From Spirochaetota bacterium (GTDB lineage Bacteria > Spirochaetota > Spirochaetia > Treponematales > UBA12059): a DNA stretch of 64,000 nt. The DNA is taken from assembly GCA_026398615.1 (NCBI GenBank), contig JAPLSN010000013.1, forward strand, positions 1 to 64,000. The letters are read 5' to 3'. The position numbers and the translations under genes were made by a program. This document shows, in pieces, positions 1-64,000 of this stretch (positions are counted from its first letter, which is position 1; every line of letters starts with the position of its first letter). The notes beneath the pieces are model-generated. The model made no database searches, was not told the DNA's origin, and worked only from the letters and a program-made list of their open reading frames with translations.

Positions 1-714
1 GCCGAAGCCGCCCCCGCCCAGCGGGCAGCCTACTTCGCGGCGGGCAAGCGCGCCAAGCCGACGCAGGCGGCGGGGAGCCTGGCGGTAAGCGCCGGGGCAA
101 AGGACGGGGCGGGCGAGGTGTTCATCGACGGGAAGAAGGCGGGGACAACGCCGCTGACCCTCAAGCTGCCGGAAGGGACCTACGGGCTCGAAGTGCGCTG
201 GGCGGATGCATATGTCCCCTTTGCGCAAAAGGCGACGGTTGTCGCAGGTCAGATGGCAACCGTCGCGGCGAAGAAAACAATCTTCACGGTCGGGGGCAAG
301 GGGCCTGCGGGCGGGTTGATTTTCTACGACAAGGGAAGCGTGAGCGACGGCTGGCGCTACCTGGAAGCGGCGCCCAGCGACCAGAGCGCCGGCATCCAGT
401 GGTACAACGGCAACTATATTGACATAAAAACCGGCACAGCCATCGGCACGGGCAGGGCAAACACGCAGGCAATCATCGCAGCGCAGGGAGCCGGGGACTA
501 TGCGGCCATCCTCTGCAAGAACCTCTCGATCAATGGTTTTTCCGACTGGTTCCTGCCCTCGAAGGACGAACTCAACCTGATGTACACGAACTTGAAGAAG
601 GCGGGTCTGGGCGGTTTCGGCTCAGGCTGGCTCTGGTCGTCCTCCCAGTACTACGGCTACTACGGCGCCTGGCGACAGAGGTTCTCCGTCGGCTATCAGG
701 ACTACAGCTACTAG
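1..714 (+). CDS. DGR target (variable) protein: PEGA domain plus C-type-lectin-fold/DUF1566-like domain, 5' truncated by window edge
   Basis: The frame is open from base 1, so the start and any signal peptide lie outside the window; 237 codons are visible. The first part is a PEGA domain (VFIDGKKAGTTPLTL, then LPEGTYGLEVRW), a small beta domain of surface and periplasmic proteins. From about base 295 follows a DUF1566/Lcl-like domain of the C-type-lectin fold family used by diversity-generating retroelements (GGLIFYDKG, GFSDWFLPSKDEL, WLWSSSQ). The last 38 codons lie in a variable repeat nearly identical to a template at 1409-1553. The stop TAG (712-714) faces template AAG; reading past it gives 12 more codons, ending AVRACRAF, then TAA at 751-753. 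That looks like the original end, so this allele is probably shortened by adenine mutagenesis. Likely role: a diversified ligand-binding envelope protein, by analogy with TvpA of Treponema denticola. Location is inferred. Confidence 0.88.
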   Translation, partial: AEAAPAQRAAYFAAGKRAKPTQAAGSLAVSAGAKDGAGEVFIDGKKAGTTPLTLKLPEGTYGLEVRWADAYVPFAQKATVVAGQMATVAAKKTIFTVGGKGPAGGLIFYDKGSVSDGWRYLEAAPSDQSAGIQWYNGNYIDIKTGTAIGTGRANTQAIIAAQGAGDYAAILCKNLSINGFSDWFLPSKDELNLMYTNLKKAGLGGFGSGWLWSSSQYYGYYGAWRQRFSVGYQDYSY

Positions 715-747
715 CGCGGCGGATGTGCCGTCAGGGCGTGTCGGGCC
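600..747 (+). repeat. DGR variable repeat (VR)
   Basis: 148 bases at the 3' end of the target gene match the template repeat at 1409-1553. Outside the AAC tract I count 18 differences, and about 6 more inside it; all fall at template adenines (A to T, G or C), with no change at template C, G or T. One 3-base length difference exists: the variable repeat has six codons (TAC TAC GGC TAC TAC GGC) where the template has five AAC codons. The 3' 21 bases (727-747) are identical to template 1533-1553 and are the likely initiation-of-mutagenic-homology region. The 5' limit is set where the first mismatch at a non-adenine template base occurs (599 against 1408). Confidence 0.95.
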
Positions 748-749
748 TT

Positions 750-773
750 TTAACCATTTAACCATTTAACCAT
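750..773 (+). repeat. Three perfect tandem copies of an 8-bp unit (ttaaccat) just after the variable repeat
   Basis: The unit occurs at 750-757, 758-765 and 766-773. The first copy contains the TAA that would end the target protein if the TAG at 712-714 were absent. The block is AT-rich in a GC-rich setting and lies between the homology end of the variable repeat and the hairpin at 784-808. Function unknown. Confidence 0.9.
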
Positions 774-783
774 TTTCCTGGGG

Positions 784-808
784 GTTCGGGGGGCGAAGCC
801 CCCCGAAC
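784..808 (+). promoter_or_regulatory. GC-rich hairpin/cruciform downstream of the DGR variable repeat
   Basis: A perfect 11-bp inverted repeat (784-794 with 798-808) closes a 3-base GAA loop. In the Bordetella phage DGR a hairpin or cruciform just after the variable repeat increases target recognition during retrohoming; this one is in the equivalent place, 36 bases past the end of homology. There is no T run on the plus strand, so a terminator is less likely. Confidence 0.7.
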
Positions 809-832
809 TTCCCGGAACCAGGGGGGCATGAA

Positions 833-1174
833 GTGGCGCTGTACTACGATCTGCCGGTTTTCAAGGACGTCTATAAGCTGACCCTCCTCCTCTTCACCCT
901 GACGCAGAATTTCGCCCGGGAGTACAAGTTCACTCTGGGACAGGACATGAAGCGTGACTGCCTTCAATTGGTACGAAGCATCTACCGGGCGAACAAGGCC
1001 ACGACGAAGGAGGAGTATCTCGAGAGGTTTCTGGATGATTTTGAAGTGCTCAAGCTCGAGGCGCGGCTCTGCGTCGACCTCAAGCTCATCACCATCAAGA
1101 AGCAGGCCGACCTGGCCCTGCTGATGGAGGGCATCGGAAAACAGATCACCGGGTGGCGCAATGCCAGCCGTTGA
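833..1174 (+). CDS. avd: Avd: DGR accessory variability determinant
   Basis: A 113-residue, almost all-helical protein of the four-helix-bundle Avd family, close to the 128 residues of the phage BPP-1 protein. Avd forms a pentamer that binds the reverse transcriptase and template RNA and is needed for mutagenic retrohoming. Its place between target gene and template repeat is the usual DGR order. Recognisable segments are YDLPVFKDVYKLTLLLFTLT, a basic central stretch (SIYRANKATTKEEYLERFLD), and IGKQITGW at the end. The start is GTG at 833, the only sensible start in frame, preceded by a G-rich ribosome-binding stretch (821-826); the nearby ATG at 828 is in another frame. Assignment rests on length, helical pattern and position rather than on a catalytic motif. 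Confidence 0.85.
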   Translation: MALYYDLPVFKDVYKLTLLLFTLTQNFAREYKFTLGQDMKRDCLQLVRSIYRANKATTKEEYLERFLDDFEVLKLEARLCVDLKLITIKKQADLALLMEGIGKQITGWRNASR

Positions 1175-1196
1175 GGGATGGGGTTTGCCCCGTCCC
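1175..1196 (+). promoter_or_regulatory. Hairpin directly after the avd stop, at the 5' side of the template leader
   Basis: 1175-1183 pairs with 1188-1196 (9 bp, one G-U) around a TTTG loop. There is no T run after it. It opens the roughly 230-base stretch between avd and the template repeat, in which no protein-like reading frame is seen; this stretch probably forms the 5' part of the structured DGR template RNA (inference). Confidence 0.5.
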
Positions 1197-1408
1197 GCCG
1201 GAATCCCTCACGTTGTCTCGCTGATCGCCGCGGCGCCTGGCGCCACGACGCGGAGCGTAACGACGCGCGGGAGCGAGCAAGGCTTCGTTCAAAGGCGGTC
1301 GGGGGACTGCCTGCGCACCGGGGGCGACTGCGTATCGCCCCGCTCCCGGAAAGCGGCAGTACAACAGGATCGCCGCGGGAATCCCCGCGGTCATCGATAC
1401 ATCCCGAC

Positions 1409-1553
1409 AACAGGTCTGGGCGGTTTCGGCTCAGGCTGGCTCTGGTCGTCCTCCCAGAACAACAACAACAACGCCTGGAAACAGAGATTCTCCGACGGCA
1501 ATCAGGACAACAACAACAAGAACGACAAATATGCCGTCAGGGCGTGTCGGGCC
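1409..1553 (+). repeat. DGR template repeat (TR)
   Basis: 145 bases, non-coding in themselves, that serve as the RNA template for adenine-directed mutagenesis of the variable repeat at 600-747. Read in the target frame it gives GLGGFGSGWLWSSSQ, then five Asn codons (AAC, 1458-1472), AWKQRFSDGNQDNNNKNDK and YAVRACRA. The AAC codons can never become stops under A-to-N change, but AAA (1479, 1527), AGA (1485) and AAG (1518) can; the AAG became TAG in the present variable repeat. It lies between avd and the reverse transcriptase. Confidence 0.95.
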
Positions 1554-1565
1554 CTTGAACGGGGT

Positions 1566-1636
1566 CGCCACCGGCATGGCCGGTGGCGCTGCCACCGGCG
1601 TCGCGGAACCATCGTCGACGCCGGTGGCGTTTTTTT
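1566..1636 (+). terminator. Four mutually complementary arms ending in a T7 run: candidate attenuator between TR and the RT gene
   Basis: Arm 1 (1567-1575, GCCACCGGC) pairs with arm 2 (1579-1587, GCCGGTGGC). Arm 3 (1591-1603) pairs perfectly over 13 bp with arm 4 (1616-1628) and is followed by G and seven Ts (1630-1636), a textbook intrinsic terminator. Arm 2 can instead pair with arm 3 (3-base loop), and arm 1 with arm 4, which would remove the terminator. The RT start codon lies five bases after the T run and has no clear ribosome-binding site. The arms are seen directly; the switching role is inferred. Confidence 0.7.
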
Positions 1637-1641
1637 GCCCG

Positions 1642-2919
1642 ATGAGTGAAGCGAGCCCGGAAACCTTCTCCCTCGAGGAGGTCTTTGAAGCCTACCACAG
1701 CTGTCGACGCCACAAGCGGAGCAAGGCCAGCGCCCTGGCTTTCGAGGTCGACCTCGAATCCAATCTCATCGAACTGTGGCGGGAACTGAACTCAGGCGGC
1801 TGGAAACCCGGTCCCTCGGCGGTCTTCATCGTCGAAAAACCGGTCAAGCGGGAGATCTTCGCCGCGGGTTTCCGCGACCGGGTAGTCCACCACGTCCTCA
1901 TCCACCGCCTCAACCCGTATTTCGAGAAGACCTTCATATACGACAGCTATTCCTGCCGCGTCGGCAAAGGCACCCACTTCGGGATCGAGCGGGTCAAGCG
2001 CTTTGTACGCCGATGTTCCGACAACTACACGCATGACGCCTGGGTTCTCAAACTGGATATCCGCGGCTTTTTCATGAACATCAGCCGGCCCCTCCTCGTG
2101 GAGCTGCTCGGGGATTTCCTGGCCCGGCGCTACCCCCATCCCGACCGGGGAGCCCTGCTTGCGCTCTGCCGCAACCTCGTCCTGAACGATCCCCTTGTCG
2201 GCTGCGTGACGAAGAGCCCGCCGGAACTCTGGGACGGTCTTCCGGCCGAAAAGAGCCTTTTCGGGGTTCCAGCAGATCGCGGACTCCCCATCGGCAATCT
2301 GACTTCGCAAGTCTTCGCCAACTTCTACCTCGATGGCCTCGACCACTTCTGCAAGCACGAGCTCGGCCTTCGGTACTATGGCCGCTACGTCGACGACCTC
2401 GTCATCGTCCACGAAGACAGGGATAGGCTCGCCGCCCTCGTCCCCCGGATCCGCGACTGGCTCGCCCGCGAACGGCTTCTCGACCTTCATCCCCGTAAAA
2501 TCCGGCTTCAGCACTATGCGAAGGGAGTACCCTTCCTCGGCGCCTACATCCTGCCCGGGCGGGTGTACCCCGGCCATCGACTGAGGCGGAATTTCCGCGA
2601 CGTGATCGACCGGCACGACGCGGTCGTGGACGATCATGCCCACGACGGCGATGAGATACGCTCGTTCCGCTCCTCGATCAACTCCTACCTGGGCATCCTG
2701 AAGCACGCGAACTCATGGCGTTTCAGGGTCGGCCTGCTCAGGGCGCGGCTGTCCCCCTGGTGGAAATGCCGCTTTGTGCTGCCCGAGGGGGCGGAAAAGG
2801 TGCTGAAGCGCCCTGAGGGCTATCATGGGAACGTTCGAAAGCGGGTGAAGATTCGCCGACTTGCAGAGCGCCCGGTGGAAGTATCGTCCGAAGAATCGGA
2901 GTCGACGGACAATAGATGA
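1642..2919 (+). CDS. DGR reverse transcriptase
   Basis: A 425-residue reverse transcriptase that copies the template repeat RNA into adenine-mutagenised cDNA. Motifs from the ATG at 1642: KLDIRGFF with the first catalytic Asp at 139; GLPIGNLTSQ at about 215-223, containing the IGxxxSQ signature that separates DGR enzymes from other retroelement RTs; the catalytic YVDD at 249-252; and HPRKIRLQ with GVPFLGAYI following. There is no RNase H or maturase-like extension, as usual for DGR RTs; a basic C-terminal tail (KVLKRPEGYHGNVRKRVKIR) follows. The frame stays open upstream to ATG 1531 inside the template and ATG 1576 in a hairpin loop, but family similarity begins after 1642. No good Shine-Dalgarno sequence precedes it. 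Partner: Avd (833-1174). Confidence 0.95.
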   Translation: MSEASPETFSLEEVFEAYHSCRRHKRSKASALAFEVDLESNLIELWRELNSGGWKPGPSAVFIVEKPVKREIFAAGFRDRVVHHVLIHRLNPYFEKTFIYDSYSCRVGKGTHFGIERVKRFVRRCSDNYTHDAWVLKLDIRGFFMNISRPLLVELLGDFLARRYPHPDRGALLALCRNLVLNDPLVGCVTKSPPELWDGLPAEKSLFGVPADRGLPIGNLTSQVFANFYLDGLDHFCKHELGLRYYGRYVDDLVIVHEDRDRLAALVPRIRDWLARERLLDLHPRKIRLQHYAKGVPFLGAYILPGRVYPGHRLRRNFRDVIDRHDAVVDDHAHDGDEIRSFRSSINSYLGILKHANSWRFRVGLLRARLSPWWKCRFVLPEGAEKVLKRPEGYHGNVRKRVKIRRLAERPVEVSSEESESTDNR

Positions 2920-3313
2920 AGGTTGGGGGGCAGACTGGGATGCGCGCGATTGCCAGACCGTTCGGGAATCAGCCAACCTTCACCATGCGATCCAACGGGG
3001 CGGTGCCGCAGGCGCGGAAACCCGGATAGAGGACTGGGAGCCGCCCGATCCATTTCTGTCGATGCCGCCGCTTTTGGGGAAGAAGGACCGATGTACAACG
3101 GGTTTATCGGCATCGAACTCCATTGTGATGTTTGGCTCTTCGCGGACTTGAGTGGGTGAAATCCATTTCGAGCAGGTAAAAACGGCTAGAACCGTCTACG
3201 AAATCGCGGGAAGTCCATTCACCTGCCCTCTTCACCTTCCTCCTCTTCCCCCCTCCGCGTCCCTGCGGCACCGCGTGGGGCGTTCCTGGAGAGCATCCCA
3301 CACGGAACCGCGG
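2920..3313. other. Stretch without a supported gene between the DGR and glmS
   Basis: About 390 bases. Short open frames exist but their products have no domain pattern or credible ribosome-binding site. No attachment site or direct repeat marking the edge of the retroelement was seen. No T-run terminator for the leftward glmS transcript was recognised. Confidence 0.6.
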
Positions 3314-5137
3314 TCATTCCACCGTGACGCTCTTGGCGAGGTTCCTCGGCTGGTCCACGTCGCGGCCAAGCTCAAGCGCCGTGAAGTAGGCGAACAGCTG
3401 CAACGGCACGACCATGGTGAAGGGCTGGAAGCGGGGATCGACCTTCGGGACCGGTATACAGTCATCCGCTATGGAAACCACTTCCGCGTCGCCCTCGTCG
3501 GCCACGGCGATGATGGGGCCGCCGCGGGCCTTGATTTCCTTCATGTTCGAAATCGTCTTTTCCCTGAGCTGGTCGCCGGGCACGAGGAAGACGCTCGGCG
3601 CCTCGGGGCTCACGAGCGCTATCGGGCCGTGCTTGATCTCGCCGGAGGCGTAGCCTTCCGCGTGGATGTAGGAGATCTCCTTGAGCTTGAGGGCGCCTTC
3701 GAGGGCGATCGGATGGAGGATGCCGCGCCCGAGGAACATGAAATCGCGGAAGCGCGCGTACTTCTTGGCGATGGTCTGGATGCGGTCGCGGAGAAGGAGG
3801 GTCTTCCGGACGGCTTCGGGGACGGACTTGAGGGCTTCCATGAACAGGATCCCCTCGTGGTGCGACATGTCGTGCATGCGCGCGAGAGTCAGCGTCAGGA
3901 GGTAGAAGGCCACCAGCTGGCTCGTGAAGGCCTTGGTCGAGGCTACCGCGATCTCCGGGCCGGAATGCACGTAGATCCCGCCGTCGGATTCCCGCGCGAT
4001 GGTCGACCCGACGACGTTGCAGATCCCGAGGACGGTGCCTCCGCGCCGCTTGATCTCGCGCATGGCGTAGAGGGTATCCGCCGTTTCGCCGGACTGCGAC
4101 GCCGCGATGTAGAGGCTGTTGGCTTCCACGACGGGGTTGCGATACCGGAGTTCGCTCGCGAGCTCGGCGCTCGCGGGGATCCTCGTGACGCTTTCGAGGA
4201 GCCATGAGCCGACGAGGCCGGCGTGCCAGCTCGTGCCAGCCGCGATGACGCGGACGCGTTCGACCGCGTGAAGCTCCTTCCGCGAGAGGTTGAGGCCGCC
4301 GAGCTTGGCGGTTCCGTACTCGGGTTCGAGACGGCCTCCGAAGGCCCTGGCTATCGATTCCGGCTGCTCGAAGATCTCCTTTTCCATGTAGCAGGAAAAG
4401 CCATCTTTTTCGATGGCGTCGAGCTGCCAGGCGATCTCGTTGATCTTCGGGTCCACGGGGTTGTCGTCCGCGTCGCTGACCCTGAAGTCGGCCGGCGTCA
4501 TCGACACGACCTCGCCGTCGTTGAGGTAGACGACCTGCCTGGTGTGGGCGAGCATCGCGGTGACGTCGCTGGCGAGCAGCATCTCCCCGTCGCCGACGCC
4601 GATGACGAGGGGGCTGCCGTTCCGGGCGCCCACGATGCGGCCGGGTTCGTCCGCGTGGATGACCGCGATCCCGTAGGTGCCCTTGAGGTGGCGCAGGGCC
4701 GACTTCACCGCGCGCTCGAGGTCGCCCTCGTAGAGGCGGGCGATGAGCTGCGCAATGACTTCGCTGTCGGTTTCGCTGGAAAAGCGCACGCCGTCCTTTT
4801 CCAGTTTTTCCTTCAGCGCGCCGTAGTTTTCGATGATGCCGTTGTGGACGATGGCGACCTTGCCCGACGCGTCGAGGTGGGGATGCGCGTTGGCGTCCGT
4901 GACGCCGCCATGGGTCGCCCAGCGGGTGTGTCCAATGCCGCAGGTGCCGGGCATGTCCCTCGGGACGGCCGCACGCAGCTCCGCGATCTTCCCTTTTTTC
5001 TTGATTACGGCGAGCGCACCGTGATCCTGCACCGCTACCCCGGCCGAGTCGTAGCCCCGGTACTCGAGGCGCTTCAAGCCCTCGACGAGGATGCGCGAGG
5101 CCTGCCTGGGCCCCGTGTAGCCGACGATTCCGCACAT
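3314..5137 (-). CDS. glmS: Glutamine-fructose-6-phosphate aminotransferase (isomerizing)
   Basis: 607 residues, the family's usual size (609 in E. coli). It makes glucosamine 6-phosphate from fructose 6-phosphate and glutamine, the first step toward UDP-GlcNAc for peptidoglycan. The N-terminal Ntn glutaminase domain begins MCGIVGYTG with nucleophile Cys2; GHTRWATHGG and NGIIEN are its conserved segments. Two SIS sugar-isomerase domains follow (AAGTSWHAG; SQSGETADT), and the protein ends DVDQPRNLAKSVTVE, the typical C-terminus. ATG 5137 is chosen because Cys must follow the initiator Met; GGAAGGAAGG precedes it. The longer upstream frame is not protein-like. Cytoplasmic. Confidence 0.97.
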   Translation of the reverse strand: MCGIVGYTGPRQASRILVEGLKRLEYRGYDSAGVAVQDHGALAVIKKKGKIAELRAAVPRDMPGTCGIGHTRWATHGGVTDANAHPHLDASGKVAIVHNGIIENYGALKEKLEKDGVRFSSETDSEVIAQLIARLYEGDLERAVKSALRHLKGTYGIAVIHADEPGRIVGARNGSPLVIGVGDGEMLLASDVTAMLAHTRQVVYLNDGEVVSMTPADFRVSDADDNPVDPKINEIAWQLDAIEKDGFSCYMEKEIFEQPESIARAFGGRLEPEYGTAKLGGLNLSRKELHAVERVRVIAAGTSWHAGLVGSWLLESVTRIPASAELASELRYRNPVVEANSLYIAASQSGETADTLYAMREIKRRGGTVLGICNVVGSTIARESDGGIYVHSGPEIAVASTKAFTSQLVAFYLLTLTLARMHDMSHHEGILFMEALKSVPEAVRKTLLLRDRIQTIAKKYARFRDFMFLGRGILHPIALEGALKLKEISYIHAEGYASGEIKHGPIALVSPEAPSVFLVPGDQLREKTISNMKEIKARGGPIIAVADEGDAEVVSIADDCIPVPKVDPRFQPFTMVVPLQLFAYFTALELGRDVDQPRNLAKSVTVE

Positions 5138-5268
5138 GTCAACCTTCCTTCCGTCCGCGCCCGAGCCCAATCCGGCCTTGCGGCCGGACTTCCGGGGGCG
5201 GATCCGACGACGGGATGTTTCGGCACCCGGTTTGCTGTAAACAGGGCGGAACACCGCATCCGGGAGAG

Positions 5269-5298
5269 AATATAGCACGCCGGCGGGCAGGCTACCAA
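5269..5298 (-). promoter_or_regulatory. Candidate sigma-70 promoter for glmS
   Basis: On the minus strand TTGGTA (5298-5293) and TATATT (5274-5269) are separated by 18 bases. The leader to the ATG would be about 125 bases. No glmS ribozyme core was recognised in it. Confidence 0.5.
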
Positions 5299-5333
5299 GC
5301 ATGAGACAGTCGGTTCGGCGGCGGGGCGCTCGC

Positions 5334-5362
5334 TTTACAGCACAAAGTTGCGTCTGTATGAT
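5334..5362 (+). promoter_or_regulatory. Candidate sigma-70 promoter for the chromate transporter pair
   Basis: TTTACA (5334-5339), 17 bases, TATGAT (5357-5362). The expected start of transcription is only two or three bases before the ATG at 5372, so the message would be nearly leaderless. Confidence 0.6.
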
Positions 5363-5371
5363 GGGTGAATT

Positions 5372-5929
5372 ATGGAAGAAACGCGAAATCCGGGCTTGTT
5401 CGGGATTTTTTCCCTCTTCGCCGGGATATCCACCCTGACGATCGGCGGGGGGTATGCCATGATACCCGTGATCGCGCGGAAGGTAAGCTCGAAGGGATGG
5501 CTGGACGAGGCCGAATTCTACGGCTTGTTCGCCACCGCGCAGTCCCTGCCCGGTCCCATGGCCTATAATACCGCCCTGCTCGTGGGAAAACGGACTGCTG
5601 GCGCCGCGGGAGCCTTGTGCGCGGGCCTGGGGATACTCCTTCCGCCGGTCACGATCGTCATGATCGCCGCGGCGCTCGTATCGACGGCCGGGGAGAACGC
5701 GGTCATGGGTGCTTTCCTGCGCGGCGCGGGGGCGACGGTGCCCGGGCTCGTCGCGGCTCTTCTCCTGCGGATGACCCTCAAGCGCTCCTGGAACCCCGCG
5801 CGCGCGCTGCTCTCGGCCGGAGCCGCCGCCGCCATGATCGCGGCGCCCGTCTGGGCGGTCCCGCTCTTCTTCGTCGCCTCGGCCATCGCTTTCCTCTTCG
5901 AGCGTCCCGAGGGCGGGAACGGATCGTGA
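5372..5929 (+). CDS. Chromate transporter family protein, first half-size subunit
   Basis: 185 residues, strongly hydrophobic. It matches the short-chain CHR (ChrA) family, in which two adjacent half-length genes replace one full-length ion transporter of the inner membrane. Conserved segments: FSLFAGISTLTIGGGYAMIP near the N-terminus and QSLPGPMAYNTALLVG at about 56-71, the family's PGP signature. Related long proteins export chromate in exchange for another anion, but many relatives have no proven substrate. It overlaps the next gene by four bases (GTGA). No Shine-Dalgarno sequence precedes the ATG, which fits the very short leader predicted from the promoter at 5334-5362. Confidence 0.88.
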   Translation: MEETRNPGLFGIFSLFAGISTLTIGGGYAMIPVIARKVSSKGWLDEAEFYGLFATAQSLPGPMAYNTALLVGKRTAGAAGALCAGLGILLPPVTIVMIAAALVSTAGENAVMGAFLRGAGATVPGLVAALLLRMTLKRSWNPARALLSAGAAAAMIAAPVWAVPLFFVASAIAFLFERPEGGNGS

Positions 5930-6453
5930 ACGGGTTCATGGAACTTGTCCTGGCCTTCCTCAAGATCGGGGCGGTGTCGTATGGAGGGGGATGGACGATC
6001 GTCGGCATCATCAAGACGGAAGTGGTCGGACGGGGCTGGCTCGATGAGCAGGGTTTTTCCGAACTCGTGGGTCTGGCCCAGGTAACCCCCGGGCCTGTGG
6101 CTCTGAACGCGGCGACGCTCGTCGGATACAGGCTCTACGGCGTGCCGGGGTCGATCGCGGCATCGCTGTCGGTCGTGTTCGTTCCGACCCTGCTCATCCT
6201 GGCCGCCGGCTTCATCCTCGGGAAGTTGGGCGAACGAACCGCCCTGCGCCTGGACCAGTCCCTGCGGACGGCAACCTTCGCCCTCGTCGCGCTCACCCTC
6301 TGGAGCTTCGCGCCGGCCGCTGCTGCATCCATCCCGGCTGCCGCGTACGCCCTCGTCGCCTTCGCCGTTTCGGCCTTCACGACGGTCAATCCCGTCTGGG
6401 TCATACTCGGAGCCGGCTCCGTGGAGACGATCCGGGCGGTTTTCGCGAGATGA
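5926..6453 (+). CDS. Chromate transporter family protein, second half-size subunit
   Basis: 175 residues from GTG 5926 (ATG 5938 is an alternative start, giving 171). Second member of the short-chain CHR pair: FLKIGAVSYGGGWTIVGII at the N-terminus and AQVTPGPVALNAATLVGYR around residues 50-68 repeat the signature of the first subunit, followed by three or four membrane segments. The pair probably forms one antiparallel transporter in the inner membrane. The GTGA overlap with the preceding stop suggests translational coupling. Confidence 0.87.
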   Translation: MNGFMELVLAFLKIGAVSYGGGWTIVGIIKTEVVGRGWLDEQGFSELVGLAQVTPGPVALNAATLVGYRLYGVPGSIAASLSVVFVPTLLILAAGFILGKLGERTALRLDQSLRTATFALVALTLWSFAPAAAASIPAAAYALVAFAVSAFTTVNPVWVILGAGSVETIRAVFAR

Positions 6454-6494
6454 CGCGTTCGATCCCGTAGGCGGCACCTTCAACTTTCGCCCGC

Positions 6495-6523
6495 TTGATT
6501 TTTCCGGTTCCGCCGATGATACT
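6495..6523 (+). promoter_or_regulatory. Candidate promoter for the REC-PAS-GGDEF-EAL gene
   Basis: TTGATT (6495-6500), 17 bases, GATACT (6518-6523). The predicted start of transcription, near 6530, is about six bases from the ATG at 6536, and no Shine-Dalgarno sequence is visible. Confidence 0.45.
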
Positions 6524-6535
6524 GGGTCGAGACCC

Positions 6536-8605
6536 ATGAGCAACGAGAAGATCCTGATTGTCGAAGATGAGAAGATCATAGCGCTCGACCTGCAGCGCCG
6601 TCTCGAACGTTTCGGCTTCAACGTGGTAGGCATGGCCGGACGGCGGGAAGACGCCCTCAACCTCGCGGCGACCATGAAGCCGGACATCGTGCTGATGGAC
6701 ATCTCGCTCGCCGGTCAGGAGGGCGCGAACACGGACGGCATCGAAGTCGCCCTCATCATCAAGAAAACCCTCGGGATCCCCATCATCTTCCTGACGGCCC
6801 ATGCCGGCGACAACTTCATCAACCAGGCCAAGCACGTCGAGCCCGCCGGCTACATCCTGAAGCCGTTCAAGGAACGCGAGCTCTACACGACCATCGACAT
6901 CGCGCTCTACAAGCACGCCATTGAAAAACGCCTACACAAGCAGGAACGGCTCTTTTCCGCCATACTGCATACGATCAACGACGGGATCATCTCCGTCGAC
7001 GTGGCCCTCGTCGTCGAATTCATGAACCCGATCGCCGAGGACGTCCTCGGCTACAAGGAAGCGGAGCTCCGCGGCCGCGTCATCACGCAGGTGCTCACGC
7101 TCTTCGATCCGAAGCAGGGCAAGGACATCTTCGGGGGTGGCATACCGCTCATCGACGAACAGCCGCTCTATTTCCACGACGTCGTCATCAAGAACCAGGC
7201 CGGCGATTCGGTGATCGTGGACGGTTCGGTCAGCCGCATCCACGAGGAAGACAACGCGACCGACGGCTTCGTCATCGCGTTCAGGGACATGACCGAGATC
7301 AAGCGCCTGTCCGACAACCTCAACTACTGGACGAGCCACGACAACCTTACCGGACTCGCGAACCGCGAGGAATTCTCCTTCAAGCTATCGGAGATACTCA
7401 AGGGCAACAGGGGCGCCGCGGACAGCCACGCCCTCGCGGTCATCGACGTGGACCGGTTCAAGGCCGTGAACGACGCCTACGGCTCGACGACGGGCGACGA
7501 GCTCCTCAAGCGCGTCGCCAATAATATCCTCTCGAACATCCAGCGCCACGACATGGCGGCGCGCATCGGCGGCGACGATTTCGCCGTGCTTCTCTTCGAC
7601 TGCGAACCCGTCGACGCGGTCAATGTCGCGAAACGGCTCCAGGAAGCCGTGCTCATCCAGGAATCCAGGCAACAGTCCATGTTCCCGATTTCTCTCAGCA
7701 TCGGCATCGTCCCCCTGGACCGCCTGTCCGGCGACATCCACTCGGTGCTCGCCGCGGCGGACGACGCATGCAGGGTCTCCAAGGAAGAGGGCGGCAACAA
7801 GATCACTATTTTCAACCGCGACGACTCCATGTTCCGCCAGCGCCGGGGACAGATGGAATGGATCGGGAAGCTGAACGCAGCCGTCGAGGAAAACAAGTTC
7901 GTCCTCTACTACCAGCCCATCGTTCCCCTCGACAAGTCCAAGGGGCTCGACGACAAGCTCGAAGTCCTCATCCGCCTCGTCAACGACGACGGCACGATCG
8001 CGAGCCCGGTTGACTTCATCCCGGCGGCCGAGCGCTACAACCTCATGCCGATGGTCGACAAGTGGGTGATCCGCAACGTGATGAAAAATTACCGTACCCT
8101 GTCGGATGCAGGCTCGCCCCTGGCCGACAGCGTCTTCTGCGTCAACCTGTCCGGCCAGTCCCTGCTCGACGAGTCGCTCATCGATGTCATCCTCGGGGAA
8201 CTCGCCGCGAACCGCCTGCCGGCGGAGCGGTTCTGCTTCGAGATAACCGAGACGGCCGCCATACAGAACCTGTCCTACGCCTCGAGGTTCATCAAGCGGC
8301 TCAGGGAGCACGGCTTCTCCTTCGCCCTCGACGATTTCGGTTCGGGTTCGGCATCCTTCGGGTATCTCAAGAATTTCGAAGCGGAGTACGTGAAGATCGA
8401 CGGTTCCTTCATCCAGGGGATCGACGAGAACATCATCAGCTACACGATGGTCAAGTCCATCCATGACCTCGTGAACGTGATGGGTCTCAAGACCATCGGT
8501 GAATTCGTCAAGAACGAGGGTATCAAGCTGAAGCTCCAGGAAATCGGCGTCGATTACGGCCAGGGTTACTTCTTCGCGGCTCCCAAGCCCCTCCTGCCCC
8601 GCTGA
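6536..8605 (+). CDS. Response regulator with PAS, GGDEF and EAL domains (cyclic-di-GMP signalling)
   Basis: 689 residues. The receiver domain (1-125) has the acidic pocket (ED at 10-11), phospho-acceptor Asp55 (LMDIS), Thr87 and Lys109. A PAS domain (about 135-255) is followed by a GGDEF domain (265-425) whose active-site loop is GGDDF (345-349) rather than GGDEF or GGEEF. The EAL phosphodiesterase domain (435-689) has EVL (476-478) in place of EAL, but keeps FEITET, DDFGSG and the late GEFVKNEG and GQGYFFAAP segments. So the cyclase may be weakened or regulatory while phosphodiesterase activity is plausible; this is inference. No histidine kinase is adjacent. Confidence 0.93.
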   Translation: MSNEKILIVEDEKIIALDLQRRLERFGFNVVGMAGRREDALNLAATMKPDIVLMDISLAGQEGANTDGIEVALIIKKTLGIPIIFLTAHAGDNFINQAKHVEPAGYILKPFKERELYTTIDIALYKHAIEKRLHKQERLFSAILHTINDGIISVDVALVVEFMNPIAEDVLGYKEAELRGRVITQVLTLFDPKQGKDIFGGGIPLIDEQPLYFHDVVIKNQAGDSVIVDGSVSRIHEEDNATDGFVIAFRDMTEIKRLSDNLNYWTSHDNLTGLANREEFSFKLSEILKGNRGAADSHALAVIDVDRFKAVNDAYGSTTGDELLKRVANNILSNIQRHDMAARIGGDDFAVLLFDCEPVDAVNVAKRLQEAVLIQESRQQSMFPISLSIGIVPLDRLSGDIHSVLAAADDACRVSKEEGGNKITIFNRDDSMFRQRRGQMEWIGKLNAAVEENKFVLYYQPIVPLDKSKGLDDKLEVLIRLVNDDGTIASPVDFIPAAERYNLMPMVDKWVIRNVMKNYRTLSDAGSPLADSVFCVNLSGQSLLDESLIDVILGELAANRLPAERFCFEITETAAIQNLSYASRFIKRLREHGFSFALDDFGSGSASFGYLKNFEAEYVKIDGSFIQGIDENIISYTMVKSIHDLVNVMGLKTIGEFVKNEGIKLKLQEIGVDYGQGYFFAAPKPLLPR

Positions 8606-8628
8606 CGGCCGCGAACGGCCTTCGAAGC

Positions 8629-9405
8629 ATGCGAACCGACGCCCACGCCCATCTCGACGCCCTGCTCAAGGCCGATCCGGGATTTCCCCGGCGATTCGCT
8701 CCCGCGATGTGGCCAGTGGTCACGTCGGTGCATGATCAAGCCGGCCTCGACACCCTCGACGCGCTCCTGGCGGCCGGGTTGGATTTCACGGTGTCCGCGG
8801 GGATACACCCGCAGTATCTCGCGCCCGAGGCGGAAACCGCCTTCGCCCAGGCCATATCGGGCGCCAGGCCCTGTTCGAAAAAGCTCGCGGCCATCGGCGA
8901 ATGCGGGTTCGACTTCTACGGCGATTGTCCGGAAAGGGTGAGGAACCCCGTCAACGAAGCCCGGCAACGCGCCGCGTTCGAATTCCAGCTGGATACGGCC
9001 GAGCGGCTCGGGCTTCCCGTCGTCATCCACACCCGGAAGGCGATCGACCTCGTGTTCGGGTACACCAAGCCCCTCGCGCGGCTTCGGGGCGTCCTCTTCC
9101 ATTCGTGGAACGGCCCGTCCAATGAAGCCCTTTCACTGCTGAAGCGGGGCGTGAACGCTTTCTTCTCCTTCGGGGCGTCGATCGTCAACGGCAACAAGCG
9201 CGCCCGCGCGTCGTGCGAGGCCCTGCCTTCAGACCGGCTGCTGCTCGAAACGGACGCTCCCTGGCAGCCGCCTTCCGGTTCGGCCATCTGCCGCCTCGAG
9301 CACATCGACTTGGTCGCGGACGCATGCGCGCGGCTTCGGGGCATCCCGACGGCCGCGGCTTCCTCGGTGGCCGAGACCAATTTCCGGAAGTTCTATGGGC
9401 TTTGA
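8629..9405 (+). CDS. TatD-family metal-dependent hydrolase
   Basis: 258 residues of the TatD amidohydrolase-fold family, cytoplasmic DNases or phosphodiesterases with two metal ions. Metal-binding and family segments are visible: DAHAHLD near the N-terminus, AGIHPQY, GECGFDF (carboxylate ligand), VVIHTRK, FHSWNG and LLETDAPW near the C-terminus. The length is typical (about 260). It overlaps the next gene by 11 bases, so the two are probably co-translated. The true substrate cannot be told from sequence. Confidence 0.88.
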   Translation: MRTDAHAHLDALLKADPGFPRRFAPAMWPVVTSVHDQAGLDTLDALLAAGLDFTVSAGIHPQYLAPEAETAFAQAISGARPCSKKLAAIGECGFDFYGDCPERVRNPVNEARQRAAFEFQLDTAERLGLPVVIHTRKAIDLVFGYTKPLARLRGVLFHSWNGPSNEALSLLKRGVNAFFSFGASIVNGNKRARASCEALPSDRLLLETDAPWQPPSGSAICRLEHIDLVADACARLRGIPTAAASSVAETNFRKFYGL

Positions 9406-10165
9406 CGACAGGTCGCGCATCCTGTGGGGCGACGCGGGCGCCGAACTGCTCGCCGCCGCACGCGTGTGCGTGCTGGGTCTCGGTGGCGTCGGCGGGGCCT
9501 GCGCGGTCGACCTCGTGAGGGCGGGCGTCGGCTGCCTCGTGGTCGTCGATTTCGACGACGTGCAGGAATCCAACCTGAACCGGCTCGCATACGGCCGGCT
9601 TGACGACGTGGGCAAACCAAAAGTCGCGGCCTTCGCGGATGCCGCGCGGGCCGTCAACCCGGCGGTCCGGATCGAGGCGGTGGACGAGCTCGTGCGCGGA
9701 TCGGACGCTGCTTCGATGATACCCGGAGGATGCGCTTTCTACGTCGATGCCATCGACACCCTGAACTCCAAGGTCAACGTGATAACCGCGTTGTGCGGCC
9801 TCGGCCTTCCCTTCGCGTCCAGCATGGGGATGGCCGGCAGGATGCGGCCCGAACTCATCCGGGTGGGAAGGATGGACGGAACCTCGGGTTGTCCCCTTGC
9901 CGCGAAGGTCAGGCAGCGCCTGCGGAGGATCGGGGCGCGCGAGGACTTCACGGTCGTGTGGTCCGACGAAAGGCCGGTCAAGCCGGCCTTCCCGGCTGAT
10001 GGGTCCGTGCCTGGTGCGATGGGGCCGGTCGGCAGGGTCCGCTCGATCCAGGGTTCGTCCCCTTTCGTACCCCAGGCGGCAGGCCATATCCTCGCGAGCC
10101 TCGCCGTACGCGCCCTGCTCGGCTTGCCCTGGCGGGCTAGCGTTCCCGGCGGTCGTTGTCCCTGA
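9395..10165 (+). CDS. tcdA: ThiF/E1-like protein, probable tRNA threonylcarbamoyladenosine dehydratase TcdA
   Basis: 256 residues of the E1-like adenylating family. TcdA activates the threonylcarbamoyl carboxylate of t6A37 in tRNA with ATP and cyclises it to ct6A. Nucleotide binding: VLGLGGVGG at about 23-31 and VVVDFDDVQESNLNR with the conserved D and R; the middle part YVDAIDTLNSKV and the C-terminal SSPFVPQAAGHILA agree with TcdA rather than with ThiF or MoeB, which are longer or carry rhodanese domains. It starts inside the end of the TatD gene and runs 29 bases into the tail of the convergent gene. The specific TcdA assignment is likely, not certain. Confidence 0.8.
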   Translation: MGFDDRSRILWGDAGAELLAAARVCVLGLGGVGGACAVDLVRAGVGCLVVVDFDDVQESNLNRLAYGRLDDVGKPKVAAFADAARAVNPAVRIEAVDELVRGSDAASMIPGGCAFYVDAIDTLNSKVNVITALCGLGLPFASSMGMAGRMRPELIRVGRMDGTSGCPLAAKVRQRLRRIGAREDFTVVWSDERPVKPAFPADGSVPGAMGPVGRVRSIQGSSPFVPQAAGHILASLAVRALLGLPWRASVPGGRCP

Positions 10166-10772
10166 CGAAGCCTTCGGGCAGGACGACGTGTTCCCTCGTC
10201 TTGGCGCTCGTGGCCGCGTAGCGGATGGTCTCGCCCTTCAGGAAACGGGCCAGGTTCGAGTCGATATCGTCGAGGGTAAGCCCGAGGTGGGAGTTGATCC
10301 AGGCCCGCATGTCCTCCACCCGGACCTTGATGCCGCCGTCGAATATCTTCTCCCCGTGCCTGAGGGCGAAATCGGTCATGCCGCGCGCGACGCGCTCCCG
10401 CGGGATCGTTTCGATGAGTTCGGAGATCTGGACGTTGGACGATCGAATGCGCGCCGAGAGGGTCTTGATGATCGTCAGCGCGAAGCTGGGATTGGACAGG
10501 ATCAGGTTTTCGAAGACGGACTCGTCGACCTGGATGAGCCTGGTCCGTCTTGAAGCGATGGCGGTGGCGGAACGCGGTCGCCCGTCGATGATGGCCATTT
10601 CACCGAAGAACTCGTTCGGGGTTTCCACGATCTTCAGGACGGTCTCGCCGCCTTCGACCTTCTTGCGGAGTTCTACCGCACCCTCGACGAGGATGTACAT
10701 GAGCTCGCCGACCTCGCCTTCGCGGAAAATGATGCCCCCTGCCTCGTAGTTCGTCGTCATCGCTTCCGTCAT
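10137..10772 (-). CDS. Cyclic-nucleotide-binding-domain protein (Crp-like sensor without a clear DNA-binding domain)
   Basis: 211 residues from ATG 10772 (ATG 10760 is also possible; a TTG lies further upstream at 10808). The N-terminal two-thirds is a cNMP-binding beta barrel: IIFREGEVGELMYILVEG, then FFGEMAIIDGRPRSATAIA, the phosphate-binding cassette with the E and R that contact cAMP or cGMP. The rest is helical (LIETIPRERVARGMTDFALR) and lacks a convincing winged helix of the Crp/Fnr type, so it may signal by protein contact. Spirochaetes often carry such stand-alone domains. Its tail overlaps that of tcdA by 29 bases. Confidence 0.8.
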   Translation of the reverse strand: MTEAMTTNYEAGGIIFREGEVGELMYILVEGAVELRKKVEGGETVLKIVETPNEFFGEMAIIDGRPRSATAIASRRTRLIQVDESVFENLILSNPSFALTIIKTLSARIRSSNVQISELIETIPRERVARGMTDFALRHGEKIFDGGIKVRVEDMRAWINSHLGLTLDDIDSNLARFLKGETIRYAATSAKTREHVVLPEGFVRDNDRRER

Positions 10773-10841
10773 ACCATCAGCATAGAGCCTGAGGCGTACC
10801 GGCTGCAAGGGCCGACGGGAACGACGCAGCGCGGCCGGATT

Positions 10842-12860
10842 TCATGCTTCGATGATGAGCTCCGCGTAGTCCGCATAGGTTTCCCGCCACGAGGCCGCGG
10901 CTTCGGAGCCTATGGCAGCCGGGTCGAGGAAGATGGGCGGATAGTACGAGGCGGCATCGTCCAGGGCCGCGGAGGCGCCAGGAGCGACCGTCGGCGCCAG
11001 CACGAGGTCCGCGGTCGATTCGTCCGCGAGCAGGTCGAGCGCGAGTGCCCCGTCGCCGGCGAGGACGAAGGCGCGGGCCGAGGAGCGCGCCTGGGCGTTC
11101 CCGGCCCAGCGGCGTTCCCTGTCCAGCCATGCGTCCGGGTCGTGAAAGGCGCGTGTCATGCGATCCAGCGCGCGCAAGACCCGCGCGACCGTTCCGCGCA
11201 GACGCCTCGCGTCGAAGACGATCGCCCAGCACGACGAAGGGTTCGCCGCGCGAAGGGGCACGGCCGCGCGGACGAGGTCGCCGGGATCCGTCAGGTCGTC
11301 CACGAGGACCGCCACCGAGTTCGCCAGTTCTTCCGTCCGGGCGAGGGCTTCACTGAGGGAGACGGCAGCTTCGGCGAGCGTGTCGGGGGGGCTTCCCCGC
11401 GCGATGCGGCCGCGTGCGTCCACGAGGCCGAGGATCTCCCTGCCGGACCGCGCGCGAAGGGGCGGATCGAAACGCGGGACGAGCGGCGGGCGGGATTCGA
11501 CGCCGAATACCTCCTCCATGAGCGCGACCGCTTCGGCAAGGTCGGTCTGGCCGAGTTCCTGCGTGGATTCCACCCAGTAGGGAGGGCGGGATTCGAAGCG
11601 CATTCCGAACGAGGCGGCCCGCTCGCGGAGCTCCGTCCCCGGCAGGAGCGAGAGCGGGTAGAGTTCCGCGCCCGGACCGAGGCCGAGCGCGGCGACGAAC
11701 TCGAGCGTCGCCGCCACGTCCGCCGGGCCGTCGCGCGGGAGGCCGAGGATGAGCCCGGTCGTCGCCCGTATGCCTTCGGACCGCAGGGCTGCCACGCCGT
11801 CCGTGAATCGGCGCCGGTCGAAGGGACGGCCGACAGCCTCGAGCGCCCGCGGGTTGGATGACTGGAGCCCGATCTCGACCGACGCGAAGCCCGCCTTCCG
11901 CATGAGCGATGCGGCCCGGCCCGTCACGGCTTCGGGCCTGACCTCGGCGTGGACCGGCAGCATCGCCGCGTTGAGCGACGCCATGGTTTCGAGCCTTCCA
12001 TCCATTCCCGATGCCGCGTTGAACGACGGATCCATGACGTAGATCTCAGCGGCGCCTTCCCGCGCCGCCAGCGGGAAAGCGAGGGTCTCGACTTCGTCCG
12101 GGAAATGCCTGACGGGTCCGGACGCCTTTCCGTAGAAGCAGTAGGAACAGCGGAACGGGCAGCCGCGCATCGTTTCGAGGAGGAACTGCCCGCCCGGAAC
12201 CGGGGAGAGGGCTCCCGACAGGTAGGGATTGCGCACGGATCTGAGGGAAAGCGGCGGTCCGGGCGGTACGCGGACCGGTAGCTCCCCTTTTCCCGCTCCC
12301 CGCGCCGTGGCCATCTCCGCGGCGCGGCGGACCAGGTTTTCCCGCGACGTGCCGCCCGCCCGTGCGGCGGCGGCGGCGGCGAGACGGGAGAAAACCTCCT
12401 CGCCCTCGCCCTCGACGAGGACGTCGAAAACGGACGAAAGGATGCTCCCGTCTTCCCCCGGGAGGAAGAGGACGGAACCGGGGGCCACCTCGGGGCCACC
12501 GCCGATGATGGTTGCTTCCGGCAGTTTCGCGCGGATCCTGGACGCGAGGAGGCAGGAGCGTTCGACATTCCACAGGTACAGGGTGAAGGCGACGATATCG
12601 GGAACCAGACCCTCGATCTCGGCAGCCAGCGAATCATCGCCCCCGAAGTCCATCACGACGGGATCGAGGGAGGAAAGTTCGATGCCCCCCGCCCCGGCGT
12701 CGACCGAACCGGGCAAGGATGGCGCTCCGGGATGCGGCGGGGCGACATTCGCGGCGATGTTGGCCGCGAGGCAGCCCGGGCCGAGGGGTATGTTGAAGGA
12801 AGGAAGGCCGTGCCCCGGAAAGTAAGCCGGGACGGGCAACTGTACGAAGGTGACGCGCAT
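10842..12860 (-). CDS. Cobalamin-binding-domain radical SAM protein
   Basis: 672 residues. The N-terminal half resembles the B12-binding domain of class B radical SAM enzymes (VPDIVAFTLYLWNVE, then EATIIGGGPEVAPG, VLVEGEGEEVF). The radical SAM core follows with the cluster ligands C234, C238 and C241 in MRGCPFRCSYC, then VEIGLQSSNPRALEAVGR and GLILGLPRDG of the TIM barrel. The C-terminal 200 residues are not recognised. Such proteins methylate or rearrange unactivated carbons; the substrate cannot be named and no biosynthetic cluster surrounds it. The ATG at 12860 is chosen because it lies only eight bases past a good -10 box and begins the conserved MRVTFVQLP. Confidence 0.85.
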   Translation of the reverse strand: MRVTFVQLPVPAYFPGHGLPSFNIPLGPGCLAANIAANVAPPHPGAPSLPGSVDAGAGGIELSSLDPVVMDFGGDDSLAAEIEGLVPDIVAFTLYLWNVERSCLLASRIRAKLPEATIIGGGPEVAPGSVLFLPGEDGSILSSVFDVLVEGEGEEVFSRLAAAAAARAGGTSRENLVRRAAEMATARGAGKGELPVRVPPGPPLSLRSVRNPYLSGALSPVPGGQFLLETMRGCPFRCSYCFYGKASGPVRHFPDEVETLAFPLAAREGAAEIYVMDPSFNAASGMDGRLETMASLNAAMLPVHAEVRPEAVTGRAASLMRKAGFASVEIGLQSSNPRALEAVGRPFDRRRFTDGVAALRSEGIRATTGLILGLPRDGPADVAATLEFVAALGLGPGAELYPLSLLPGTELRERAASFGMRFESRPPYWVESTQELGQTDLAEAVALMEEVFGVESRPPLVPRFDPPLRARSGREILGLVDARGRIARGSPPDTLAEAAVSLSEALARTEELANSVAVLVDDLTDPGDLVRAAVPLRAANPSSCWAIVFDARRLRGTVARVLRALDRMTRAFHDPDAWLDRERRWAGNAQARSSARAFVLAGDGALALDLLADESTADLVLAPTVAPGASAALDDAASYYPPIFLDPAAIGSEAAASWRETYADYAELIIEA

Positions 12861-12868
12861 CCTGGAAT

Positions 12869-12897
12869 AGTATACTCTCCAGGCTGCCGCTTGGCAG
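12869..12897 (-). promoter_or_regulatory. Candidate promoter for the radical SAM gene
   Basis: On the minus strand CTGCCA (12897-12892), 17 bases, TATACT (12874-12869). Transcription would start one or two bases before the ATG at 12860, giving an essentially leaderless message. Confidence 0.5.
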
Positions 12898-12933
12898 GGA
12901 GCCGGCGAAGGCGGGCGCCGACCTGGATGTGGT

Positions 12934-12962
12934 TTGACATTCCCCGGCAGGATGCTTATTTT
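12934..12962 (+). promoter_or_regulatory. Sigma-70-type promoter for the membrane protein gene at 13021
   Basis: A perfect TTGACA (12934-12939), 17-base spacer and TATTTT (12957-12962). The leader would be about 52 bases and ends with a purine-rich ribosome-binding site (GGGAAGGAAG) before ATG 13021. Confidence 0.65.
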
Positions 12963-13020
12963 TGTGTACACGATCCGCTTCACGACCCGCAAGGGGAAGG
13001 GATCGGGAAGGAAGCCGGAC

Positions 13021-13806
13021 ATGATCACGGGCCTGATGGATTATTTCTTCTATTTCCTCATCTGTTCGTTCCTGGGATGGATCGTCGAAAGCACCTTCAA
13101 GAGCATCGAGGAAAAGCGCCCGGTGAATTCCGGTTTCCTCCACGGCCCCTTCGTGCCGGTCTACGGTTTCGGCGCACTGGCGGTTCATGTCCTGGGCATC
13201 GCATGCGCGGCCTGTCCCCGGTTCCTGGCGCTGACCATGATCGCCCTCGTCCCGAGCGCGGTCGAATACCTCGCTTCGTTCCTGCTCGAGAAGATCTTTT
13301 CGGTCAAGCTCTGGGATTACCGGGACCTTTCTTTCAACCTCAACGGCCGCATCTGGCTCTGGGGCGGGATCTGCTGGGCTTTCCTCTCGATCGGCACGTT
13401 CTTCACCCTTGAGCCCGCGGCGCTCGCCTGGATACGCGGTTGGGGCGATCACGCGCGCTGGTTCATCGCTGGGATGGGAGTCATGTATCTCGCTGCCGAC
13501 ATCTGGATTTCCGGCAGGGTGTACTTCGCCTTCGTGGCGGCGCTCAAGAAAATCCGGGAAGCCGTGGCCTCCCATGCGTACCCGCTGCCGATCATCGGCA
13601 TGACCGGGCAACGTATCCCCGTCGAGCTCAAACGCTTCCTGAAACCCCTCAAATCCTTCCCGCTCCTGCGCCGCGAGATCATGTCCAACCTCCAGGTCTT
13701 CCCCGAGCAAGTCCTCGAACTCGTCAAGCGCACCCTGGGTGCGAAGCCGCGGTCCCGATCGCGGCCACGACGCGGCCGGGAGGACGATCCTGAAACGAAG
13801 TCATGA
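13021..13806 (+). CDS. Multi-pass membrane protein of the putative ABC transporter permease (CmpB/PF06541) family
   Basis: 261 residues. The N-terminus MDYFFYFLICSFLGWIVES and the segment NSGFLHGPFVPVYGFGA are characteristic of this family, common in Firmicutes and spirochaetes and usually called a type IV ABC transporter permease, although no ATPase is adjacent and the role is not established. About six membrane segments cover residues 1-185; the last 70 residues are polar and basic (KPRSRSRPRRGRE) and presumably cytoplasmic. ATG 13021 is preceded by a strong ribosome-binding site. The following HD gene starts 68 bases before this one ends. Confidence 0.75.
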   Translation: MITGLMDYFFYFLICSFLGWIVESTFKSIEEKRPVNSGFLHGPFVPVYGFGALAVHVLGIACAACPRFLALTMIALVPSAVEYLASFLLEKIFSVKLWDYRDLSFNLNGRIWLWGGICWAFLSIGTFFTLEPAALAWIRGWGDHARWFIAGMGVMYLAADIWISGRVYFAFVAALKKIREAVASHAYPLPIIGMTGQRIPVELKRFLKPLKSFPLLRREIMSNLQVFPEQVLELVKRTLGAKPRSRSRPRRGREDDPETKS

Positions 13807-14335
13807 TCCCGGCTTCGGCCGCCTCGCCCAAACCATCAGGGCCCATCCCGAATTCCGCCGGCTCTCCGCTTTCCACCACCACCACGACACACTCATGCAG
13901 CACAGCCTGGACGTGGCCAGGAGCGCCTACACGCTTGCGCGCTTTTTCAGCGTCGATCCTTCGCCCTGCGTCCGCGCCGCGCTTCTCCACGATTTTTTCC
14001 ATTATAACTGGCGCACGAGGAAATTCCCGAAGGGGCAATGGCATGCCTTCGAGCACGGCAAGATAGCCCTTTCGAACGCCGAACGGACCTTCGGCCCCTT
14101 GAGTTCCGCCGAACGGGACGCCATACGGCATCACATGTGGCCGTTGTCGCTCGTGCCGCCGCACCATGCCGCCGCGTGGATCGTCACCCTGGCCGACAAG
14201 ATCGTCACCGCCCGGGACATCCGGCACTGGTTGGCGTTGCGCTTCGGAACCCTCGCCCGGCAAGGGGAAGGAATCAAGGCGCTCCGCGCGGGGTACCGGC
14301 GCTACCGGGCCAAGTCACCGCCTCCCCTCGCCTAG
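13739..14335 (+). CDS. HD-domain phosphohydrolase
   Basis: 198 residues from GTG 13739, the only usual start before the conserved part. The metal-binding HD superfamily pattern is visible: H55 in LMQHSLDVA, H84-D85 in ALLHDFFHYNW, the pair RHHMWPL, and D153 in TLADKIV. FEHGKIALSNAERTFGPL and this layout agree with small HD hydrolases of unknown nucleotide or phosphate-ester substrate. It overlaps the membrane protein gene by 68 bases, so the first 20 or so residues, which read like a shadow of the other frame, may not be translated. Co-transcription with the membrane protein is likely. Confidence 0.8.
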   Translation: MRSRGPDRGHDAAGRTILKRSHDPGFGRLAQTIRAHPEFRRLSAFHHHHDTLMQHSLDVARSAYTLARFFSVDPSPCVRAALLHDFFHYNWRTRKFPKGQWHAFEHGKIALSNAERTFGPLSSAERDAIRHHMWPLSLVPPHHAAAWIVTLADKIVTARDIRHWLALRFGTLARQGEGIKALRAGYRRYRAKSPPPLA

Positions 14336-14402
14336 CTGCCGGGATACCTGGGGCTTGGCCGGACTATCCCCGGCGGGACGCGCGGAGACGGGCTGGAGCC
14401 CG

Positions 14403-16475
14403 TCAGGAGCCGGAGGCCGATTCGGTGAAGGGCGGCGCCCGCTCGAGGACATCGCGGATCGTCCGGTTGGCTGGCGACCTGAGTTCGGGATCGGTGGCCA
14501 GGACCGCTTCGGCTTCGGATCGCGCGAGCTCGAGGAGTTCCCCGTCGTTCGCGGGATCGGCCACGAGCAGCCTGAGCGAGCCCGACTGCGCGACGCCCGT
14601 GATCTCGCCCGGACCCCGGATGCGCAAGTCTTCCTCGGCGATCAGGAAGCCGTCGTTCGATTCCTTGAGCGCCATGAGCCGCTGTCGCGCGTCCTCCGTG
14701 ATCTTCTGGGAGTAGACGAGGAAGCAGTACGATTTCCTGGTGCCGCGGCCGACGCGCCCCCGGAGCTGGTGGAGGGCCGCGAGCCCGAAACGTTCCGCGT
14801 GCTCGATGACCATGCACGAGGCGTTCGGCACGTCCACGCCCACTTCGACCACGCTCGTGGCCACGAGGATGGCCAGTTCGCCCCGCGTGAACGCGGCCAT
14901 CGTCTCCCGTTTCTCCGCTTCCTTGATCCGCGAATGGACGAGGCCGATGCGCTTTCCCGGATAGATGTCCTTCCCGAGCTTTTCGCGCATGGCTTCCGCG
15001 TTCCTGAGCCCGAGGCTTTCGGATTCGCCCACGAGGGGATAGACGAAATACGCCTGCCCGCCTGCATCCAGCTCCCGCCGAACGAACTCGTAGACCTTGG
15101 CTTCGTTGCCGTGGCGAGCCAGGTGGGTCGTTACGGGGATCCGTCCCTCGGGCATGGTGCGGATCGTGGAAACGTCGAGGTCGCCATAGACGGTGAGGGC
15201 CAGCGTGCGGGGGATCGGGGTCGCGCTCATCAGGAGCAGGTCCGGCGATCGGCCCTTCCTCGACATGGCCATGCGCTGGAGGACGCCGAAACGATGCTGT
15301 TCGTCCACGACGGCGAGCGAAAGCTCGCGGAATTCGACGCCGTTTGAAAAGAGCGCATGGGTGCCGATGACGAAATCGATGTCGCCGGATTCAAGCGCCG
15401 CAAGCAGGGGTTTCCTGGCCGCGTCGTCCACGTTGCCGGACAGGAAGGCGAGCCGGATGCCCACGGGTTCGAGGAGGCGGGCGGCGTTGTCCGCGTGCTG
15501 TCGGGCCAGCAGTTCGGTCGGCGCCAGGAGGGCCGCCTGGCCGCCCGCGGCGACGGCGTCGAGGACCGCGAAGAAGGCTACGAGCGTCTTTCCGGACCCC
15601 ACGTCGCCCTGGAGGAGCCTCGCCATCGGCCTGGGTGATCCCATGTCGACCCGGATCTCGGCGAGGACCTTTTCCTGGTCGGCCGTGAGCGCGAACGGGA
15701 GGCGTTCGCGAAGACGCTCTCCCAGGCGCCGCTCGCTTCCTGCCTGGCGGGGAGGGCGCGGGGCCGCGGCCGCGGCGCGTGCGGCGGCCCGGCGACGGAC
15801 GGCGAGCTGGAGGTAGAAGAGTTCCTCGAAGGCAAGCGTGCGGCGCGCCAGTTCGGCGCGGGCGCGGGTTTCCGGGAAGTGGATGGCTTCGATGGCGTCG
15901 GCCTTTTTCATGAGTCCGAGCCGGGCGGCCTGGGCTTGCGGAAGTTCGTCTTCCACCATGCTGCCGTACTCGTCCACGGCGCGGCGGACGAGACGCCGGA
16001 GCCCCGCCTGCGCGATGCCCTCGGTGAGCGGGTACACGGGAAGGATGACGGGTTCGAAGCCCCCGGCCTCCTCCGGATCGACTTCGAAGCTCGTCGACTG
16101 GAGCTCCCCGAATTTCCGCTCGAACCTGCCCACCACGCGGACCCTGGTTCCCGGCGGCAGTTTCGTCTCCAGGAACGGCCGGTTGAAGCAGACGAGCGCG
16201 GCTTCCGCGCTCCCGTCGTCCACGAGGATCTTGAGGGTTTTCATCCGCCCGAAGCCGAACCATTCGTGGGCCGTGACCGTCCCCGCCGTATTCGCGCGCC
16301 CGCGGGCGATCGAGTCGCGGAAGCTTATGGTTTCGGTGCGGTCGTCGTAGTCCCGCGGTACGTGAAGGAGGAGATCGGCGACCGACAGGATGCCGATCCT
16401 CGCCAGCCGGGCGGCGGCTGCCCGGCCCGCGCCCTTGAGCGCCGATACAGAGCGGGCGAGTTCCCTCACGAACAC
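14403..16475 (-). CDS. recG: ATP-dependent DNA helicase RecG
   Basis: About 690 residues, the family's size (693 in E. coli). RecG remodels stalled replication forks and branch-migrates Holliday junctions. The N-terminal wedge/OB domain is followed by helicase motifs: LLQGDVGSGKT (Walker A), LLAPTELLARQHA (Ia), VVDEQHRFGVLQR (DEQH box, typical of RecG), LLMSATPIPRTLA (III), then RIGLVHSRIKE, VVEVGVDVPNA and QLRGRVGRG (IV-VI), and the C-terminal VRIRGPGE-like segment (LRIRGPGEITGVAQSG). Start: GTG at 16475 or 16469, just downstream of the lipoprotein gene's stop; the frame continues upstream but there only shadows that gene. The eight-base gap implies one operon. Confidence 0.95.
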   Translation of the reverse strand: MFVRELARSVSALKGAGRAAAARLARIGILSVADLLLHVPRDYDDRTETISFRDSIARGRANTAGTVTAHEWFGFGRMKTLKILVDDGSAEAALVCFNRPFLETKLPPGTRVRVVGRFERKFGELQSTSFEVDPEEAGGFEPVILPVYPLTEGIAQAGLRRLVRRAVDEYGSMVEDELPQAQAARLGLMKKADAIEAIHFPETRARAELARRTLAFEELFYLQLAVRRRAAARAAAAAPRPPRQAGSERRLGERLRERLPFALTADQEKVLAEIRVDMGSPRPMARLLQGDVGSGKTLVAFFAVLDAVAAGGQAALLAPTELLARQHADNAARLLEPVGIRLAFLSGNVDDAARKPLLAALESGDIDFVIGTHALFSNGVEFRELSLAVVDEQHRFGVLQRMAMSRKGRSPDLLLMSATPIPRTLALTVYGDLDVSTIRTMPEGRIPVTTHLARHGNEAKVYEFVRRELDAGGQAYFVYPLVGESESLGLRNAEAMREKLGKDIYPGKRIGLVHSRIKEAEKRETMAAFTRGELAILVATSVVEVGVDVPNASCMVIEHAERFGLAALHQLRGRVGRGTRKSYCFLVYSQKITEDARQRLMALKESNDGFLIAEEDLRIRGPGEITGVAQSGSLRLLVADPANDGELLELARSEAEAVLATDPELRSPANRTIRDVLERAPPFTESASGS

Positions 16476-16482
16476 GGATGCG

Positions 16483-17577
16483 TCACTTTCGCCGGTCCGC
16501 TTCGGAGAGGGCGGCGAAAAACCCGGCGCCGTCGATGGGCAGGCCGGGCATGAAATTCCGCCCGTCGGCGAGGCGCATGATCTCGAGTTCCACGCAGCCG
16601 AGGACCGCGTCGAAGTACGGCGACCCGATCGCGACGTCGTCCACGGGACTTGCCGCGTTGGGTCGCGAAGCGTACTTGTTCGTGTACCTGGCGAGCATGC
16701 TCCGGTTTCCGCGGTAGGCGGCCAGCACGTTCCAGAGGAAAAGGGCGGCATCGGCGCGGGTCGCCTGCGCCGATGCCAGGGGTTCCGGGCCGGCAAAGTA
16801 CCCGGCGGCCTTCAGCCGATCGAAAAGGACGGCGGTTTCCCAGCGGCGGCCGCCGGTGATCCCGTCGAGCAGGGTCGTGTTTTCCTGGGTGACGGAGCAG
16901 AACTCGGCCAGCGAAACCGAACCGGCTGCTAGGCGCGTGGTCTCGGGTGCGGCCGATGGCGTCGGGGCGTCTCGGAGCGCGACCGCGCGATCCCGGTACC
17001 CGCCGTATTTTCGCGCGTACTCGGCCGGCAGGAAGGGGAGGGCGTCGTCGAAGGCGGCCAGGGCTTCACGGGCGCGGCCGAGGGACAGGAGCCTGTAGCC
17101 GCGCTCGGCCTTGATCCTCCGGTTGCCTTCTTCCGATTCCGGCGCAGAATCCAGGGCGGCCAAGGCGCCGGCGTCCGACGGGGCGAGCATGGACGCGAGG
17201 ACGACCGCGAGCTCGTCCGTTTTCTTCGCCTGAAGCGAGCGCGTGAGTTCGGCCTTCGCGCCGGACAGGTCGCCTCCGATGAATTTCGCCCTGCCGATGA
17301 GGGCGCGCCGCCTGGCTTCGTAGCCCTTGTCGACGATCGTCCGCTTTCCCGCCGCCTCGAGCGCGGCGAGCTCGGTGCGGACCCTGTCCCGGTTCTCCCC
17401 GGAGAGTCCGGCCGCTGCCTGCATGTCGGCCTCGACGGCGACGAGGCCGAGTTCGGCGGAGTCCAGTTCGCGGAAAGCTTCTGGGGCGGCGGTTTCCACC
17501 ATCCTGTCGCGCTGGATCGACCTGCACGAGCAGGCCAGGACGAGGATCGCGGCCGCGGCCGCCGTTGCGTATCGCAT
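16483..17577 (-). CDS. Predicted lipoprotein with TPR-like helical repeats
   Basis: 364 residues. The N-terminus is a lipoprotein signal peptide with a lipobox ending at Cys16 or Cys18 (ILVLACSCRS), so the protein is probably anchored to a membrane. Residues 90-200 are Ala/Leu/Arg-rich helices with the pattern of tetratricopeptide repeats (RRALIGRAKFIGGDLSGAKA; GYRLLSLGRAREALAAFDDA). The C-terminal part (AEFCSVTQENTTLLDGITGG; RADAALFLWNVLAAYRGN) resembles S-layer-homology-type helices only weakly. Function unknown. It starts the recG operon; AAGGAAGGG precedes its ATG. Such lipoproteins next to recG were not recognised from other groups. Confidence 0.75.
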   Translation of the reverse strand: MRYATAAAAAILVLACSCRSIQRDRMVETAAPEAFRELDSAELGLVAVEADMQAAAGLSGENRDRVRTELAALEAAGKRTIVDKGYEARRRALIGRAKFIGGDLSGAKAELTRSLQAKKTDELAVVLASMLAPSDAGALAALDSAPESEEGNRRIKAERGYRLLSLGRAREALAAFDDALPFLPAEYARKYGGYRDRAVALRDAPTPSAAPETTRLAAGSVSLAEFCSVTQENTTLLDGITGGRRWETAVLFDRLKAAGYFAGPEPLASAQATRADAALFLWNVLAAYRGNRSMLARYTNKYASRPNAASPVDDVAIGSPYFDAVLGCVELEIMRLADGRNFMPGLPIDGAGFFAALSEADRRK

Positions 17578-17614
17578 AACCCTTCCTTTCGCGGGCGCCG
17601 GGGCGGCGCCGCCG

Positions 17615-20374
17615 TCAGCGGAATACGTAGGCGGCGACGGTGTCGTCCACCGTGGTCGCCACGAGTTCCGTCTTGCCGTCCGCGTTGAGGTCCGCGAACA
17701 CGGGGATGCCTGTTCCCGGCACGGGGAAGCCTTCGAGCGGTTTCATGTCCCTCGTGAAGGCATAGAGCGCGTTACCGTCCCCCGTCGCGAACACTTCCTC
17801 GACGCCGTCGCGGTTCACGTCCGCGGCCACCAGGAAACCGGTCTTCGCGGAGAAGCCCTTGAGCTCGACGGAAGCCGATTCGCCGGTGGTCGAAACCCGG
17901 AACGCGACGCCGCGCTCCGAAAGCGCGAAGATCGAACCGCCCGACGCCATGCCTTGCGCGGAGAAGACCCCTTCGAGGGAAACCGGGAAGCCGGGGAAGG
18001 AGGAGCCGTCGGCGTTCCACAGGAAGAGGTTGCCCGCCTGCGTGATGAAGCCCGCGGCGAGGGCGCTCCCCACCCGGAGGAGGAAGGGCGAGCCGAAACC
18101 GATGCCGTCGACGGGCTGGGGCCATCCGTCGCGCAAGGTTCCCGCGGCGTCGAAAAGCCAGACAGCGCCGTCGAAGCTTTTGGGATACGCCGCGAAGGTT
18201 TCCCCGAGCCTGCTCGGGGGTGAAAGGAGCGGGGTATCGAAGGAGAGCCCCAGGCCCTTCGTTTTCCCGTCGCGCGAAACGAGGAAGATCGAGCCGTCGG
18301 AAAGCGGCAGGTAGAGTGATCCTCCGGCAGCGAGCGGCGGGCCTGAAGGCGAAACCCCGGTGACGAGCGGGAAGCCGGCTTCTGGCGTCAGGCGGGCGTC
18401 GGAAAGGTACACGGTGCCGTATTTCGACACCGCCCAGACCTCGTCGCCGTCCCCCGAGGCCAGCAGCGCGTCGCCATCCAGCTCGACTTCCATCCGTTCG
18501 CCCGAGGCGGAATCCCACGAAACCAGGAGCTTTCCGTTCTCGACCCAGACGAGCCTGGGCGTCGGGCTTCCCTTCTGCTTCCGGGCCAGCAGTGTCGGCG
18601 AAAGCCGGCCTTGCGCCTTGACGGGGAATCCGGGCAGGGCCGCGACGCCCCTGCCGCCGGAGGCCACGGCGGACAGGGACAGCACCACGCTGCCGTCCTC
18701 GACGCGGATGGTCGCGTAGCCGCGCCCGTACCGCATGAGCGCGGAGGTTACCGCGCCCTTGCCGCGGAGGAAGAACGGCACGCTCCGGTCGAGGGAGTAG
18801 TAGATGGATGCCGACGAGTTGCCCGGCACCGACCGGGAAACCGTTTTCCAGCGCTCCTCGCGGACGAGCAGCGTGCCCGACCTGACCGACGAGACGACGT
18901 CGGCCAGCGCGTCCAGCGATTCGGACGCGAAGAGGAAGCCCCGTTCCGCGGCGTAGTAAGGCTCGGGCGCCGTGACGCCCGCCACGTCGAGCACGGTGCG
19001 GACGTACCACGGGAAGGAAATTTTCGGTATGCGGAAATCGCCCGCGATCGCGGAGTCGTCGGATCCCACGGCGAAGGACGAAAAGACCTTCTCGAAGATG
19101 TCCTTCCGCTTCCGCTCGTCGCCGATCTCGATGAAGTAGACGGGGCTCGCACGGCCTTCGATCCCGAACACGCCGGCTTCGTCGCCGGTCCACGACAGGA
19201 GAAGTTCGTCCATTCCGATGCCGAGCGCGGCGCGCGCGCCGTCATCTGCCTTCTTCCATGTTCCATCGCCTTCCGATCCGGTCCCGAGGTAGGGGAAGAT
19301 GGCCGCTTTCAGTTCGGAAACCCTGCCCGCGGAAAGGATGCTGGCGTACTGCGTCGAAGCGGGCAGCACCGAGAGCGCCGCCGGCGTCTTCGAATTCCGC
19401 GACAGGACGGGTTCGAGCTTCCCGTCGAGGACCTTCAGTGGGATGCGGATCTCGAGGGAAATCGCGTCGTTGGTCGCCGACGCGTCGGCCGCCGCCAAAT
19501 CCGGGAATTCGAGGGCGGAGACGAGCCTGGCCGCCGGGCTGTCGGCGCCCGCGCCGGAAGCGAAGGCGGAGGCGAAGACCGCCGGATCCACCATGACGCG
19601 GACGTCCCGGTTGCCGGGTGCCGAGAGCGCTTTTCTCGTTTCGTCGGAAATTCCCTCCCTGGCGCGGAGCGCCCTGACGAGGAGCGCGCGGTCGGTGGAT
19701 ACCAGGACGAGGTTGTTGCGGACTCCGGCGTAGATCGCCGCGGACTCCGTCCTGTACTCGAAGAGGGTCACGCCGTCCGTTTTCTCGGTGGACAGGCCCT
19801 CGATCGGGAAAAAGGGGAGCACGAGCGGCGCGAGCCGCGTGACGACCGAGCGGAGACCGATGTCGGCCACGGCGAGAAAGGACGACGCGCCGTAGAGCGC
19901 CGCGTCGCAGCGGACGTCAGCGGCCTTCCGGAACAGCTCCGAGCGGAGGAAATCCTGCGCTCGCGCGGTGCGCAAGGCCACCCGCGCGGGAGCGAAACTC
20001 GGCGACGCGAGGATGGCGTCCGCGATCTCCAGGTCGATGACCGATTCGAAAAATGCCGAGGCGGAACCGACGCGGACGTACGCGTTGAAGCCCGGGGGCA
20101 GCGCGTCGAGGGGGTCGGTGCGGAGGACGAGTGCCATCGCGAAGAGCGCGGCCGCGGCCGCGACGGGCACGAGGACGATGAAACCGAGGATTTTCAGGAC
20201 AAGCGGGACGCGCCGATTCTTTTTTCCCCTGCGGGCTTTGCCGGGCGAGGTGAGGGCATCCGTCGCCGCGGGGACAGGCTGGATGGCCGTCTCCATCGGC
20301 GGAACGGAGTTCCCGGTCGGGGGCGCTTCCGGGATCGTTCCCGGGTTCCCGTCGTTCTTCGGAGTTTCGTTCAT
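17615..20374 (-). CDS. Large membrane-anchored protein with C-terminal FG-GAP/VCBS-like repeats
   Basis: 919 residues from ATG 20374, which follows a GGGGGATGG ribosome-binding site; the frame continues upstream without protein-like sequence. A Pro-rich, basic N-terminal tail (1-55) precedes one membrane segment (about 57-84, VPLVLKILGFIVLVPVAAA). A large extracytoplasmic part follows, with a DUF3352-like arrangement of alpha/beta units. Its last 300 residues carry beta-propeller-type repeats of the FG-GAP/VCBS kind (VAADVNRDGVEEVFATGDG; PVFADLNADGKTELVATTVD), which bind calcium in related proteins. Probable envelope protein; partner unknown. Downstream lies the lipoprotein gene, 38 bases away. 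Confidence 0.75.
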   Translation of the reverse strand: MNETPKNDGNPGTIPEAPPTGNSVPPMETAIQPVPAATDALTSPGKARRGKKNRRVPLVLKILGFIVLVPVAAAAALFAMALVLRTDPLDALPPGFNAYVRVGSASAFFESVIDLEIADAILASPSFAPARVALRTARAQDFLRSELFRKAADVRCDAALYGASSFLAVADIGLRSVVTRLAPLVLPFFPIEGLSTEKTDGVTLFEYRTESAAIYAGVRNNLVLVSTDRALLVRALRAREGISDETRKALSAPGNRDVRVMVDPAVFASAFASGAGADSPAARLVSALEFPDLAAADASATNDAISLEIRIPLKVLDGKLEPVLSRNSKTPAALSVLPASTQYASILSAGRVSELKAAIFPYLGTGSEGDGTWKKADDGARAALGIGMDELLLSWTGDEAGVFGIEGRASPVYFIEIGDERKRKDIFEKVFSSFAVGSDDSAIAGDFRIPKISFPWYVRTVLDVAGVTAPEPYYAAERGFLFASESLDALADVVSSVRSGTLLVREERWKTVSRSVPGNSSASIYYSLDRSVPFFLRGKGAVTSALMRYGRGYATIRVEDGSVVLSLSAVASGGRGVAALPGFPVKAQGRLSPTLLARKQKGSPTPRLVWVENGKLLVSWDSASGERMEVELDGDALLASGDGDEVWAVSKYGTVYLSDARLTPEAGFPLVTGVSPSGPPLAAGGSLYLPLSDGSIFLVSRDGKTKGLGLSFDTPLLSPPSRLGETFAAYPKSFDGAVWLFDAAGTLRDGWPQPVDGIGFGSPFLLRVGSALAAGFITQAGNLFLWNADGSSFPGFPVSLEGVFSAQGMASGGSIFALSERGVAFRVSTTGESASVELKGFSAKTGFLVAADVNRDGVEEVFATGDGNALYAFTRDMKPLEGFPVPGTGIPVFADLNADGKTELVATTVDDTVAAYVFR

Positions 20375-20433
20375 GTATCCATCCCCCGGGGACGCGCGGC
20401 CGCATCGCGGCGGCCGGGTACGGTTCCGACCGG

Positions 20434-20461
20434 TTGCATCACGTCGAATCCCGCTTATAAT
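20434..20461 (+). promoter_or_regulatory. Sigma-70-type promoter for the M32 carboxypeptidase gene
   Basis: TTGCAT (20434-20439), 16 bases, perfect TATAAT (20456-20461). The leader is about 55 bases and ends in GGAGGAG before ATG 20523. Confidence 0.65.
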
Positions 20462-20522
20462 GGCGTGACGGGAACGCGGCGTCAACACAATCCCCCGCGA
20501 CGCCCGGTCGGAGGAGCGTCGC

Positions 20523-22043
20523 ATGAGGAAAGAGATGGAAGAGCTCGTCGGGCTCGACCGGGAACGGACTATGATCGGTCACATCAACTCCATCCTGTCA
20601 TGGGACCAGGAAACCTTCATGCCCGAGGCTGCCGTCGAGGAACGGTCCGACCAGCTCGCGTTCATCGAGGGACTGGCCCATGAGAAACTGACGAATCCCC
20701 GGATCGGCGAACTGCTTTTCGCGCTCGGTTCCACGTCGAAGGACCGGGCGGGCGACCCCTCCCTTCCGCCGGTCGAAAGAGCCTACCTGCGGGTCCTGCG
20801 GCGCGAGTACGACCAGGAGACGAAGCTGCCCGCCTCCCTCGTTACGGAGTACGCCAAGGCCCAGAGCCTCTCCCAGGCGGCGTGGATTGAAGCCCGCAAG
20901 GCGAACGATTTCAAGGCTTTCGAACCGCACCTCAGGAGCATGATCGATTTCAACCGGAAGATCGCCGCCTGCCTCGATCCCGCCAGGAAGCCCTATGACG
21001 TCCTCCTGGATCTCTACGAGCCGGGCACGGACGAAGCCTCGATCGCCGCCGTCTTCTCGGAGCTCCGCGCGGGGCTCGTGGCCCTGATCGAAAGGATCAA
21101 CGGAAAGCCGCAGATCGACGATGCCGTCCTGCGGCGCCGCTGCCGGAAGGAAACCCAGGAAGCGGCCGGCAGTTTCCTCATGGACGAACTCGCCTTTGAC
21201 GCGACCCGCGGACGCCTGGACGCTTCCGCCCATCCTTTCACGACGACGCTCGGCGCCGACGACGTCCGCATCACGACGAGGTACGACGAAGATTTCTTCC
21301 CATCCAACCTCTTCAGCGTCATCCACGAGACGGGGCATGCGCTCTACGAGCTCGGGATCGACACGGGAAAGGAGTTCCGGAACACCGCCCTCTCCCAGGC
21401 GGTTTCCATGGGCATTCATGAAAGCCAGTCCCGGTTCTGGGAAAACACGGTGGGACGATCCGGCGAATTCTGGAAACCCCGCTACGCCCGTCTTAAGGAA
21501 ATCCTCGCGCCGGCGCTGGACGGGGTTTCCTTCGATGACTTCCGCCGCGCGGTCAACCGGGTATCGCCTTCACTCATACGCGTCGAAGCCGACGAAGTGA
21601 CCTACTGCCTCCACGTCATCCTCCGCTTCGAGCTCGAAGCCGCGCTCGTCAACGGAAAGCTCGACCCCGCCGGGCTTCCCGCCGCGTGGAACGACAAGAT
21701 GAAGTCCTTCCTCGGGGTGGTTCCCGCTACAGACGCGCTGGGCTGCATGCAGGACGTGCATTGGGCGACCGGGCTCTTCGGCTATTTCCCGAGCTACGCG
21801 CTGGGCACGATGTACGCCTCGCAGTTCACGCAAGCCATGAAGGCCGGGGATCCTGCCGCGGCGTCCGCGCTCGCGTCGGGCGATTGCCGCAAACCACTGG
21901 AATGGCTCAGGGCGAATATCCACCGCCGCGGGGCGGAAATGTTCCCGCCCGAGCTTTGCCTCGAGGTGACCGGCGCCGCGCTGACCCCGCGTGCCTTTCT
22001 CGCCTACCTGGACCGCAAGTACTCGGAGATCTATGGACTTTGA
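20523..22043 (+). CDS. Metallocarboxypeptidase of family M32 (thermostable carboxypeptidase Taq type)
   Basis: 506 residues, the usual M32 length. It removes C-terminal amino acids from peptides using one metal ion, in the cytoplasm. The HEXXH motif is HETGH (268-272), followed by the third ligand in GIHESQSRFWEN (about 298-309), and the family segments WDQETFMP (27-34), TTRYDEDFF and VEADEVTYCLHVILRFELE. All metal-binding and catalytic residues are present. Preceded by GGAGGAG and by a promoter at 20434-20461. It overlaps the next gene by 11 bases. Confidence 0.95.
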   Translation: MRKEMEELVGLDRERTMIGHINSILSWDQETFMPEAAVEERSDQLAFIEGLAHEKLTNPRIGELLFALGSTSKDRAGDPSLPPVERAYLRVLRREYDQETKLPASLVTEYAKAQSLSQAAWIEARKANDFKAFEPHLRSMIDFNRKIAACLDPARKPYDVLLDLYEPGTDEASIAAVFSELRAGLVALIERINGKPQIDDAVLRRRCRKETQEAAGSFLMDELAFDATRGRLDASAHPFTTTLGADDVRITTRYDEDFFPSNLFSVIHETGHALYELGIDTGKEFRNTALSQAVSMGIHESQSRFWENTVGRSGEFWKPRYARLKEILAPALDGVSFDDFRRAVNRVSPSLIRVEADEVTYCLHVILRFELEAALVNGKLDPAGLPAAWNDKMKSFLGVVPATDALGCMQDVHWATGLFGYFPSYALGTMYASQFTQAMKAGDPAAASALASGDCRKPLEWLRANIHRRGAEMFPPELCLEVTGAALTPRAFLAYLDRKYSEIYGL

Positions 22044-22830
22044 CCAGGGCGCCTGGTATGCGGCGAGCGTGGCGGCGCCGGCAGCCGGCGCCGCGCTGTC
22101 CCTCGGAATACGCGCCATCGCCGCGTCCGCGGGTGGAGAGCGGAGGAAATCCGCCCTCCTCTCCACAATCTGTTTCCTGTTCCTGAGCGCGGCAGTCGCG
22201 GGGGCGGCATGGTTCCTCGTTTCGACGGGAGGGCGGCCGACGCGCGCAGTTTCCGCCATCGCGGATGCTGCGGGATTCCGGGGTTGGGCGGCCGGTCTGG
22301 CGCTCTTCGGTATCCTTTCGGGCGCATTCCCGCGTGCGGCGGGGATTCCGTCAGCCTTGCTCGGCATTGCACTCATGGCCATCCTCGGGTCCGCAGCCGT
22401 CGCCTATCGACCGGCGGTTCCCGGCCAGGTCGTCGCGGTCTTCGTGCCCCACGCCGTCTCGGCGTCGGCCACGACCGGCGATTTCAGCGTTCCCCGGGGC
22501 GACGGGATACCGGCCCTCTCCTCCCTTGTCCTTCCCTCGGACAAGGCCGCGCTCAAGGTCGAGCGGCTCCTCCTCGGGGGCTTTTTCGGCGAAGTCTTTG
22601 GCCCCGAACGCTACCGGGTGTCGGAATATTCCGAACCCGCCGGCGTCGTCATCCACAGGTTTCCCGCCGCTCCGACGCCGCTGGATCCCCTCAGGCGAAA
22701 GGACGGCTCCATGGACCTTCCCTGGGTGGCCATCAGGGAAACGGCGGGCGAAGTCGTGGCATTCGCGGATTTCAGGACCGTGGAGTATTCGCTCGGCCCG
22801 GACTACGACCTGCGTTCCCTGGCCAGGTGA
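22033..22830 (+). CDS. Hypothetical membrane protein
   Basis: 265 residues from ATG 22033, inside the last codons of the M32 gene (ATG...TTTGA overlap). Four hydrophobic segments fill the first 140 residues (APAAGAALSLGIRAIAA; LLSTICFLFLSAAVAGAAWF; AGLALFGILSGAFP; ALLGIALMAILGSAAVAY). The C-terminal half is soluble and rich in charged residues (LRRKDGSMDLPWVAIRE) and ends LGPDYDLRSLAR. No family was recognised. Coupling to the peptidase suggests a shared transcript; whether the functions are linked is unknown. Confidence 0.65.
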   Translation: MDFDQGAWYAASVAAPAAGAALSLGIRAIAASAGGERRKSALLSTICFLFLSAAVAGAAWFLVSTGGRPTRAVSAIADAAGFRGWAAGLALFGILSGAFPRAAGIPSALLGIALMAILGSAAVAYRPAVPGQVVAVFVPHAVSASATTGDFSVPRGDGIPALSSLVLPSDKAALKVERLLLGGFFGEVFGPERYRVSEYSEPAGVVIHRFPAAPTPLDPLRRKDGSMDLPWVAIRETAGEVVAFADFRTVEYSLGPDYDLRSLAR

Positions 22831-22880
22831 TCCCTCGGGATCTGTGATCCCTCGGGATCTGTGATCCCGAAGGATCACAG
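22828..22880. repeat. Two tandem 17-bp units plus a related hairpin
   Basis: TGATCCCTCGGGATCTG occurs at 22828-22844 and 22845-22861; a related 19-base unit at 22862-22880 folds into a 7-bp perfect stem with a CGAA loop. The block begins at the stop codon of the membrane protein gene and may help end its transcript, although no T run follows on the plus strand. Confidence 0.75.
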
Positions 22881-22885
22881 GATGT

Positions 22886-22918
22886 AAAAAAACCGCGCCC
22901 CGATCGGGAACGCGGTTT
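22886..22918 (-). terminator. Intrinsic terminator for the gene at 22964
   Basis: Read leftward, an 8-bp stem (22918-22911 with 22897-22890, AAACCGCG with CGCGGTTT) is followed by a run of Ts (22892-22886 are As on the plus strand). It lies between the convergent ends at 22830 and 22964. Confidence 0.75.
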
Positions 22919-22963
22919 CATGGGATTCTCGATCGCGCTTCAGCAGGAGGGAATTCGTGCGCT

Positions 22964-23707
22964 CTAGCGGGCTTTCCGGCCGGCCTTTTTCCGCGGAGCG
23001 GCTTTCCTTCCTCCAGGAGCGGTCCCTTTTTTCGTGTCCGTTGCAGTGGACCGCGGTATTGCGGAGGGTTTCGAGCTCCTCTTTTTTACCGAAACCCTGA
23101 CGTTTTTCAGAGCCAGCCTGGTGGTCTTTCGCGCGGATTTCAGGGACGTCGTCTTGGCGGTCCCGGTCTTTCTTTCAAGCAGCTTCTCATGGACGGAAAA
23201 TTCGTCCACCGCGTCCTTGCCCTTCCTGAGGAGCGATTCGCTCCGGCACATGTATCCCACGAGCCGTGAACGCTGCACCTTTCCGCCGAGTATGCTCCTG
23301 ACGAGGCGGAGCTTGCGGCGCATGTACTGGATGGAAGGTATGGTGGTCTTGAAATGTTCCGCCAGTTCGTGGTCCTTGTGCTCGTACTTGCCGTCCTCGA
23401 TGGTCCTGCTCATGTCCAGGAAATTGCCGACCAGCTCGTCGTTCCACAAGACCGGCTTGCCTGTCGAATAATCGTGCTGGAGCAGTCGTTTCCGCGCGCG
23501 TTCGGCCGAATTCTCCATTTTTTTCTTTTTCCAATAGGGATGCCGGTTCCTGGCATGCAGGATGTCGGTCCGTGCAAAGCCCGTTTTTTTCATCCATTCG
23601 CGCGCGAGCGCGGCCTTCCGAACGGGAGAAAGCCTGGATTTGACCGAATTATCCACGTATTCTTCTGGTGTCCTCGAGGACAGGATGGTCTGTTCGACTT
23701 TGTTCAT
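22964..23707 (-). CDS. Hypothetical basic protein with Lys/Arg-rich C-terminal tail
   Basis: 247 residues from ATG 23707; ATG 23764 in the same frame would add 19 (MKKKISHLHS). Residues 1-150 look folded and helical, with a helix-turn-helix-like stretch (LAEHFKTTIPSIQYMRRKL) and the segments PVRKAALAREWMKKTGFART and DILHARNRHPYWKKKKM. From about 185 the protein is dominated by Lys, Arg, Ser and Thr, ending APRKKAGRKAR, much like the tails of histone H1-like proteins. A nucleic-acid-binding role is suggested by charge only. The frame runs on upstream but there overlaps the TSUP gene and is not real. A clear terminator follows. Confidence 0.6.
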   Translation of the reverse strand: MNKVEQTILSSRTPEEYVDNSVKSRLSPVRKAALAREWMKKTGFARTDILHARNRHPYWKKKKMENSAERARKRLLQHDYSTGKPVLWNDELVGNFLDMSRTIEDGKYEHKDHELAEHFKTTIPSIQYMRRKLRLVRSILGGKVQRSRLVGYMCRSESLLRKGKDAVDEFSVHEKLLERKTGTAKTTSLKSARKTTRLALKNVRVSVKKRSSKPSAIPRSTATDTKKGTAPGGRKAAPRKKAGRKAR

Positions 23708-23847
23708 GACGCTAATCTTAATGACTCCAAACCGGGAATGCAAATGCGATATTTTTTTCTTCATAAGAAATTTACGCCTGCCATGTCGGTTCGATCGCCG
23801 GCAGCCCGGCTTGTCCGACCACCGGGGTCGCTCCGGCGGGGAGCATG

Positions 23848-24630
23848 TCAGAAGGCAGAAACGAAGTCCATGACGACCTTCCCGAACAGGATCGCGAGTA
23901 CGAGCAGGAAGACCGGCTTGATGGCCCGGCTTCCCTTCTTGACGGCGAGTCCGGCCCCGATCCAGTTGCCGGCGATGCCGCACACGGCGGCCATCAAGCC
24001 CAGCTCCACGAAGACCGTGCGGTGCGACAGGAACGTGGCCAGGGCCCCGACATTGGATGCCAGGTTGATGAGCTTCGCGTTGCCCGAAGCCGTGGTCAGG
24101 TCGAAGCGCAGGAGCGCCGTGTAGGCGATGATGAGGAAGGTTCCCGTCCCTGGGCCGAAGAACCCGTCGTAGGCGCCGATCAGGAGGCCTATGAATCCCG
24201 CGATCGCCAGGATCCCCGGCGTGGGCGGCCCGGGGATCGTGCCGTCGGGGGCTCCCGGTTTCCGGAGCAGGACGAGGGCGGTGACCAGGGGGATGAGCAC
24301 CATGAGCAGCCCGCGGATGACCGCGCCCGGAACCAGCAGGACGAGCCGGGCGCCCGCGAAGGAGCCGGCGAAGCTCAGGGCGATCGAGGCGGCGGCCGTG
24401 GGCCAATGAACCTTGCGGTGGTACGCGAAACGGGCGGAAGCGAACACCGTCCCGATCATCGACGACAGCTTGTTCGTTCCCAGCGCGAGATGGGGCGGAA
24501 GCCCGATGAAGAGGTAGGCGGGGATCGAGAGCAGGGCGCCGCCGCCGGCTATCGAGTCGATGAGTCCGGCGAGGAAGACAGCCGCGAGCACGACGGCCAG
24601 GTTCAGGGGGGAAAGGTCGTACAAGGTCAT
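23848..24630 (-). CDS. TSUP-family transporter (TauE/SafE sulfite exporter type)
   Basis: 260 residues and about eight membrane segments. The two family repeats are visible: FLAGLIDSIAGGGALLSIPA (about 19-38) with LGTNKLSSMIGT, and GLLIGAYDGFFGPGTGTFLI in the second half with GNAKLINLASN. TSUP proteins move sulfite, sulfoacetate or other small organosulfur anions across the inner membrane; the substrate here is unknown and no sulfur-metabolism gene is adjacent. The downstream basic-protein gene begins 84-140 bases later on the same strand. Confidence 0.9.
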   Translation of the reverse strand: MTLYDLSPLNLAVVLAAVFLAGLIDSIAGGGALLSIPAYLFIGLPPHLALGTNKLSSMIGTVFASARFAYHRKVHWPTAAASIALSFAGSFAGARLVLLVPGAVIRGLLMVLIPLVTALVLLRKPGAPDGTIPGPPTPGILAIAGFIGLLIGAYDGFFGPGTGTFLIIAYTALLRFDLTTASGNAKLINLASNVGALATFLSHRTVFVELGLMAAVCGIAGNWIGAGLAVKKGSRAIKPVFLLVLAILFGKVVMDFVSAF

Positions 24631-24775
24631 GTTCGCCTCGCGGGGATGAAATCAGGACGGGCGTCCGCGCGCGGATGATACCAGAGGCATGCGCTCCCGG
24701 TACAGCCCCGCTGACGCCGGCACCCTGATGTCTTGCGCCGCCTGCCGATGTGACCCATACTTGAGCGCAATCGAC

Positions 24776-25126
24776 ATGGGCGGACTTCCGGCTTTTTACA
24801 TCGCGCTCCTCAAGCGCGTGCAATCGGTGGCAGTCGAGACGAAAGCCCGGCAAGCCCAGGCGGATGCCAGGGTGAATCTAGCGCAGGAAAACCAGAGGCA
24901 GAAGGTGGGCGTCGGGCAGGAAACGGCCCGGTCCAAGGCCCGCGTCTCGGCCATCCTCGCCGGGATCGAGGCTGAAAAGCAGAAAATCGAGGCGGTGCGG
25001 AACAGGCTGCGCGCAGCCTGGCTCATCGACAACTTCGACCGCGTGTTCGAACCCTTCGCCGCCACCCTCGGGAACCATCCTGCGGGCCATGTTACCGTCG
25101 TCACGGGCTCGGGCGGGAATCACTGA
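24776..25126 (+). CDS. Small hypothetical protein with coiled-coil character
   Basis: 116 residues from ATG 24776 (the frame continues to 24689, but that part is less protein-like). A hydrophobic start (GGLPAFYIALLKRVQSVAV) precedes a long, Gln/Ala/Glu/Arg-rich helix likely to form a coiled coil (KARQAQADARVNLAQENQ; ILAGIEAEKQKIEAVRNRL) and a short C-terminal part with FDRVFEPFAATLG. No family recognised. No strong ribosome-binding site is seen, so translation is uncertain; it could also be a decayed fragment. Confidence 0.4.
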   Translation: MGGLPAFYIALLKRVQSVAVETKARQAQADARVNLAQENQRQKVGVGQETARSKARVSAILAGIEAEKQKIEAVRNRLRAAWLIDNFDRVFEPFAATLGNHPAGHVTVVTGSGGNH

Positions 25127-25249
25127 CCCTTGTCGGCCATCCATCCCGACGCCGTGGCCATGGCGCCGAACGAGCTCGTTGCAGGCACCCTCGAGGCGCT
25201 CGCGAGACCGGAGACGTCTCCATCGCCGAAGAAGTGACAGCTGGCGGAA

Positions 25250-25475
25250 AGGATTTTGCCACAGAGGCACACGAGCAGGGAGAACCGCGAAGGACACGAA
25301 GGTGGTGCCACGAAGCACACGAAGGAAAAAAGGGGATGAAATTGAAAAAAGGGGGAAGCGGGAAAAGGATTTGCATGCTCGCATCTATTCCTGTCCCGGC
25401 TACTCTCCTCTACGTTTCCCTTCGTGTGCCTCGTTGCCTTCGTGATCTTCGTGGTTGGCCACGCGGGATGGGATT
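25250..25475. repeat. Intergenic imperfect inverted repeat built from ACGAAGG-type units, copy 1
   Basis: The left side (about 25257-25330) repeats CACGAAGG, ACACGAAGG and CGCGAAGGACACGAAGG; the right side (about 25417-25465) carries the complement (CCTTCGTGTGCC, CCTTCGTGATCTTCGTGG). Between them is a purine-rich stretch. No convincing protein is encoded from 25127 to 25576. A second copy lies at 50894-51110. Function unknown; probably a dispersed non-coding element. Confidence 0.7.
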
Positions 25476-25576
25476 CTTCCCGGGAAAGGTCCATTTTCTG
25501 CAATTTGGCCGTTTTTCATGACGCGGCGGATGGGAACGTCCCATCGACGCGATATACTGATTCGGGAAGCGTAGCC

Positions 25577-26509
25577 ATGGATAGCAGCGAAGCACAGCTT
25601 TCCCGCATGCTTTCGACCTCGAGCGACGATCCGAACGAGATTATCGAGGCGCAGGCGGCGGAAACACGTCGAATTTTCCTCTTCTGGTTCGACGACAATG
25701 CGTACACGCCGGTCGCCCTTGCGTTCGAGTCCACCTGCAGGCTTTTCGCCGGTAGATTCCCGGGCTACCGCGCCTGCAACACCGATTACCACGATCTCCG
25801 CCATACCGTCGACGCGTTTCTGGCGTCAGCCCGCCTCATGGACGGCGTGCTCCTGTCCGGACGCGATATGGGGTCAACCGGTGCCGTCGACCTGCTCATG
25901 GCCGCGCTCTTCCACGATACGGGCTATATCCAGGAATCCGGTGACATGACGGGTACCGGCGCCAAGTACACCCTGTCCCACGTGGACCGGAGCGTCGAGT
26001 TCGTCGTGCGGAACGCTCCGGCTTTCGGCCTGGATCCCGAACGCGCGCGGGCCATCGGGCGGATCATCGAGTGCACCGACATCAGGTTGGGGGCCGCCGA
26101 TCTTGAATTCGTCGGTCCCGACGAGGAAACGGCGGGGTATATCCTCGGGACGGCGGATATCCTGGGCCAGATGGCCGATCGCGCCTACCTTGAAAAGCTG
26201 CTCTTCCTTTATTACGAATTCCGGGAAGCCGGATTCCCGGGCTACGAAACGGAATTCGACATACTCAGGAAGACGATGGCTTTTTACGATTCCACGGTCA
26301 AACGGCTGGATGAAGGCTTCCGACATTTCAGGGGATTCGAGCGAACCCACTTCCGCGAGCGCTTCGGGATCGACCGCGAACTCTACCGCGAGTCCATCGA
26401 GCGGCAGATGGCCTACCTCGCGTCGATACTCGATGACAACACGGTCAATTTCCGCAGGAAACTCAAGCGCGTTGACCTTGAAAAACTCGGCACGCCCAGG
26501 GCTTCCTGA
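25577..26509 (+). CDS. HD-domain phosphohydrolase-like protein
   Basis: 310 residues from ATG 25577, preceded by GGGAAG. The HD pattern is seen as H76 (YHDLRHTVDA), H113-D114 (LFHDTGY) and a late Asp (TADILGQM, about 194), spaced as in nucleotide-type HD phosphohydrolases and the metal-binding core of cyclic-nucleotide phosphodiesterases. The N-terminal 60 residues and the C-terminal helical tail (HFRERFGIDRELYRESI; FRRKLKRVDLEKLG) are not recognised. A TATACT box (25553-25558) lies close upstream without a clear -35 partner. Substrate unknown. Confidence 0.78.
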   Translation: MDSSEAQLSRMLSTSSDDPNEIIEAQAAETRRIFLFWFDDNAYTPVALAFESTCRLFAGRFPGYRACNTDYHDLRHTVDAFLASARLMDGVLLSGRDMGSTGAVDLLMAALFHDTGYIQESGDMTGTGAKYTLSHVDRSVEFVVRNAPAFGLDPERARAIGRIIECTDIRLGAADLEFVGPDEETAGYILGTADILGQMADRAYLEKLLFLYYEFREAGFPGYETEFDILRKTMAFYDSTVKRLDEGFRHFRGFERTHFRERFGIDRELYRESIERQMAYLASILDDNTVNFRRKLKRVDLEKLGTPRAS

Positions 26510-26644
26510 CGGGCCGGCAAGCTGCCGATTTGCTCAAACGCGTGCGGGTACACCTATCCGGACGCTTTCCCGCGACGGTAATCCGATCCTTGCCCGCGAT
26601 TCCAGCCGCCACGCATGCGGATTGGGCAGGCGCACGCGGCGGAT

Positions 26645-26674
26645 TTGCCGCGCAAGGCCCGGGATGCGTATATT
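26645..26674 (+). promoter_or_regulatory. Candidate promoter for ferritin
   Basis: TTGCCG (26645-26650), 18 bases, TATATT (26669-26674), about 52 bases upstream of the predicted leader end at ATG 26733. No Fur box was recognised. Confidence 0.45.
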
Positions 26675-26732
26675 GGAAACACGGTCGGTCAACGTACCAG
26701 ACCGGTACCGCGAATACGCCAAGGAGCAGTCC

Positions 26733-27260
26733 ATGCTTTCGAAAAAAGTCGCTGATTCCGTCAACGAGCAGATCAACAAGGAAATGTTTTCCGCCTACCT
26801 GTACCTGGCCATGTCGGCCAAGGCCACCGACATGGGGTATGCCGGCATCGCCAATTGGCTCATGGTCCAGTACCACGAGGAAATGTTCCACGCCATGAAG
26901 TTCTACGGCCACCTCGTCGCAATCGGCGCACAGGTGGACTTGAAGCCCATCGCCAAGCCCTTGACAGCGGAAACCACGATCAAGGCCATCTTCGAGCGCG
27001 TGCTCGAGCATGAAAAGGGAGTGACCGCTTCCATTCACGCCCTCATGGACCTCTCGATCGCCGAAAAGGACTACGCGACGCAGAACCTGTTGCGCTGGTA
27101 CGTCGACGAACAGGTGGAAGAGGAAAAGAACGCGGTCGAGATCCTCACGAACCTGAAACTGCTTGGAGACGGTCTCCAGGGCCTCTTCATGCTCAACATC
27201 GAGCTCGGCAAGCGCAAGGCATCCGTTCCCCTCGATTTCACGGCAGTGGCCGCCGGCTGA
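26733..27260 (+). CDS. ftnA: Non-haem ferritin
   Basis: 175 residues, the size of bacterial ferritins. It oxidises ferrous iron at a di-iron ferroxidase centre and stores it as ferric mineral in a 24-subunit shell in the cytoplasm. Ferroxidase residues are in place: Glu17 (NKEMFSAYLYLAM), the E-x-x-H pair in QYHEEMFHAMKFY (about 48-55), Glu in VLEHEKGVT and the Q-x-x-E pair in DEQVEEEKNAVEIL. The start is fixed by AAGGAG eight bases before ATG 26733. Single gene with its own promoter. Confidence 0.95.
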   Translation: MLSKKVADSVNEQINKEMFSAYLYLAMSAKATDMGYAGIANWLMVQYHEEMFHAMKFYGHLVAIGAQVDLKPIAKPLTAETTIKAIFERVLEHEKGVTASIHALMDLSIAEKDYATQNLLRWYVDEQVEEEKNAVEILTNLKLLGDGLQGLFMLNIELGKRKASVPLDFTAVAAG

Positions 27261-27431
27261 AAAGCGGCGCCGTCCACCGGGAAACCGGAACCCTTCGGGT
27301 TTCCCGGTCGCCTGTCGCTGAAAATCCTGGAGAAAACCCGCCATGGAAGCGCGGGGGAAAACCCGGAAGAGATGGTTGGATCCGGATCTTCCTGCTCCTG
27401 AGAAGAAAAAAAGAATATTTGTTTTTCGTCT

Positions 27432-28403
27432 CTAGCTTTCCGGATTTCCGTTTCCCGCGGCGAATCCTTCCTGACGAAAATCCCCGAGGAACACGATCTC
27501 GGGTTCGAGGTCGAAGCCGAAGGCGGCAAGAGCGGCGTTCCTCGCCGCGTCGATGAGGGTGCGCATGTCGGCGGCCGTCGCCCCGCCGGAGTTCACGAAG
27601 ATGTTGGCGTGCTTCGGGCTGACGAGCGCGCCCCCGATCCGCTTTCCCCGGAAACCAAGCTCGTCCAGTATCTTCCCGGTGGGACGGCCGAAGCGTCGGT
27701 CGTTCTTGAAGACGGAACCGGCGCAGGGCCAGTCGAAATGACCCTTGGCGACGCGATCGGCGCGGAGTTTTCCCATTTCGGCTTCCATGGCGGCTTTCTC
27801 GCCGGGTATGAGCGCGAAGCGGGCCGAGACGATGATGCCGCCTCCGGCCGCGCCTCCGGGCATGAAGGGCGTGCGCTTGTACGCCCATTCGCCGCGGACC
27901 GGGATCATGGTCCGCGGCATGCCGGCCCGGTCGATCCAGGTCACCTCGCCGAGCATGTCGGCCATCTCGCGTCCGTAGCAGCGGGCGTTCATGAACACGG
28001 CGCCACCGACGGAGCCGGGCAGGGCGGACGCGAACTCGAGACCCGAGAGCGCGGACTCGAGTGCGGCGCGGCAGACTCCGTCCACGAGGGCGCCGGCTTC
28101 CGCCACGATGGAGGAGCCCTCGGTCCGTATCGAAGCGAGACCTTCCGTCGCCACGACGACGCCGCGTATCCCGAGGTCGCCGACGAGCACGTTGGCGCCG
28201 CCGCCGAGGATCGTGAAGGGCAGCCCTTCGCGTTTCAGCGCCGCGAGGAGCTTTCCGAGGCCTTCCGCGCTCCGCGGCGCGGCCCACGCGTCGGCCGCGC
28301 CGCCGATGCGGAACGTGGTATGTTCCGACATGGGTTCGGCGAACCGTATTTCGCAGCTGCCGTCCGTGTTGATCTTTTCGAGGATTTTCCGTACCCTGTC
28401 CAT
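27432..28403 (-). CDS. murB: UDP-N-acetylenolpyruvoylglucosamine reductase
   Basis: 323 residues. MurB reduces UDP-GlcNAc-enolpyruvate to UDP-MurNAc with NADPH and FAD, a cytoplasmic step of peptidoglycan synthesis. FAD-binding and catalytic segments: EHTTFRIGGAADA, LGGGANVLVGD, ALPGSVGGAVFMNARCYG and CAGSVFKN (with the catalytic Ser in the last), then GLV-like region GGALVSPKHANIFVN. The form is of the shorter type IIb layout lacking the E. coli loop (inference from length). ATG 28403 is chosen over upstream codons that read poorly; it lies 49 bases from divergent cysS. Confidence 0.95.
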   Translation of the reverse strand: MDRVRKILEKINTDGSCEIRFAEPMSEHTTFRIGGAADAWAAPRSAEGLGKLLAALKREGLPFTILGGGANVLVGDLGIRGVVVATEGLASIRTEGSSIVAEAGALVDGVCRAALESALSGLEFASALPGSVGGAVFMNARCYGREMADMLGEVTWIDRAGMPRTMIPVRGEWAYKRTPFMPGGAAGGGIIVSARFALIPGEKAAMEAEMGKLRADRVAKGHFDWPCAGSVFKNDRRFGRPTGKILDELGFRGKRIGGALVSPKHANIFVNSGGATAADMRTLIDAARNAALAAFGFDLEPEIVFLGDFRQEGFAAGNGNPES

Positions 28404-28452
28404 CGTTCGCGATGATACACGGCGTGGCGCCCCCGCCGCAAGGAGAAGCAGC

Positions 28453-29883
28453 ATGAGCCTGACCCTGTACAACACGCTCGGACGATCCCTCCAGGAATTC
28501 GTGCCGGCGAAGCCCGGCAAGGTCGGTTTCTACGGCTGCGGACCCACGGTCTACAACTACGCCCACATCGGCAACCTGAGGACCTATGTCTTCGAGGACG
28601 TCCTGGTGCGGGCCCTTCGCTGGCTCGGCTACGAGGTGACGCACGTCATGAACGTGACCGACGTCGGGCACCTGACCGGCGATGACGATTCGGGCGACGA
28701 CAAGATGGTCAGGAGCGCGGTGGAGCGGGGGAAGTCCGTCCTCGAGATCGCGAAGTTCTACACCGACGCCTTCTTCAGCGACGCGGAGCGCCTGGGAATC
28801 GCGCGTCCGACGATCGTGTGCAATGCCACCGACCACGTGGGCGACATGATCGCCCTGATACGCCGGATCGAGGCGAACGGCTACACGTACCTGTCGGGCG
28901 GCAACCTGTATTTCGACGTGTCGAAATTCCCGACCTACGGCGAACTCGCGCAGCTGGACTTGAGCGAACAGAAAGCCGGCGCCCGCATCGAAGTGGACGC
29001 GAACAAGCGCAATCCCTTCGACTTCGTCCTGTGGTTCACCAGGTCCAAGTTCGAGAACCAGGCCCTGGTCTGGGACAGCCCCTGGGGCCGCGGCTACCCG
29101 GGCTGGCACATCGAATGCTCCGCGATGAGCATGAAGTACCTGGGCGAGCATTTCGACATCCATGCCGGGGGGATCGACCATGTTTCCATCCACCACACGA
29201 ACGAGATCGCGCAGAGCGAAGCCGCGACGGGCAGGAGATGGGTCGGCTACTGGCTGCACGCCGAGTTCCTCGTCATGAACAAGGGGAAAATGTCCAAGTC
29301 CTCGGGAGGGTTCCTGACCCTGCAGAGCCTGGTGGACAAGGGTTACGACCCGCTCGACTTCCGCTATTTCTGCTTCGGTGCCCATTACCGCAGCCAACTC
29401 GCCTTTTCGTGGGAAGGCCTCGACGCGGCCAAGGCCGCCCGGAAGGCCCTGATCGAAAAGGTCATCGTGCTGAAGGGAAGGGCCGGTTCACCGTCGCCGC
29501 TCGACGGCATCGGGCCGGAAGCCAACGACTACCTCGACCGTTTCCGCGGCCACGTCGAGCAGGATCTCAACGCGCCGCGCGCGCTTTCCGAGCTCTGGGG
29601 CGTCCTGAAGGACAACGCGGTGCCCGCGGGCGACGCGTTGTCCGCGGCGTTCGAAATGGACCGCGTGCTCGGGTTCTCGTTGGCGGCAGCCGAACGGAAG
29701 CCGGTCGTCAGCATGGATCCGGTTTTCGCGGCGGAGACGGACAAGCTCGTCGCCGAACGGATCGAGGCGAAGAGGGCCAGGAACTTCGCCAGGGCCGACG
29801 AGATCAGGGACGAGCTCACGGCGAAGGGCGTGTCGGTCGAGGACAGCCCCGACGGAACCATCTGGAAGCTCGCGCGGGGGTGA
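28453..29883 (+). CDS. cysS: Cysteinyl-tRNA synthetase
   Basis: 476 residues, class Ia. The HIGH motif appears as AHIGNLRTY (about 37-45), preceded by the zinc-ligand region [18 protein letters not shown] is the KMSKS loop. [14 protein letters not shown] and [19 protein letters not shown] carry the other zinc-binding Cys and His residues that select cysteine. The C-terminal tRNA-binding helices end [26 protein letters not shown], typical for the enzyme. AAGGAGAAG precedes ATG 28453. Divergent from murB; the ECF sigma gene follows after 52 bases. Confidence 0.97.
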
Positions 29884-29935
29884 ACGGCGGGATGCCGGGC
29901 TTGGATCGCAGAATCGTAACGAACGGAGTGGGCGA

Positions 29936-30475
29936 TTGTTTACCAGTGAAGAAGGTTTGTCGGAGGTACAGATTCGCGCGCTCTACGACGCGGTGTTTCC
30001 GATCCTGCACAGGATCGCGTTCCGGATAGCCGGGACCTCGGAGGCCGCGGAGGACATCGTGCACGATTCGTTCATCCGGCTCGTCGAACGGAAAATACCG
30101 TTCGCGACCCCTGACGACGCCAAGTACTGGCTCATCCGCGTCGTGAAGAACAACGCGCTCAATGTCGCCAAACGCAAGACCAGGGAGGCGCGGGCCTACG
30201 AGCGCTATTTCCGGGAAGCCCGCACTTCGACGGAATCTGCGGAATCCGACGCCATACGGTCGGAGACGAAGAAGGAAGTCCAGGGCTACCTGGCCTTGCT
30301 GCCCGAAAAGCTCAGGTCGGTGCTCGTCCTCAAGGAGTACGGTCATTTGAATTACAGGGAAATCGGGACTGCGCTCGGCATAACGGAGGGCAACGTGAAA
30401 GTTCGCGTTTTCCGGGCCAGGGAAGCCCTCATGGAACTCATGAAGGTCGATTCGCCGGAAGGAGAGCCGATATGA
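29936..30475 (+). CDS. ECF-type RNA polymerase sigma factor
   Basis: 179 residues from TTG 29936, preceded by GGAG at a proper distance. Region 2: LHRIAFRIAGTSEAAEDIVHDSFIRLVE (DIVHDSF is the usual 2.2 core-binding block), then DDAKYWLIRVVKNNALN. Region 4: LLPEKLRSVLVLKEYGHLNY and IGTALGITEGNVKVRVFRAR, the helix-turn-helix for the -35 element. It probably directs an envelope or stress regulon and is held by the anti-sigma protein encoded next (30542-31108). It heads a four-gene operon whose last two products are exported. Confidence 0.92.
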   Translation: MFTSEEGLSEVQIRALYDAVFPILHRIAFRIAGTSEAAEDIVHDSFIRLVERKIPFATPDDAKYWLIRVVKNNALNVAKRKTREARAYERYFREARTSTESAESDAIRSETKKEVQGYLALLPEKLRSVLVLKEYGHLNYREIGTALGITEGNVKVRVFRAREALMELMKVDSPEGEPI

Positions 30476-30541
30476 CCGCGTGCCCCGGCACCAGGGGGGC
30501 AGGCAGCGTCTGTCGCGACGCGATCGGCGAGGAGCGTTACG

Positions 30542-31108
30542 ATGTGTCTTGACAGGCAGCTATTGTCGGCCTGGGTCGACGGCGAAGTCCCGCCGCCCTG
30601 GGACGATCGTGTCCGCGAACACCTCGAAAGCTGCCCCAGCTGCCGTGCGGTCGCCGAATCCTTCTCCCACGTCGGCGTCATGCTGAACGGGGAGTCCGTC
30701 CCCGACGCGGAAGCCGCTGCCTCGATCCGTGTCTGGGAACGGCTTGCCCCGCAGCTGGCGAATCGTCCGCGCTCCGCTTCGCCCCGGTTCAGGGGGCCTG
30801 CCGTTCCCCGCGTGCCGGGAGCCCTATCCGTGCCGCTGCCGCTCGCGGCCGCGGCGGCCGCCGCTTTCCTGGTCCTGTCCGGGTTCCTGGTTTCCACGGT
30901 ACGGCAAAACCAGGTGCTCCGCACCGCGGTGTTCACTTCGAACGAGATCCCCGCGAGGTCGGCCCAGACGGTCGGCATGGAATCCTTCATGCAATACCTC
31001 GAAAACCAGAACGCCCAGCTGACGATCACGGTCCAGCTGCCCGGCGGGGCCAATCTTGACGCGCTCGGCAAGCCCGTCATCATGAAGGCATCCGGAGGCT
31101 CCGAGTGA
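30542..31108 (+). CDS. Membrane-bound anti-sigma factor (zinc-finger type)
   Basis: 188 residues. The N-terminal cytoplasmic part has a zinc-binding anti-sigma signature: His27, Cys31 and Cys34 in REHLESCPSCR, preceded by LLSAWVDGEVP. One membrane segment lies at about 97-119 (LSVPLPLAAAAAAAFLVLSG). The remaining 65 residues (MESFMQYLENQNAQLTIT) would be outside the cytoplasm and could sense a signal or be cleaved. Directly downstream of the ECF sigma gene with GAGGAG before ATG 30542, and overlapping the next gene by four bases. Partner assignment rests on position. Confidence 0.85.
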   Translation: MCLDRQLLSAWVDGEVPPPWDDRVREHLESCPSCRAVAESFSHVGVMLNGESVPDAEAAASIRVWERLAPQLANRPRSASPRFRGPAVPRVPGALSVPLPLAAAAAAAFLVLSGFLVSTVRQNQVLRTAVFTSNEIPARSAQTVGMESFMQYLENQNAQLTITVQLPGGANLDALGKPVIMKASGGSE

Positions 31109-31641
31109 CCCGTCCGTTCCTGGCGGCCGCGCTGGCGCTGAATGCTGCATTTGCGTTCGGGCAAGCCCCGGATACAAAGATTCCGGACGCGTTCGGCGAC
31201 CGCGCCCTCGTCGTGGCGCTCCATACCATGCTCGAAAACACGACCGGAGCCGAGCCCTGGACCAACAGCGAAGTCAAGTACACCATCCCCGGAACCGCCG
31301 TATCCGCCAAACTGGTCGGCACCAACATCGTCATCCTCATCTCCCTCACGCCCTATCTCTCGCCGACCGAGGGGCTCGTCATCGTGACCCAGCAGCAAGT
31401 ATGGATCCGCAACGCCGAAGGGGCGATCAGGTACCAGACGACGCTCAATACGGTCAACGTGAAGTACGGCGAATCGGTTACGTTCTATCCGCTTGGGATG
31501 GAAGCGAAGGGCAGGGCCCCCATCAGGGTGGAGGTCGTCATCTCCCGGTACCAGCCCGGCCAGGCTCCCCAGGCGGGTGCCGGCGCGGCTGCCGACATGC
31601 ACGCAAGCCCGGAAGCGGGCGCTCCTCCCGCGAAGCCATGA
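31105..31641 (+). CDS. Hypothetical exported protein of the ECF sigma operon
   Basis: 178 residues from GTG 31105, which overlaps the preceding TGA (GTGA). The first 20 residues are a signal peptide (FLAAALALNAAFAFGQA, cleavage probably after FAFG or GQA). The mature part is beta-rich (EVKYTIPGTAVSAKLVG; IVILISLTPYLSP; GLVIVTQQQVWIR) and ends in an Ala/Pro-rich tail (QAGAGAAADMHASPEAGAPP). No family recognised. The ATGA overlap with the next gene suggests the two exported proteins are made together and may act together in the envelope. Confidence 0.72.
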   Translation: MTRPFLAAALALNAAFAFGQAPDTKIPDAFGDRALVVALHTMLENTTGAEPWTNSEVKYTIPGTAVSAKLVGTNIVILISLTPYLSPTEGLVIVTQQQVWIRNAEGAIRYQTTLNTVNVKYGESVTFYPLGMEAKGRAPIRVEVVISRYQPGQAPQAGAGAAADMHASPEAGAPPAKP

Positions 31642-33314
31642 CCAGTCCTGAAAACCGGACATCCTCCCTGCGCACACGGGCCGTATGGCTCGCCGGGGTC
31701 ATCATCGCCGCCGCGGCAGTTGCGGGTTTCTTCTATTATTCGAGGATCGCCGGGAGACCGGTCGTTTCGGGCATCTACCCCTCGATCGGGGAACCAGGGG
31801 GTATCGTCACGCTGACGGGCCGGCATTTCGGCCGGGAACGGGGCGAATCGCGGCTCGAGATCGACGGTGTCGCGCCGACGGAATCCTCCTACGTGTCGTG
31901 GAACGATTCCGTGATCGAGGTGAAACTGCCGTTCATCGTGGATTCCGGCCTCGTGTACGTCATCACCGGCCAGGGACGTTCGAACCCCCGGCTTTACATG
32001 AACCGGGAACGCCTCCCCGTCGCGCCTTCCGGTGCCGCAGCCGCCAAGACCGGACCCACCATCGTGTCGCTTTCCGGGGCCGGCGGGACGGTAGGTTCCG
32101 TCCTGTCGATCTCGGGACTCAACTTCGGCGCCAACCGGAACGAAAGCGGCGTCTTCTTCTCCTGGCTCGCACAGACAGGCTTCGTCCCGGCCCAGGAACA
32201 GACGGGCCAGGGCTTTGTCGAGGCGAGCGATGCCGATTTCGGCTACGAAGCGTGGTCCGACCAGGAAATCCGAGTCCGCGTGCCCGACGGGGCGGTGAGC
32301 GGATCCGTCTTCGTGAAGACGGACAAGGGTTCCAGCGACTTCCAGTATTTCCAGATCGTCGACCAGCCGGGAACCAAGACTTTCCGCGCCAAGCGGACGT
32401 ATACCATTTCCTACTTCGTGTCCATCGACAAGATCAGCGCGACCACGCCGAACGATCTCTACCTGTGGATCCCGAAGCCCGTGGAGGCGGCCGCCCAACG
32501 CGAGGTCATCGTGGTGAACCAGTCACTGCCGCCGCTCGTTCCCGATTACCGCGGGGTCTCCGTGTACCGGCTCAAGGACTTGCCGGCCAACGGTTCCGTC
32601 ACGGTGGCCCAGAGTTTCATCGTCCAGGTGTACGAAGTCGACACGTCGGTGCAGGGCGAAAAGATCCGGGAACCGTCTGAACCCAAGCCCCTCGTGTACG
32701 CGAACCATACGCAACCGGACTCCAGGATCCCGTCGTCCGCGCCTGCCATCATCGCGCTGGCCAAAAAGCTGGCGGGCAAGGAAAAAAACCCCCACAGGAT
32801 CGCCAAAGCGTTGTATGATGGTCTCCCGTCGGCGGTGAGTTTCAGCGCAACCCACTCGCACGAATCCCCTCTCGAAGCCCTCGCCGACAGGACGGGAGAC
32901 GCCTATTCCCTGGCCACGCTCTACTGCGCCCTCCTCAGGGCGTCGGGTGTGCCCGCGCTGCCCGTCTCCGGCTATCTCATCGGTGACGACCGGAGCGCCC
33001 GCAGGCACTACTGGGTCGAATACTGGCTGTATGGCCTCGGGTGGATACCCGTCGATCCCGTGCTGGGATCGGGGGCCGTCGTGCAGGGCTTCGTTCCGCC
33101 TTTTGAAGACCGGAACCGGTATTTCGGCGACCTGGACAACCGTCACCTGGCGTTTTCCCGCGGCGTTACCCCGCTGTCGCCCATGACGCCGAACGGACGC
33201 ATCGCCGCGCGCGAGCGCCAGTATTCGCTCCAGGATCTCTACGAGGAGGCTTCGGGCGGGCTTTCGGGCTACTCGGCGTTCTGGAGCGACATCGAGATAA
33301 CAGGCGTATATTGA
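31638..33314 (+). CDS. Membrane-anchored IPT/TIG and transglutaminase-like protein
   Basis: 558 residues. A single membrane segment (about 14-34) is followed by two Ig-like IPT/TIG domains (SGIYPSIGEPGGIVTLTGRH from about 44; IVSLSGAGGTVGSVLSISG), a beta-rich linker, and a transglutaminase-like core at about 385-490. In that core the second and third catalytic positions are kept (His457 in RRHYWVEYW, Asp473 in WIPVDPVLG), but where papain-like relatives have GDC the sequence reads GDAYSLATL, with Ala422 at the nucleophile position. So it is probably not a protease or transglutaminase but a binding or scaffold form. Last gene of the ECF operon. Confidence 0.78.
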   Translation: MTSPENRTSSLRTRAVWLAGVIIAAAAVAGFFYYSRIAGRPVVSGIYPSIGEPGGIVTLTGRHFGRERGESRLEIDGVAPTESSYVSWNDSVIEVKLPFIVDSGLVYVITGQGRSNPRLYMNRERLPVAPSGAAAAKTGPTIVSLSGAGGTVGSVLSISGLNFGANRNESGVFFSWLAQTGFVPAQEQTGQGFVEASDADFGYEAWSDQEIRVRVPDGAVSGSVFVKTDKGSSDFQYFQIVDQPGTKTFRAKRTYTISYFVSIDKISATTPNDLYLWIPKPVEAAAQREVIVVNQSLPPLVPDYRGVSVYRLKDLPANGSVTVAQSFIVQVYEVDTSVQGEKIREPSEPKPLVYANHTQPDSRIPSSAPAIIALAKKLAGKEKNPHRIAKALYDGLPSAVSFSATHSHESPLEALADRTGDAYSLATLYCALLRASGVPALPVSGYLIGDDRSARRHYWVEYWLYGLGWIPVDPVLGSGAVVQGFVPPFEDRNRYFGDLDNRHLAFSRGVTPLSPMTPNGRIAARERQYSLQDLYEEASGGLSGYSAFWSDIEITGVY

Positions 33315-33383
33315 GCCGCCCCTCGCCGGGGGCTCGGGCGATCCGGTATTGCCCATTTGCAGGAAAACAAGGAGGAGGAAGTC

Positions 33384-34679
33384 ATGCCGTACGTCAAGGA
33401 TTGCGATCCGGAGCTATGGAACGCCATGGAACTGGAAGCCAGGCGCCAGCGCGAAAAACTCGAACTCATCGCCAGCGAGAACTACACGTCCAGGGCCGTC
33501 ATGGAAGCCACCGGCTCGGTGCTCACCAACAAGTACGCGGAGGGCTATCCCGCCAAGCGCTACTATGGCGGCTGCGAATTCGTCGACATGGCCGAAAACC
33601 TGGCCCGGGACCGCGCCAAGCTCCTGTTCGGCTCCGATCACGCGAACGTCCAGCCCCATTCGGGCAGCCAGGCCAATATGGGCGTCCTCTTTGCCGCGCT
33701 CAAGCCGGGTGACACCATACTCGGGATGGACCTGGCGCACGGGGGCCACCTGACGCACGGGGCGACCGTTTCCTTTTCCGGCAAGCTCTACAACGTGGCC
33801 CGCTACGGCGTCAACAAGGACACGGAGACCATCGACTATGACGAGGTCGCGCGGATCGCCCGGGAATCCAGGCCGAAGATGATCATCGCGGGCGCCAGCG
33901 CCTACGCGCGCGTCATCGATTTCGCCCGTTTCCGCGCCATAGCCGACGAAGTCGGCGCCCTCCTCATGGTCGACATGGCCCACATCGCGGGCCTCGTGGC
34001 CACGGGCCTCCACCCTTCGCCGATCAAGCTCGCCGATTTCACGACGACCACGACCCACAAGACCCTGCGCGGCCCGCGCGGCGGCATGATCCTCGTCGGC
34101 GCCGACCGCGAGAACACCGTGGGCATCATGACGCCGAAGGGAGACAAGACCAGGCTCTGGTCCGAAGTCGTCGACAGCACGATCATGCCGGGAATCCAGG
34201 GTGGACCGCTCATGCACGTGATCGCCGCCAAGGCCGTCGCCTTCAGGGAAGCCCTCTCCCCGGAATACGCGACCTACATGAAACAGGTCGTCGCCAACGC
34301 GAAGACCATGGCCGCGGCCCTGACCGCCGGCGGGGCGCGCATCGTCTCGGGCGGCACGGACAACCACCTCATGCTCGTCGACCTGTCGCCGCTCGGCATC
34401 ACCGGCAAGGAAGCCGAAAAGTGGCTGGATGAAGCCAACATCACCGTGAACAAGAACGGCATTCCCTTCGACACGAAGGGACCCTTTGTCACCTCGGGCA
34501 TCCGCGTCGGCACGCCCGCCGTCACCACCCGCGGCATGAAGGAGCCTGAGATGAAGGAGATCGCCGGCTACGTCATGGAAGTCCTCAAGGCCAGGGGCAA
34601 CGAATCGGTCCACAAGTCCGTAGCCGCCAGGGTCGTAACCCTCACCTCGCGCTTCCCCGTGCCCGCGGACAAGCAGTAG
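33384..34679 (+). CDS. glyA: Serine hydroxymethyltransferase
   Basis: 431 residues. Interconverts serine and glycine with transfer of a one-carbon unit to tetrahydrofolate; PLP enzyme of the cytoplasm. Visible: [41 protein letters not shown], the PLP-binding lysine in [14 protein letters not shown], and [10 protein letters not shown] near the C-terminus. AAGGAGGAA lies ideally before ATG 33384, so this start is preferred to the ATG at 33357. A separate unit 69 bases after the ECF operon. Confidence 0.97.
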
Positions 34680-34804
34680 GGCGGAAACATCCGTTTCCAA
34701 TGATCGGCCGGCCGGGGGGCGATTCCCGGCCGCCGCGACATCCGGCGGTTTCGGGATGCCCCCGGGGCTTGCCCGCCCGGAAGAGGCGAGATATCGTGGG
34801 AGCC

Positions 34805-35530
34805 ATGATGTACGATGCTTTCGTACAAGCTTATGACGAGCTCTTCCCGGTCCATCGGGCCACACTGGATTTCCTGGCCGGAATCGTGGCTCCACCCGCC
34901 GCGACGCTCGACATCGGCTGCGCCTCGGGCGGTCATGCCATCGCCCTGGTAAAAAGGGGCTACGCCTGTACCGGCATCGATCCTTCCCGGCCCCTCATCG
35001 ATGCAGCGCGTTCCCGCGCCGAGGGTATCCCGATCCCGCCGGAATTCCTGGAAGGGGGCTCAGGCGACCTGGCCGCCCTGTTCACGGACCGTCGCTTCCG
35101 GCTGATGCTCTGCCTTGGCAACACCCTTCCGCACCTGGAATCGCTCGCGGATGTCGATTCCTTCCTGGTGGATTGCGCGCGGTTTCTCGAACCGGGCGGA
35201 GCCATCGTCATCCAGCTCCTGAATTACTCGGTCCTGCTCCGCGACAAGCCGGCTTCCCTCCCGATGATCGAAGTCGGGCGCTGGCGTTTCGAACGCCATT
35301 ACGACTACCTTGCAGGCGCCATCGCGTTTTCGACGATCCTTACCGAACTCCGCACGGGCGCGGCCAGCTTCGGATCGACCCGGCTCCTTCCGGTTCGCCC
35401 CGCAGTGCTCGAGGCTGTCATGGAGAAAGCCGGGCTGCGGGTGGAGACAATCGTTTCTTCCTGGAAGGGCGAAACGTTCATGGATGAATCGAGCGCCCTC
35501 GTCATCGCGGTCGGCCGCAAGGACGATTGA
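34805..35530 (+). CDS. Class I SAM-dependent methyltransferase
   Basis: 241 residues. The SAM-binding motif I is [14 protein letters not shown] (about 35-48), followed by [16 protein letters not shown] (motif post-I acidic residue) and [14 protein letters not shown] (motif II), then the motif III region [15 protein letters not shown]. Substrate cannot be inferred; the fold is like small-molecule or RNA methyltransferases. The first ATG of the pair at 34805 follows GGGAG. It precedes the ribosomal cluster but is separated from it by about 330 bases with its own promoter. Confidence 0.85.
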
Positions 35531-35645
35531 CGCGCCTTCGAAAGCGTTTTAGCCGTGCCGGGCGGAATCCGGGGCTCTGGGCGCGAGAATAATCACGTTG
35601 GATCCCGTTCCCCGTGAACTTCGTCTCCAAGCTGACTTCTTCCAC

Positions 35646-35674
35646 TTGACCAAACACCCCGTTTGCGGCATCAT
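35646..35674 (+). promoter_or_regulatory. Candidate promoter of the ribosomal protein cluster
   Basis: TTGACC (35646-35651), 17 bases, CATCAT (35669-35674). It would give an untranslated leader of about 175 bases before rpsJ, long enough for an autoregulatory structure, but no known S10-leader form was recognised. 35531-35856 otherwise holds no gene. Confidence 0.5.
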
Positions 35675-35856
35675 GCGCGAGCCGTAATCCCTTGATCCCG
35701 GTGTCGCATCGGGAAACGGGGACGAGGCAGGCGAACGGCGCGCAGCGTCGGGCGCTCGCCAGCCGCGGGATTCCACGATCCCGCGCGCCAGGGTTTCGGA
35801 CGCGCCCGCCAGGGTACGGTCCGGGAATGCCGGCGCAAGCGATCTTTGGAGGACAC

Positions 35857-36162
35857 ATGAAAGACAGGATCCGCGTCAGGCTCAGGGGGTTCGACGTACG
35901 TCTCATCGACGACAGCGCCCGGGCCATCGTCTCGACCGTGCAGAAGGCAGGTGCCAAAGTGTCGGGGCCGATCCCGCTTCCGACGAGAATCAACAAGTTT
36001 ACCGTCCTTCGTTCCCCGCACGTGCACAAGAAGTCGCGGGAACAGTTCGAGATGAGGACCCATAAGCGTCTTATCGACATCATGAAACCGTCCGCCGACG
36101 TGATGGACGCCCTCATGAAGCTCGAACTTCCGGCCGGCGTCGACGTGGAGATCAAGCAGTAA
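35857..36162 (+). CDS. rpsJ: 30S ribosomal protein S10
   Basis: 101 residues; first gene of the S10 section. S10 sits in the 30S head and, as NusE, also takes part in transcription antitermination. Typical segments are [18 protein letters not shown] at the N-terminus, [20 protein letters not shown] in the long loop, and [18 protein letters not shown] 35857 follows GGAGGA closely. fusA, tuf, rpsL and rpsG, which often precede it, are not here. Confidence 0.97.
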
Positions 36163-36179
36163 GACCCCGGGGGGGCTTT

Positions 36180-36230
36180 CGTTCCCTGCAGGGAACGAGC
36201 AGTAAACGCCCGGTTTCGTACCGGAGCGTT
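36180..36230 (+). promoter_or_regulatory. Two hairpins between rpsJ and rplC
   Basis: A perfect 18-base palindrome (36180-36197) is followed by a stem of 10 bp with one bulged A (36205-36214 with 36220-36230, TTCGT loop). There is no T run. The rplC ribosome-binding site begins about nine bases after the second stem, so translational control or RNA processing is possible; the role is inferred. Confidence 0.5.
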
Positions 36231-36251
36231 CAACGCTTTAGGAGTGTATCG

Positions 36252-36878
36252 ATGATTGCTCTTATCGGAAAAAAGGTCGGAATGACGCAAGTGTTCGACG
36301 ACACCGGGGTGCTTATGCCCGTCACGGTGCTCAAGTTCGAAGCCAATGTCGTCGTCGGCCGCAAGACTCTGGACAAGTTCGGCTACGATGCCGTCGTCCT
36401 GGGCGTCTTCGATATCAAGAAGGCGAGGACCACGAAGCCCTATGCCGGGCAATTTCCCGAGAACATCGCTCCCAGGAAAATCATGCACGAGATGCGCGAT
36501 TTCGGAAAAGACGTCCAGATCGGCGACAGCCTCGGCGTGGACCTTTTCCGGGACACCAGGTTCGTGGACGTATCGGCCACGAGCAAGGGCAAGGGTTTCC
36601 AGGGCGTCCTGAAGCGCTGGCACTTCGGTGGCGGCCGCAGCACGCACGGCTCCAAGTTCCACCGCGAGCCGGGTTCCACCGGCCAGAGCACCTACCCGCA
36701 CAAGACCTTCAAGAACGTGAAGCTTCCCGGTCGAATGGGCGGAGAGAAGGTCACGATCCAGAATCTCAAGGTAATTCGCGTCGACGCCGACAACGGCCTC
36801 CTGCTGATCCGCGGGGCCGTGCCCGGTCCGCGCGACTGCACCGTCGTGGTTCGTACCGCCGTGAAGCGATCGAAGTAA
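36252..36878 (+). CDS. rplC: 50S ribosomal protein L3
   Basis: 208 residues, normal length. An early-assembling 50S protein near the peptidyl transferase centre. [19 protein letters not shown] is the classical N-terminus; the extended loop with [13 protein letters not shown] and [10 protein letters not shown] is intact, as is GRMGGEKVT toward the C-terminus. ATG 36252 follows AGGAG. The 89-base gap after rpsJ, with two hairpins, is the widest in this part of the cluster. Confidence 0.97.
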
Positions 36879-36894
36879 AGGATAGGGGACCGCT

Positions 36895-37530
36895 ATGGAA
36901 AGGAAAGTCGTTTCCATTCAGGGCAAGGAACTCGGGACCGTGCAGCTCTCGGACGCCGTCTTCGGCCTTCCCGTCAACGAAGACGTCATCTACTACGCGA
37001 TTCACAACGAGCTCGCCAACGCCCGCGTCGGCACGGCCTGCACGAAGACCCGCGCGGAGGTGCACGGCACCAACCGCAGGCCTTACGCCCAGAAGGGCGG
37101 GGGACGCGCCCGTCACGGCGACACCAAGTCGAACGTGTACGTGGGCGGCGGCATCTCGTTCGGGCCCAAGCCCCGTGATTATTCGTACCAGATGCCCCGC
37201 AAGGCCAAGCGCCTCGCGATGAAGACCATCCTGAGCCTCAAGGCCCAGAACGAGACCCTCATGGTCGTCCAGGACTTCACGGTCGAGTCCTGCAAGACGA
37301 AGGATCTCGTGGCCATCCTCGGGAAAGTCGTACCGCAGGAAAAAGCCGAGCGCACCGTCGTCATTCTCAAGGACAATGACGCCGCCGTGAAGCGTGCCGG
37401 GAGGAACATCCCCTGGCTGCACTTCCTGTCGTACAACCGCCTCAGGGCCCACGACCTCTTCTACGGCCGCCACGTGGTCGTGATGGAGAGCGCCGTCAAG
37501 GAACTCAACGAGTTCTACGCGGACAAGTAA
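36895..37530 (+). CDS. rplD: 50S ribosomal protein L4
   Basis: 211 residues. Lines the exit tunnel and in E. coli represses its own S10 operon. [20 protein letters not shown] with [15 protein letters not shown] is the conserved tunnel loop; the C-terminal globular part contains [20 protein letters not shown]. 16 bases after rplC. Confidence 0.96.
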
Positions 37531-37540
37531 GGAGCGCGCG

Positions 37541-37825
37541 ATGCAGTACGACAGTGTGTTGATAGAGCCAGTGCTCACCGAGAAGACCAACATCCTCCGC
37601 GAGGAGGGCAAGTACGTCTTCAAGGTCGATCCGCGCTCGTCCAAGCCGCAGATCATGGAAGCCGTCCGCCGGATGTTCAAAGTGCATCCGCAGTCGTGCG
37701 CCGTGATAAACGTAACGCCGAAACCGAAGCGCACTCGAGGCCGGTCCGGCTATACCGCATCCTGGAAGAAGGCCATCATCAAGCTTGCCAAGGGTGAGAC
37801 GATCGGCATCTTCGAGGGCGTGTAA
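37541..37825 (+). CDS. rplW: 50S ribosomal protein L23
   Basis: 94 residues. At the tunnel exit; docking site for trigger factor and SRP. Starts MQYDSVLIEPVLTEKTN and keeps YVFKVDPRSSKPQIMEAV and the basic loop GRSGYTASWKKAIIKL. Ten bases after rplD. Confidence 0.96.
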   Translation: MQYDSVLIEPVLTEKTNILREEGKYVFKVDPRSSKPQIMEAVRRMFKVHPQSCAVINVTPKPKRTRGRSGYTASWKKAIIKLAKGETIGIFEGV

Positions 37826-37849
37826 GGTCCGAGGTAAGGGAGTACAGCC

Positions 37850-38677
37850 ATGCCCATAAAGACATTCAAGCCGATAACCCCGGGCCTCCGTCACCGCGTC
37901 CAGGTCGTCAACGACGCCCTGACGCAGAGGAACGATCCCGAGAAGTCCCTCACGAAGGGAAAGGTTGATCGCGCCGGCCGCGCCGGCAACGGTCGCATAT
38001 CGGTGCGCCGTCGCGGCGGCGGCCACAAGCGGAAATACCGCGTCATCGACTTCCACCGCGACAAGATCGGCGTTCCCGGCTTGGTCGCCTCGATCGAGTA
38101 CGATCCGAACCGGAGCGCCAACATCGCGCTCATCAGCTACGCCGACGGCGAGAAGCGCTACATTCTTGCCCCGAAAGGGCTTGCGGTCGGGCAGAATGTC
38201 ATGTCCGGCGCCGGCGCTTCGATCGAAGTGGGGAACGCCCTCCCGCTCGAGAGCATCCCGACGGGCTTCACGATCCACAACATCGAGCTCAACCTCGGCA
38301 AGGGCGGCCAGCTGGCGCGATCGGCCGGCGCCGGCGCCATGATCGTCGGCCGCGACGGCGACTACGTCACGATCAAGCTTCCCTCGAACGAGCTCAGGCT
38401 CGTCTTCCGGAAGTGCGTCGCGACGATCGGATCCGTCGGCAACGAGGATCACATGAACGAGATGATCGGCAAGGCCGGACGCAACCGCTGGAAGGGCCTC
38501 CGGCCCAAGGTACGCGGCACCGTCATGAACCCCGTCGACCATCCGCACGGCGGCGGCGAAGGCCGCGGCAAGGGTTACAAGCAGCCGGTCTCCCCGTGGG
38601 GCCAGCCTTGTAAGGGCTACAAGACGCGCGATTCCCATAAGCCGTCGTCCCGCTTCATCGTGAAGCGCAGGAAGTGA
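37850..38677 (+). CDS. rplB: 50S ribosomal protein L2
   Basis: 275 residues. Primary 23S rRNA-binding protein needed for subunit association and peptidyl transferase activity. [36 protein letters not shown] and the C-terminal [14 protein letters not shown], which contains the near-invariant histidine, are all present. Confidence 0.97.
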
Positions 38678-38689
38678 AGGTAGGTAGCA

Positions 38690-38971
38690 ATGTCGAGGTC
38701 CGTCAAGAAGGGGCCCTTCATCGAGAAGAGCCTGTACAAGAAAGTTCTCGAAATGACCAAGGCGGGAGACAAGAAGATGGTGAAAACCTATTCCCGCTGC
38801 TCTACCATCATTCCCGAGATGGTCGGTCTCACCATTTCCGTCCACACCGGAAAGAGCTGGGTCCCGGTCTACGTGACCGAGAATTACGTCGGGCACAAGC
38901 TCGGCGAGTTCGCCCCCACCCGCACCTTCCGCGGTCACGGCGGGAGCGACAAGAAAGCGGAGAAGAACTGA
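38690..38971 (+). CDS. rpsS: 30S ribosomal protein S19
   Basis: 93 residues. Head of the 30S subunit, paired with S13. [38 protein letters not shown] and [13 protein letters not shown] are diagnostic. Confidence 0.97.
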
Positions 38972-38973
38972 TC

Positions 38974-39336
38974 ATGACCGCCAAACAGGGATACACCGCA
39001 GTCGCGAAGTGGCTCATAGGCTCGCCTTCCAAGGTGAGGCCCGTCGCCGACCTGGTGCGACGCAAATCATATCCGGCCGCGCTCGCCATTCTCGAGAACC
39101 TGCCGAACAAGGGCGCCCGGCTCATCCGGAAGGTGGTCATGTCCGCCGCGGCCAATGCCCTCAACCAGAACCGGAAGCTCGCGGAAGACATGCTCTACGT
39201 GAAGGAACTCCGCGTCGACGAGGGGCCGAGGCTAAAACGCGTGTGGTTCCGCGCCCGCGGGCGCGCGGACATGCAGCTCAAGCGCATGCTGCACATCAGC
39301 GTCGTCGTCGGCGAAATCGGAAAGACGGAGGCATAA
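38974..39336 (+). CDS. rplV: 50S ribosomal protein L22
   Basis: 120 residues. Its beta-hairpin lines the exit tunnel. Begins [59 protein letters not shown] and [17 protein letters not shown] are the family blocks. Only two bases separate it from the rpsS stop, and it overlaps no other gene. Confidence 0.96.
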
Positions 39337-39337
39337 C

Positions 39338-40138
39338 GTGGGCCAGAAAGTAAATCCCGTCGGGTTCAGGCTCGGCATCAACAAGGATTGGAAGTCCCGC
39401 TGGTACGTCGATCCGCGCGAATACGCGAAGACGCTCCACGAGGACCTCGCGCTCCGCAAGCGCATCCTCGAGATGCCCGATACCAAGGGCGCCGACATCT
39501 CGGAAGTGGAAGTCGTCCGCCACCCGCAGAAGGTGACGATCATCATCCACACGGCCCGGCCCGGCGTGCTCATCGGCCAGAAGGGCGCCAATATCGAGAA
39601 GATCGGCATGACGCTCCAGAAGATGGTCGTCAAGAAAGTCTCGATCAAGATCAAGGAAGTCAAGAAGGTAGAGACCAACGCGCAGGTCGTCGCCATGAGC
39701 GTCTGCAGGCAGCTCGAGACCCGCGGGTCCTTCCGCCGGGCAATGAAGAACGCCGTGAGCAATGCCATGAAGGGCGGCGCGCAGGGCTGCAAGGTGCGGA
39801 TGTCCGGCCGCCTCGGAGGGGCGGACATGAGCCGCACCGAACAGTACAAGGAAGGGCGGACCCCCCTCCATACATTGCGCGCGGACATCGACTACGGCTT
39901 CGCCGAGGCGAGCACCACCTTCGGGCAGATCGGCGTCAAGGTCTGGATCTACCAGGGCATGCTCTACAAGGCCGAGAAGAACGATGACGCTGGCATGCTG
40001 GTCCGCAGGGACCGCGGCGACGACCGGCACGACCGGCGCGACTCAAGGCGGGGCGGCGATGACCGGGACGCCAGGCGCGGAAGTGGACCCAGAAGCGATC
40101 ACGGCCCGAGGGTCGAAAATCGCGAAGGGAGGAGCTAA
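39338..40138 (+). CDS. rpsC: 30S ribosomal protein S3 with an Arg/Asp-rich C-terminal extension
   Basis: 266 residues from GTG 39338, longer than the 233 of E. coli. S3 forms part of the mRNA entry site and its helicase. The KH domain ([16 protein letters not shown]) and the C-terminal domain ([29 protein letters not shown]) are normal. After about residue 215 follows a tail of roughly 50 residues dominated by Arg, Asp and Gly ([20 protein letters not shown]), probably disordered and outside the core. Confidence 0.96.
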
Positions 40139-40141
40139 GCC

Positions 40142-40564
40142 ATGCTGTCACCCAAGAGAGTAAAACACAGAAAGGTCCAGCGCGACCGCATCCACGGGTC
40201 GGCCCATACCGGCAATACGATCGCGTTCGGGGAATTCGGGCTCGTGAGCCTGGAGCCCGAGTGGGTCACGAACCGCCAGATCGAATCCGCCCGTATCGCG
40301 CTCAACCGCTATATAAAGCGTGGCGGAAAGCTCTGGATCCGCATCTACCCGGACAAGCCATATTCGAAGAAACCGGCAGAAACGCGCATGGGAAAGGGAA
40401 AGGGCGCCCCCGAGTACTGGGTCGCCGTCGTCCACCCCGGCACGATGCTGTTCGAGCTTTCGGGCGTCGAGCGGAAGGTCGCCGAGGAGGCCATGCGCCT
40501 CGCCGGTTCCAAGCTTCCGGTCAAGACGAAGTTCATTGCCCGGGCCGACATGGAGATGGAGTGA
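40142..40564 (+). CDS. rplP: 50S ribosomal protein L16
   Basis: 140 residues. Organises the A-site region of the 50S subunit. [54 protein letters not shown] and the C-terminal [14 protein letters not shown] are typical. Confidence 0.97.
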
Positions 40565-40568
40565 TACG

Positions 40569-40769
40569 ATGAAGAACTCTTTCAAGGATCTCAAGTTCGA
40601 CGAGATGCTCGCGAAACGGGAAGAGCTGCATAAGAAGTATTTCGATCTGCGCATGCAGATGGTGATCGGCCATGTCGAAAACCCCCTGCAGAAGCGCGAA
40701 TATCGCCGCCAGATCGCCCGCCTCAACACGCTGATAACACAGCGCGAGCACGAGCAGGCGAAGGCGTAA
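40569..40769 (+). CDS. rpmC: 50S ribosomal protein L29
   Basis: 66 residues, two-helix protein near the tunnel exit beside L23. [20 protein letters not shown] and [17 protein letters not shown] fit the family. ATG 40569 lies four bases after the rplP stop; a longer in-frame reading from 40320 only shadows rplP. Confidence 0.94.
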
Positions 40770-40787
40770 GGGGCGAGGAGACACAAC

Positions 40788-41060
40788 GTGGAACAGGTCC
40801 TGTATAACGCGAACACGGGAAAGCAGACCCTTCAGGGTATCGTCGTCAGCGACAAGATGGACAAGACGGTCGTCGTGGAAATCACGACCCGCAAGCTCCA
40901 CCCGCTGTACAAGAAGTACGTGAAAAGCTCGAAGCGGATCAAGGCGCACGACGAGACCAACGAAGCCCATGTCGGGGATACCGTCCGCGTCGTCGAGTCG
41001 AGGCCGCTCAGTCGCGACAAGCGCTGGCGGCTCGCCGAGATCGTCGAGCGGGCGAAATAA
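40788..41060 (+). CDS. rpsQ: 30S ribosomal protein S17
   Basis: 90 residues from GTG 40788. Early 16S rRNA-binding OB-fold protein. [36 protein letters not shown] and [18 protein letters not shown] are diagnostic. Confidence 0.97.
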
Positions 41061-41077
41061 GGTCGGGGGATGAAGCT

Positions 41078-41446
41078 ATGATCCAGGTAGAATCCAGGCT
41101 CAATGTAGCCGACAACTCCGGAGCCAAGGTGGTCCAGTGCATCAAGGTGCTCGGCGGCTCCAAGCGGCGCTACGCCGGCATCGGCGATATCATCGTCGTC
41201 GCCGTCAAGCAGACGATACCGAATTCGGCAGTCAAGAAAGGCACCATCGAGAAAGCGGTCGTCGTCCGGACGCACAAGGAATTCCGAAGGCCGGATGGAA
41301 CCTACATCAGGTTCGACGACAACGCGTGCGTCCTCATCGACGCGAACAAGAATCCCAAGGGCAAGCGCATCTTCGGTCCGGTGGCACGGGAGCTCCGCGA
41401 GAAGGACTACATGAAGATCATCTCGCTGGCGCCCGAGGTCCTCTGA
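41078..41446 (+). CDS. rplN: 50S ribosomal protein L14
   Basis: 122 residues. Interface protein of the 50S subunit. [20 protein letters not shown], the [20 protein letters not shown] loop and [20 protein letters not shown] are all classical. Confidence 0.97.
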
Positions 41447-41456
41447 GGAGACGGCA

Positions 41457-41780
41457 ATGTCAATGAACGTCGTTAAATACAAGCTCCGGAAGGACGACAC
41501 CGTAGAGGTCATCGTCGGCAAGGACAAGGGCAAGCGCGGGCCGATCCTCGGGATCGACCGCGACAGGGGCCGCGCCGTCGTCCAGGGAATCAACATGGTC
41601 AAGAAGGCCATGAAGAAGAGCAAGCAGAACGATCGAGGCGGCATCGTCGAGATCGAGGCGGCCGTGCACCTTTCCAACCTCATGATCGTATGCAAGAAAT
41701 GCGGACCGACGCGGATCGGCTACAGGATCGAGGGCGAGAACAAGAAGCGCGTTTGCCGCAAGTGCGGGGAGGCTCTCTGA
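41457..41780 (+). CDS. rplX: 50S ribosomal protein L24 with a C-terminal zinc-ribbon motif
   Basis: 107 residues (ATG 41463 is an alternative second start). KOW-domain assembly initiator: [20 protein letters not shown] and [19 protein letters not shown]. The end carries two Cys-x2-Cys pairs (CKKC and CRKC), as in many zinc-type L24 proteins. This agrees with the zinc-type S14, S4 and L36 proteins of the same cluster. Confidence 0.96.
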
Positions 41781-41781
41781 T

Positions 41782-42336
41782 ATGAAGAACGCTTACGTGC
41801 CCCGGCTCAAGAAGATCTACCTCGAGACCGTCGCGCCGGAACTCAAGAGCGAGTTCTCGTACACCACCCCGATGCAGGTTCCGCGCTTCGTGAAGGTAGT
41901 GGTTTCGATGGGCGTCGGCGAAGCCAAGGAGAACAAGAAGATCCTGGACGCCGCCATCGAGGACCTGGCACATATCACCGGCCAGCACCCGGTCAAAACG
42001 AAGGCGAAAAAGTCCATCGCCACGTTCAAGATCCGCCAGGGCCAGGAAATCGGCGCGCGCGTCACGCTCCGCGGCACGATCATGTGGGAGTTCCTCGACA
42101 GGTTCATGAATGTCGCGCTCCCGCGAGTCAAGGACTTCCGCGGCGTCAACCCCAATGCCTTCGACGGGCACGGGAACTACGCGCTCGGCATCACCGAGCA
42201 GATAATCTTCCCCGAGATCGATTTCGACAAGATCGAGAAGATCATGGGTTTGAACGTCGCGATCGTCACCACAGCCCGAAATGACAAGGAAGCAAAAAGC
42301 CTCCTCGCCAAGATGGGCATGCCGTTCAGGAAGTAG
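41782..42336 (+). CDS. rplE: 50S ribosomal protein L5
   Basis: 184 residues. Binds 5S rRNA and the P-site tRNA elbow. [60 protein letters not shown] and [18 protein letters not shown]-like ([19 protein letters not shown]) segments are present. It starts one base after the rplX stop. Confidence 0.97.
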
Positions 42337-42347
42337 GGGGTACCGCA

Positions 42348-42533
42348 ATGGCAAGGAAAGCGATGATGCTGAAGGCGCTCAAGAAGCCGAAGTACTCCAC
42401 CCGGCTCGTGCGTCGCTGCAAGCTCTGCGGTCGTCCGCGGGGGTATTTGCGAAAATTCGATATGTGCAGGCTCTGCTTCCGGAAACTCGCCAACGACGGC
42501 ATGATTCCGGGCGTCGTGAAGTCGAGCTGGTAG
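42348..42533 (+). CDS. rpsN: 30S ribosomal protein S14, zinc-binding type
   Basis: 61 residues, the short type Z form. Zinc ligands Cys24, Cys27, Cys40 and Cys43 ([19 protein letters not shown]). Sits in the 30S head near S10 and S3. Confidence 0.97.
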
Positions 42534-42542
42534 GAGGAAGGC

Positions 42543-42941
42543 ATGAGCGTTAGCGATCCGATTTCCGACATGCTCACGAAGATGCGCAACGCATCCGAGG
42601 CGAGACACGAGAAGGTCGACATCCCGACCTCCAGGCTCAAACTCGAGATCGTGAAGATCCTCAAGACCGAGGGATATATAAAGAACTTCAAGAAGGTCGT
42701 CCAGGAAGGGCAGAATTTCATCCGGATCTTTCTCAAGTACGACGAGGTCAATACGCCGATCATCCACGGCCTCGAGAAGGTTTCGAAGCCAGGTCGCCGG
42801 GTCTATGCCGGCTATCGCGAGATGCCGCGCGTGTTCAACGGCTACGGCTCCATCGTCGTCTCGACGAGCGAAGGCGTAACGACCGGCCGCAAGGCCGCCG
42901 AGAAGAAAGTCGGCGGCGAACTCATCTGCACCGTCTGGTGA
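42543..42941 (+). CDS. rpsH: 30S ribosomal protein S8
   Basis: 132 residues. Central-domain 16S binding protein; in E. coli it represses the spc operon by binding near rpl[36 protein letters not shown], and the C-terminal [20 protein letters not shown] and LICTVW are diagnostic. Confidence 0.97.
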
Positions 42942-42954
42942 TCGGGAGGCAACC

Positions 42955-43497
42955 ATGTCGAGAATCGGCAAGATGCCCGTCGCGATCCCGCAGGGCGTGA
43001 AGGTGACGGTCCAGGGCTTCGACGTCAACGTCGAGGGACCCAAGGGAAAGCTGTCGCAGAAATTCAATGGATCGGTGACGGTAAAGGTTTCGGGAAGCAA
43101 CGTGGAGATCGAGCGCAAGGATGACTCCAGGCAGTCCCGCGCGTACCACGGCCTGTACCGCAACCTGATCAATAACATGGTGGCCGGCGTGACGACGGGC
43201 TTCACGAAGGCCCTCCTCATCAACGGCGTAGGCTACAAGGCCGAATCCCGCGGGGAAATCCTCGTGCTCAGCCTCGGGTATTCCAACGACGTGTTCGTCG
43301 GGATTCCGCAGGGCCTCAAGGTCACCGTCGAGGGAAACAACCAGAAAATCGTCGTGACCGGCGTGGACAAGCACCTCGTCGGCCAGTTCGCCAGCGATGT
43401 CCGGAAGCTCCGTGCCCCCGAGCCCTACAAGGGCAAGGGGATCCGCTACGAGGGCGAGAACGTCCGCAAGAAAGTCGGCAAGACCGGCGTCAAGTAA
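42955..43497 (+). CDS. rplF: 50S ribosomal protein L6
   Basis: 180 residues, two similar domains near the sarcin-ricin loop. [40 protein letters not shown]-type middle ([20 protein letters not shown]), the C-terminal [20 protein letters not shown] are family hallmarks. Confidence 0.97.
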
Positions 43498-43509
43498 GGG
43501 TAGGTCGAT

Positions 43510-43875
43510 ATGAGCACCAAGGAACAGTCGGACAAGTTGCGCAGGCGGGACCAGCGCCGCAGCCACGTCCGGAAGAATCTCGAGGGTACGACCGAGCGCC
43601 CGCGCATGACGGTGTACCGGAGCAACAGGTATCTCTACGTCCAGGTCGTCGACGACTCGAAAGGGCGTACGCTCGCCGCCGCATCGTCGCTCGACGAGAC
43701 CCTGAAGGGCGTCAAGTGCAACGTCGGCGGCGGCGCCAGGATCGGCGAGGAGATCGGCAAGCGGCTCAAGGAGAAGAACATCGCCAAGGTGATCTTCGAT
43801 CGCAATGGCTACAAGTACCACGGTATCGTGAAAGCCATTGCCGACGGCGCCCGGAAGTCCGGCATCGAGTTCTAG
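43510..43875 (+). CDS. rplR: 50S ribosomal protein L18
   Basis: 121 residues. Binds 5S rRNA with L5. RRDQRRSHVRKNLEGTTERP, MTVYRSNRYLYVQVVDDSKG and VIFDRNGYKYHGIVKAIADG are diagnostic. Confidence 0.96.
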   Translation: MSTKEQSDKLRRRDQRRSHVRKNLEGTTERPRMTVYRSNRYLYVQVVDDSKGRTLAAASSLDETLKGVKCNVGGGARIGEEIGKRLKEKNIAKVIFDRNGYKYHGIVKAIADGARKSGIEF

Positions 43876-43885
43876 GAGGACCCGC

Positions 43886-44398
43886 GTGGAGTATAGAGGA
43901 AACAGGGACCGCGACCGCGATTCCAACTACATCGAGAAACTCGTCAAGCTCAACCGCACGGCCAAGGTCGTGAAGGGCGGACGCCGGTTCTCGTTCTCGG
44001 CGCTCACCGTCGTCGGCGACAAGACCGGCAATGTCGGGTTCGGTTTTGGCAAGGCAGGAGACGTCACGGAAGCCATCCGCAAGAGCGTCGACCGGGCCAA
44101 GCACAACATGGTGAAGCTGCCCGTGAAGAACGGCACGCTTGCCCACGAGATAATCGCGTTGTACAAGTCCACCAAGGTCATCCTGAAACCGGCGTGCCCC
44201 GGTTCGGGGATCATCGCCGGCGGCGCGGTCCGCGCCGTCATGGAAGCAGGCGGAGTGACCGACATACTCGCAAAGTGCGTCGGTTCCCGGACACCGGTGA
44301 ACGTCGTCCGCGCCGTCTTCTCGGGCATCGGTCTCATGATGGACGCGCGCGTCATCGCGAAGAACCGGGGCAAGACGCTCAAGGATATGTGGGGTTAA
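43886..44398 (+). CDS. rpsE: 30S ribosomal protein S5
   Basis: 170 residues from GTG 43886, eleven bases after rplR, with AGGAGG upstream. Important for decoding accuracy. The N-terminus carries an unusual run of Arg/Asp (EYRGNRDRDRDSNYIEKLVK); KLNRTAKVVKGGRRFSFSAL, GDKTGNVGFGFGKAGDVTEA and GSGIIAGGAVRAVMEAGGV are classical. Confidence 0.97.
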   Translation: MEYRGNRDRDRDSNYIEKLVKLNRTAKVVKGGRRFSFSALTVVGDKTGNVGFGFGKAGDVTEAIRKSVDRAKHNMVKLPVKNGTLAHEIIALYKSTKVILKPACPGSGIIAGGAVRAVMEAGGVTDILAKCVGSRTPVNVVRAVFSGIGLMMDARVIAKNRGKTLKDMWG

Positions 44399-44402
44399 TG
44401 AG

Positions 44403-44588
44403 ATGGCCAAAAAACTGGAAATCAGGCTTGTCCGCAGCGCGTGCGGGCGGAAGCTTTCGCAGCGGTCCACGATCCGTTCGCTCGGTTTGCGGAAGATCAA
44501 TTCGATGAGCATCCACGACGCGTCGCCCGCCATCCTCGGGATGGTGAGGGCCGTCGCCCACCTCGTCGAAGTCAAGGAGATCGACTGA
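44403..44588 (+). CDS. rpmD: 50S ribosomal protein L30
   Basis: 61 residues. RSACGRKLSQRSTIRSLGLR, then GMVRAVAHLVEVKEID, fit the family. Starts four bases after rpsE; its TGA overlaps the rplO ATG. Confidence 0.94.
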   Translation: MAKKLEIRLVRSACGRKLSQRSTIRSLGLRKINSMSIHDASPAILGMVRAVAHLVEVKEID

Positions 44589-45034
44589 TGTCCGACTTCA
44601 ACCTTCACCCGCCCGCCGGGGCGACCCATGCCAAACGCTACGTCGGCCGCGGCCAGGGCTCCGGCCTCGGCGGCACCGCCGGCCGCGGCAACAAGGGACA
44701 GCAGTCCCGTTCGGGCGGCAAGACCTACCCGGGCTTCGAGGGCGGCCAGATGCCGCTCTACCGCCGCATAGCCCATCGCGGCTTCAAGAATTATCCCTTC
44801 AGCCAAGACTACCAGATCGTCAACCTCGATGACGTCGAGGAGCGGTTCCAGGCCGGCGATACCGTCGATGGCGTATCGCTCGTCGTGAAGGGGCTCGTCA
44901 AGAAGGCGGAACTGCCCGTGAAGATCCTCGGCAACGGGGACGTCACGAAGTCACTTACCTTCATAGTGGACAAGGTTTCCGGCTCGGCCAAGGCCAAGAT
45001 CGAGAAGGCCGGCGGCAAGGTCGAGACCCGCTGA
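44588..45034 (+). CDS. rplO: 50S ribosomal protein L15
   Basis: 148 residues. Late-assembly 50S protein. The Gly/Arg-rich start (RYVGRGQGSGLGGTAGRGNK, then GQQSRSGGKTYPGFEGGQMP) and the C-terminal ILGNGDVTKSLTFIVDKVSG are typical. Start ATG 44588 shares its first base with the rpmD stop. Confidence 0.96.
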   Translation: MSDFNLHPPAGATHAKRYVGRGQGSGLGGTAGRGNKGQQSRSGGKTYPGFEGGQMPLYRRIAHRGFKNYPFSQDYQIVNLDDVEERFQAGDTVDGVSLVVKGLVKKAELPVKILGNGDVTKSLTFIVDKVSGSAKAKIEKAGGKVETR

Positions 45035-45066
45035 CTGCGGGCACCCAAAAAAGAGGGGATTGAAAC

Positions 45067-46383
45067 ATGCCCGGCAACCCTTTAGCTGACGTTTTCAGGA
45101 TCAAGGAACTCCGCGACCGGATACTCTACACGATGATGTGGCTCGTCGTGTTCCGGATCGGCGCGTACCTTCCCATTCCCGGGATCAACGCGTCCGCGCT
45201 CACCAATTACTTCAGAGGACAGACGCAGGCAGGCGGCGTGACCGACTACCTCGACTTCTTCGCTGGCGGCGCGTTCAAGAACTTCTCGGTCTTCATGCTC
45301 GGCGTCATGCCCTACATCTCGACCCAGATCATCATCCAGCTCCTTCTCGTCGTCTTTCCGAGCATGAAGAAGATCGCCGAGGAAGAAGGCGGGCGGAAGA
45401 AGATCCAGCTCTGGACCCGCTTCGGGACCATCTTCGTCTGCCTGATGCAGTCGCTCGCCGTGGTCTCCTGGGCCAAGAGCATCCCGAACGCCCTCCTGAT
45501 CGACGAGAAACTGTACCTGGTCATCGCGATCGTCACGGTCACCGCAGGTTCGCTTTTCCTCGTATGGATCGGCGAACAGATCACCCAACGCGGCATCGGC
45601 AACGGCGTTTCGCTCATCATCTTCGCCGGCATCGTCGCCCGCCTCCCGAACGCCATATTCGCCCTCGCGATGAAGATCCAGGCCGGCGATCTCAACGCGG
45701 TCTACGCCATCGTCGTGCTGGTCATGTTCATCGGCGTCGTGGCGCTCGTGGTCATGGAACAGCAGGGCCAACGGAAGATACCGGTCAACTATGCCAAGCG
45801 CGTGGTAGGCCGCAAGCAGTACGGCGGCGCGAACACCTACATTCCCTTCAAGGTGAACCCGTCCGGCGTCATTCCCGTCATCTTCGCGTCCAGCCTGCTG
45901 ACCTTTCCCCTGCAGTTCGCGCAGATGATGGGACCCAACGTCAAGTGGCTCCGCGATTTCGCGTACTTCCTCAGGCCGGCCGGCATCGCGTACAACATCA
46001 CCTACGTGCTGTTCATCGTCTTCTTCGCGTACTTCTACACACAGGTCTCGCTCAATCCGACGGAGATTTCCCGCCAGATCCGCGAGAATGGCGGCTCCAT
46101 TCCCGGCATTCGTTCGGAAAAGATGGAAGAGTACCTGACGAAGATCCTGAACCGCATCCTGCTGCCGGGCTCCCTCTACCTGGCGGTCATCGCCCTCATC
46201 CCGACGCTCGTCCAGGCCGGATTCGGCTTTCCGAGCGAGCTTGCGTACCTGCTCGGGGGTACCTCGCTCCTCATCCTGGTCGGCGTCGATCTGGACACGA
46301 TGTCCCAGATAGAAGCACTGCTCAAGATGCATCATTCGGAAGGCCTCGTCAAAAAGGGCCATTTACGGGCAAGGAACCTGTAA
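45067..46383 (+). CDS. secY: Protein translocase subunit SecY
   Basis: 438 residues with ten predicted membrane helices: the channel of the Sec translocon in the inner membrane. FRIKELRDRILYTMMWLVVF at the N-terminus, GGAFKNFSVFMLGVMPYIST, the cytoplasmic loop QRKIPVNYAKRVVGRKQYGG that binds ribosome and SecA, and FPSELAYLLGGTSLLILVGV near the end are all conserved. In most bacteria adk, map and infA follow; here the next gene is rpmJ. Confidence 0.97.
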   Translation: MPGNPLADVFRIKELRDRILYTMMWLVVFRIGAYLPIPGINASALTNYFRGQTQAGGVTDYLDFFAGGAFKNFSVFMLGVMPYISTQIIIQLLLVVFPSMKKIAEEEGGRKKIQLWTRFGTIFVCLMQSLAVVSWAKSIPNALLIDEKLYLVIAIVTVTAGSLFLVWIGEQITQRGIGNGVSLIIFAGIVARLPNAIFALAMKIQAGDLNAVYAIVVLVMFIGVVALVVMEQQGQRKIPVNYAKRVVGRKQYGGANTYIPFKVNPSGVIPVIFASSLLTFPLQFAQMMGPNVKWLRDFAYFLRPAGIAYNITYVLFIVFFAYFYTQVSLNPTEISRQIRENGGSIPGIRSEKMEEYLTKILNRILLPGSLYLAVIALIPTLVQAGFGFPSELAYLLGGTSLLILVGVDLDTMSQIEALLKMHHSEGLVKKGHLRARNL

Positions 46384-46410
46384 CGACGGCGGGCAGCGCG
46401 CGGAAGCGAT

Positions 46411-46477
46411 CCCCGTCTGAAGAAAGGCGGGGGCCCTTGAAGAGGGGTGCTTTCGCGTGGTACAAATGCCGTTTGTA
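46411..46477 (+). promoter_or_regulatory. Two hairpins between secY and rpmJ
   Basis: An 8-bp stem with one T-G pair (46411-46418 with 46425-46432) and a 6-bp stem (46461-46466 with 46472-46477, TACAAA with TTTGTA). No long T run, so perhaps processing or translational control rather than termination. GGAGGA of rpmJ follows immediately. Confidence 0.4.
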
Positions 46478-46495
46478 TCGTACGGAGGAAGCGAC

Positions 46496-46609
46496 ATGAA
46501 AGTCAGGACCAGCGTCAAGCGGATTTGCGATAAATGCAAGGTCATCAAGCGGAAAGGAATCGTTCGCATCATCTGCGATAACCCCAAGCATAAGCAGAAG
46601 CAAGGATAA
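46496..46609 (+). CDS. rpmJ: 50S ribosomal protein L36, zinc-binding type
   Basis: 37 residues: [20 protein letters not shown], followed by [17 protein letters not shown]. The zinc ligands Cys11, Cys14, Cys27 and His32 are complete (C-x2-C...C-x4-H). ATG 46496 is preceded by GGAGGA. It lies between secY and rpsM, as in spirochaetes and many other bacteria. Confidence 0.96.
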
Positions 46610-46621
46610 GGAGACCGATCA

Positions 46622-46993
46622 ATGGCACGCATCGCGGGAGTCGACCTCCCCAACAAGCACCTGGACATCGCGCTCACCTATATTTTCGGCATCGGTCGCA
46701 CGAGCGCGCGAAAGATCTGCGATACCACCAAGATCGATCCGAACAAGAAGGCCGCCGATCTCTCGAACGAGGAGATCAACGAGCTTCGCAAGGTGATCGA
46801 GAACGACTACAAGGTGGAAGGGCGCCTCCGCTCGGAGACCGCGCTCAACATCAAGCGCCTCATGGATATCGGTTGTTACCGGGGCCTCAGGCACCGCAAG
46901 GGCCTCCCCGTGAACGGTCAGCGGACGCGCACCAACGCGCGCACCAGGAAGGGCAAGCGCAAGACCGTGGCCGGCAGGAAAAAAGCCGTCTAG
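46622..46993 (+). CDS. rpsM: 30S ribosomal protein S13
   Basis: 123 residues. Contacts the P-site tRNA and the 50S subunit. [32 protein letters not shown] and the C-terminal [20 protein letters not shown] are diagnostic. Twelve bases after rpmJ. Confidence 0.97.
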
Positions 46994-47012
46994 TTGAGGG
47001 AGGACGAATTAC

Positions 47013-47393
47013 GTGGCAGTAACCAAGAAGAAGAAAGAAAAGAAGAGCGTTTACGAAGGTAACGTCTACATCCAGGCGACTTTCAACAACACGATCATCA
47101 CGATCACCGACATCAACGGCAACGCCATCTCGTGGGCGTCCTCCGGCGGCCTGGGATTCCACGGCGCGAAGAAATCCACCCCCTTCGCCGCCCAGACCGT
47201 CACCGAGACGGCCGTCTCAAAGGCGCTCAACGTGGGGCTTCGGGAAGTGCACGTGTACGTGAAGGGACCCGGCATCGGCCGAGAGTCCGCCATCCGCCAG
47301 CTCGGCGCGCTCGGTCTGAAGGTGAGGACGATCAACGACGTCACCCCCATTCCGCATAACGGGTGCCGGCCGAGAAAGGCGCGAAGGATCTGA
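47013..47393 (+). CDS. rpsK: 30S ribosomal protein S11
   Basis: 126 residues from GTG 47013. Platform of the 30S subunit. [40 protein letters not shown] and [16 protein letters not shown] are classical. The region after it carries three hairpins before rpsD. Confidence 0.97.
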
Positions 47394-47397
47394 CAAG

Positions 47398-47525
47398 GTA
47401 TCGGAAAGCCGAAAGCGGCTTTCCGATACTACCTTGAATAGCCGCAATTGAGCGGAAAACCTGATGGTTTTCGGGCAATTGCTGAGCAGGTAGAAGAAAA
47501 GTTTCAGGTTTTTCTGAAACCTGCT
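47398..47525 (+). promoter_or_regulatory. Structured leader before rpsD (three hairpins)
   Basis: Stem 1 is a perfect 14-bp inverted repeat (47398-47411 with 47416-47429, AAAG loop). Stem 2 (47445-47450 with 47476-47481, plus 47456-47461 with 47466-47471) has an internal loop. Stem 3 is 7 bp (47501-47507 with 47514-47520) inside an outer AGCAGG/CCTGCT pair (47485-47490 with 47520-47525). S4 represses the alpha operon in E. coli by binding a pseudoknot; this could be an unrelated leader with the same job. No T run follows stem 1. Confidence 0.55.
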
Positions 47526-47543
47526 GAGGGGGTAAACCTAAGA

Positions 47544-48179
47544 ATGGCTCGATACATCGGTCCCAGCTGCCGGCTCTGCCGCGCCGAGGCGAAAAAACTC
47601 TTCCTCAAGGGCAATCGCTGCAAGAGCGACAAGTGCCCGGTAAACAAGAAACGACCCGCCCCGGGCAAGAATCCGAAGGCGCGGACCGGCAAGCATTCGG
47701 AATACGCCATCCAGCTTCGTGAAAAGCAGCGGCTCAAGAGAAGCTACTGCCTCCTCGAAAGGCAGTTCCGCAATACCTTCGAGAAGGCGCTCAGGATGCC
47801 CGGGAAAACCGGCGAGAACCTGTTCGCCCTCCTCGAACGCAGGCTCGACAATCTGGTATACAGGCTCCATTTCGCGGTTTCCCGCGCCCAGGCCCGCCAG
47901 CTCGTTCTGCATGGCCACGTCACGGTGAACGGAAAGCGCGTCGACGTGCCATCCTTCACGGTGAAGGTCGGCGACAGCGTCGCGATCCACGCGACCAGCA
48001 AGAAAGTCAACCTCGTCAAGGATGCGCTCCAGGAAGTCGGAAGAAGCGGCGTCATGCCGTGGCTCACGATCGACGCCGATCAGATGACCGGTTCGTTCGC
48101 CAGCATTCCGCATCGCCAGGACATCACGGACATGGCGGACATCCGCGAGCAGCTCGTCGTCGAGCTTTACTCGAAATAA
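47544..48179 (+). CDS. rpsD: 30S ribosomal protein S4, zinc-binding type
   Basis: 211 residues. Primary 16S binding protein. Zinc ligands Cys9, Cys12, Cys26 and Cys31 (GPSCRLCRAEAKK; GNRCKSDKCPVNKKR). ALLERRLDNLVYRLHFAVSR and RAQARQLVLHGHVTVNGKRV form the S4 RNA-binding domain. ATG 47544 fits the conserved MARYIGPSC; the 150-base leader upstream does not code. Confidence 0.97.
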   Translation: MARYIGPSCRLCRAEAKKLFLKGNRCKSDKCPVNKKRPAPGKNPKARTGKHSEYAIQLREKQRLKRSYCLLERQFRNTFEKALRMPGKTGENLFALLERRLDNLVYRLHFAVSRAQARQLVLHGHVTVNGKRVDVPSFTVKVGDSVAIHATSKKVNLVKDALQEVGRSGVMPWLTIDADQMTGSFASIPHRQDITDMADIREQLVVELYSK

Positions 48180-48188
48180 GGAGCGGCT

Positions 48189-49244
48189 ATGGCGCGAAAG
48201 AACCTGCTCAAGGGCTTCAAGCGGCCGAAGGGCATCACTTACGAACAGAGCGAATCCTCGACCACCTACGGCAAGTTCGTCGCGTATCCCTTCGAGCCCG
48301 GTTACGGAACCACTATCGGGAACACGTTGCGCCGCATCCTTTTGTCCTCCATACCCGGATACGCCGTCTCCGCCGTGCGCATGGTCCGCTACGGTCCGGA
48401 CGGTTCCCAGCATGTCGTTTCGAGCGAGTTCGAGATGATTCCTGGCGTGGTCGAAGACACGATAGAGGTCCTCAACGCGGTCAAGCAGCTCAGGCTCAAG
48501 CTCCACAACGACGAGGAGGAAACCACCTTCCTCTACGAGATCAACGGCCCGTGCGAACTCAAGGGCTCCTTTTTCGGGAAGGACAAGCCGGTCGACGTGC
48601 TCAATCCGGACATCCATATCGCGACCATCATGGACGGCGTCAGGCTCGAGGTGGAAATGCAGATCGAACTCGGTCGGGGCTATGTCCCGAGCGAGATAAG
48701 CGAAAAGTACGTCGAGATAGTCGGCACCATCCCGATGGACGCCATCTTTTCGCCGGTACTCAAGGTAAAATACTCCGTTGAACCCACGCGGGTGGGCCAG
48801 CGCTCCGACTACGACAAGCTCATCCTCGAGATCTGGACTGACGGCAGCGTCAGGCCAGAGGACGCTCTTGCCGAAGCCGCCAAGATCGGGAAGGACCACT
48901 TCTCCATCTTCGTCAATTTCGACGAGGGGGAGGGCGATTCCGACGAGGAGAGCGACGAGATCGAGGAACGCATCAGGCAGATCCTCAACACCCCGGTGGA
49001 AGAGCTGGAACTCTCGGTCAGGTCGTCGAACTGTCTCAAGAACGCCAACATCAAGACGATCGGCGATCTCACGAAGAAGACCGAAGACGATATCGCCAAG
49101 ACGAGGAATTTCGGAAAGAAATCCCTCCAGGAGATCAAGGACAAGCTCAAGGAATGGAACCTGTCGCTCGGCATGAACGACTACACCGAACTCAGGAGCT
49201 ACCTGAAACTCTCGATGCAGAAGGAAGATTCCCATGAATCATAA
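48189..49244 (+). CDS. rpoA: DNA-directed RNA polymerase subunit alpha
   Basis: 351 residues. The N-terminal domain dimerises and starts RNA polymerase assembly: [20 protein letters not shown]-like block ([20 protein letters not shown]), and [20 protein letters not shown]. An acidic linker ([20 protein letters not shown]) leads to the C-terminal domain ([35 protein letters not shown]) that binds UP elements and activators. Its end overlaps rplQ by 11 bases. Confidence 0.97.
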
Positions 49245-49671
49245 GTCAGGATTCAACAGGCTGAGCCGTACGACCGCGCACCGGAAGGCCCTTCTCCGGA
49301 ACATGGTGACCGTGCTGTTCAAGCACGAGCGCATAACGACGACGAAGGCCAAGGCCCTCGAAGTCAGGCGGGTCGCCGAGAAGATGATCACGCGCGCCAA
49401 GGAAGACTCCGTCCACAACCGCAGACTGATCGCCCAGAAGATCACGGACGAGGCGATCCTCGCCAAGCTCTTCAAGGATATCGGTCCGCGCATGAAGGAG
49501 CGGAACGGAGGCTACACGCGCATTCTCAAGCTGGGTTTCCGCAAGCTCGACGCCGCCAATATGGTGTTCCTCGAGCTCGTGGACCGCAAGTCCGACGACG
49601 AGAAGGCCAAAAAGCGCGACGAGCGCAAGGCCGCCAGGAAAGCCAAGGCCAAGACCGAGAAAAAGGACTAA
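49234..49671 (+). CDS. rplQ: 50S ribosomal protein L17
   Basis: 145 residues. [40 protein letters not shown] and [20 protein letters not shown] are diagnostic; the C-terminus is a Lys/Arg/Glu/Asp-rich tail. ATG 49234 lies within the last codons of rpoA. Confidence 0.97.
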
Positions 49672-49683
49672 GGGGGATACGCC

Positions 49684-49854
49684 ATGTCCAAAGCCCATCG
49701 CGGAAAAGGACTCAAGGACCAGATCGGCGCCGGCCGCGGGACCTGTCCCGTGTGCAAGAAGGTAGGCGTGAAGGTCCTGTACGAACAGGAAATTGAAGGC
49801 AAGAAAATGAAAATATGCAAGATCTGCAAAGCCACTCTCGCCAACAAGAAATAG
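49684..49854 (+). CDS. Small zinc-ribbon protein at the end of the ribosomal cluster
   Basis: 56 residues: MSKAHRGKGLKDQIGAGRG, then two Cys-x2-Cys knuckles, CPVC (21-24) and CKIC (45-48), 20 residues apart, and a basic end (CKATLANKK). The spacing fits a four-Cys zinc ribbon of the kind that binds RNA or ribosomes. GGGG precedes ATG 49684, and it sits 12 bases after rplQ, before the cluster terminator, so it is almost certainly co-transcribed. Role unknown; I expect it to be conserved in spirochaetes but could not check. Confidence 0.8.
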   Translation: MSKAHRGKGLKDQIGAGRGTCPVCKKVGVKVLYEQEIEGKKMKICKICKATLANKK

Positions 49855-49895
49855 GGGCGAAGTGGCAGGACTACGCCAGCCAACGGAAAATATGA

Positions 49896-49914
49896 ACGCC
49901 GGGAAATCCGGCGT
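49896..49914 (+). promoter_or_regulatory. Hairpin upstream of the cluster terminator
   Basis: ACGCCGG (49896-49902) pairs with CCGGCGT (49908-49914), 7 bp, GAAAT loop. Possibly an RNA end-stabilising element. Confidence 0.45.
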
Positions 49915-49920
49915 AGCCGG

Positions 49921-49954
49921 GAAGCCGCCCATACACGGACGGCTTTTCAATTTT
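49921..49954 (+). terminator. Intrinsic terminator ending the ribosomal cluster
   Basis: AAGCCG (49922-49927) pairs with CGGCTT (49940-49945), followed by a T-rich stretch (TTTTCAATTTT). It separates the zinc-ribbon gene from rarD. Confidence 0.65.
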
Positions 49955-49961
49955 CACGGTA

Positions 49962-49991
49962 TTGGCATATGTCCATTTTCCCGTATATGAT
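49962..49991 (+). promoter_or_regulatory. Sigma-70-type promoter for rarD
   Basis: TTGGCA (49962-49967), 18 bases, TATGAT (49986-49991). Transcription would begin at about 49998, two bases before the ATG at 50000; no ribosome-binding site is present. Confidence 0.6.
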
Positions 49992-49999
49992 GATGCAAC

Positions 50000-50893
50000 A
50001 TGAATGATGAACGAATCCGGACGGGAACCGCGTACGGGCTCTGTGCGTACCTCATGTGGGGGCTCTTCCCGCTGTACTGGAAACGGCTCGCCGCGGTGGA
50101 TGCCCTCCAGATCATGTGCAACCGCATCGTGTGGTCCTGCGCCTTCACCTTCACGGCGCTGCTGGTCGGCAGGAAGCTCGGGACGCTCTTTGTCATATTG
50201 CGGAGCCCGAAGCGTTTCGCGTACGCCGCCCTGAGCGGCGTCCTCATCTCCGCGAACTGGTTCATCTACATATGGGCCGTCAACTCGGGAAACATCGTCG
50301 AGTCCAGCATGGGGTATTACCTGAACCCCCTGATTTCGGCCGCCTTCGGGCTCATTTTCTTCCGGGAGCGCGCGGACCGGTTCCAGGCGATCGCCTTCTG
50401 CGTGGCCACGGTCGGCGTCGCGGCAATGATCGTTTCCTACGGCCGCGTACCATGGATATCCCTGTCCCTGGCATCCACCTTCGCGCTCTACGGCCTCATC
50501 AAGAAGAAGGCCGACCTGGACGCCCTGGGCGGTTTGTTCGTCGAGACGGCCTTCGTGGCTCCGGCCGCCCTCGCATGGCTGGCTTGGTCCCAGGCGGCGG
50601 GGACCGGCGCCTACGGGCGCGTCGGGGCGTTGGAAACCATCCTCCTGGTGCTGGCCGGAGTCGTCACCGCCGTGCCGCTGTTCTGCTACTCCGCCGCGGC
50701 CGTACGCATTCCCCTGACGACCCTGGGTTTCCTGCAATACGTATCGCCCACCCTGCAGCTCCTCATCGGTCTCTTCGTCTACGGTGAAATCCTCGACGGC
50801 CCCCGCCTCGCGGCGTTCGGCTTCGTCGTCATCGCGCTCGCAATCTTCTCCGTCGGACGCCTCGTCGCGTCGAGGAAGTCGGGGTCGGCCTGA
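50000..50893 (+). CDS. rarD: RarD-type EamA transporter
   Basis: 297 residues with ten predicted membrane segments in two EamA halves. The start GTAYGLCAYLMWGLFPLYWK and SANWFIYIWAVNSGNIVESS with SMGYYLNPL are the RarD signature; LGFLQYVSPTLQLLIGLFVY lies in the second half. RarD was named for a chloramphenicol-sensitivity phenotype in Pseudomonas; the true substrate is not known. The message is probably leaderless (see the promoter at 49962-49991). Confidence 0.9.
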   Translation: MNDERIRTGTAYGLCAYLMWGLFPLYWKRLAAVDALQIMCNRIVWSCAFTFTALLVGRKLGTLFVILRSPKRFAYAALSGVLISANWFIYIWAVNSGNIVESSMGYYLNPLISAAFGLIFFRERADRFQAIAFCVATVGVAAMIVSYGRVPWISLSLASTFALYGLIKKKADLDALGGLFVETAFVAPAALAWLAWSQAAGTGAYGRVGALETILLVLAGVVTAVPLFCYSAAAVRIPLTTLGFLQYVSPTLQLLIGLFVYGEILDGPRLAAFGFVVIALAIFSVGRLVASRKSGSA

Positions 50894-51115
50894 AAGAGAC
50901 CGACCACGGAGATACGGAGGACAGACCACGAAGGACACGAAGGGGAATCGCGAAGGTCTCGAAGGGTGGATCACGATGATCACGAAGTCAGGATCATTCA
51001 GGAAGCGAAAGGCTGGATTCCATGGTCTTGATCGAGGAATCGTGATGGTCCTGATCGTGATCCCATTTTGTCTTCCTTCGTGCCCTTCTCTCCCTTCGTG
51101 GTTGATCCTGCCCGG
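50894..51115. repeat. ACGAAGG-type imperfect inverted repeat, copy 2
   Basis: CCACGAAGGACACGAAGG and related units (50925-50990) face CCTTCGTGCCC and CCCTTCGTGG (51065-51105) on the other side. The same unit family occurs at 25250-25475. No gene is seen in the 233 bases between rarD and hutI. Confidence 0.7.
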
Positions 51116-51126
51116 GATGTCGCTGT

Positions 51127-52374
51127 TCAGCGCCTGAACGCCACCGTTCCGTTCCTCACGACCGTTTCCACGAGGTTCATCCCGGAATGGTAGGCGAGGT
51201 GAGCGCGGCCCGGCGCGTCCAGGATGAGCAGGTCGGCGCGTTTCCCCGGCTCCAGGGAACCTGAGTCGCCGGCAAGGCCGAGCGCAGCCGCCCCGTTGAG
51301 CGTAAGGGCAGTCAGGCATTCTTCGACGGACAACTTCATGTAGAGGACGCCGATCGCGAAGATCATGGGAATCGACTGGCTGTAGCAGGAGCCCGGGTTG
51401 AGGTCGCTCGCGAGCGCGAGGGCGCAGCCTGAATCGATCATGGAGCGGGCGTCCGCGTAAGGTTCGCGGAGCACGAAGGCGGTCAGGGGAAGGCAGGTGG
51501 CGACGACGCCCGCGGCGGCCATTCTGGCGATGTCGCCCGGGCTGGCCTTGAGGAGGTGGTCGGCGCTGACGGCCTTCATTTCGGCGGCGAGCCCGGCGCC
51601 CCCGATGCGCTCGATTTCGTCGGCGTGGAGCTTGAGGCCGAAGCCCTCGCGGGCGCAGGCTTCGAGGTAGCGCCGGCTGTCATCGAGTTCGAAGACGTTT
51701 CTTTCGGTGAAGACGTCGCAGAAGACGGCGACTCCCTGGCGCTTCACCTCGGGAAGGACCGTCCCGATGACGAAATCGACGTACTCGCGCGTCCTCCCCG
51801 CGTATTCCTTCGGTGTCGCGTGCAGGCCCATGAAAGTCGGAACCAAGCGCACGATGTCCTCGTCGCCCAGGATGCGCATGGCTTCGAGCTGCCTGAGCTC
51901 GGTGTCGAGGTCCAGGCCGTAGCCGGACTTGCCTTCCATCGTCGTCACGCCGAGCGACAGCGCGCGTTTCAGCCTTTCTCGACCGGTGTCCACGAGCTTT
52001 TCCAGCGAAGCCTTCCTCGTGGCCCCGACCGAGCGGCCGATGCCGCCGCCCCGCTCGTGTATTTCCATGTACGGGACGCCGGACGCGCGCCACGCGAATT
52101 CGTCGTCGCGGAATCCCCCGAACACGAAATGGGTGTGGGAATCCACGAACCCGGGCACGACCGTCCTGCCGCGTGCGTCCACTGCTTCGCAGTCATGATC
52201 CGTTCTGGGTGCGCCTGCAGCCGGTCCCGCGTAGATAATGCGGCCGCCCCTGGCGGCCACGACGGCGTCCTGCACGACGCGCAGTTCCTTCATGGCGCTG
52301 CCGCGGGATGCGACTGCGCCGACGGGGGTCGCGAGTTCCCCGATGTTGCGGATGACGATAGTTCCCTTGCCCAT
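51127..52374 (-). CDS. hutI: Imidazolonepropionase
   Basis: 415 residues. Third enzyme of histidine degradation: opens imidazolone propionate to N-formimino-glutamate. Metal-binding VDSHTHFVFGG, the substrate-binding segment TTMEGKSGYGLDLDTELRQL, LHADEIERIGGAGLAAEM and LASDLNPGSCYSQSIPMIF are characteristic. ATG 52374 follows GGAAGGAAAG. hutH and hutU are not in the window, so the rest of the pathway must be elsewhere. Confidence 0.96.
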   Translation of the reverse strand: MGKGTIVIRNIGELATPVGAVASRGSAMKELRVVQDAVVAARGGRIIYAGPAAGAPRTDHDCEAVDARGRTVVPGFVDSHTHFVFGGFRDDEFAWRASGVPYMEIHERGGGIGRSVGATRKASLEKLVDTGRERLKRALSLGVTTMEGKSGYGLDLDTELRQLEAMRILGDEDIVRLVPTFMGLHATPKEYAGRTREYVDFVIGTVLPEVKRQGVAVFCDVFTERNVFELDDSRRYLEACAREGFGLKLHADEIERIGGAGLAAEMKAVSADHLLKASPGDIARMAAAGVVATCLPLTAFVLREPYADARSMIDSGCALALASDLNPGSCYSQSIPMIFAIGVLYMKLSVEECLTALTLNGAAALGLAGDSGSLEPGKRADLLILDAPGRAHLAYHSGMNLVETVVRNGTVAFRR

Positions 52375-52408
52375 CTTCGTTCTTTCCTTCCGTCGTCGCG
52401 ATGATGAC

Positions 52409-52442
52409 CGAAACCCGGGAACCGGACGGTCCCCGGGTTTCG
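52409..52442 (-). terminator. Hairpin between the large transglutaminase-like gene and hutI
   Basis: A perfect 11-bp inverted repeat (52409-52419 with 52432-52442) with a 12-base loop, just past the stop of the upstream minus-strand gene. No T run follows, so it may be a processing or weak termination signal. Confidence 0.5.
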
Positions 52443-52447
52443 GGGAT

Positions 52448-55400
52448 TCAGAATTGCCAGTCGGCGTTGTACCCGTCCGCGTCCGCGCCGCGGCCACCTG
52501 CGTCGTCGGCGGGGCGCGATGAGCGATCGGAGGCGTCGGTGGCTGCCTTGTGCCGTGCGGCCAGGCGCTCGAGGACCGGGGATTGCGGGATGGCCGCGAG
52601 CGCGTCGGCGAGGGCCTTGGCCGCCTCGTCCGACTTCCCGGCCATCTTGAGGGCGCTGTACAGGTTGTTCCGCAGCGCCACGGAGCCCGGCGCCATGGCG
52701 ATGGCTTTCTTCAGTATCCGGATCGCATCGTCGTACCTGCCAAATGAAGCCGCGAGGACCCCGGCTTCGTTGAGCCGCTGGATCGAATCGGGGGAAGCGT
52801 CTTTGGACGAGAGGACGGTCTCGGCAGCCGCGAGAGACGGCAAAAGGATGTCGGAGACGAGGCGGTCCTGCCCCTTCGCGGAAAGCGCCGTGAACTCCGC
52901 GATCGAGGGAGTCGGGCCGGCGGCCGGGGACGAGGGCAGGGGGAGCGAAGGATAATTCTTGCGGGCTTCCGCGAGCGGGATCAGTTCGGCTTCGACGCCC
53001 GAGGATTTCCAGACTCCGTACCCGGCCCTCCATGCTTCCGTGAAGCCCTTGGCCAGGACCGTGGTTTCCACGGGAATCCAGACTTCGCCCTTCCATGCGA
53101 TGCCGCCGTATCCGGCGTATGCGTAGCGCCTGAGCGCGCCTTCCGGTTCGTCGGTGGCGAACGCGACGAGGATGTGTCCGGGCGTGGTCAGGATAGCTGT
53201 CCGGATGCCGGTGGCTTCGAAGGCCGAGGCCAGGAGGGCCGTGGTGTCGTCGCAGTCGCCGACGCGCGCGGCGAGCGTGACGCGGGGGAAGCGCACCGTG
53301 TCGATGATCGTGGGCTTGCCTTCCACCGCGGTGAAGGGCGAGCGGGGGTCTTCCACGTAGGCCATGCCGAGGGCGCCGAGGGCGTCCGTGACGGCGACGG
53401 CCTTGGAGAACACGCGGTTGAACGGGATATCGCCGCCCGCCTTGCGCCTGAAGATGGCGTCGCGGGCGAAAATGGCGATGGTGTCCTCGTTGGGCGTGAT
53501 GAAGGACGCGATGGCAGCCGAATCGGCCCAGGTGATCGCGGTCCGTCGCCTGATCACGACCGGCACGACGGAGGAAACCGCCTGGGCGCCTGCGGATTCG
53601 AAGACGACTTCGACGCGCGCCTGCACCGTGATGTCTTCCTGGATCTCGAGCGTGGAGGTGTTGAGGAGGACGAAGAAGGGGATCTCGGCGGACGCCCCGG
53701 GTGCCATGGCGCCGGTCCACGGGCTTTCGGAAGGGTAGTCCATGAAATCCTTGATGGAGACGCGCACCATGGCGCCCGAGAGCGGCTTTGCCGATTTGTT
53801 CTCCACGGTCACGACGCCGGCGGGTATGAAGCGGTAGCGTTCCATGAACGCGGGGAAGAGGTCGTCGACGCGGGCCTTGGCGATCCGGGCCGACGGAGGC
53901 GGCAGGGCTCCCGGGTCTTCCCGTTCGCGGAAGGCTCGGATCATGTCGTCCCGCAGCGCAGCCATTTCGGAATCCTCGGGAAATGACGCCTGGTAGTGCT
54001 CGAAAGCCCTGAGGGCCCGCGAGTAGTCATCGCGGGCGGATTCAGGTCCGAATTTCTGCAGGGAGGCGAGGACGCGGTCGACGACGCGCTTGATGAGGGA
54101 TGCTTCCTTGGCGCGTTCGTAGCCGGCGAGGGCGCGGTCGTTGTCCGTATCCCCCGGGAAGAGATCGCCGAAGAGGAGTCGGCAGGAATATGCCTGTTCC
54201 CGCGCGCCCATCTTCTCGAGAAGCTCGATGCGGGCGCGGTGGGCCGTGATGTCCTGCGATTTTTTCGCGATGGCTCTGTTGAATTCGACGAGGCGCTCCG
54301 TGTCCGATCCCTTCTGCGGGGGATTGAGTTCGAACCTCGTGATGCGGTAATCGCCATAGAACATCACGTAGAGCGCGTCGTCGGCAGGCGAAAGGGCGGC
54401 TGACTGGACCATGGCCACCTGGTCCGGGTCGATGGCCGACGCAGGCTGGCCGAGTATCCACCGCGGAAAGCCGGTACGGTCATAGCAGATGATGTCGGTC
54501 TGACTTATGGCAAGGAGGCCTCCCGAAGGCCTGACGAGGAGCTTCATCGGGGCTCCCCTGGCTTCGGGCGGCGGCAGGAGCCGGATGGCGTCGATGAGGA
54601 GCCCGCTCGGCTCGAACACCTTGACGATCTGGGAAACGTAGTCATAGGTCCAGAGATTGCCGTCGCCGTCCGCGCCGAACGGCGCCATCATGGTGGGTGC
54701 GGAAGACTGGAAAATCAGTTCGGTTTTTCGTCGACCCTCGGCTTTGTAGAACCTGGACGTGGCAGTGTCCTGGAAAAACAAACCGCCGTCCTGGGTCGAC
54801 GCAAGCACGAGGGGAAGGGGTTGGATGGATCCGGCCTTTTCGTACGTATCGTTGCCCTTGAGCTTGCGGTACCAGTCTCCGGTGGAGGTCAGAACGAAGA
54901 AGGTACCGGATGGGGATGAGGCGACGAGGTAGGCGGCGGCATAGGGCTGCTTTGGGTCGAGCATATCCACCTGGCGCAAGGATAGTTTCCGGTCGAACCG
55001 GGCGCCGAAGCCCATGCCGGCCGTGGCGATCCCGTCCGGCATGACGGCCACGCCGCCTGAGTACATCGTGTAGGAGGGATCGGGCAGTATGAGGTCCTTG
55101 ATGTCCTTCAGGGAAATTTCGTAGGACGCCGGCGGCGGTTCCACCCGCGCGGTATCCGCCACGCCTGAAATCCTGGCGTAGAGGGAAAACATGGCCGGCG
55201 GCAGGAGGATCTGGAGTTCCACGGGTTTCGCGTACGGCAAGTAGACCGTTTCCTCGCGCTTGGCGGGTCCTTCCATTTTCAGCGTGACGGCGCCGGGCGA
55301 TGTCGGGGTCGATGCGGAGGCGATGACGGTCAGCTTGTAGTTCGATGTTACGCCGCCGGCTGAAATCCCGAACTTCTGGCCGTAGCGGAGCACGACGGCA

Positions 55401-55546
55401 TCGAGCGCGTCGTCCACGGCCCGGCGGGTCGCAACCTCGTCCACGCCGGCGTCGGAGAAGAAGCCGGCGATGCCGATTTCTGTTGCCTGGGCGCCTGTCG
55501 AATACCAGGCCGCGGCGAGCGCGATGACCAGGAGGATTCGTTTCAT
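52448..55546 (-). CDS. Large exported protein with transglutaminase-like core and C-terminal TPRs
   Basis: 1032 residues. A signal peptide (MKRILLVIALAAAWYSTGAQ) is followed by a beta-propeller-like part with NHL-type segments (GGVAVMPDGIATAGMGFGA; PFGADGDGNLWTYDYVSQIV). The transglutaminase-like core (about 690-830) keeps Cys765 in VGDCDDTTALL and His791 in TPGHILVAF, but the third residue is Glu827 (WIPVETTVL) rather than Asp. TPR repeats follow (FGRYDDAIRILKKAIAMAPG). Probably a periplasmic or surface peptide-binding or peptidase-like protein; function unknown. ATG 55546 starts the signal peptide. Divergent from the FecR-domain gene. Confidence 0.8.
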   Translation of the reverse strand: MKRILLVIALAAAWYSTGAQATEIGIAGFFSDAGVDEVATRRAVDDALDAVVLRYGQKFGISAGGVTSNYKLTVIASASTPTSPGAVTLKMEGPAKREETVYLPYAKPVELQILLPPAMFSLYARISGVADTARVEPPPASYEISLKDIKDLILPDPSYTMYSGGVAVMPDGIATAGMGFGARFDRKLSLRQVDMLDPKQPYAAAYLVASSPSGTFFVLTSTGDWYRKLKGNDTYEKAGSIQPLPLVLASTQDGGLFFQDTATSRFYKAEGRRKTELIFQSSAPTMMAPFGADGDGNLWTYDYVSQIVKVFEPSGLLIDAIRLLPPPEARGAPMKLLVRPSGGLLAISQTDIICYDRTGFPRWILGQPASAIDPDQVAMVQSAALSPADDALYVMFYGDYRITRFELNPPQKGSDTERLVEFNRAIAKKSQDITAHRARIELLEKMGAREQAYSCRLLFGDLFPGDTDNDRALAGYERAKEASLIKRVVDRVLASLQKFGPESARDDYSRALRAFEHYQASFPEDSEMAALRDDMIRAFREREDPGALPPPSARIAKARVDDLFPAFMERYRFIPAGVVTVENKSAKPLSGAMVRVSIKDFMDYPSESPWTGAMAPGASAEIPFFVLLNTSTLEIQEDITVQARVEVVFESAGAQAVSSVVPVVIRRRTAITWADSAAIASFITPNEDTIAIFARDAIFRRKAGGDIPFNRVFSKAVAVTDALGALGMAYVEDPRSPFTAVEGKPTIIDTVRFPRVTLAARVGDCDDTTALLASAFEATGIRTAILTTPGHILVAFATDEPEGALRRYAYAGYGGIAWKGEVWIPVETTVLAKGFTEAWRAGYGVWKSSGVEAELIPLAEARKNYPSLPLPSSPAAGPTPSIAEFTALSAKGQDRLVSDILLPSLAAAETVLSSKDASPDSIQRLNEAGVLAASFGRYDDAIRILKKAIAMAPGSVALRNNLYSALKMAGKSDEAAKALADALAAIPQSPVLERLAARHKAATDASDRSSRPADDAGGRGADADGYNADWQF

Positions 55547-55726
55547 GACGGCGCCTGCTTTCCGTCGGTCCGGCCGACGAGTCCATAATCGCCGCGAATA
55601 CGTCGCGGCCACTTTGAATTCCACCCGACAAGCGTTACAGTAACAGTATATGACACTCGATCCCGCAAAGTACCCTGTACGGCAATGATCGAGCGTCACG
55701 AACGAAATTTTTCAGAGGAGACCTCA

Positions 55727-56536
55727 ATGGCCGCAAACTTCCGTTACCGCTTCGCCATAGCCGTTTTCGCGCTGTCATTGGCGGCGACGGCCGCGAGTTT
55801 CGCGGTACCCCTGACTGTATCATACGCCGACGGGACCGTGGAGCGCCTTGACGGGAAAACATGGCGATCCATCGACATCGGCGATGTCGTGGAGTCGACG
55901 TCCACAATCCGCCTGGACAAGAACTCGGTAGTGGAATTCGAGTCCAAGGACGGAGCGCGGATCGGGATCGCCTCCCCCGGCACGTATAATCTCGAGGATC
56001 TGGCGAAGAAGAAGGTTCCGCAGGCCGCGGCTTCGGTGGCCGACAAGCTCGGGAAGCTCACCTCGGGCGATTCGGGCAAGGGAAGCGCGGTCATGGGCGT
56101 ACGCGGCGACATCACCGATGTCGAGAATCTCGAATTCATGGTGGACGACGATCCCGAGTACTTTTGGGACGAGGGATTCAAGGCCTTCGGGGCCGGGAAA
56201 TGGGATGCCGCGGCGGCACAGTTCGACAAGGCCATCTCCTGCTCGGCCACGCCCGACGACGCGGTCAAGTATGCCTTCTACGCAGGCATCGCTTACCTGA
56301 ACATGAACGCCAAAGTCCGCGCCCTGAGCTCGCTCCGGGCGGCGGGGAGCCGCGGAGCCGCCGCGGCCTCGGGCGAATTCGCCGGCCGCTGGTGCCTGCT
56401 CCTGGCTTCGCTGGAATACGAAATCGGCACGGTGGATGCCGCCAAGGCGGCCCTGAAGCGCGGTTTCGACGGCAAACTATTCGGCACTCTCGAAACCGAC
56501 GCGCGCAGCCTCCAGGCTTCCTTCCCCGTCAAATAG
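55727..56536 (+). CDS. Exported FecR-domain protein with TPR-like C-terminus
   Basis: 269 residues. The first 26 residues form a signal peptide (RFAIAVFALSLAATAASFA). A FecR-type beta domain follows (TVERLDGKTWRSIDIGDVVE; STIRLDKNSVVEFESKDGAR; GIASPGTYNLED), the kind used in envelope sensing and in matrix-binding proteins; here it is not attached to a cytoplasmic anti-sigma part. The C-terminal helices (GFKAFGAGKWDAAAAQFDKA; AFYAGIAYLNMNAKVRALSS) are TPR-like. AGAGGAGA precedes ATG 55727. Not a FecR iron sensor in the strict sense. Confidence 0.8.
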   Translation: MAANFRYRFAIAVFALSLAATAASFAVPLTVSYADGTVERLDGKTWRSIDIGDVVESTSTIRLDKNSVVEFESKDGARIGIASPGTYNLEDLAKKKVPQAAASVADKLGKLTSGDSGKGSAVMGVRGDITDVENLEFMVDDDPEYFWDEGFKAFGAGKWDAAAAQFDKAISCSATPDDAVKYAFYAGIAYLNMNAKVRALSSLRAAGSRGAAAASGEFAGRWCLLLASLEYEIGTVDAAKAALKRGFDGKLFGTLETDARSLQASFPVK

Positions 56537-56557
56537 ACCCATTCGGCCGGAGCCGGT

Positions 56558-59500
56558 TCAACCCCTGAACAGCGGGTCGAGACCGATGGATCCTTCCAGC
56601 TTGGACAGGAAAGCGGGAGAAGCGAGCTCTTCCAGGCGCGCGCCGATATCCTCGAGCCGGCGCCGTGTTTTATTCACGGACGGACTGTCATCCTTTTCAT
56701 GGGCGCGGAGGAAGCGCGCGATGTAGGCCCGCGTCCGCTCGACGTACGTCCTTTCCCGGTCTCGGTAGCGTTCCAGTCGTTCCCGGTACCAGTCCGAGGC
56801 GACGACGGAGTCCCGGGAAAAGAGCTTGCGCAGCTCCGGGTCGTGGACCGTCTTTCCCTCCCAGCTTCCCCGGGCCATGACGTGGAGGAGGGCGCGCAAG
56901 GGAGGAATGGCGGCTTCGACGGAACCGTCGTCGAGGTAGTCCTGCGCGACGCGGGCCTGCGCTTCGGCGATGTTCTCGATGCCGTCGACGTAGAAGGGAA
57001 GGCTCTGCAGCTCCGGCCTCAGCATCTCCTCGGGAAACACCTTGTACGGGGTGTCGAAGATGCGCCCGAGGAAGTTGGCCGCGAAGAGGGGCGTGATGCG
57101 GTAGCCGAGCCTGCTGGCGGGGATCAGCCGACCCTCGTACGTGAAATCGTCGATCTTCTCGAGGTAGCCCGAACGGATCAGGAACGCCGGGTCCCGTTCG
57201 GCCGGAGCCAGACGCGACCACAGCTCCGGGACCAGGAGCGAAATGTCGTGCTCGACCTTCCACTTGTGCCCGATGTAGCCGGCGGCCGTGGAGAAGGCGC
57301 CATATCCGGTGAGGATATAGCCCAGCAGGGCGTTGTTGAGATCGGTCGTGGCGACGAGGGAATTGAACGGCCCCTTCGTCAGCGCGCCCTCGCTGCCGGC
57401 TCCGGTCGTCGACGGGCTCTTGCCGGTGAGGGAGCAGATGAAGTCCATGAAGAGCTCGGGGAGTTCCTGGTAGTGGATGGGGCCGTACACCGCGAGCGGC
57501 CGGATATGGGCCGCGGGGTCGGCCGGGTTGTTGCGGCGGCCCGGCAGGACGGCGGCGACAGGGTGCCGGACGGGCCGGTCCGCGGGAATCCTGCGGAAGA
57601 GCCGGGTCCCGATGTCGGCAAGGTAGCGCGGTTCCTGGTCGACGTAGTTGGGGTCCAGTTGGAGGTAGCGGGGATTCTTGGACGGCGCCCCGTTGACGAT
57701 CCTCGGTTTCGACGATACCGCGAAATAGTCGTAGCGCGTGTCCCGGGCGGCTTCACAGATGAAATCCCGCATGGGCCTGGTGTATTCGCTGAGCTCGACC
57801 GTCCTCTCGACGAGGTCCACGCCCTGCGCGCGGGTGATCGGCTCGAAATTGGAGATGAAGTTGTCCATGCGCGCCATGTCGGACTCGGCCTGCCGGTCGT
57901 AGCCGGGGTGTACCGCCTCGTCCGGGCGCTGGAAAAACCGCGCCTCGGCGTTCTTCGCGAACTTGTAGGCCGCCTGCGACGAGTCGATGGACAGGCCGTC
58001 GACGGCTTTCGCGGGCGCCACGACGCTGGCGGTGATATCGTCTTCCCACTGTATCTTCCGGGCCGGGACGAAATCCTGCCTGAGCTTGAAGGTCCAGCGC
58101 ATGCCGCCTTCCATGAAACCCACACGCAGGAACGAGCCCTGCACGGGCTTGCCGTCGAATTTCACCACGTTCCCCGTCGTGCCGTTCACGACGTCCACGG
58201 AGAAGCGGGAGGCCCAGTCGTCGCCCCAGTCGTGGCGGTAGAAACGCTTCACGAGAAACACGAGGGCTTTCACGCGGTCCGGGATCGACTCCAGCCACGT
58301 GTTGAATTCGGGGCGGTTGAGGGGTGACGGGGACAGCAGCTTGATGACCGAACCGAGGGAGCGCTTCTGGGAGAGGATCGAACGGGAAGCCTTGCCGTGG
58401 TTTTCCTTTCCGTCGGAGAAACGTTCGCCGTAGGGGTGGTCGATGATCGACTTGACGAGCGCCATGTCGGCCTGGAAATCCCCGGTGATGATCGGTTGGT
58501 ACGTGATGGCGTCGAAGATGGATTTGGAGATTTCCGACTTGCCGCCCCCGGACACGGTGCAGGGTTTGTGGCAGAGCGTGCCCTCGGCCTGGGTTCCCAC
58601 GAGGCGCCACGCGCCCGACCCCCCGTGACGCGACATGCGGACGTTGTAGCCCGTCGGGTGGATATAGATGTTGTCCGGAAGGATGCGCAAGGACCGGGGC
58701 AGGCCGTCATTCGTCCAGGTCGCCGCCTGGTCGTCGATGGTCATGACCGCATCCTCGGGCAGGTAGAAGATGTTCGGGAAAGTGCGGTCGATCGCGTAGC
58801 CCTCGGGGTGGACTTCGACGCGCTCACCGAGGAGGGCGACGACATCGGCGAAGGTCTGGCCGGAGGAACGGAGGTTCGTGTCGGGCACGAACCTGTTGCC
58901 GAGGTTGTACGAGGGGAAGACGAGGGCGCCGCCCGAGTGCTCCTCCTCCGTGAGCCCCATGATGTTGGATGAATAGGAGATGTGCGCCTTGATCTCCTTC
59001 TTCGAGTACCCGAAGTAGTTGTCGGCGATGATCGTGACGATGACGCCGCGGTCGTCGCGCGCGCAGATCTTGAAGGGCTTGCCCTCGTTGTACTTTTCGT
59101 CGGGCGACTTCCAGGCCATGCCGTCGGCCCTCTGGCGCTCGGTGGCGTCCTCCCAGCGGGGGAGTCCCAGATCCTTCTTCAGGCAGGAAACCAGGTGCGT
59201 GGCGAGGATGATGCAGCCGGTCGTGCCGGTCCAATGCAGGGGGTCGAGCGCCGCGTCGTTGTCCGGGATGAAGGGGTCGCCCGAGTTCCCGAATATGCTC
59301 TCCGCGAAATCCAGGTTGGCCGCCAGGGAACCGGGGGCGAAGAAGCGGATCTCCATCGAGCGTTCCTTGGTGAAGCCCGGAACCTCGGGACAGACTATCG
59401 GCCGCAGGAGCAGCGAGAGGAACGCCCGGGCGGGCGGATGCTCCTCGGCGGTGAAGGGGAGCACCATCATGTCGTCGGGGGGGGCGAGTGCGCATTCGAG

Positions 59501-60013
59501 GAGCTTCGCGAAGGCGAGCTTGGGCACCGCCTTCTTGTCGGGCGGCACGGGGAGCCCGCCCGAGGCGACGTGGAAAACGCCCACCGTGGTCCGACGGTCG
59601 TTGGCCGGGTTGTGGAGGACGCCGTTCCGCACGCGGTAGGACGTCAGGGTCGGGGAAGAGTACATGGCGGCTTCCGGCGGGATGGAAAGTTCCCGCGCCA
59701 TGCCGTAGCTGTCCAGGGTGAGGGTGCCGGTCGGGATGCGCGGCACTGAAGCCAGACCGAGGTCGCCGAGCCAGGAGTCCAGGAAATCCTGGATGCGGCG
59801 ATCGGCGGGGGGCAGGTAGTTCTGGAGCAGCTTGTCCTTTTCCCGGTAGTGTTCGATCATTTCACGGGCGAGGTCGAGGAATGCCACGCCTTCGCGGGAA
59901 TAGACCGGAAGGCCGAGTCCGGCCAGTTTGAGATTGATGTAGGCGATGAGCCTGCCCCGCGTCTTCGCGTTCATGCGCTCGAGATGCAGTCCGAAATCGC
60001 GTTTTACCGCCAC
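56558..60013 (-). CDS. Probable diphosphate-dependent phosphoenolpyruvate carboxykinase
   Basis: 1151 residues from GTG 60013 (GAGGAGA upstream), the unusual length of the PPi-type PEP carboxykinase known from Propionibacterium and Entamoeba, which makes oxaloacetate and PPi from PEP, CO2 and phosphate. A Gly-rich loop CTVSGGGKSEISKS (about 485-498) resembles the kinase loop of ATP and GTP PEP carboxykinases. Other notable blocks: TGTTGCIILATHLVSCLKKD, NYFGYSKKEIKAHISYSSN, IHPTGYNVRMSRHGGSGAWR and YGPIHYQELPELFMDFICS. No membrane segments; cytoplasmic. I recognise the protein family by length and loop, not by a tested alignment; a homologue of unknown function is the alternative. Confidence 0.6.
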   Translation of the reverse strand: MAVKRDFGLHLERMNAKTRGRLIAYINLKLAGLGLPVYSREGVAFLDLAREMIEHYREKDKLLQNYLPPADRRIQDFLDSWLGDLGLASVPRIPTGTLTLDSYGMARELSIPPEAAMYSSPTLTSYRVRNGVLHNPANDRRTTVGVFHVASGGLPVPPDKKAVPKLAFAKLLECALAPPDDMMVLPFTAEEHPPARAFLSLLLRPIVCPEVPGFTKERSMEIRFFAPGSLAANLDFAESIFGNSGDPFIPDNDAALDPLHWTGTTGCIILATHLVSCLKKDLGLPRWEDATERQRADGMAWKSPDEKYNEGKPFKICARDDRGVIVTIIADNYFGYSKKEIKAHISYSSNIMGLTEEEHSGGALVFPSYNLGNRFVPDTNLRSSGQTFADVVALLGERVEVHPEGYAIDRTFPNIFYLPEDAVMTIDDQAATWTNDGLPRSLRILPDNIYIHPTGYNVRMSRHGGSGAWRLVGTQAEGTLCHKPCTVSGGGKSEISKSIFDAITYQPIITGDFQADMALVKSIIDHPYGERFSDGKENHGKASRSILSQKRSLGSVIKLLSPSPLNRPEFNTWLESIPDRVKALVFLVKRFYRHDWGDDWASRFSVDVVNGTTGNVVKFDGKPVQGSFLRVGFMEGGMRWTFKLRQDFVPARKIQWEDDITASVVAPAKAVDGLSIDSSQAAYKFAKNAEARFFQRPDEAVHPGYDRQAESDMARMDNFISNFEPITRAQGVDLVERTVELSEYTRPMRDFICEAARDTRYDYFAVSSKPRIVNGAPSKNPRYLQLDPNYVDQEPRYLADIGTRLFRRIPADRPVRHPVAAVLPGRRNNPADPAAHIRPLAVYGPIHYQELPELFMDFICSLTGKSPSTTGAGSEGALTKGPFNSLVATTDLNNALLGYILTGYGAFSTAAGYIGHKWKVEHDISLLVPELWSRLAPAERDPAFLIRSGYLEKIDDFTYEGRLIPASRLGYRITPLFAANFLGRIFDTPYKVFPEEMLRPELQSLPFYVDGIENIAEAQARVAQDYLDDGSVEAAIPPLRALLHVMARGSWEGKTVHDPELRKLFSRDSVVASDWYRERLERYRDRERTYVERTRAYIARFLRAHEKDDSPSVNKTRRRLEDIGARLEELASPAFLSKLEGSIGLDPLFRG

Positions 60014-60222
60014 GGTCGTCTCCTCGTTTCCGGTGGACTCCGGTTCTTCAGCCCGGAGCCCGTTTGCGGGTCGCGCGCCGAACGCGGAACCCGAGGTTCC
60101 GCGAGGCCCGTGCCCTTGTATCTTGCCGCCAATAGTAGTCGGTTACGGCGTTCATGCTCAACTGCCCCACCCGGGCTTTCCGTGACGGCGCGGAAACAGG
60201 AAGGAACGGCCGCATCGGGGCG

Positions 60223-60254
60223 AAAAAAACCGCCCGGTACGGAGCCGGGCGGTT
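60223..60254 (-). terminator. Intrinsic terminator for the PEGA-repeat gene
   Basis: Read leftward, 60254-60245 pairs with 60237-60228 (10-bp perfect GC-rich stem, 7-base loop), followed by a T run (60229-60223 are As on the plus strand). Confidence 0.8.
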
Positions 60255-60279
60255 CGTTTCATGCAGACCGGGGGATCGG

Positions 60280-61461
60280 TTACTTGACGGTAAGCATTGC
60301 CCCGAGTTCAAAGGTATAGTTGCCGCCTGCCACGATGTCCACGGTCGTCTCGATCTGGATGGCGCCTGAGACGACGCGGATGACGTGACGGCCCGGCAGG
60401 AGCTGGCCGCGGAAATCCTTCTGGGGGCCGCCGTCGATGTAGAGCCGGACCTGGCTCCAGGGGTTCCCCTTCATTTCCGGGTTCAGGATCGCGGCCGGCA
60501 CGGTGAACTGGAAATTGGCCAGCGCGAACTGGAGGTTGATGTTGCCCGCGTAGCCCGACCCGGGCATGACGTTGATCTGGGCGTTGAAGTCGGCATACCC
60601 GACGGCGCGGATGGTAAGCGCGTAGGTGCCCGGCATCACCTGCGTGGCGAATTGCTGGCCCTGGGCGCGGCCGATGCTGGAGCCGTTCAGGAATATTTCC
60701 GCGCCTGCCACGTTGATGGTGAGGGAGAGGGGCGCCGTGGCGGGCTGGAGGGTCACGGACGCGGAATAGCCCGAGCCGGGCATGACGTTGATCTGGGTGT
60801 TGTAGTCCGTATAGCCGGCCGCCCGGACGGTGAGCGCGTAGCTGCCCGGGGGCACCGCGGCGGAGAAGGTGTTGCCCGACGCCTGCCCGTAGCGGCCGCC
60901 GTTGAGCCAGATCTCGGCGCCGGGGACGTTGACATTGATGGAGAGGGGGGCCGTCATCGCCTGCAGCATGGCGTTCACGGTGGTGTTGCCGTTGATGGTC
61001 AGGTTCTGCGAGTAGTCGGAGTACCCGTTCGCGCGGACGACCAGGGAGTAGGATCCCGGGGCCAGGTTGGTCTGGAAGGGCGTGATGCCGGCCTGGATGT
61101 TGTTCAGGATGACCTGGGCGCCGTTGACGTTGGCGTTGACGGTGAGGACGTGCTTGAGCACCTGCGGGGGCGGCGCGACCGCTCCCTTGGGGACCAGGTT
61201 GACGTTGAGGGTGATCGGGTTGTTGGTCACCTTGAGCGTCTGGACGAAATCCTGGAAGCCGGCCTTGGTGACCGTGATGGTTCGGTTGCCCGCCGGCAGG
61301 AGGAACGAGAAATTCGGGGTCGTGTAGCCCGCGAGCTTCCCGTCGATGAGGACCTGGGCCCCCACCTGGTTGCAGATGATGTTGAGGGAAGTCTTGTTCT
61401 GGGCGAACAGGGCGCCCGAGCTTGCCAGGAGCACTGCGACGATCAATGCATAGCGTTTCAT
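60280..61461 (-). CDS. Exported PEGA-repeat protein
   Basis: 393 residues. Signal peptide MKRYALIVAVLLASSGALFA. Four or five PEGA-type repeats follow, each with a short glycine turn and a TPF/APG step: GAQVLIDGKLAGYTTPNFSF; NGAQVILNNIQAGITPFQTN; GAEIWLNGGRYGQASGNTFS; GAEIFLNGSSIGRAQGQQFA. The last 80 residues (AILNPEMKGNPWSQVRLYID; LLPGRHVIRVVSGAIQIETT) are a diverged repeat. PEGA proteins are envelope-located and of unknown function. The repeats match the domain on the DGR target at 1-714 in type, not in sequence identity. A terminator follows at 60223-60254. Confidence 0.85.
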   Translation of the reverse strand: MKRYALIVAVLLASSGALFAQNKTSLNIICNQVGAQVLIDGKLAGYTTPNFSFLLPAGNRTITVTKAGFQDFVQTLKVTNNPITLNVNLVPKGAVAPPPQVLKHVLTVNANVNGAQVILNNIQAGITPFQTNLAPGSYSLVVRANGYSDYSQNLTINGNTTVNAMLQAMTAPLSINVNVPGAEIWLNGGRYGQASGNTFSAAVPPGSYALTVRAAGYTDYNTQINVMPGSGYSASVTLQPATAPLSLTINVAGAEIFLNGSSIGRAQGQQFATQVMPGTYALTIRAVGYADFNAQINVMPGSGYAGNINLQFALANFQFTVPAAILNPEMKGNPWSQVRLYIDGGPQKDFRGQLLPGRHVIRVVSGAIQIETTVDIVAGGNYTFELGAMLTVK

Positions 61462-61672
61462 GGTCTCTCCTTGCGGAATTCGTCCGCGCGTTCCGGCCGG
61501 AAGGTCAGCAAAAGGCAAACACGGGAACGACACCCGGAGTCATTGCCTTCCGAGCGGCCGGATCCGGCCATCCCGAAGCGAAGCTGGCATGGCGTTCCAC
61601 GCGCATGGACGGTACCATCTACTATACGACGCCCGGGGACCGGTTTCAATCCCGGGAGAAGGTCCTGGGCGA

Positions 61673-61700
61673 TTGATTTTTACCGGGAATGTGGTACATT
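61673..61700 (+). promoter_or_regulatory. Candidate promoter for the gene at 61765
   Basis: TTGATT (61673-61678), 16 bases, TACATT (61695-61700). The leader of about 58 bases ends in AAGGAGGA before ATG 61765. Confidence 0.55.
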
Positions 61701-61764
61701 AGAGGCTTGTCCGGGAACGATGTTCCGGATATGTGTTGCTTTACCTTCTAAGGAGGACATAGTC

Positions 61765-62421
61765 ATGAAGCGGACACTGATCGCCGTTCTTTTGATCGCG
61801 TGCCTGGCCGTGCCGGCATCGTTCGCCCAGCTCGCGGTGGGAGTCTCCGGGGCGCTCTACAGCGATTCGGAGGTGAGTTTCAAGGAAACCTGGAGCCGGT
61901 TCAACGAGGGCGACGGCATCTTCTGGGGTCCCTTCGTCGAGCTCGGCATGGGCAAGCTGGCCCTCGGGCTTTCCATGAACTTTTCCATGTACGAGGAAGA
62001 TTGGAGCGCATTCTACGGTGCTCCCCTGATGATGGGGTTCGTCGACTACGATGTAGCCCTCTACCTGCAAGCCCACCCCTTCGGCTACAAATCCTTCCTG
62101 GATCCCTTCCTCGAGATCGGGGCAGGCCAGATAGGAAAGGATTATGCGGACGAGAAATTCGATCCGGATCCCGACAATCCGCTTTACGCCACAAACTATT
62201 TCGAAGCTGGCGTAGGGCTCGGCCTCAACCTCGGCAGCCTAGGCGTCTTCTGGAAGATGCTCTATATGTTCCCCGGCGATCCCGCTGAAGCTACTACTAC
62301 GATGGAGTATGATTTTAACGGCGACGGTATCGTCGATTATTCTGAAGATATGACGTATTATCTCGCAGCCTATCCCCTGCGCAAGCTCAAGATCTTCCTG
62401 GGCGGCAAGCTTATCCTCTAG
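61765..62421 (+). CDS. Small exported beta-barrel-like protein
   Basis: 218 residues. Signal peptide MKRTLIAVLLIACLAVPASF, with cleavage after SFA. The mature part alternates aromatic and small residues in short beta strands (AVGVSGALYSDSEVSFKETW; WGPFVELGMGKLALGLSMNF; ATNYFEAGVGLGLNLGSLGV; LRKLKIFLGGKLIL), the pattern of outer-membrane beta-barrels of spirochaetes and others, and ends in a hydrophobic C-terminus (LIL). No family recognised. A strong AAGGAGGA ribosome-binding site and a terminator at 62446-62475 delimit a single-gene unit. Confidence 0.7.
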   Translation: MKRTLIAVLLIACLAVPASFAQLAVGVSGALYSDSEVSFKETWSRFNEGDGIFWGPFVELGMGKLALGLSMNFSMYEEDWSAFYGAPLMMGFVDYDVALYLQAHPFGYKSFLDPFLEIGAGQIGKDYADEKFDPDPDNPLYATNYFEAGVGLGLNLGSLGVFWKMLYMFPGDPAEATTTMEYDFNGDGIVDYSEDMTYYLAAYPLRKLKIFLGGKLIL

Positions 62422-62445
62422 TCCCGCATCCCGAACGATCAACGG

Positions 62446-62475
62446 CCGTCCCGCCTCCGCGCGGGACGGTTTTTT
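62446..62475 (+). terminator. Intrinsic terminator
   Basis: CCGTCCCGC (62446-62454) pairs with GCGGGACGG (62461-62469) around a 6-base loop, followed by six Ts (62470-62475). Confidence 0.85.
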
Positions 62476-62560
62476 CAATTGGCGGATCATGAGGAGGGGA
62501 GTTCCGCAAAACCGATGCATCCTTCATGTCTGGCCAACGGGCAACAAATATCGATTTCCC

Positions 62561-62589
62561 TTGACGGAGGCCGGAAACGATCCTATACA
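62561..62589 (+). promoter_or_regulatory. Sigma-70-type promoter for kdd
   Basis: TTGACG (62561-62566), 17 bases, TATACA (62584-62589; TACAAT at 62586-62591 is also a good -10). The leader to ATG 62675 is about 80 bases and ends in AAGGAGG (62663-62669). Confidence 0.7.
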
Positions 62590-62674
62590 ATGGTATTCTT
62601 TCATGAATTATTCCCCGGGCGCACCATGCCCGGGCAACGCACCGCGCAATGCCGCGAATTCTAAGGAGGTTTTC

Positions 62675-63715
62675 ATGGCTCTTGGCAACAAATACGGGAC
62701 GCACCGCGTCATCGAACCGGTCGGCGCCCTGCCGCAGACCGCCCAGCGGCTCAACAACGACATGTCCGTCGTCTACGACAACGAGATCCTGCTCGACGTG
62801 ATCGCGCTCAATATCGACTCGGCCAGCTTCACGCAGATCGAGGAAGAAGCCAAGGGCGATATCGAGAAGATCAAGGCCACGATCATGGGCATCGTCGCGG
62901 CGCGCGGCAAGCAGCAGAACCCGGTGACCGGTTCCGGCGGCATGCTCATCGGCAAGGTGGCCAAGATCGGCTCCGCACTCAGGGACCGCGACCTGAAAGT
63001 CGGCGACAAGATCGCATCCCTCGTATCGCTTTCCCTCACCCCGCTCAAGATCAACAAGATCCTCAAGGTCCACCCGGAAATAGACCGCCTCGAGGTCGAA
63101 GCCCAGGCCATCCTCTTCGAGTCCGGCATCTACGCCAAGCTCCCGACCGACATGGACGAAGGGCTCGCCCTGGCCGCGCTCGACGTGGCCGGCGCTCCCG
63201 CCCAGGCCGCCAAGCTCGTCAGGCCGGGCATGTCCGTCCTGATCCTGGGCGCCGGCGGCAAGAGCGGCATCCTCTGCTGCTACGAAGCCATGAAACGCGT
63301 CGGCCCGACCGGCCGCGTCATCGCCAACATCCACTCCGAGCGTTCGCGCAAGACCCTCCAGGACCTTCACCTGGCCCACGACATCATCGTGGCCGACGCG
63401 ACCAAGCCCCTCGACATCCTGGACGCCACCCTCAAGGCCAACCATGGCAAGGAAGTGGATCTCTGCATCAACTGCGTGAACATCCAGGGCACCGAGATGG
63501 CGTCCATCCTGCCCGTCCGCGACGACGGCACCGTCTATTTCTTCTCCATGGCCACGAGCTTCACCCGCGCCGCCCTCGGCGCCGAAGGCATCGGCAAGGA
63601 CGTGAACATGATCATCGGCAACGGCTATACCAAGGACCATGCCGAGATCACCCTCTGGGAGCTCCGTGAGAATCCCGCGCTCCGAAAGCTCTTCGAAGAA
63701 CAGTACGTGAAGTGA
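62675..63715 (+). CDS. kdd: L-erythro-3,5-diaminohexanoate dehydrogenase
   Basis: 346 residues. Converts L-erythro-3,5-diaminohexanoate to 5-amino-3-oxohexanoate with NAD, a step of lysine fermentation to acetate and butyrate. GNKYGTHRVIEPVGALPQTA is the N-terminus; the Rossmann fingerprint is ILGAGGKSGILCCYEAMKRV (about 190-209); GKQQNPVTGSGGMLIGKVAK and the C-terminal LWELRENPALRKLFEEQYVK are conserved. AAGGAGG precedes ATG 62675. kamA, kamD and kamE, its partners, are not in the window but could lie to the right. Confidence 0.93.
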   Translation: MALGNKYGTHRVIEPVGALPQTAQRLNNDMSVVYDNEILLDVIALNIDSASFTQIEEEAKGDIEKIKATIMGIVAARGKQQNPVTGSGGMLIGKVAKIGSALRDRDLKVGDKIASLVSLSLTPLKINKILKVHPEIDRLEVEAQAILFESGIYAKLPTDMDEGLALAALDVAGAPAQAAKLVRPGMSVLILGAGGKSGILCCYEAMKRVGPTGRVIANIHSERSRKTLQDLHLAHDIIVADATKPLDILDATLKANHGKEVDLCINCVNIQGTEMASILPVRDDGTVYFFSMATSFTRAALGAEGIGKDVNMIIGNGYTKDHAEITLWELRENPALRKLFEEQYVK

Positions 63716-64000
63716 TGGAATGGCGGCGCGCAGGCCGGGGAACATCCCGGAGCCGCGCCGCGCGGGTCGGACTAAGGAAGACGGCGAGCCGTGTGGCGTC
63801 CGGAAGGGCTCCAGCGGCGGGGGCAGTCCGCTTTCCAACCCGGGGCCGCCGCCAGGCGGATCCGCCCGGATTCAGCCCGAACTACCATAACGTGAGCGGC
63901 GGACGCCTGAAAAGCGCCGCCTTTCACCCCGGGGGCTCCCCGTCCCCGGCGCGGCGAGTTTCCGCGGCCAGCGTCATGCAGCCATTCCGGCCGCCTGACG
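63716..64000. other. Right-edge stretch without a supported gene
   Basis: 285 very GC-rich bases. A frame starting at ATG 63715 (overlapping the kdd stop) stays open to the edge for 95 codons, but it is mostly Arg, Gly, Ala, Ser and Pro and shows no domain. Several short GC hairpins exist (for example around 63735-63753 and 63888-63925). A gene or leader may begin beyond the edge. Confidence 0.5.

Follow-up and report, generated by a model that had tools for sequence, protein, structure and literature searches.

Work on diversity-generating retroelements (DGRs) stresses that the codons of the template repeat (TR), of the AAY kind, avoid stops. Among the described systems closest to the one reported here, the DGR of Bordetella phage BPP-1 (mtd-avd-TR-brt) needs a structure after the variable repeat (VR) for target recognition, and it shares with our locus the gene order, the families of the Avd accessory protein and the reverse transcriptase (RT), adenine-only TR/VR differences, an invariant 3' end, and a hairpin soon after the VR (PMC3240598). 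Unlike BPP-1, the element described here is chromosomal, has a DUF1566-type target, and bears a stop codon in its VR; its hairpin displays a GAA loop closed by C-G, whereas that of BPP-1 has a GRNA tetraloop. Of the DGR target domains that have a name, DUF1566 is the most common (PMC6642488).

Layout and state of the element

The DNA analyzed here (the window) comprises the first 64,000 bases, from base 1, of the 79,992-base contig C3 in a 43-contig draft assembly of 3.38 Mb. Target, VR, hairpin, Avd, TR, and RT, i.e., all the parts named in a preliminary description of the sequence, were found in that order on the plus strand within positions 1-2919 (Table 1). The two motifs that it had attributed to the RT are likewise there: the ORF bears IGNLTSQ and YVDD, which fit the [ILV]GNxxSQ and YxDD forms of DGR-kind RTs, and RTs related to this one adjoin TR/VR pairs in other genomes. 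The accessory protein qualifies as an Avd by a bAvd match above the Pfam cut-off; with the NCBIfam Avd model it yields an E value of 1.7e-17, under the cut-off of that model. The 2.9-kb locus is a genuine chromosomal DGR of a spirochaete and, as such, a further example of an already known kind of element. A plasmid origin was rejected upon finding no match, and a phage origin was rejected because phage RT relatives all fall below 60% identity and the downstream neighbors look chromosomal. Rfam searches gave no match in the window.

Table 1. Features of the DGR locus in the window (plus strand)
Feature	Coordinates	Strand	Basis or sequence
Target gene, 3' part: PEGA and Lcl_C (DUF1566) lectin-fold domain	1..714	+	ORF; PEGA E 2.7e-7, Lcl_C E 2.9e-5, PHROG 4245 E 3.4e-32
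VR, 144 nt, exceeding the TR by one codon	604..747	+	Adenine-only differences to TR
TAG stop in VR, opposite TR codon AAG	712..714	+	Codon alignment; natural stop is TAA 751-753
VR 3' end, invariant, GC-rich, IMH-like; same as TR 1533-1553	727..747	+	Ungapped match
Hairpin 3' of VR: 11-bp stem, GAA loop	784..808	+	Stem search; fold z-score -5.2 for 775-820
Avd accessory protein, GTG start, 113 aa	833..1174	+	bAvd E 8.8e-19 (Pfam), PHROG 3206 E 3.3e-24
TR, 141 nt	1413..1553	+	Repeat alignment to VR
TR lysine codon AAG, conserved among DUF1566-type TRs	1518..1520	+	TR/VR survey
Stretch of the TR with AAG among AAC codons			AACAACAAGAACAAC
Spacer between TR and RT: two strong stem-loops, with a terminator-like run of seven T after the second	1554..1641	+	Fold -57.4 kcal/mol, z -6.0
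RT, DGR type; start at 1642 inferred, ORF opens at 1531	1642..2919	+	RVT_1 E 1.4e-18, PHROG RT E 2.4e-97

Over 137 aligned columns, the VR differs from the TR at 21 of the 39 template adenines and at none of the 98 other positions (Fisher P = 2e-14), so that the pair diverges at template adenines only; the final 21 bases are identical in both repeats. The lack of any non-adenine difference implies either that homing was recent or that both copies are constrained. The extra VR codon sits inside an (AAC)5 run of the TR, and slippage on this AAC repeat or the later loss of a TR unit would explain it. VRs longer than their TR by one codon also occur in L045, in one VR of L046 (2395-2478), and apparently in L128, while no shorter VR was noted with the adenine-aware scan, which was not designed for indels. 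The L046 locus (G085:C40:36000-49263, reverse strand) harbors two VRs in a single target ORF of ~1135 codons, at oriented positions 2395-2478 and 3310-3431, both of which match one TR with adenine-only differences.

Downstream of the VR, the window holds a hairpin of the kind expected for a DGR, and several relatives show stems about 30-45 nt 3' of the VR. The spacer between TR and RT also folds very strongly and ends in its run of T residues. Hairpins 3' of the TR were also observed in L042, L043, L046, L070, and L106, some of them with a T-rich tail, so that the TR may be transcribed as an RNA with an end of its own.

The preliminary description called the element complete and mentioned neither the cut at the contig start, nor the in-frame TAG, nor the extra VR codon. 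This holds for Avd, TR, and RT, which look intact in sequence, and fails for the target, which is cut by the contig start and whose VR is ended by the TAG. The suggested search of the whole 3.38-Mb assembly with the TR disclosed no further VR, its hits being chance ones of 14-25 bases, and the assembly likewise contained no second RT match. The nearest relative found is the metagenome-assembled genome of uncultured Spirochaetes bacterium Ja_bin-4832 (G025), of the same order. Its RT differs from that of the window with a dN of 0.17 and a dS of 1.9, which is near saturation (ratio about 0.09), and dN/dS is 0.04 over 42 codons of the Avd N-terminus. Both genes of the window are open and, by these values, under purifying selection. 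Two broken DGR copies related to that of the window, L063 and L062, were noticed in G025. In L063, the caspase-Lcl_C target is open, but Avd is truncated, the RT is deleted, and no TR lies close by; L062 has a full RT beside half a TR. A disrupted RT beside an identical VR in a close relative had been named beforehand as evidence against this description; in this nearest relative the RT is broken but the VR is different.

A stop codon within the variable repeat

In the frame of the target, the TR codons GAC AAC AAC AAC AAG AAC GAC AAA TAT GCC GTC AGG face the VR codons GAC TAC AGC TAC TAG CGC GGC GGA TGT GCC GTC AGG. A single A-to-T change in AAG yields the TAG, 13 codons ahead of the natural TAA. 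Use of TAG as a sense codon is unlikely, with 15 of the 79 long ORFs of the window (a set that includes antisense ORFs) ending in TAG. The position of the VR and the lectin fold fit a DGR target, in an ORF that runs off the contig on its 5' side and terminates at this stop. Lcl_C scores 24.8 bits as encoded and 32.4 bits when read past the TAG, against a Pfam cut-off of 34.9; the homology is clear from the alignment despite these sub-cut-off scores, and the Lcl_C domain of the close relative L063 exceeds the same cut-off with 41.6 bits. For structure prediction we modeled the L063 domain, 71% identical to that of the window, from a 16-sequence alignment. The model has a mean pLDDT of 80.5, rising to about 90 or higher across the VR, and its best solved match is the C-terminal domain of Legionella Lcl (8q4e, E 2.8e-6). 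The stop position corresponds to K158 of this model, after which only the strands 162-164 and 167-169 remain. The TAG is therefore predicted to remove the last two beta-strands of the lectin domain. As sequenced, the target protein is probably cut short by the stop, and the truncated form is probably inactive.

The target ORF is open at the contig start, its 5' part lying off C3. Contig end C8 (G000:C8:1-2147, also L064, minus strand) carries a caspase gene frameshifted in its coiled coil and matches window positions 1-235 with 97% identity; the 8 mismatches fall in the first 156 bases of the overlap, and the last 79 are identical. C8, a near copy of the middle part of the target, bears two deletions, one in the coiled coil and one of a single base, and may be a strain variant or a paralogue. 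Because of those 8 mismatches, C8 need not be the target gene itself, and despite the agreement over the following 79 bases it was not accepted as simply extending the target in the 5' direction. A further paralogue, on C24, is open over 857 codons and has a caspase-coiled coil-PEGA-Lcl_C architecture. The Peptidase_C14 domain found in the C24 paralogue, in C8, and in the L063 target suggests that the target of the window also bears a caspase N-terminus. The paralogues on C24, C18, and C23 were rejected as further VR carriers, as they have no TR match and no lysine at the site discussed below.

We consider it probable, though by a good way not certain, that the DGR was recently active and that this target allele was ended by its own homing mutation, AAG to TAG, and now awaits selection or replacement by a new round. 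By analogy with BPP-1, the TR RNA would be copied by the RT with Avd, with adenines being miscopied, and the cDNA would replace the 3' end of the target, with the invariant GC-rich end and the hairpin after the VR serving as guides. A recent homing event would then have turned the TR-encoded AAG into TAG, leaving an allele whose target lacks the last two lectin-domain strands. Variants losing the lysine would be removed by selection, and the genome would have been sampled while this allele was still present, ahead of its loss to selection or of a new VR from a further round of homing. The window would thus provide a natural VR whose stop was written by the mutagenesis itself. Several observations weigh against this explanation: the assembled sequence is a consensus, and the population behind it may be mixed, the 5' end of the target is unassembled, the related contig end C8 is frameshifted, and the DGR copies of the nearest relative are broken, which fits decay as well.

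Such early decay, with a target long dead through upstream frameshifts plus the TAG and a DGR no longer serving it, looks doubtful but retains some weight. It would account for the coiled-coil and one-base deletions in the near copy on C8 and for the broken state of both DGRs of the nearest relative, L063 and L062, as described above. Against it stand the agreement of TR and VR at all 98 non-adenine positions and the open RT and Avd, which differ from their counterparts in the relative mainly by synonymous changes; moreover, the lesions on C8 lie in a sequence that, given its 8 mismatches to the window, need not be the same gene.

It is quite improbable that the TAG is a minor variant or an assembler chimera arising from a hypervariable VR population. 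The assembly is indeed a draft in 43 contigs, and C3 breaks inside the target next to a near-identical branch, a place where assemblers join variants; yet the break occurs at the opposite end of the ORF, more than 350 bases ahead of the VR, and all VR changes fall at template adenines, as in a real homing product. Recent homing remains our preferred explanation of the stop.

Stops and a retained lysine in related variable repeats

RT searches covered three sets of genomes that partly overlap (197 relatives, 394 at the order level, and 393 at the phylum level), and most RT loci examined showed a TR/VR pair in the adenine-aware scan; pattern scans of viral contigs added 31 TR/VR pairs. The preliminary description had anticipated VR variation at template adenines among strains or within a population. 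Such variation is evident across dozens of related DGRs, i.e., between elements. Among 73 spirochaete and viral TR/VR pairs, including that of the window, an internal VR stop occurs in the window only, while about 7.7 stops would be expected without selection over the 73 pairs from the observed A-to-N spectrum, a rough number given that this spectrum was taken from surviving VRs. The predicted nonsense risk of the window TR is 0.32 per homing event, the second highest in the survey (median, 0.09). Four loci required specific treatment. In L050, a change of AAA to TAA at the ragged repeat end was taken as the natural stop of the target and trimmed from the stop survey. L151, with its site located in the TR itself, and L045 were left out of the stop survey and kept in the lysine counts, whereas L128, whose VR is one codon out of register, was left out of both. 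A bias of the enzyme may contribute to the rarity of stops, by analogy with BPP-1 cDNA, in which stops from AAA/AAG amount to about 1% instead of the expected 6-7% (PMC12875486).

Lcl_C-type spirochaete TRs carry the AAG inside an NNNNKNN pattern. In 42 DUF1566-type spirochaete and viral pairs, the VR codon facing this AAG is AAG in 39, GAG in 2 (L133 and L204), and TAG in 1 (the window). By comparison, the same TRs keep 19.5% of their AAY codons and 1 of 16 other AAR codons (binomial P about 1e-24, Fisher P 4e-10); these P values are too small, since some viral TRs are near copies and the pairs are not fully independent, although each VR has its own changes. Most viral TRs were picked by an AAG-containing pattern, whereas the VRs were not. 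Retention at codon offsets from -2 to +2 is 0.17, 0.22, 0.93, 0.28, and 0.12, and is thus confined to one codon. The VR of L063 also has the lysine, and the non-DGR paralogues of the window genome are without it. AAR triplets are the only codons for lysine, and no choice among them could shield such a residue within a TR if it were required. On our interpretation, the AAG would encode a selected lysine whose codon is unable to avoid mutable adenines. A literature search of partial coverage found no paper stating this pattern.

Sparing of the lysine codon by the copying machinery, through sequence or RNA structure and not protein selection, with the window as a rare leak, is very unlikely: the limitation of retention to one codon in the DGRs of many hosts and the deficit of AAA/AAG-derived stops in BPP-1 cDNA (PMC12875486) would fit it, but the codon does mutate (to TAG in the window and to GAG in L133 and L204), 15 of the 16 AAG/AAA codons at other sites of these TRs are altered, and codons one triplet off mutate normally.

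A broader interpretation, which we advance as speculation and deem rather unlikely to hold as a whole, is that DUF1566-type targets exempt one lysine from diversification. Each round of homing would then endanger a required residue, and dead or truncated targets would arise continually; the DGR would diversify its target while also having an inherent off-state that can be reversed, in which the window was caught. The lysine survey suggests why stop-bearing VR alleles are rarely seen. If selection keeps the lysine, its retention measures the cost of mutagenic homing; if template protection spares it, the pattern reveals something new about the RT. Both possibilities are testable with existing laboratory reporter systems, and this one-codon exemption is the part of our findings worth following.

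Comparison with known systems

The TvpA DGR of Treponema denticola resembles that of the window in its spirochaete host, its lectin-fold target, and the presence of lysine codons in its TRs (PMC4891356). The lysine codons of TvpA are, however, reported as hypervariable, whereas almost every DUF1566-type relative studied here keeps one particular lysine codon. Caspase-bearing DGR targets of cyanobacteria (PMC7517822) and the conflict-system DGRs of multicellular bacteria (PMC10907252) share Peptidase_C14 with the L063 target and the C24 paralogue; unlike in those caspase-bearing targets, the caspase domain of the window target is a putative one, its N-terminus lying off the contig. DUF1566/Lcl_C-target DGRs of bacteria and phages have in common with the window both the target domain and the NNNNKNN pattern of the TR, and among those surveyed the window alone carries a stop in its VR.
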